Virus record (IMG/VR): IMGVR_UViG_3300004770_000150
Location: 1-20,160 of that record
DNA from: a virus
Length of the DNA stretch: 20,160 bases
Reading direction: 5' to 3' (one strand)
Positions 1-20,160 of the stretch are shown one piece after another. The stretch's first letter is position 1, and every line of letters begins with the position of its first letter. Position numbers and translations under genes: made by a program. Below the pieces are notes generated by a model that was not told where the DNA came from, made no database searches, and was given only the letters and a program-made list of their open reading frames with translations.

Positions 1-339
1 GTATAACCATCCATCACCACTTGTTACACTACCGTTACCATACCTATTTGCATAAACATAATTAGCAAGCTTTTCTGGTTGGTGAGCATATTGTTCTGCT
101 ATACCAACATAAGGAAACAATTTTGGCCAAGTTCTCATTAAACTTTGTGGACCATAATTTAAATTTTCTTTTAATGTTGTAAACTCAATCGACTCAACTG
201 CACATTGCGCTAAAAAACCAGCAATTCTATTCTTTGTATTAATATCATATTTTGGTAATAAGTCATTTAACACCGAACACAAAGAATTTAATGTTGTGTT
301 ATGTGGCAGTATCTTTTCTAGTTGATCTACTGTTATCAT
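1..339 (-). CDS. GH19 chitinase-like endolysin, N-terminal part (runs off window)
   Basis: I translated the 113 codons from the ATG at 339 to the window edge. The protein matches the catalytic core of glycoside hydrolase family 19 as found in phage lysozymes: FLAQCAVES at residues 42-50, LKENLNY at 56-62, a WP..F segment near 71-75, then YANRYGNG and SGDGWLY at the edge, where family members normally continue with RGRG. Such enzymes cut the peptidoglycan glycan strand at lysis. E49 is the expected catalytic acid, and E58 is a plausible second acidic residue. The usual His before the first Glu (HES) is Val here. There is no signal peptide, so access to the wall would need a holin, which is not visible in the window. 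The start overlaps the end of the preceding 83-residue gene by 41 bases and has only a weak ribosome binding site. Confidence 0.85.
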   Translation of the reverse strand, partial: MITVDQLEKILPHNTTLNSLCSVLNDLLPKYDINTKNRIAGFLAQCAVESIEFTTLKENLNYGPQSLMRTWPKLFPYVGIAEQYAHQPEKLANYVYANRYGNGSVTSGDGWLY

Positions 340-550
340 TTTTTTCTATCTTAATCCAACCGTCATCAGAAAATTCAAAAGTTCTTCTATTCTTTACACT
401 AACAAATGTGTTGTGAAACTCCACTCTAATCCAATCAGCAAGAGATACATTATCCAAACCTTGCACTCTTAAAAATAACACATTTGCCGCTTCTACCACT
501 TCTGCTTCTAATCCAAATTTCTCTTTTATTTTTTTTTGTATGTCAATCAC
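299..550 (-). CDS. small hypothetical protein (83 aa), GTG start
   Basis: I do not recognise this protein. It starts with GTG at 550, and the GTGA overlap with the stop of the 60-residue gene suggests translational coupling. The body (residues about 1-70) reads like a compact alternating strand/helix domain, with the pattern WIRVEFHNTFVSVKNRRTFEF followed by DDGWIKIE. The last 14 residues are polar and low in structure, and they lie over the start of the endolysin gene in another frame. The position, between a late small protein and the endolysin, points to late expression. No function is proposed. Confidence 0.6.
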   Translation of the reverse strand: MIDIQKKIKEKFGLEAEVVEAANVLFLRVQGLDNVSLADWIRVEFHNTFVSVKNRRTFEFSDDGWIKIEKNDNSRSTRKDTAT

Positions 551-729
551 TTAGGTGCCTTACGAGTGGCCATTCCCATTAAAATTGGACTGCGTTTCTT
601 TTTTCTATTAACTGCAGAAGCACTTGCTGGATCGGTAGAAGATGCAACACCTGTTACATTGGTTGGTCCAGCAGATACGGCTCCAGCACCCATACCATCT
701 TCTTTTATAAATTCTTTAAATGATTTCAT
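547..729 (-). CDS. small late protein with T4 internal-protein-like N-terminus
   Basis: This 60-residue protein starts MKSFKEFIKEDGMGAG. The T4 internal protein IPI starts MKTYQEFIAEARVGAG (recalled sequence), where the first ten residues are the capsid-targeting peptide and the gp21 prohead protease cuts after the Glu. Here the (L/I)-x-E site is I8-K9-E10. The rest is rich in Ala, Gly, Ser and Thr (AGPTNVTG near residues 20-27) and ends in a basic tail (NRKKKRSP...TRKAPK) that could bind DNA. The gene overlaps the 128-residue gene upstream by an ATGA junction. A head-packaged or prohead-core protein is the most likely role. That is inference from the N-terminus and late position; no catalytic domain is present. 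Confidence 0.75.
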   Translation of the reverse strand: MKSFKEFIKEDGMGAGAVSAGPTNVTGVASSTDPASASAVNRKKKRSPILMGMATRKAPK

Positions 730-1112
730 AGTTTCCTTAATATCTCTGCGATATTCATATCAACCGGTATATCGGTTGTGTGAATTGTTTTTCCATTAAT
801 ACCAGAAATTCTATCTGGCATAATATTCAAATACAACAAAAAAGTTTTTAGAATGTCATAATCTCTTTCGTCTATTCTATAAAATAATATTCTTGCGGTC
901 ACTTCAGGACCAAAAACATTATTCAATAGAATGACATGATTCAATATTAATCGTTCTTTAAGAGTTTTCGTGACTTTATATCTACGAAATAACCTTTTCA
1001 GGTATTTTGTTCTCTTAATATCGCCTTCAAATTCTGACATAACACAATTTGGTGAAGCATAAGACTTCATTGCATACATCATAAAATTATCTTCATTCAA
1101 ATCATCAAACAT
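726..1112 (-). CDS. conserved phage protein of unknown function (128 aa)
   Basis: This protein is mostly helical and charged, with a distinctive central block (about residues 27-80). The block begins EFEGDIKRTKYLKRLFRRY and continues with LKERLILNHVILLNNVFGP and ILFYRI. I recognise it as a widespread block in T4-like marine phage genomes, but no function is known to me. The C-terminal third is less distinctive. The gene starts at ATG 1112 with no clear Shine-Dalgarno sequence, just downstream of a hairpin terminator and a weak TATAATAA late-promoter-like box, so it probably begins a separate transcript or depends on read-through. It overlaps the next gene (60 aa) by ATGA. Confidence 0.8.
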   Translation of the reverse strand: MFDDLNEDNFMMYAMKSYASPNCVMSEFEGDIKRTKYLKRLFRRYKVTKTLKERLILNHVILLNNVFGPEVTARILFYRIDERDYDILKTFLLYLNIMPDRISGINGKTIHTTDIPVDMNIAEILRKL

Positions 1113-1122
1113 ATTATTATTC

Positions 1123-1130
1123 TTATTATA
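1123..1130 (-). promoter_or_regulatory. weak late-promoter-like box (TATAATAA)
   Basis: On the minus strand the bases read TATAATAA, close to the T4 late consensus TATAAATA. The box lies 11 bases before the ATG at 1112 and directly after the hairpin terminator at 1146-1173. Its position would restart transcription after termination, but the region is very AT-rich and the match imperfect. The short distance would also leave almost no leader. Confidence 0.25.
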
Positions 1131-1145
1131 AAGTCATAATGAAAG

Positions 1146-1173
1146 AAGTTGTGGCACCGAAGCACCACAACTT
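1146..1173 (-). terminator. Rho-independent-type terminator with C(UUCG)G tetraloop
   Basis: The minus-strand RNA folds into a near-perfect hairpin: AAGUUGUGG pairs with CCACAACUU, two G-U pairs and one C-G pair follow, and the stem closes on a UUCG tetraloop. It starts 8 bases after the stop codon of the 199-residue virion-protein gene. The bases after it (CUUUCAUUAU) are U-rich but not a clean U tract. C(UUCG)G loops are common in T4 terminators and also protect RNA 3' ends. Confidence 0.8.
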
Positions 1174-1180
1174 GGACTAA

Positions 1181-1780
1181 TTACAGACCAGTATAAGCCT
1201 GACCCCAGCTAGTATTACCAGAATTGGTATTCGATGCTGTTGGAGTAGCAAGAACAACTAAAGTTTCTCTTAGGTAACGAACTGCGCCGTCATTATTGGT
1301 TTTCTTGGTAATTTTATTCCAACCAGAATTCAAGTTACCAAATGCATAAGCAGTATTTGGATAACCACCGTTAGCAGTATTAGCTAAACGACCATCTGTA
1401 ACTAGAATTGTATCGGACCATAGATTGGCTTCAACGGTTTTGCTGGTTCCGTAATTTATAGCGGAATCAAATTCAATAGTTGAACCGGAAGCAATAGTTC
1501 CAAAAGTATTAGCAGTAAAACTTACTAAATTTCCATTGATTACTGAAACAGTATTATTGGATTTGAAAAACCCTGCGACACCACCAGATGACAAATTAGC
1601 TACATAAACATATTGACCGACAGTTACACCAGCAGGTGCAGTTAATCCGGTAAATAGAATTGTATTAGCTTGAGCTGCGGTTAAGTTGGCAGTTGTAGCA
1701 AAAGTAACTTCTCTTGTTTGACGCTCAACCGAAAACTTTGGTTTACTGTTGGCGTTGTCGTTATTTCCCCATGCTGGCAT
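1181..1780 (-). CDS. probable virion structural or decoration protein (199 aa)
   Basis: The N-terminus MPAWGNNDNANSKPKF resembles small virion proteins of marine T4-like phages. The rest is rich in Thr, Asn, Ala, Gly and Ser, nearly free of Cys, and full of predicted beta strands (for example GQYVYVANLSSGG and GNLVSFTANTFGTI). This is typical of an exposed head- or fibre-associated protein. Expression looks strong: it has the best ribosome binding site in the window (AAGGAG, 6 bases before ATG), a late-promoter-like GATAAATA box upstream and a dedicated UUCG terminator directly downstream. This arrangement suggests an abundant protein made from its own transcript. No (L/I)-x-E peptide is seen at the N-terminus, so processing in the prohead is not expected. 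The structural role is inferred. Confidence 0.8.
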   Translation of the reverse strand: MPAWGNNDNANSKPKFSVERQTREVTFATTANLTAAQANTILFTGLTAPAGVTVGQYVYVANLSSGGVAGFFKSNNTVSVINGNLVSFTANTFGTIASGSTIEFDSAINYGTSKTVEANLWSDTILVTDGRLANTANGGYPNTAYAFGNLNSGWNKITKKTNNDGAVRYLRETLVVLATPTASNTNSGNTSWGQAYTGL

Positions 1781-1813
1781 TTTATTCTCCTTGATTAGCC
1801 TTGGTTATGTTCT

Positions 1814-1821
1814 TATTTATC
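1814..1821 (-). promoter_or_regulatory. candidate T4-type late promoter (GATAAATA)
   Basis: The minus strand reads GATAAATA, one mismatch from the T4 late promoter TATAAATA. It directly follows the stop of the 322-residue gene and lies 33 bases before the ATG at 1780. The downstream gene has a strong ribosome binding site and its own terminator, which fits a separate late transcript for an abundant protein. Confidence 0.45.
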
Positions 1822-2790
1822 TTATTTCTTTTCTTCTTTTTTACCGTCTTTTTTGTCATCCTTCTTCTTATCATCCTTTTTGAAAGGATCAGGCTGACCT
1901 GGACGTAACCTCATCATTGGATCAATTTCGATATCATCTCGTTTCTCTCCAGTTAATGTAGTACCACCAGTCATAGTAGCTGCAGCGGCAGGTTTGTTCT
2001 CACCAGCACTATCTTTTTCATCGGCTTTATCAAACTTTGGTTTCTTGCCATAGGTTGCGACCGATTTATCTTCTTTTTCATGGTCATATAAATCTTCTTT
2101 GACCATTCTTTTACTTTTATACAATGCCTTAATCATACGAGCAGATTTTGACAATTGACGAGTTCTTTCTGAAATACTAGGATCAGTATCAGGTACTTTA
2201 GCAATTGCTGCTTGTGGATCCATTACATCTTCTTTATTCAAATGTTTCTCCAAACGGTCAATAGCAGAAGTCATACCAGAACCATCTTTAGATTGTTGTT
2301 TCTCAATCTCGTCATGCTTCTTTTTTCTCATTGCTTGATCGTAAGCAAATGTTCCTTTTGGTGCTGGATTAAACATACCAGAGAACTTTTTACGTCCACC
2401 TTCTTTTGGTGATTCATTTACTTGAACCGATTCAGGTGTCAAAGCAGGAACTTGTGATCCTTCTTTTTTGATAGGATTGTGGTGCATAATTTCACCAGCA
2501 GTTTTGCTTTTCTTTAAATCTTGATGTTTATCAATAATAGGTGACTTTATCGATACTTCTTCAAATGTATGGCTTTGTTTCCATTTTAAATATTGTGCTG
2601 ATTTAGAATGAGCAATCTTCGTAGGCGTGGAAACATATTTTGGGTTGATACCTTTAGATAAAAGATATTGTTCCAAGGATCCTTCAGATATTTGGCTTTT
2701 TGCCGAATACTGCCCCAACTGACCAGCATCTACATTTGCTGGCTTAGCTGGTTCAGTATTCTTTTTAACGACATTAACTTTTCTTGACAT
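1822..2790 (-). CDS. highly charged late protein, probable virion or prohead component (322 aa)
   Basis: No enzymatic domain is visible. The protein is very rich in Lys, Glu, Asp, Ser and Pro and is probably largely disordered. A conserved-looking segment near residues 220-245 (MVKEDLYDHEKEDKSVATYG) is followed by GGTTLTGEKRDDIEIDPMMRLRPG, and the C-terminus is an almost pure Lys/Asp/Glu run. I recognise this type of sequence from late regions of marine T4-like phages, where it is annotated only as hypothetical. The start at 2790 has AAGG 6 bases upstream, and the gap from the previous stop is 8 bases, so the gene is cotranscribed with the 396-residue gene. A scaffold-like or internal head protein would fit the composition and neighbours, but this is inference. 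Confidence 0.75.
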   Translation of the reverse strand: MSRKVNVVKKNTEPAKPANVDAGQLGQYSAKSQISEGSLEQYLLSKGINPKYVSTPTKIAHSKSAQYLKWKQSHTFEEVSIKSPIIDKHQDLKKSKTAGEIMHHNPIKKEGSQVPALTPESVQVNESPKEGGRKKFSGMFNPAPKGTFAYDQAMRKKKHDEIEKQQSKDGSGMTSAIDRLEKHLNKEDVMDPQAAIAKVPDTDPSISERTRQLSKSARMIKALYKSKRMVKEDLYDHEKEDKSVATYGKKPKFDKADEKDSAGENKPAAAATMTGGTTLTGEKRDDIEIDPMMRLRPGQPDPFKKDDKKKDDKKDGKKEEKK

Positions 2791-2798
2791 ATTATACC

Positions 2799-3989
2799 TT
2801 AATTGGAAATCTTACCCAACATTTCAGTTTTAATCTTCTTAAAAGACTGGCGAGCTAAATCTTTTGCACGACTCATTGGTGTATGAACTGCGCCAGATTT
2901 ATCTTTAACATCTTTTGGCATTTCTTTCCAACCAGGTGTTCCAGCAATAACTTTTTCATCAACTTGTTCTGCTTCTACTAAACCACCTTCTTTGTGTTTG
3001 GATTTAAAATCAGTTACTTCTTTGTTACGAACATTTGATTCTTTATTACGAATATTATTTAATTCTGGTTTAACTTCCTCATTACTAACCAATGAGAATG
3101 GTGTTGGACCTGTTAACTTATCATCAAGTTTAATATCAACTGGACCAGGATTTGTGGATATTTTTTGTTTTTCTTTAGTGTCTGTACCCTTATCAACTTC
3201 TTTAGGAATTTCTTCTTCGCCACTAGTAACTAAATTAACTTTGAAGTTTTTGAATGAATTTAGTTTACCGCCTGCAGTACGACCACTTAACATATCTGTT
3301 GTAGTTTTGTGTCCGGCTTTATCTTGGATAACTTCAATATCTTCTTTAATTTCTGGTTTACCACGGAGGAAACGACCAATTTGTGTCATTGTACCTTTAA
3401 CAGTACCTGGTTTGTGTTTGAGATATGCTTTATCAGCAATATCAGTACCTTTTTTAGGAGAAGAACCAACACGCTTATCTTCAGCATCATTGGTAACAAT
3501 GGCTTTCATTTTACCTTCATCCAATTCTTCTGTTTCTTCTGCCATTGCTTGTTTAGTAGCAGTAGCATACATTACATTCTTCCAGTTTTTACCGTAGCGT
3601 TGTTTGAAATCAGCAGATTTGTCTTTCATAGACATAACAATCTTTTCACGCTTTGATTTCTGTTTGTCAGTCATTTCTTCTTCACCAAGATTATTATCGG
3701 TGAAAATTTCTTCTGTACCAGTAGCTTTACCTTCTTTGATAGAAGCTTTGAGTTTTTCAGCAAAAGTTTCATGCATTTTCTTCTCATGACCTTTTACTTC
3801 TTTTTTAGCAATGGTTTTTGCTTCTGGTTTAGTAACACAATCGCCTTCCTCTGGAAGTACTTTTTCATTAGATTCATCTAAAATGAATTGTTGTGGTTTT
3901 TCAACTGCTGTAACTTCCTCAGTCTTTTCACCAAGTACTTGGTTAACAGCGTCAATCATTGATTGTGATACGAACTTTTTTGCAAACAT
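2799..3989 (-). CDS. charged late protein with repeated (L/I)-x-E sites, probable virion protein (396 aa)
   Basis: The N-terminus MFAKKFVSQSMIDAVNQVLGE ends in a possible prohead-protease site (L19-G20-E21). Further (L/I)-x-E triplets occur at 37-39, 45-47, 84-86, 101-103 and 156-158, but the protein is so Glu-rich that many may be chance. Two blocks are familiar from late proteins of marine T4-like phages: FKQRYGKNWKNVMYATATKQ near 128-147, and GWKEMPKDVKDKSGAVHTP in the last 50 residues. The remainder is Lys/Glu-rich and probably disordered. A good AAGGAG site lies 9 bases before the ATG, and the gene follows the NMNAT-like gene by 13 bases. No enzymatic function can be assigned. A processed head or internal protein is the best guess. 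Confidence 0.75.
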   Translation of the reverse strand: MFAKKFVSQSMIDAVNQVLGEKTEEVTAVEKPQQFILDESNEKVLPEEGDCVTKPEAKTIAKKEVKGHEKKMHETFAEKLKASIKEGKATGTEEIFTDNNLGEEEMTDKQKSKREKIVMSMKDKSADFKQRYGKNWKNVMYATATKQAMAEETEELDEGKMKAIVTNDAEDKRVGSSPKKGTDIADKAYLKHKPGTVKGTMTQIGRFLRGKPEIKEDIEVIQDKAGHKTTTDMLSGRTAGGKLNSFKNFKVNLVTSGEEEIPKEVDKGTDTKEKQKISTNPGPVDIKLDDKLTGPTPFSLVSNEEVKPELNNIRNKESNVRNKEVTDFKSKHKEGGLVEAEQVDEKVIAGTPGWKEMPKDVKDKSGAVHTPMSRAKDLARQSFKKIKTEMLGKISN

Positions 3990-4002
3990 TTTCTTTTTCT
4001 CC

Positions 4003-5928
4003 TTAACCTACTGGTTTCTTTTTCTTTTTTATTTCAATTCCAATTAAATTGCCCTTATTGTCACCCATTGGTTCTTTATTGGTGGAACCACCAAGTACTC
4101 CACCAACACCCATTGAACCGTATTCTGCTGGTGAATCAATAGATTCTTTCTTAATTTTATTTCTAAAATATTTAAAATCCTTTTTCTTCTCATCATAGGA
4201 AGAATTTAAAGGATTCGGTGACATTGCACTACTTCCTGGCATAGCCGAACTTGAAGGTTGTGCATTACTAAAATCTTGACTCTCACCCATGGCTTGTCCT
4301 AGACCGGCACCTGCTGCAGCACCTTGACCGCCTGCACGGGTATCATAACTCTGTCCTACTCCGTCTGGTCTACCAACACGACCAGCACTTAAAGATGTAT
4401 TACCACGCTTCTTTACTTTTTCTTTGTCGTTGTCTTTTTGGAAGTTGGGTTCTTTGGGGAGCGGGTTGATTTTGAGCGTTGGGGCGCTTTCGCTGTATGC
4501 TCCTGACCATGCTCCGCCTGTGACGCCTTGCTTACCGTTGGGGTCTTTCCTCGGACCGGTGTTGCCTTTGATTTGGTCTTGACCGGAAACGAGGGAACCG
4601 GAGTTGTCTGGTGTGATGTCGGCTGGTCCTTTGGCTGATCTAAAGTTGGCGTTGTACTTTCCAACGGTTTTGATCTGAATAGACTTAGAATCTTTTTTAA
4701 CATCATTTTCCTTAAATAGGTTTATAATTTTTTCGTTAATATCTACTTTGTTGTTTCTTTCGAACCAATCTTCAGCAATATCATTAATTACTTTGGAATC
4801 CAAAAATAATTTAGTAGTTAGATATATTTCTGTAATATCTTCTTCTTTAGATTCTATTTTACCTGTATTATCAAACTCAATAAAATTAGTAAAGGATTCT
4901 GTGAAATATTTAGTATTTTGTTGTGCCTTCAACCACTTATCCTGACGGATAGATTCTGTCATCATTCTGGATAACTGGGAATTGCGTTCTTGACTAGCTT
5001 CATTTGTTGTATTAACAAATATCATCAAAGTTTCATAACCCAATTCTTCAAGTTCTTCTTTGATGTAACCAATACGGTTATTGTCATCGGCAGGTCCATT
5101 AATGATTAGTGGACCACGGACTCTGATACCTTCTCTACGGAAATCACTGGTTTTCTCGGATAATTTCTGTTTGTCCGCCAAATACTCACAGGCCTGTACT
5201 AGGTTGAGTTCTACAATTTTAGTTTCAGCAATGGCTTCACGGATGATAATATCTTTACCTGAACCAGGTCCACCAGTTACAAAGATGGCTCTAAACTGTC
5301 CACGATCCACGGATTCATTCATTCCCATGCCTTTACGAACATCATGCATCAATTCTTTGGCATGAGTATCCGATACATGAGCAGGAACACCTTGACGGAA
5401 AGAATGGAAGTCTTTATTCTTAGCATGATCTCTCATCTTGGTACCAGACATACCTTCAGAACCTTCAGCATCAGGATCACGATGACCAGCAGACACCACT
5501 TGAATCTTTTTGAAGTTATAATGACCATGTCCTGCTTTTACACCATTATATTTGTGTAATAACTGGTGCATTTCTTTAACACGGTCAGAACCAGCCACCA
5601 CGGTCAACTTATCGTGACCTTTGGCATGCAACTTAGCAGCATGGTGTAGAATTGTTGGTGCATCTTTTGAAGAATGTTCAAAATGAGTACCTGGTGAATA
5701 TCGTTTGAGGTGTTTAACCTTCTGTTCACCAGATAATGGGTTCTTTTTAGAATCTTGTGAATGTGATACGACAACAGTATGCTTAGCACCTTGTTTGTCG
5801 GCAATTTCACGAACTTTATCGATAAGTTTAAGGTGTCCAGTTGTTGGAGGATTCATACGACCAAAAGCCATCACCACAGGCTTATGTGTGGCTTCTTTTT
5901 CTTCGTATATTTCTAAAAATGACTTCAT
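4003..5928 (-). CDS. NMNAT-like nucleotidyltransferase fused to a P-loop domain, with capsid-targeting-like N-terminus
   Basis: This is a 641-residue multidomain protein. Residues 1-10 (MKSFLEIYEE) resemble the T4 capsid-targeting peptide, with a possible cut after E9. Residues about 17-190 form an HxGH-type nucleotidyltransferase domain: GRMNPPTTGH at 23-32, AGSDR at 112-116 and MSGTKMR at 160-166, equivalent to the ISGTxxR motif of NMN adenylyltransferases. Residues about 212-400 hold a P-loop domain with GGPGSGKD at 219-226, possibly a nucleotide or polynucleotide kinase. The last 230 residues are Gly/Ser/Pro/Lys-rich, probably disordered, and end in IKKKKKPVG. NMNAT enzymes make NAD from NMN and ATP, but related HxGH enzymes use other substrates, so the substrate is not certain. 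The gene overlaps the ligase-like gene upstream by ATGA. A GC-rich island covers codons 417-497. Confidence 0.85.
   Translation of the reverse strand: MKSFLEIYEEKEATHKPVVMAFGRMNPPTTGHLKLIDKVREIADKQGAKHTVVVSHSQDSKKNPLSGEQKVKHLKRYSPGTHFEHSSKDAPTILHHAAKLHAKGHDKLTVVAGSDRVKEMHQLLHKYNGVKAGHGHYNFKKIQVVSAGHRDPDAEGSEGMSGTKMRDHAKNKDFHSFRQGVPAHVSDTHAKELMHDVRKGMGMNESVDRGQFRAIFVTGGPGSGKDIIIREAIAETKIVELNLVQACEYLADKQKLSEKTSDFRREGIRVRGPLIINGPADDNNRIGYIKEELEELGYETLMIFVNTTNEASQERNSQLSRMMTESIRQDKWLKAQQNTKYFTESFTNFIEFDNTGKIESKEEDITEIYLTTKLFLDSKVINDIAEDWFERNNKVDINEKIINLFKENDVKKDSKSIQIKTVGKYNANFRSAKGPADITPDNSGSLVSGQDQIKGNTGPRKDPNGKQGVTGGAWSGAYSESAPTLKINPLPKEPNFQKDNDKEKVKKRGNTSLSAGRVGRPDGVGQSYDTRAGGQGAAAGAGLGQAMGESQDFSNAQPSSSAMPGSSAMSPNPLNSSYDEKKKDFKYFRNKIKKESIDSPAEYGSMGVGGVLGGSTNKEPMGDNKGNLIGIEIKKKKKPVG
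4441..4680. other. GC-rich island inside the NMNAT-like gene
   Basis: A hand count gives 128 G+C in these 240 bases (53%), with 62% at 4501-4560. The block 4741-4800 has 30%. The reading frame stays open through the island and encodes the start of the disordered linker (Gly-, Pro-, Asn- and Lys-rich). Third positions use G and C far more than in the rest of the window, so amino-acid composition alone does not explain it. Confidence 0.8.
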
Positions 5929-7106
5929 TTTCTTACTTTCAATAGGTTCGCTTTAGCAAATTCTTTACGGTTCACCAATTTGGTTGGTTCACCTGCATGA
6001 TGTACAACAAATCCTTCTGGATCTGTTCTCTTACTATCTATGTGATGTTCCAAACCACCTTCGTGTTGGTTTAGTACATCAACTAGTTTATTCTTAGCTT
6101 GTTGTAGATGATGATGCATTTTTAACAAATTATCATAATCTTTCTTATGTGTATCAATGTGTTTTGTGTGTGAACCCAATTCAGCATCTTTACGACCTTG
6201 TGCCATAGGAGTTTTTAACTTAGCAGAAGCCTTTTTATACTTGTCTGTAATATGTTTCTTCAATCCTTCGGCAGAAGGTTTTTCATCAGTACGGACAGTA
6301 TGATTAATATATGTTGCTAAATGTCCAGCTTCACCACCATGAATTTCTGTGTTTTTGTACATGGTCTTTTTGTTTGCATCATGTATCTTTTGGGCTGCAG
6401 CAATATGTTTATGGAATTCATTTTGGTCATCTTCGGAATAATGTACATTCTTTGTATCATGTTCCGGATGCTTCGTCCATACATCTTGGTGCGTTTTGAA
6501 ATTGTGTAAGTCTGGATGTGGATCCGCTTTCATTGATTCCGCAGTTTTTCCATGATATTGTGTGTGAACTACAATACCCATCTTAGAATCTTTAATCTTT
6601 TGACCTTCTTCACCTTTACCTGTGTAGGTAATGGTATTAGGAGTAAATGATACTTTACCACCTTTACCGTGTTTTAGGTCATCATGTGTATACATCAAAT
6701 CTCCTTGATATACACCAGTTTTAGGTGCAATCTTCTTTAGGTGATTTAATGATGCATGGAGTTTGTCCATAAGACCTGGAGCGTGGCCATGGTTCTTCTT
6801 AATATCTTCGTGTGTGTAGTTGATCTTTGGATTCTTATTGAAAGCAGATTTACTTGCTACAAAGAACTTACCCGTTTCTGGATGATGGCCAAACACCAAT
6901 GATGGAGAACCATCATATTTCATCGTAAGGTGTGTAGATTTACCACCAGACTTAATATGTTCGTGTGCTTGTGTTAATGCATCGTTAGCGTGTTCAAAAC
7001 CTTTTGCTCCATGGAATAATGGACGATCCTCAGCATGATGAATATGCTTGAGTTTACTACCTTCAGATTCAGCTTCTTCTTTGAGAAAGGTTAAAAACGA
7101 ATACAT
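5925..7106 (-). CDS. polynucleotide-ligase-like nucleotidyltransferase with capsid-targeting-like N-terminus
   Basis: This 393-residue protein shows the motif set of covalent nucleotidyltransferases (DNA/RNA ligases, capping enzymes): MKYDGSPSLVFG at residues 62-73, with K63 as the expected AMP-accepting Lys of KxDG, GDLMY at 135-139 as motif III, KMGIVVH near 175-181 as motif IIIa, EGFVVH at 364-369 as motif IV and a Lys at 376 (TKLVNR) as motif V. The middle is unusually rich in His and Lys. The N-terminus MYSFLTFLKEE resembles the T4 capsid-targeting peptide, with L8-K9-E10 as the cut site. I chose ATG 7106 because AGAAGG lies 6 bases upstream; the GTG at 7133 lacks such a site. It is the first gene after the late promoter. 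Ligase chemistry is inferred, and the substrate (RNA, DNA or other) is unknown. Confidence 0.8.
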   Translation of the reverse strand: MYSFLTFLKEEAESEGSKLKHIHHAEDRPLFHGAKGFEHANDALTQAHEHIKSGGKSTHLTMKYDGSPSLVFGHHPETGKFFVASKSAFNKNPKINYTHEDIKKNHGHAPGLMDKLHASLNHLKKIAPKTGVYQGDLMYTHDDLKHGKGGKVSFTPNTITYTGKGEEGQKIKDSKMGIVVHTQYHGKTAESMKADPHPDLHNFKTHQDVWTKHPEHDTKNVHYSEDDQNEFHKHIAAAQKIHDANKKTMYKNTEIHGGEAGHLATYINHTVRTDEKPSAEGLKKHITDKYKKASAKLKTPMAQGRKDAELGSHTKHIDTHKKDYDNLLKMHHHLQQAKNKLVDVLNQHEGGLEHHIDSKRTDPEGFVVHHAGEPTKLVNRKEFAKANLLKVRK

Positions 7107-7150
7107 TAATTTCCTTCTAGATATGCAACACACTTTGGTTGCCGATTGCT

Positions 7151-7158
7151 TATTTATA
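7151..7158 (-). promoter_or_regulatory. T4-type late promoter (TATAAATA)
   Basis: The minus strand carries the exact T4 late consensus TATAAATA, 44 bases before the ATG at 7106 and within the only long intergenic region of the window. In T4 this box is recognised by RNA polymerase carrying the gp55 sigma factor and the gp33/gp45 coactivators. It separates the glycan block from genes with late character, so it probably drives the whole run from the ligase-like gene towards the endolysin. Confidence 0.85.
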
Positions 7159-7228
7159 CAACATTTAACCTAACGCAACCGAATCGTAGAAAGATTGGGT
7201 TAGATACATAGTGCCTAAATTGTTGTAT
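7156..7228 (-). repeat. imperfect inverted repeat in the intergenic region 7107-7228
   Basis: On the minus strand ATACAACAATTTA (7228-7216) pairs with TAAATGTTGTAT (7167-7156) over 12 pairs with one bulged A. A second imperfect stem (CTAAC...GTTAG with CC/GG and AATC/GATT) lies inside. The hairpin begins right after the stop of the last glycan gene, and its outer arm shares three bases with the late promoter. No U tract follows, so it may be a read-through barrier or RNA-processing site rather than a classical terminator. Confidence 0.5.
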
Positions 7229-7936
7229 TTAAAACTTCGTTCCTTCAAAATCCAACCAATAATTACTCATTTTACCTTTACCTTCCATCAAATAGAATGG
7301 TAAAGTATGAACTAAAGCTCGACTGGAGTTATAGTATAACATAGTTTTAGGTGCCCTGTCAAGAGAAAACGCAAAATGTGTTGTTCCTGTGTCACCACCA
7401 ATAAATATTTCGGCATCCATAATATGGTAGATATTTTCCATGAAGTCTATGCTATTGGTCCAATCTTCACCAAAGTAAGCAGGTTCTTTCGTACATACCA
7501 CTTTAATATAATCTTTATATTCTTCCGTACTATATTTCTCAATCAAATGTTGGAGTAGTGTTCTAGGCCAGTTGCGGTATTGATTATATGGAGCATCAAA
7601 TAATGGGAAGATAACAATTTTCTTCTTCATTGGTTTATCGTTTGATACTTTAACTAAGTCACCAGAAATATCTCTGAAGTCCCAAAGATTAACTCTTTCC
7701 CATTGCAAATTATCCTGACTTTGGTGTTCGGAAAACCAATCTGTTTGTTTCTTTAAGAATTCAAAGAACTTTTGACAATAATCATCCTGACTGATTGCAC
7801 CAGGCATCATGTGAAATTTGATATGTGGTTGTTTGTTGACTTTTCTCAGATGTTCAACAACATTACCCACGGCAATTAAATCACCATTTCGAATACAATC
7901 ACCAAAGCAACCTTTATGAATGTTTAAAATGGTCAA
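7229..7936 (-). CDS. glycosyltransferase, GT9 (heptosyltransferase)-like, probable TTG start
   Basis: The protein (about 235 residues) has the layout of a GT-B enzyme. The N-terminus LTILNIHKGCFGDCIRNG resembles the GDxxxxxP loop region of ADP-heptose transferases. The C-terminal part has EIFIGGDTGTTHFAFSLDRAPKTMLYYN, close to the family's nucleotide-sugar binding motif D-x-G-x-x-H. The most upstream ATG (7960) has no ribosome binding site, whereas a TTG at 7936 is preceded by GGAG with a 7-base spacer, so I take TTG as the start. The gene overlaps the previous one by 23 bases with this start. It is last in the glycan block. The donor and acceptor sugars are unknown. Confidence 0.75.
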   Translation of the reverse strand: MTILNIHKGCFGDCIRNGDLIAVGNVVEHLRKVNKQPHIKFHMMPGAISQDDYCQKFFEFLKKQTDWFSEHQSQDNLQWERVNLWDFRDISGDLVKVSNDKPMKKKIVIFPLFDAPYNQYRNWPRTLLQHLIEKYSTEEYKDYIKVVCTKEPAYFGEDWTNSIDFMENIYHIMDAEIFIGGDTGTTHFAFSLDRAPKTMLYYNSSRALVHTLPFYLMEGKGKMSNYWLDFEGTKF

Positions 7937-8675
7937 GTTTTTTCTCCAAATCTTTTGCATGAACTAATTGAGCAAGGCCATTAAGGTAAAAGTGTTTCTC
8001 AAATACCTTATTAATGTCCTTACCATTATCCCAAGATACATTATCACCAACACGGAATTCAGGTTTCCAATCTTCTGCTTTCCAAACACAATATAAGGGA
8101 ATATCACATAAGTCAGCTAGCATACCAATACCGGTGAAGTTGGTGATAAATGGTTTCTTTAGATTCTTTAGAATGTAAGCATTTTCTAACATTGGTCTAT
8201 CGTAATCAATAAAATTGAATTTATCAAGGTGTGATAGAATGTGCGTTTCTCTACGGTCATCAATCTCACCTACAGCCCAACGGTCACCAACATAGAATTC
8301 ATCTTTAACTTCAATATCATATTCTGGAGTTTCAACAATAAATTCATCATCAACATCAAATTCCATTTTATAGTGGTCTTTTAACCAATTTTCATAACGA
8401 CAAGTTTCTATTGGTCGATACTTATCATTCTTATCTTCACGCATTGGCCAAGAACTCAATTGAATCAATTCACCGTACATGAATACTTCATCATCAAATA
8501 CAACATCGGTAAATAAATCTTGATACATCAAAAATTCTTTGATGCCTTTAAACTTACGCATAGCACTTTTGATAATCAATTCATATTTACCATACTTCTT
8601 ACTAACACCAGACATTACTGGCATTCCGTTCAGAAAGTCACCTAAATTGGCAGTTCCACTAAGATATATTCTCAT
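7914..8675 (-). CDS. GT9-like glycosyltransferase-related protein (253 aa)
   Basis: The N-terminus MRIYLSGTANLGDFLNGMPVMSGVSKKYG matches the start of GT9-type enzymes (a strand, then GD and a Pro before a helix). Further on, NFTGIGMLADLCDIPLYCVW resembles the C-terminal nucleotide-sugar site, but the usual D-x-G-x-x-H is degenerate (T-G-I-G-M-L), so catalytic activity is doubtful. It may be an inactive or divergent partner of the next gene, which keeps the motif. An ATGA overlap joins it to the HtrL-like gene upstream. The middle (residues about 95-150) is strongly acidic. Confidence 0.6.
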   Translation of the reverse strand: MRIYLSGTANLGDFLNGMPVMSGVSKKYGKYELIIKSAMRKFKGIKEFLMYQDLFTDVVFDDEVFMYGELIQLSSWPMREDKNDKYRPIETCRYENWLKDHYKMEFDVDDEFIVETPEYDIEVKDEFYVGDRWAVGEIDDRRETHILSHLDKFNFIDYDRPMLENAYILKNLKKPFITNFTGIGMLADLCDIPLYCVWKAEDWKPEFRVGDNVSWDNGKDINKVFEKHFYLNGLAQLVHAKDLEKKLDHFKHS

Positions 8676-9496
8676 TTTACAGTATCATTGTAATTGTTAA
8701 ACAAAACAAACGAATCATGTCCTAATTGATGGTCAGGAATGATATTCAGATTAAACATTTCTGGTTTCTTCAAAGAAGCCATCAACCATAAGGTTTGGTC
8801 ATCATCAATCAAGTTCTTTTCTTGTAGTTCTTCCATACTTTCTACAATTAAACGATTGACTTCAGGCCATAGATTCTTATGGCCAACTTGTTTGGCGCCC
8901 AAAATATAAACTGTATTATTAAATATTACATCTTCGATTGTTTTATCTTTTGGAAATTCACGATATCCAAACAGTTGAAATTTATCTTCACCAAAGTTAT
9001 ATGTCCACTTCTTACTTGGTGGAATCTTATCTTGTGTACGACAATATCCAAAGTCAATCTGTGCAACATAATCATTACTAATTAAACCGGCATCTAAAGC
9101 CCATTTAACAAAGAATGATTTGAGGTACATCAGGTGTACATAATTGGCGTTCCAATATTCTGGATTGACCTGTTGTGAAGGACTAACTTTTCTTTGAAAT
9201 TCTGTTGTTCTTTGAATATCATGAATCTTTTTCTTCTCACCGTGAAACTGGGCAAGATAATCAAAAGGAATAATCTTTGTCTTATCTTCTTTACCTTTAC
9301 GCAAAGCAGCAACTCGTTCAACAAAATCTGGATGTGTGTAGATAATCATTTCATTATCTAATTGAGCCATGTAACTGAACCGTTCAAAGTAAGTATCTAC
9401 GGTACGATGCAAGTAATGTGGGAATCCTTTTTCTGGAGTCCAATCACCACGACCCATATCAAAGAAGAAAGTTACAATACTAATATCATTATTCAT
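8672..9496 (-). CDS. HtrL/YibB (WlaTC)-like putative glycosyltransferase
   Basis: Residues 6-19 (SIVTFFFDMGRGDW) are the signature start of the HtrL/YibB family, found in LPS and capsule gene clusters and thought to be GT-A-type glycosyltransferases. The protein is 274 residues, normal for the family. Other family-like stretches are YLKSFFVKWALDAGL followed by YVAQIDFGYCR, where the Asp of QIDFGY sits in the position of the metal-binding DxD, and a C-terminal DDDQTLWLMA. It is joined by ATGA overlaps to both neighbours. The family assignment rests on recalled motifs; the substrate is unknown. Confidence 0.75.
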   Translation of the reverse strand: MNNDISIVTFFFDMGRGDWTPEKGFPHYLHRTVDTYFERFSYMAQLDNEMIIYTHPDFVERVAALRKGKEDKTKIIPFDYLAQFHGEKKKIHDIQRTTEFQRKVSPSQQVNPEYWNANYVHLMYLKSFFVKWALDAGLISNDYVAQIDFGYCRTQDKIPPSKKWTYNFGEDKFQLFGYREFPKDKTIEDVIFNNTVYILGAKQVGHKNLWPEVNRLIVESMEELQEKNLIDDDQTLWLMASLKKPEMFNLNIIPDHQLGHDSFVLFNNYNDTVK

Positions 9497-10272
9497 AATT
9501 TTTCACCAAGTTTTTTAATATATTTTCTTTGAAAGATAGGCAATTCAATATTCAATTTTTGTGTTAATTTAGTATTATCCAAAATGAATTGGTCTTTAAT
9601 TTCATGACCAGTAGAAATAAATTCACCTGATTCGTAACCTTCAATCAAACTTCTTGCAACGTCACCAATAGGTAAACCATAATTAGAACTCAAATTATAT
9701 ATTCCATGTGGTTGCTGTTGTGCAACACGAGTTAATACTTTACAAACAGACTTAATTGAAATAAAATCTCGTTTGGTTTCAGGACTGATAGAATATAAAA
9801 TCTTATCAGTATCTTTTAATTGATTCATACAGAAACCCATGAAAGAATTTCTTCCATATTCAAAACCATAAACATTGGACGCTCTCAGTATAGTAACACT
9901 TGGCAATCCTATGTGCATTATTAAATCTTCAGTTTTTGCTTTATTGTCGCCATAATAATCTGTAGGAGATAGAGCAGATTCTTCATTGGAGATTTGTAAG
10001 TCATCAGTTGTACCATAAACTTTTCTAGTACTCAACATAATATAGTGACATTTATTTTTTTGTGCCAATAGAGCCACTTTTAAATCAATGTCGTTAGATT
10101 GTTTACGACTTTCTATTTTGTATTCTGGCATAATAGCACAATTTAAGATACTATTATACTTAGATAAGTCCATTTTGTCAAGATCATTATATGAAACAAT
10201 GTCTACATTTTTAGTGTGATGGAAGAAAGCCCTACCAATAAAACTATTTTTACCAACAATTAGTGTTCTCAT
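9493..10272 (-). CDS. NAD(P)-dependent sugar epimerase/reductase (extended SDR)
   Basis: This is a Rossmann-fold protein with GKNSFIG at 7-13 as the dinucleotide loop (GxxxxxG type), S81/T82 in LSTRKVYG and the catalytic Y107-x-x-x-K111 (YGDNK). This pattern fits NAD-dependent epimerase/dehydratase or dTDP-4-dehydrorhamnose-reductase-like enzymes acting on nucleotide sugars. The C-terminal half (TILRASNVYG, YNLSSNYGLPIG) also fits that family. ATG 10272 is preferred over the in-frame TTG at 10278 because it forms a standard ATGA overlap with the upstream stop; the protein is then 259 residues. The final product sugar cannot be named. Confidence 0.85.
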   Translation of the reverse strand: MRTLIVGKNSFIGRAFFHHTKNVDIVSYNDLDKMDLSKYNSILNCAIMPEYKIESRKQSNDIDLKVALLAQKNKCHYIMLSTRKVYGTTDDLQISNEESALSPTDYYGDNKAKTEDLIMHIGLPSVTILRASNVYGFEYGRNSFMGFCMNQLKDTDKILYSISPETKRDFISIKSVCKVLTRVAQQQPHGIYNLSSNYGLPIGDVARSLIEGYESGEFISTGHEIKDQFILDNTKLTQKLNIELPIFQRKYIKKLGEKL

Positions 10273-10997
10273 ATCCAATAATATTTCTTATAGTTATTAA
10301 CAATTTCAATATGTTCTGGTTGGTCGTTAACGAATTTATCATAATCATAACCGTCATTTTTGTGGTGATGTGAGTCCGTCATATAAGGATTAATAGTATA
10401 ATCTTTACCACAAAGGAAGTAATAAACAACCATGTAACAGTCCATATAACCTAATGGGTCATATTGTTGTTGGAAAGTGTTGTGGTTAGTTTTAAACCAT
10501 TCAATTACTCTATCATAGTTGTTTATGAAGGTTGACACCTTAAAGATGGATCCTCCACCACAACCATATTGATTTGTTAATGGTCTTTTACCAGAAAATT
10601 CAGCAATACTATCTATGATGTTTTGTGGAATAATATTACCAATACGAATGTCATGTCCTGCCATTTCCCAGGTATCGTCTAAGGTAATTTGTTTTTTAAC
10701 CCAAACATCATCTTCCATCATCATAATGTGTGATGTGTCGGTCTGTTCACAAGCGAGTTTGAACCTTTCAAACCATTTTAAAAGTTTCTCTAAGTTATAA
10801 CTAGGATAACCCACTTTATTGGTATAAAACCTATAGACACAAGAATTGGATATTGCAATATCTTGTAATTCATCAGCAGCATCTGAGGCCAAAAAGTAAT
10901 AGGTATTGGGATAATGTTTACGAATATTCATTACCATATTTCTGGTTGCTTCCTTTTTTCCGGCCGAAGCAAGGTGGCAAAAAGAAATATCACTCAT
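10269..10997 (-). CDS. putative GT-A-fold glycosyltransferase (242 aa)
   Basis: The N-terminus begins with a short strand (ISFCHLASAGK) and a helix with NMVMNIRKHYP. The motif HIMMMEDDVWV at 90-100 contains E95-D96-D97, which fits the metal- and nucleotide-sugar-binding DxD region of GT-A enzymes. A glycine-rich YGCGGGSIFK near 144-153 often forms the acceptor-side loop in such proteins. The C-terminus is rich in Tyr, Asn and His. It sits between a methyltransferase-like gene (8-base overlap) and an SDR gene (ATGA overlap), which supports a role in glycan synthesis. No precise family can be named. Confidence 0.7.
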   Translation of the reverse strand: MSDISFCHLASAGKKEATRNMVMNIRKHYPNTYYFLASDAADELQDIAISNSCVYRFYTNKVGYPSYNLEKLLKWFERFKLACEQTDTSHIMMMEDDVWVKKQITLDDTWEMAGHDIRIGNIIPQNIIDSIAEFSGKRPLTNQYGCGGGSIFKVSTFINNYDRVIEWFKTNHNTFQQQYDPLGYMDCYMVVYYFLCGKDYTINPYMTDSHHHKNDGYDYDKFVNDQPEHIEIVNNYKKYYWI

Positions 10998-11559
10998 ATT
11001 TTACGACAAACATAATTGAATCGGACATACCAGAGATTTCACGAGCATCAATGATTTCATAAACCATACCTTCAGGCACCAATTCTACATATTCATCAGT
11101 CCATTCCATTTGAGCAATATCTTCGATAACGAACACACCACCAGGATTTAATTTTGACAAATACAATTTTAAAGATTGTAAATGACTTTCTTTGGTATGT
11201 GGACCATCATCGATAATAATATCAAACTTTGGTAAGAAAGAAGAAAACTGCTCAGTATAACCATCAGCATAAAAGACTTTGATTCTTGGAAAAGATTCAC
11301 AATTTTTAATGGCACCAAAATCAAAAGGATCAACTCCCCAAATTTCAGCCTTTTGGAAATACTCATGAAAAACGGCAAGGCCGCCACCACGATGAACTCC
11401 AATTTCTAACAATTTGATTTCTTGGTCTTTATACTTTAGAAATTCTTTATCGTAAAATGCTGTACAATAACGATGATTAAACTCTTTATCTGTACCAAAT
11501 TCATAATGAGTATCATTACGCCAATTGTTTTCTACCATAATATCAACTAATGTTTTCAT
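10990..11559 (-). CDS. class I SAM-dependent methyltransferase-like protein (189 aa)
   Basis: LLEIGVHRGGG at residues 50-60 is the SAM-binding motif I. IWGVDPFDF (73-81) supplies the acidic residue after strand 2, and FDIIIDDGPH (112-121) is motif II with the acidic/His cluster seen in sugar O-methyltransferases of the CmcI or macrocin type. HxxxxHLQSLKLYL then NPGGVFVIEDI are also typical. The ATG at 11559 (TGATG overlap) has AGG 8 bases upstream and is preferred over the adjacent GTG. A sugar O-methyltransferase for the glycan made in this block is the most likely role. Confidence 0.8.
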   Translation of the reverse strand: MKTLVDIMVENNWRNDTHYEFGTDKEFNHRYCTAFYDKEFLKYKDQEIKLLEIGVHRGGGLAVFHEYFQKAEIWGVDPFDFGAIKNCESFPRIKVFYADGYTEQFSSFLPKFDIIIDDGPHTKESHLQSLKLYLSKLNPGGVFVIEDIAQMEWTDEYVELVPEGMVYEIIDAREISGMSDSIMFVVKYE

Positions 11560-12560
11560 CACATCAACCTATCTTTCCATGTTTTTGGTGTTTTATCTGA
11601 TACAATCTCTAATGGATATGAATAATCAAAAGGTTTAGGTCCTTTCTTTTTAACATATTCCACGGTTTCTTGAATTGCTTTTTCTAATGTTGTTTTTGTT
11701 TCATAATCCAACAACACTCTAGCTTTTTCAGCCGAACAAGAAGCATGTTTAACTTCTCTTGGTCGGTCTGGCATATGAATTGCTTCACCTTCAAAACCAA
11801 TCTCTTTTGCAACTAAATTTGACAATTCTTTAACTGTAATAGTACCTTCATCAGGACCAATGTTGATAATCTCACCAACAATATTAGGATCGAGTGCCAT
11901 CTTTTCTAGGCAGTTAATACAATCACCGACATAAGAGAAACAACGAGTTTGTAATCCGTCACCGTAAACGATGGCAGGTTTACCTTGTAGATTACGATTA
12001 ATCATAATACTCATAACATTACGGAATGGGTCATCGTATCTTTGACGAGGACCAACAATGTTATGTGGTACAGCAATGTTCCATTCCATACCATGTGTAT
12101 CGCAGAGTGCTTTTAATACTTCTTCAGATGCAGCTTTAGCAATACCATATGGGTCTACAGGCATTGGTTGCATATCTTCAGTAAATGGAGTTTGTTGGGC
12201 GCCATATCTTGCCATTGAAGTGCAATGTACAAAACGCTTTACATTATTTTGTATTGCAGCTGAAATTGTGGCCACACTCGCTTCAAAGATATTTCGTGTA
12301 ATGAAACTAGGAGAGAATACAGATAATCCTTCGTGTGCCGTTGCAGCACAATGAATTACAATATCACAACCTTCCATAATGATGGCCATCTTATCAACAT
12401 CACAACAATCAATAACATATAACTTAGCACCTTTAGGTACATTATCACGATAACCACCAATCAAGGTGTCGTTACCAATGACCTCATGTCCTAATTCTAG
12501 CATTCTGTCGGCAAGGTGGCTACCTAGAAACCCTGCGATACCTGTAATAAAGATTTTCAT
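11559..12560 (-). CDS. NAD-dependent epimerase/dehydratase (extended SDR), nucleotide-sugar type
   Basis: This is a full-length extended SDR of 333 residues. It has GIAGFLG at 7-13 (GxxGxxG), HCAATAH near 70-76, S115 in CTSMARYG and the catalytic Y138-x-x-x-K142 (YGIAK). It continues with NIVGPRQRYDDPFRNVMSIM and INIGPDEGTITVKEL, as in UDP-glucose 4-epimerase and related enzymes. It should interconvert a nucleotide sugar for the transferases next to it. A good AGGA site lies 5 bases before the ATG, which abuts the previous stop (TAAATG). Whether it is an epimerase, dehydratase or decarboxylase is not settled by the motifs. Confidence 0.9.
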   Translation of the reverse strand: MKIFITGIAGFLGSHLADRMLELGHEVIGNDTLIGGYRDNVPKGAKLYVIDCCDVDKMAIIMEGCDIVIHCAATAHEGLSVFSPSFITRNIFEASVATISAAIQNNVKRFVHCTSMARYGAQQTPFTEDMQPMPVDPYGIAKAASEEVLKALCDTHGMEWNIAVPHNIVGPRQRYDDPFRNVMSIMINRNLQGKPAIVYGDGLQTRCFSYVGDCINCLEKMALDPNIVGEIINIGPDEGTITVKELSNLVAKEIGFEGEAIHMPDRPREVKHASCSAEKARVLLDYETKTTLEKAIQETVEYVKKKGPKPFDYSYPLEIVSDKTPKTWKDRLM

Positions 12561-13400
12561 TTAAGTCCTGTAAATAAAATATTGTGATTCATCTTCTTGG
12601 CCATATTTCTCTTGGACAAACTTCTTTAAAACTGGTACTCTATCATATTGATGTACAATTGAGTAAGGTTTACCTTGGTATTTTACTAATCCATCTTCAA
12701 ATGTAGGTTCATCACACAATAAGTTTGGTCTAAAATGTTGAATCTTAGATGGATCCATAATTGTACCTAACTCAGCAGCCCAATCAAATGTAGTGTATCG
12801 AATATCAAGGAATGGTTGTGTATTCATCAATACATTGAATACTGCTTGGTCTACAATGGGAATAGGTCTATTAATTGCGTTAGTAAATATGTGGAAAATA
12901 ACATCTTTAACATATTCAAATTCACCACCAAAAGTGCCAACATTTAATATTTGATTATTTTTAAATTGTTCATACACATAAGGACCATAAGTTTGCATTA
13001 GATTCTCATTGCCCCAAGGTTCATCACAATATGCCAAACCTTCAGAAGCAACAATTAATTCAATCTGATTTTCTTCTATTTGTACAAATGGGTCTTTTTG
13101 GAAGTAAACATCTTTTACGTCCGTGGTGACAACATAACGATATTCATTTTGATGATTATGTAGATAATCATAGATCGATAAGAATCGTAAAACATGAATT
13201 GGTATACCTTGAACCTGCAACATTGGAACAACTTGAACACCTTGTTCTACTAACCAATCTAATGTTTCTTTAGATGCATTACCATAAACTAAAACAACAT
13301 CATTTGATCCAGCAACTTCTTTTGCTGATAGAACCCAAGGTTTTAGTTGATTGATGCCGTAGTTTGTGAAACCACCAATGATTAAGTTTTTTGACGCCAT
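12561..13400 (-). CDS. putative GT-A-like glycosyltransferase (279 aa)
   Basis: The protein opens with strand-helix units (NLIIGGFTNYG; DVVLVYGN) and has VVTTDVKDVYFQKDPF at 90-105. The D94/D97 pair is the likely metal- and nucleotide-binding site, and TDV+DV.FQ.DPF is a pattern I know from GT-A-like transferases. Later it has LNVGTFGGEFEYVK and VDQAVFNVL, the latter typical of the catalytic D-Q segment in such enzymes. The GGAG site 7 bases before ATG 13400 supports this start, which overlaps the GT2 gene by 19 bases. Substrates are unknown. Confidence 0.75.
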   Translation of the reverse strand: MASKNLIIGGFTNYGINQLKPWVLSAKEVAGSNDVVLVYGNASKETLDWLVEQGVQVVPMLQVQGIPIHVLRFLSIYDYLHNHQNEYRYVVTTDVKDVYFQKDPFVQIEENQIELIVASEGLAYCDEPWGNENLMQTYGPYVYEQFKNNQILNVGTFGGEFEYVKDVIFHIFTNAINRPIPIVDQAVFNVLMNTQPFLDIRYTTFDWAAELGTIMDPSKIQHFRPNLLCDEPTFEDGLVKYQGKPYSIVHQYDRVPVLKKFVQEKYGQEDESQYFIYRT

Positions 13401-14104
13401 GGGAAAACTCCATTATATTTTTTATTCATCACTTCATTACCATTAATAAAGAAGTCCGCTGTTACAGAACCTTCACCACCATCAACACGATAATGGGTTG
13501 TATATTCGTTTGTACAATCCCACTTTGGAAAGTATTGAGTTACTGCACTAAGAAACACTCTATCTTGACCCCAACCACCATGCCAAGCACTCGCTAATTT
13601 TACAGCAATTGATGTCTTTAGGCAATAGGAGTTTGTATCTATGTGATTAATACCGTGATAAGTTTGCCATTTACCAAGAGATTCACAATCATCGTTACAG
13701 ATAAAATCACCGTCTTTATTGTGTACTTGTCGCAGAGAATAACACCAATCTAAATTACGTTTTTCAATGGTATCAACACAAGTTTGTACATGGTTAGGTG
13801 CCAACCAATTATCTTGGTCGAGATACATTACATAATCGGTGTCAACAAGGTGTGTAAAGGCTGCATACACACGGTGACCATAAAATCCTTTGGCACCAAC
13901 ATTGATTGGTAAATTACACAATACAATATTCTTAAATTTTGGATGATCTTTGAATATTCCAATATGATTTTTGACTGCGTAAACATATTCTCCACCATCA
14001 CAAACAATATAACATTTAGTATCGTATGTTTGGTCTAATACAGATTTAATTGCATCATGTACTTTTGCTGCACCAGTTGTTGGTATAATTACTGTAGCTG
14101 TCAT
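13382..14104 (-). CDS. glycosyltransferase family 2 protein
   Basis: The protein starts MTATVIIPTTG and continues AIKSVLDQTYDTKCYIVCDGG, the standard N-terminal GT2 nucleotide-binding fold. YLDQDNWLAP at 94-103 carries the DxD motif (D96-Q-D98) for the metal and nucleotide sugar. Further on, WCYSLRQVHNKDGDFICNDD and HGGWGQDRVFLSAV fit the acceptor/catalytic region. A longer reading from a GTG at 14155 exists but overlaps the previous gene by 50 bases and puts extra residues before the conserved strand, so I chose ATG 14104, one base after the upstream stop. Confidence 0.85.
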   Translation of the reverse strand: MTATVIIPTTGAAKVHDAIKSVLDQTYDTKCYIVCDGGEYVYAVKNHIGIFKDHPKFKNIVLCNLPINVGAKGFYGHRVYAAFTHLVDTDYVMYLDQDNWLAPNHVQTCVDTIEKRNLDWCYSLRQVHNKDGDFICNDDCESLGKWQTYHGINHIDTNSYCLKTSIAVKLASAWHGGWGQDRVFLSAVTQYFPKWDCTNEYTTHYRVDGGEGSVTADFFINGNEVMNKKYNGVFPWRQKT

Positions 14105-14105
14105 A

Positions 14106-14708
14106 TTACCATATCCAAAAAAGTTGATAACCATTGTGTTGTAGTTGTCGACCACTCTTATTCATATAATCAAATATGAATTGTCCTTTACCGGCCAGAA
14201 CTTGTTGACCATTCTGAATTTCAATCCAATTATCATCAACACCAATCAAAGCACCAGGTTTAAGTGAAGGTGCAATTGTAAGAAGTTCATACAGGTGGTG
14301 TAATGCACTTTGTTGTACCACTTGGGGATTATCTCTAGGTGCATCAAAACTATCCAAGTAAAGAAAATCAATTTTTCTATCATTAATTGGCAACAAATCA
14401 TTCAGTTGTTTTAGTTGAGTAATACTGTCACCTAAAGTAACAACACTATTCTCTGAAGTCATTTTACTTTTGGAATAGTTTACAGATTCTTCGGCAAGGT
14501 CTACCGTCCAAAAATATCCACCATGTTCTTTTATATATTTGTCAAACAACAGGCTACTTTGTCCATCACCCTCATAATTATCAAGTTGACGAGCGCAACC
14601 AGTTTCTACTATGAAAGGATTTTCTATTGTTTTTAGGTATTCGAATATGTAATCAAATCCACTCTGTCTATGTCCAAGTCTACTTCTCACATCATTATAA
14701 AATTGCAT
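14106..14708 (-). CDS. SAM-dependent methyltransferase-like protein (200 aa)
   Basis: FIVETGCARQ (32-41) followed by SSLLFDKYI matches motif I of the Methyltransf_24-type proteins. FWTVDLAEESVNYSK gives the acidic residue of strand 2, and IDFLYLDSFDAPRD gives motif II with its acidic residues. The end (PGALIGVDDNW and GYQLFWIW) resembles small sugar- or glycan-cluster methyltransferases. The glycine loop is less perfect than in the 189-residue relative at 10990-11559 (ETGCAR rather than ExGxxxGG), so binding of SAM is likely but not proven. It is the first gene of the glycan block, 3 bases after the 92-residue gene. Confidence 0.75.
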   Translation of the reverse strand: MQFYNDVRSRLGHRQSGFDYIFEYLKTIENPFIVETGCARQLDNYEGDGQSSLLFDKYIKEHGGYFWTVDLAEESVNYSKSKMTSENSVVTLGDSITQLKQLNDLLPINDRKIDFLYLDSFDAPRDNPQVVQQSALHHLYELLTIAPSLKPGALIGVDDNWIEIQNGQQVLAGKGQFIFDYMNKSGRQLQHNGYQLFWIW

Positions 14709-14711
14709 AAT

Positions 14712-14990
14712 TTAATCTCTAGTCAGTTTTAATATTTTCTCTATTTGTGCTTCAATTATCGGTTTACGATTAGGCCAATATATGTATTCTTTATCTCCAG
14801 TCGAATGTAACTTGGTGAGAAAAGGAACAATCATCTTTTCTAATTCAGCCAATCTGGCTTTATAATCATCTGCCGTTGCAGCAGTTTTATTGATAACTGA
14901 ATTGTATTCTTCTTCGGATACAGCAGAGAATCCAAAATCATCAACATTATCATATTGTTTTGCCAATTTGTCAAAATCTATTAGTGCCAT
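14712..14990 (-). CDS. conserved small protein of T4-like marine phages (92 aa)
   Basis: The protein has an acidic N-terminal half (FDKLAKQYDNVDDFGFSAV), a helical middle and the ending EYIYWPNRKPIIEAQIEKIL. I recognise this C-terminal block as recurring in T4-like cyanophage genomes, without a known function. No membrane segment or catalytic motif is seen. The AGGAT site before ATG 14990 is good. It sits at the boundary between replication genes and the glycan block and may belong to the replication transcript. Confidence 0.8.
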   Translation of the reverse strand: MALIDFDKLAKQYDNVDDFGFSAVSEEEYNSVINKTAATADDYKARLAELEKMIVPFLTKLHSTGDKEYIYWPNRKPIIEAQIEKILKLTRD

Positions 14991-14999
14991 AATTTATCC

Positions 15000-16283
15000 T
15001 TATTTTGCTATAACATATTTGGCGGAGTTTATTTGTCGAGAACTTGCATATTGAAATACCCATCTTGTAAATGCGTCTGCTTTATCTTTATCGGATAGAA
15101 ATTTATATAACAATGGAAAAACTGTATTTGTCAATTCTGCACTAAGTTTTGTTATTTCTGGCTCATACCATTCATCCCTATCTTTGGCAGTTTTACCTCT
15201 TTTAATAAATTTTTCTCGTAGTGGTTTTTTTTCTTTTCCGAGTTTTATTTTGGCTTTTTTTAATTCGGCTTCAAATTTCATTCCAAAACTACCGTTAGGT
15301 TCACACAATTTTAAAATTTGTATTATTTGTCCTTCTCCCAGACCTCCAGCTCTAGCTGACATACCTTTTATTTGAATTTCTCCTCGGAATCCGCCCGCAT
15401 AATCTCCGGAAGGATCATATCTGAGAAAAACAAAGTCTTTCTTATCAGTATCTAAGTATATTTTAACATCTCTTGCTGCAGCTTTTTGTTTTGAAATTTT
15501 TGGGTCTATCCATTTTTGAAATTTTTCTGGTTTAATTCCACCATAAGTCACACTATTGATTGTTTTTTCTTCTGTCAACCTATTAAAATTCACGGGGACT
15601 ATATGAACTTGACCTTCAGTTTTTTTTAATGATATTGGTAATAAATCTCCACTTGTTATCAAACTCGAAATAATACCATTCAAACCATTCAATCCAACAA
15701 AAGTTAAACCTTTTCGGTTATCAACTCTATTTTGAATTTCTTTTTGAGCTTTATCTGAAGCCAAATATATGTCGGCAGGAGACCATTTATTAATATCACC
15801 AAAAGGAATTTGACCTTTTGATCCTTCCGCTTTTATGCTTTTTTGGTTTTTATTAGCTTCAGTAAATAATTTTTGTATATTATCCATAATAATATTATCT
15901 TGGTGTGCATAAATGATTTTTCGCCAAGAAGAAGTTTTAACGTATGAAAACTTCCTACTAATTTTATCAATTTCTCTAAGTAGTTCTTTAGCAATTAATA
16001 CTGACGATTTATACCAAGAATCTGCTAATTTTGCACTCTTACCATAAGTTAAAAACTTCTCTATTTCATCAAAAGATGTTTTTCCTGCTATAATGTGTTT
16101 GTCAAAAATACTTTTAATTGAAACGCCTTTTGTTAATTTATTTTTTTCCCAATTTTCCTTAAACATTATATAATTGGAATTTTCATCCAAAACTTTATCC
16201 ATATTAGAAATTCCAACATGATCCACAAGCGCACAAAAAAGTGCTTGAGCGGATTCTGCTAAATCGGTATCTTTACTTGCCAT
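15000..16283 (-). CDS. unknown 427-residue protein, possibly with a PD-(D/E)xK-like core
   Basis: I do not recognise the family with confidence. The first 150 residues are helical. The centre has NKWSPADIYLAS at 165-176 and, after a helical stretch, LLPISLKKTEG at 214-224. The spacing of an Asp (D171) from a strand ending in S-L-K-K recalls PD-(D/E)xK nucleases, in which W.PADI...SLK variants occur in phage and restriction proteins. The acidic residue before Lys is Ser here, so activity is uncertain. The C-terminal half has a basic stretch (about 340-370). It begins one base after the stop of the DUF4338-like gene, so it is probably cotranscribed with gp41. Confidence 0.75.
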   Translation of the reverse strand: MASKDTDLAESAQALFCALVDHVGISNMDKVLDENSNYIMFKENWEKNKLTKGVSIKSIFDKHIIAGKTSFDEIEKFLTYGKSAKLADSWYKSSVLIAKELLREIDKISRKFSYVKTSSWRKIIYAHQDNIIMDNIQKLFTEANKNQKSIKAEGSKGQIPFGDINKWSPADIYLASDKAQKEIQNRVDNRKGLTFVGLNGLNGIISSLITSGDLLPISLKKTEGQVHIVPVNFNRLTEEKTINSVTYGGIKPEKFQKWIDPKISKQKAAARDVKIYLDTDKKDFVFLRYDPSGDYAGGFRGEIQIKGMSARAGGLGEGQIIQILKLCEPNGSFGMKFEAELKKAKIKLGKEKKPLREKFIKRGKTAKDRDEWYEPEITKLSAELTNTVFPLLYKFLSDKDKADAFTRWVFQYASSRQINSAKYVIAK

Positions 16284-16284
16284 T

Positions 16285-17394
16285 TTATCTTATAATTTGA
16301 ATGTCTTTACCTGAAGTCCAGATTTCAAGTTCTGTCCTCAATCTACCCTCAGTCTTGAGAGTTTCGTATCTATTTATAGCTTTATTCCGCCACCATTCAA
16401 TAACATTACTCAATTCATGTTTTTCATAATTGGGACCAGGAATCAAGGTATCAGTTTTACAGTTCATGTAATCTACTGCGTTATTATACCCAAAATCGGA
16501 TGTATAATAACGTTTTTTCTCTGTCAACTTTTTGGCGTTCTCAATCGTTAAATTAAAAGCATCACCTTCTGGTGTACCTTTGAGTGCTGCTTTAGTGAGA
16601 GCAATAATCTTGGTGAAAGTTCTCAATTTTCTACTTGTACTTGATGTATCACCTTGTAACAAATCTCCAGTAATATTCTCCACATAGTTCTTCAAATCAT
16701 GGTATCGTTGGCCGTGCATCATTGGTACAATATCAGATTCAGTCAAACCACGGAATCGAATGTAAGGTTTCATACCATCATATTGTGATACTGTCTTGGT
16801 TGTTCCATACAAACTGGTAGTTTCAAACAAACACACATTCATACCATATTTCTTGTTACAAATTTCCCTTACAGTATGACTGGTACAGATGGCAGATAGA
16901 AGTTTACCACCAAGATAGTTAAATCCAAATGGTTGTGCTGGTACAATTACAAAACCCATAACACAAGCAGCATTGAATCGTTTGGCAGTATCTTCCTGTT
17001 GAATCCAGACCTGTCCCAAGAGTTCATTTCTCGGTTTCATATAGATGACTGGTGAACCTAACCGAATGAATCCTAGAATCTTTCCTGAGTTCTTCTCCTT
17101 GACTGCCAATTGTATATTTTTACCAACTGGTGATTTATTGATATGAGAACTAGTAATGGCAAGTAATGTTTCAAATTGAGTATTTGGTATTTCACAAACT
17201 TCAATATCCATGTCCTTTGGGTGCATGGAGAAATCAGAGAACAAATCATCCTCAGGTGGAAATAAAGAAGATGGCATTTCTGCCACATTCTTCAACTTCT
17301 CATCACGCATGTATTCTTCGGTACTTCCAATATTACTAAAATAGTCGTGGAAAGTTTTGGAACAATGTAGTGCTTGTTCTCTAGTTAAAATCAT
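16285..17394 (-). CDS. DUF4338/DruA-like protein
   Basis: This 369-residue protein has a core (about 96-220) that matches my recollection of the DUF4338 (DruA) pattern: GKILGFIRLGSPV, then R and GQVW, then RFNAACVMGFVIVPAQPFGFNYLGGKLLS, and then YGMNVCLFETTSLYGTT, which corresponds to the family's YG...LLETFVD...GT segment. DUF4338 occurs in DruA of the Druantia defence system and in some mobile elements, and its biochemical activity is poorly known. Here it overlaps gene 41 by ATGA, so a role alongside DNA replication or recombination is more likely than defence. The basic C-terminal region (about 240-340) could bind nucleic acid. The family call is by pattern only. Confidence 0.6.
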   Translation of the reverse strand: MILTREQALHCSKTFHDYFSNIGSTEEYMRDEKLKNVAEMPSSLFPPEDDLFSDFSMHPKDMDIEVCEIPNTQFETLLAITSSHINKSPVGKNIQLAVKEKNSGKILGFIRLGSPVIYMKPRNELLGQVWIQQEDTAKRFNAACVMGFVIVPAQPFGFNYLGGKLLSAICTSHTVREICNKKYGMNVCLFETTSLYGTTKTVSQYDGMKPYIRFRGLTESDIVPMMHGQRYHDLKNYVENITGDLLQGDTSSTSRKLRTFTKIIALTKAALKGTPEGDAFNLTIENAKKLTEKKRYYTSDFGYNNAVDYMNCKTDTLIPGPNYEKHELSNVIEWWRNKAINRYETLKTEGRLRTELEIWTSGKDIQIIR

Positions 17395-18776
17395 ACTTTA
17401 AAGCCTTCAAAGGATTTCTTAGGATGTTGAATCTTATTTTGTGAACCAATTCCTTGGTGACCAGCATCAGCAAGACCGGTTTGTGCAGATTGTTCTACAT
17501 CAAATAGTTTCATTTTTGATCTATCGACACCAATAGTGAATCGTTTATAATAAGAAGGATCATTGTATCGATTCTTCAATTGTTTTACCATCATCTGACC
17601 CATCTGTTCCAAATCTTCAGAAGAAATCAAAGCAAACATCAAGTCTGCGGTGGCTGGGAGTCCGAATGATTCACTGGTGTCCTCAAGACCTGGATCGCTG
17701 CTTGTAAATCCTGACCGAGTGGTCTGTGTGGCACTAACAATAGGAACATTAAATTCCACCGCAAGTCCTCTAAGTTCTTCAGCAATCGATTTAACATAGG
17801 TGTACGAATTAATATTTGCACCAGCCTTAATGCGAGAACTACAACAAATATTGAGGTAATCAATAAAGATAATATCAGGTACAAAAGACCTTTTAAGATT
17901 AAGTTCATTTAGTAATGTCCTAAAGTGTGTAACGGAAGCTGAGGCTGTTGGATATTCTTTGATGATAAGTTTACCTGTAGTCTTTTCACGGACTTTGGCA
18001 ACTTTTCTGTCATACATTTCTTTTGGTAAATCCATCAAATCATCAAGTGTAACATTCAACAAGTTAGCATCAATTCGTTCTGCTATTTTTTCTTCAGCCA
18101 TTTCAAGTGTGATATACAAAGCGTTTTTACCTTGTACCATAGCGCCCGCTGCCACATGGCACATAAACAAAGATTTACCAACACCCGTACCAGCCAGAGC
18201 AATATTGAGAGTCTTAGCTGGTAAACCACCTTTTGTAATCTTGTTGAAACAATCGAGGTCGAAAGGAATTCGCTCCTCTTTTCTATGATAAAAATCATAC
18301 CGAGCATCAGAGTTTTCAAGATAGTCATGTCCTACTGTGGTATCGAATGAAACTGCCAAGGCATCCGATAATATAGAGGGAATCGCACCTTTGTCATGAC
18401 CTTTGTCCTTACCATCGAGAATTGAAATAGCCCGTAATACACCATTGTAAATCGCTTTCTCTTGGCAAAACTTTTCGGTTTTGTCAACAAGCCATTGAAC
18501 CTCGGTTTGTTCTTTGCTATGGTTCTCAATTTCCGTGAGATAAGTTTCACAGTTCTTAATTTCGTCATCTGAAAGATTATTCTTTTCTTTGATGGCAATA
18601 CTAAGTGCTTCAATCGATGGCGGAGTATTGTAAGTTTCCGTGAATGATGTAATTTCATTGAATATTGTCCTCTCGGTTCTGTCCGAGAAATAATCATCTT
18701 TAATAAATGGTAATACTTTTCGTAAATAGTCCTCGTTATAGACCAGATTCTTGAGAATCGCTTGTTCCAGTTTCAT
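17391..18776 (-). CDS. 41: replicative DnaB-family helicase (T4 gp41-like)
   Basis: This is a hexameric 5'-3' DNA helicase that unwinds the fork and works with a primase. The N-terminal 150 residues are the helical primase-interaction domain. The RecA-like core follows: Walker A AGTGVGKS at 195-202, the H1a Glu in ITLEMAEEKIAERI, Walker B PDIIFIDYLN, H3 with the Gln in SATQTTRSG, and a DRSKMK segment with the basic residues of H4. The length (461 residues) is close to T4 gp41. The track of overlaps (41 bases with the small gene upstream, ATGA with the DUF4338-like gene downstream) indicates one operon. ATG 18776 is preferred over the adjacent TTG at 18779. No primase gene is visible in this window. 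Confidence 0.95.
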   Translation of the reverse strand: MKLEQAILKNLVYNEDYLRKVLPFIKDDYFSDRTERTIFNEITSFTETYNTPPSIEALSIAIKEKNNLSDDEIKNCETYLTEIENHSKEQTEVQWLVDKTEKFCQEKAIYNGVLRAISILDGKDKGHDKGAIPSILSDALAVSFDTTVGHDYLENSDARYDFYHRKEERIPFDLDCFNKITKGGLPAKTLNIALAGTGVGKSLFMCHVAAGAMVQGKNALYITLEMAEEKIAERIDANLLNVTLDDLMDLPKEMYDRKVAKVREKTTGKLIIKEYPTASASVTHFRTLLNELNLKRSFVPDIIFIDYLNICCSSRIKAGANINSYTYVKSIAEELRGLAVEFNVPIVSATQTTRSGFTSSDPGLEDTSESFGLPATADLMFALISSEDLEQMGQMMVKQLKNRYNDPSYYKRFTIGVDRSKMKLFDVEQSAQTGLADAGHQGIGSQNKIQHPKKSFEGFKV

Positions 18777-19056
18777 CAATTATTTCACTTTCCATGTTTG
18801 CCGACATAAGTTCGACAAGTAAATCACCAATATAATTCTTAAATGTATCATCTTTTTCTAGCTTCTTTGGTTTATCTACGGTGGATTCTAACACATCGTA
18901 ACCAAAAAGTAAATACATCTGTTCATCTTTTTCTTCAAACTTTACCTTACCATATTTGAAAACGGTATCTTTGTAAGGACCCTCAAGGAATTTAATATTA
19001 ACTCCTTGAGCATCATCTTTAGGGTAAATGAAACAGTAATCAACGCCTTCAACCAT
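18736..19056 (-). CDS. small acidic protein between uvsX and gene 41
   Basis: This 106-residue protein has an N-terminal beta-rich part (IKFLEGPYKDTVFKYGKVKFEE then YLLFGYDVLES) and an acidic C-terminal tail (EIIDETGTSDSQESG). Its function is unknown. In T4 the same slot, uvsX-40-41, is held by gene 40, a protein of similar size linked to head-vertex assembly, but I see no clear sequence match, so only the position is shared. Marine T4-like phages also carry a small ORF here. TAATG joins it to uvsX, so it is surely cotranscribed. Confidence 0.85.
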   Translation of the reverse strand: MVEGVDYCFIYPKDDAQGVNIKFLEGPYKDTVFKYGKVKFEEKDEQMYLLFGYDVLESTVDKPKKLEKDDTFKNYIGDLLVELMSANMESEIIDETGTSDSQESGL

Positions 19057-20129
19057 TATTCTACTCCGTTTGAAGTAACAATATCATCAAATAGATTTTC
19101 GGATCCACCTTGCATAATATCACCGGCAGCAATCTGGTATTTACTTTGTACAAATTCTTGGAACTTTTTGGTTTTCAGAATTGGCATCCAAAAATCAGCA
19201 GTATCAGTTTCTTTGATACGATACTTCTTATCTTCTATGACGCCATCCTCGTCCACCTTTGAGTACCAACCATTAGATGGTTTAACAACAAATCCACCAT
19301 CAAGTGATATATCAAGTAACCCACTCCAGCGGCTAATGCCACCATCATGCCGAACAGTAACAGGTATTTTAGATTTTTCACGGACATATCTCGATTTCTC
19401 CACATTAATAATAAAGTTATAACCAATAACCTCAGTACCTTCTTTTTCTTGCTGGCGGCCTATAACGAAAATATTATCGGCTGAATAATATGATCCCGTT
19501 CCACCACCAACAATGGCTTTAGGGAACATACCAATTTCCATGTAAGTATGATTTACTACAATCATTGGAATATCTTTAAGATTCAAATGTGGAGTTACCA
19601 TACGAAATAATGATTTGACTGCCTTGGCTCTCGACATATCACCAACAGTTTTACCTTCTAACGCATCATTAACTTCTTTGATTGATGCCAGATTACCAAT
19701 CGAATCGACTACAATAATTAAATGTTCACCACGCTCAACTTCATTGAGTTGTTGCATGATATCAATTTTCAGTTTTTCAATATCAGTAATAGGGGTATGT
19801 AACACACGATTAGTGTCAATACCAAAGGAATCAAAATAAGACTGCGGCGTTCCAAACTCCGAATCATAGAATAAAAGGGCTGCATCAGGATATTTGTCCA
19901 AGTATGATTTGGCCATCAATAATGAAAATGCTGTCTTAAAATGTTTGGATGGACCTGCCCACATTGTAAGACCTGGTGTTAAACCACCATCTAATTTACC
20001 GCTTAATGCCACATTGATAATGGGCACCGAGGTTGGAATCATGTCCTTCTGTGTAAAGAACTTTGATTTGGATAGAATAGCTGAATCTTTAATACTACTA
20101 TTCTTTTTGATTTTATCTAATATACTCAT
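19056..20129 (-). CDS. uvsX: UvsX, RecA-family recombinase
   Basis: This 357-residue RecA-type strand-exchange protein corresponds to T4 UvsX. UvsX forms filaments on single-stranded DNA and drives recombination-dependent replication and repair, usually loaded by UvsY and stimulated by gp32. The Walker A loop is GPSKHFKT (59-66), close to the T4 form GPSKSFKS. The catalytic Glu lies in FYDSEFGTP (E91), and Walker B is IIVVDSIG with D142. VNHTYMEIG and the DNA-binding loop region GGGTGSYYSADN follow. The end is acidic, as in other UvsX proteins. AAGGA lies 7 bases before ATG 20129. No uvsY or gp32 gene is in this window. Confidence 0.95.
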   Translation of the reverse strand: MSILDKIKKNSSIKDSAILSKSKFFTQKDMIPTSVPIINVALSGKLDGGLTPGLTMWAGPSKHFKTAFSLLMAKSYLDKYPDAALLFYDSEFGTPQSYFDSFGIDTNRVLHTPITDIEKLKIDIMQQLNEVERGEHLIIVVDSIGNLASIKEVNDALEGKTVGDMSRAKAVKSLFRMVTPHLNLKDIPMIVVNHTYMEIGMFPKAIVGGGTGSYYSADNIFVIGRQQEKEGTEVIGYNFIINVEKSRYVREKSKIPVTVRHDGGISRWSGLLDISLDGGFVVKPSNGWYSKVDEDGVIEDKKYRIKETDTADFWMPILKTKKFQEFVQSKYQIAAGDIMQGGSENLFDDIVTSNGVE

Positions 20130-20160
20130 TTATTTTCCTTTTCACGAAATGCTAATTCTG
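20126..20160 (-). CDS. C-terminal end of an upstream gene (partial)
   Basis: The minus-strand frame that ends with TGA at 20128-20126 reads ELAFREKENK and overlaps the uvsX start by ATGA, the junction used through this operon. Only ten residues are in the window, so nothing can be said about identity; in T4-like phages gene 43 (DNA polymerase) or a small ORF often lies here. The other two frames hit stops quickly. Confidence 0.5.
   Translation of the reverse strand, partial: ELAFREKENK

Follow-up and report, generated by a model that had tools for sequence, protein, structure and literature searches.

The T4 enzyme Alt modifies host macromolecules with ADP-ribose, and the nucleic-acid repair enzymes of the same phage are made after infection and are not known to be packaged. 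In the T4 internal protein IPIII, a 10-residue N-terminal sequence governs entry into the capsid, residues 4 and 7 serving targeting and residues 8 and 10 processing, with a cut after L/I-x-E (PMC9026906). Known phage RNA-repair systems comprise ligases, kinases, phosphatases and Pol-beta nucleotidyltransferases (PMC7824862). In addition, three proteomic reports describe a putative nucleotidyltransferase (NTase), homologous to one of the proteins studied here, that was found by mass spectrometry in CsCl-purified virions of the cyanophages S-SZBM1 (ORF140; PMC9146016), S-CREM2 (ORF154; PMC10665884) and S-SCSM1 (PMC9602691), and two of these reports suggest a role in NAD metabolism (PMC9602691, PMC10665884). 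This NMNAT-like protein and DUF6267, a family that our literature search did not find named in any paper, occur almost throughout a phage group that is among the most abundant in seas and fresh waters, where they have so far gone without an assigned role or been taken to supply NAD.

Here we analysed a 20-kb window (20,160 nucleotides), an IMG/VR virus record that covers part of the genome of an aquatic, T4-like (Kyanoviridae-like) phage and carries both genes. What is new is a capsid-targeting-like leader on both proteins and on a third small ORF, which points to delivery with the virion; our literature searches found no description of such a leader in cyanophages. Our preferred, if tentative, explanation, to which we give slightly less than even chances, is that the two proteins are packaged in advance, enter the host together and repair the ends of nucleic acids.

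Genomic organization and linkage of the two genes

Following the UvsX and helicase genes, the window carries a block of sugar genes, the DUF6267 and NTase genes, and then small or low-complexity ORFs (Table 1). The succession of helicase, DUF6267 and NTase is the same in the pelagiphage HTVC008M, the Methylophilales phage Melnitz-3 and the cyanophages Syn19 and S-SZBM1. A sequence-only reading of this DNA had described two ATGA-coupled ORFs, and these are real, the ATGA at 5928–5925 being common to both genes. The DUF6267 start codon is preceded by AAGGAAA; a GTG at 7133, further upstream, is a mechanical alternative start.

Table 1 Features of the window discussed in the text
Feature	Position	Strand	Details
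UvsX/RecA-like protein	19056–20129	minus	identified from sequence
DnaB-like helicase	17391–18779	minus	identified from sequence
T4-type late promoter TATAAATA	7151–7158	minus	~50 bp ahead of the DUF6267 ATG
DUF6267 protein, ligase-like (KxDG) nucleotidyltransferase	5925–7106	minus	393 aa; ATG 7106, stop 5925
DUF6267 capsid-targeting-like leader, MYSFLTFLKE(/E)	7077–7106	minus	residues 1–10; T4 rule; disordered in the model
DUF6267 motif I, K63-Y-D-G66	6909–6920	minus	invariant
DUF6267 motifs IV–V, E364-G-F-V-V ... K376	5979–6017	minus	invariant
NTase/P-loop protein (NMNAT-like TxGH domain, P-loop domain, long tail predicted as disordered)	4003–5928	minus	641 aa
NTase capsid-targeting-like leader, MKSFLEIYE(/E)	5899–5928	minus	residues 1–10; T4 rule
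NTase motif G-R-M-N-P-P-T-T-G-H	5833–5862	minus	residues 23–32; source of the search key for relatives
Second NTase motif, M-S-G-T-K-M-R	5431–5451	minus	residues 160–166; kept in most relatives
P-loop GGPGSGK	5254–5274	minus	residues 219–225; from sequence; PNK and adenylate-kinase folds in the PDB search
Third ORF with capsid-targeting-like leader, MKSFKEFIKE(/D)	547–729	minus	60 aa

Among 265 DUF6267 loci, an NTase hit was present in 229, while 31 ended too soon to tell and five had none. The counts of the two families are nearly equal in cyanophages, Prochlorococcus phages, Methylophilales phages and pelagiphages, and a single family, phrog_455, covers both proteins. Natural fusions were also found: one protein of S-PM2 combines DUF6267 and NTase, and one locus (L341) encodes both in a single 635-aa chain with one leader. 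Near-constant adjacency and these fusions support the view, already put forward from the sequence, that the two proteins belong together as one system. The expected co-occurrence holds almost always in Kyanoviridae, but there are exceptions. Giant phages of Escherichia, Salmonella, Klebsiella and Pseudomonas encode an NTase homologue with no detected DUF6267, and no KxDG protein adjoined the NTase in the giant Pseudomonas and Escherichia phages examined. In a few large cyanophages both genes are present but lie far apart (100 kb in S-SCSM2R).

DUF6267 as a probable ligase-like nucleotidyltransferase

Profile searches assigned the window protein to PF19782 (E=1.7e-94) and phrog_455 (E=7e-92). 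In an alignment of 35 sequences (~30–80% identity), the invariant columns were K63, D65, G66, P68, K86, Q134, D136, E364, G365, V367 and K376, in agreement with the KxDG-type signature first noticed in this gene, and K-x-DG-x-P is intact in all 256 full-length relatives. Their order is that expected of the covalent lysine-AMP nucleotidyltransferases, whose motifs I, III (as GD), IV and V they fit. The ordered KxDG...EGxV...K pattern, which was tuned on the window protein, recurred in 134 of the 256 relatives and in none of 774 other proteins or 20,000 shuffled sequences.

The structure model is confident (pLDDT 86.8, pTM 0.84; residues 1–20 disordered) and places K63 at the end of a strand, with E364 and K376 flanking a beta hairpin and a helical insert preceding motif IV. 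Compared with PDB folds, however, this model gave no match below E=1e-3; the best was the Trl1 ligase at E=0.17, and Lig1 scored E=0.25. A viral fold library yielded a T4-type RNA ligase at E=0.019, together with a DNA ligase of the NAD-dependent kind at E=0.06. The top-listed fold neighbours outside the family are mostly ligases, all of these being weak matches. Profile comparison by hhalign gave no signal with T4 Rnl2 and aligned T4 Rnl1 over the EGxV...K stretch alone (E=0.021, probability 2%). The RNA-ligase families PF09511 and PF09414 did not match up to E=10, and searches of PDB sequences with the protein and its profile returned nothing useful. The ligase identity initially proposed thus keeps its motifs and its weak fold neighbours but not membership of a known RNA-ligase family; ligase-like chemistry is likely, and a ligase fold is suggested rather than proven.

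A bacterial origin of the family was considered but found no support: the 29 hits in a bacterial and archaeal genome collection come nearly all from metagenome or single-cell assemblies (one from a cultured isolate), and many of them adjoin the same phage genes, their contigs being called phage from gene content only.

The TxGH nucleotidyltransferase and its P-loop domain

The second protein matches CTP_transf_like (1.4e-6, above the Pfam cut-off), TIGR00125 (7.6e-9) and phrog_3041 (2.7e-64). Its motif had been read as HxGH; it belongs to the H/T-x-G-H class, but is in fact T-x-G-H (PTTGH), an accepted variant. Relatives were collected with R-x-NP-x-x-x-GH as the search key, and most of them carry MS(A/G)(S/T)KMR downstream of TxGH. 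Across homologues, both the KxDG lysine of DUF6267 and, within the NTase set so collected, the TxGH motif are kept. With these conserved active sites, both proteins do look like nucleotidyl-transfer enzymes, as was first supposed.

In a fold search with the model of residues 1–400 (pLDDT 86.5), the TxGH domain came nearest to NMNAT and NadD structures, with E near 1e-4, so that the window protein combines the H/TxGH and SxxKxR motifs with the fold of an NMNAT/NadD-like adenylyltransferase. This resemblance favours an NAD supply, in which the injected enzyme would be an NMN adenylyltransferase rebuilding NAD+ against NAD-depleting defences; DUF6267 may then be a ligase that consumes NAD and leaves NMN for the TxGH enzyme to recycle. 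The authors of cyanophage proteomes propose such a role (PMC9602691, PMC10665884), and the association of NMNAT and P-loop recalls NadR and the NAD genes of jumbo phages (PMC7824862). Nevertheless, the protein falls far under every NMNAT, NadD, NadM and NadR equivalog cut-off, and with 16.2 bits against the 341 demanded by the NadR model TIGR01526, strict NadR membership was rejected. The P-loop of relatives is moreover of the AAA_33/zeta/PNK type, no phosphoribosyltransferase was recognised by eye nearby in the window, and the Pol-beta, HAD and adenylate-kinase partners described below would be left unexplained. We consider this explanation rather unlikely.

The P-loop part resembles polynucleotide and adenylate kinases in a fold search of the PDB. 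Marine relatives usually encode it on its own, immediately upstream of the NTase, as a member of the AAA_33/zeta families. The kinase-type P-loop of the sequence-only reading is borne out as to its Walker A motif (GGPGSGK) and its PNK-like fold, but 5' kinase activity of the window protein is unlikely because the PNK/zeta catalytic Asp is absent from its clade: the catalytic position is N-x-x-Q in 57 of 60 fused proteins, whereas nearly all the separate proteins of marine relatives have S-D and keep the Asp. To judge from these residues, kinase activity in the clade of the window protein has probably been lost or changed.

Partner enzymes in related loci

Several relatives carry further enzymes at this locus. 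In L348, a leader-bearing adenylate kinase and a zeta/PNK-like P-loop protein lie between the DUF6267 and NTase genes. A Pol-beta nucleotidyltransferase domain is fused ahead of the TxGH domain in L348, L349, L351 and L354, scoring above the cut-off in L349 and L351, and HAD phosphatase-like proteins with a leader adjoin DUF6267 in L362 and L364. The leader is also found on a RimK-like ATP-grasp protein (L155), a member of a protein-modifying family.

This last protein lends some weight to a takeover in the manner of T4 Alt, which is packaged and injected according to its annotation: the injected enzymes would put nucleotide or RNA on host macromolecules, for example RNA polymerase or ribosomes, and conserved active sites are compatible with any acceptor. 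Kinase, phosphatase and Pol-beta partners are, however, better matched by nucleic-acid ends, and we regard such a takeover as improbable. By association, the partner domains of relatives tilt the choice from NAD supply toward end repair. The ligase signature, the ligase fold neighbours and the PNK-like P-loop also speak for repair.

Late expression, leader and presence in virions

The sequence-only reading held both to be late genes, which would fit delivery in the virion. The count of TATAAATA in the window alone is unremarkable (2 found against 2.4 expected). Yet this motif, known in the form NATAAATA/TATAAATA as the cyanophage late promoter (PMC2984593), precedes DUF6267 by at most 90 bp in 55 of the 78 relatives from the window's clade, while 34 of 1290 other ORFs have it. 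Its distance to the gene is conserved among relatives. Its conservation points to late expression of the pair.

Both proteins, and the third ORF, begin with a sequence that follows a rule derived from T4: F or another hydrophobic residue at position 4, a hydrophobic residue at position 7 and L/I-x-E near residue 10. For comparison, T4 ipII and ipIII begin with MKTYQEFIAEA. In the window's clade, the leader was found in 38 of 39 distinct DUF6267 and 36 of 38 distinct NTase N-termini; over all fetched loci the rule fits 76 of 115 and 68 of 101, respectively, as against 32 of 1203 other ORFs (2.7%). The corresponding Fisher values (1e-67 for DUF6267, 6e-63 for NTase) overstate independence because the sequences are related. 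The rule nonetheless extends over unrelated proteins and different clades, and to genome-collection loci outside the set from which it was made. Several of the 32 other fitting ORFs encode internal proteins of T4 or additional likely cargo. Leaders of pelagiphage copies are degenerate, that of the NTase included, and cyanophages carry the leader on the NTase but often lack it on DUF6267, as in S-SZBM1 and Syn19-type phages. Of 11 related long contigs, 7 encode a gp21-family protease (PF03420), which could trim such leaders; the window itself is a fragment.

The S-SZBM1 virion list includes the leader-bearing NTase ORF140 and not the leaderless DUF6267 ORF141 (PMC9146016), a contrast that, as a single case, fits the leader's role; the leader-bearing small proteins ORF191 and ORF192 are also absent from that list. 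Promoter, leader and NTase homologues in virions all uphold the idea of late, virion-delivered products. We consider packaging and injection very probable for the NTase family and probable for DUF6267 in the window's clade.

Two explanations would do without a function after injection. The proteins might be ordinary intracellular late enzymes, with virion detection due to contamination and the leader likeness to some other cause, as could be argued from the degenerate pelagiphage leaders and from the caution in the S-CREM2 report about carry-over or contamination of such enzymes in virion preparations (PMC10665884). Set against 1203 other N-termini, however, the leader is enriched; it recurs on proteins unrelated to each other, and its key residues are those mapped in T4. 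We hold this explanation to be very unlikely. Alternatively, the enzymes could work during head or tail assembly and be packaged as a by-product: in Syn19 and S-SZBM1 the locus adjoins genes with head or virion annotations, and T4 RnlA is annotated as doubling as a catalyst of tail-fibre attachment. But a cleavable leader is typical of cargo, and the active sites are invariant across very divergent relatives; we see such a morphogenesis role as the least probable of the explanations considered.

A proposed packaged end-repair system

Under the end-repair explanation, DUF6267 and the NTase would be made late, loaded into the prohead through their T4-type N-terminal capsid-targeting sequences, trimmed by a prohead protease of the gp21 type and delivered into the cell along with the DNA. 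In the new host, they would start immediately to transfer nucleotides at nucleic-acid ends: DUF6267 would seal ends through a lysine-AMP mechanism, while the TxGH enzyme and, in relatives, the kinase-like, phosphatase and Pol-beta partners would prepare the ends or supply activated nucleotide. We infer that both proteins of this phage would be injected and catalytically active, with nucleic acid as substrate and the repair of host-defence damage as purpose.

Several observations weigh against this explanation. A TxGH enzyme is not a standard component of RNA repair, DUF6267 has no significant PDB fold match, a nil match to Rnl2 and a very weak one to Rnl1, and the P-loop of the clade appears catalytically altered. 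On the side of delivery, the leaderless S-SZBM1 DUF6267 and two leader-bearing small proteins are missing from the virion list of that phage, preparations are subject to the carry-over caution, and pelagiphage leaders are degenerate.

More speculatively, and with perhaps a one-in-three standing, capsids of aquatic T4-like phages may hold a modular, leader-tagged repair kit that mends host-defence damage before phage gene expression, its members being the DUF6267 ligase, TxGH and Pol-beta nucleotidyltransferases, PNK/zeta and adenylate kinases and a HAD phosphatase. If the proteins are indeed repair enzymes, these phages carry repair along instead of making it, and nucleic-acid repair would be possible in the first minutes of infection. 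The leader yields a sharp and cheap prediction, namely that DUF6267 and the NTase are injected, and could provide a general rule for spotting injected effectors in aquatic T4-like phages.

Comparison with known systems

Like T4 IPI–III and Alt, the window proteins have an N-terminal leader with an L/I-x-E cut site and signs of late expression, and related genomes encode a gp21-type protease. Whereas the T4 cargo consists of small nuclease inhibitors and an ADP-ribosyltransferase, the candidate cargo here comprises two nucleotidyl-transfer enzymes, whose bodies showed no homology to the IP proteins or Alt. With T4 Rnl1/Pnkp and other covalent-lysine ligases, DUF6267 shares the KxDG, EGxV and K motifs in order, and its relatives share the kinase-like, phosphatase and Pol-beta partners of such repair; unlike Rnl1 and Rnl2, it has no detectable membership of their families and bears a helical insert before motif IV. 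The NTase has the TxGH and SxTKxR motifs and the NadD/NMNAT fold of NMNAT/NadD, NadM and NadR, from which it differs by its scores below the equivalog cut-offs, a P-loop that is not of the NadR type and a capsid leader. Finally, the cytidylyltransferase/NMNAT proteins of S-SZBM1, S-CREM2 and S-SCSM1 virions belong to the same family as the window NTase; the available texts of those reports mention neither a targeting leader nor DUF6267, which are here linked to one locus.

Gene neighbourhood in the window

The DUF6267 gene (KxDG ligase-like protein) and its NTase partner (NMNAT-like/P-loop protein) are separated from the helicase by a block of apparent sugar genes. The DruA-like gene lies within the phage replication region and, as its product belongs to the phage family phrog_19197, it probably does not represent a Druantia defence system. 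In a cultured Bacteroidetes strain, the isolate Nonlabens xiamenensis 1Q3, DUF6267 adjoins a leader-bearing NTase on a 188-kb contig, which may belong to a T4-like phage that the culture harbours.

Features in the window and in comparison loci
Locus	Strand	Feature	Evidence
Window 547-729	-	60-aa ORF	Textbook capsid-targeting leader; basic C-terminus
Window 7229-14708	-	Apparent glycosyltransferase, epimerase, methyltransferase genes	Translations judged by eye
Window 16285-17394	-	DruA-like protein	PF14236, 7e-9; PADLOC DruA1, 3e-7
L027:7179-8471		430-aa protein	Leader; just downstream of DUF6267
L035:7176-8147		323-aa protein	Leader; just downstream of DUF6267
L155:2768-3841		RimK-like ATP-grasp enzyme	Leader-like MGKFKEFITEG
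L269:32312-33126		Cyanophage S-SZBM1 ORF191 and ORF192, small proteins	Clear leader-like MKSFKSFLSES, MKTFKQYITEA
L274:20062-20886		T4 gene 2 (gp2)	MAIFQIINES

Leader-like N-termini on other phage proteins

Capsid-targeting-like leaders (F at position 4, a hydrophobic residue at 7, then L/I-x-E) also occurred on other phage proteins, including an ATP-grasp enzyme and two cyanophage proteins, one of which (ORF192) contains DUF6321. Family searches returned no match for the leader-bearing 430-aa and 323-aa proteins. The 60-aa ORF of the window is a candidate small injected protein. Finally, the leader rule is satisfied by T4 gp2, which protects the ends of the injected DNA.
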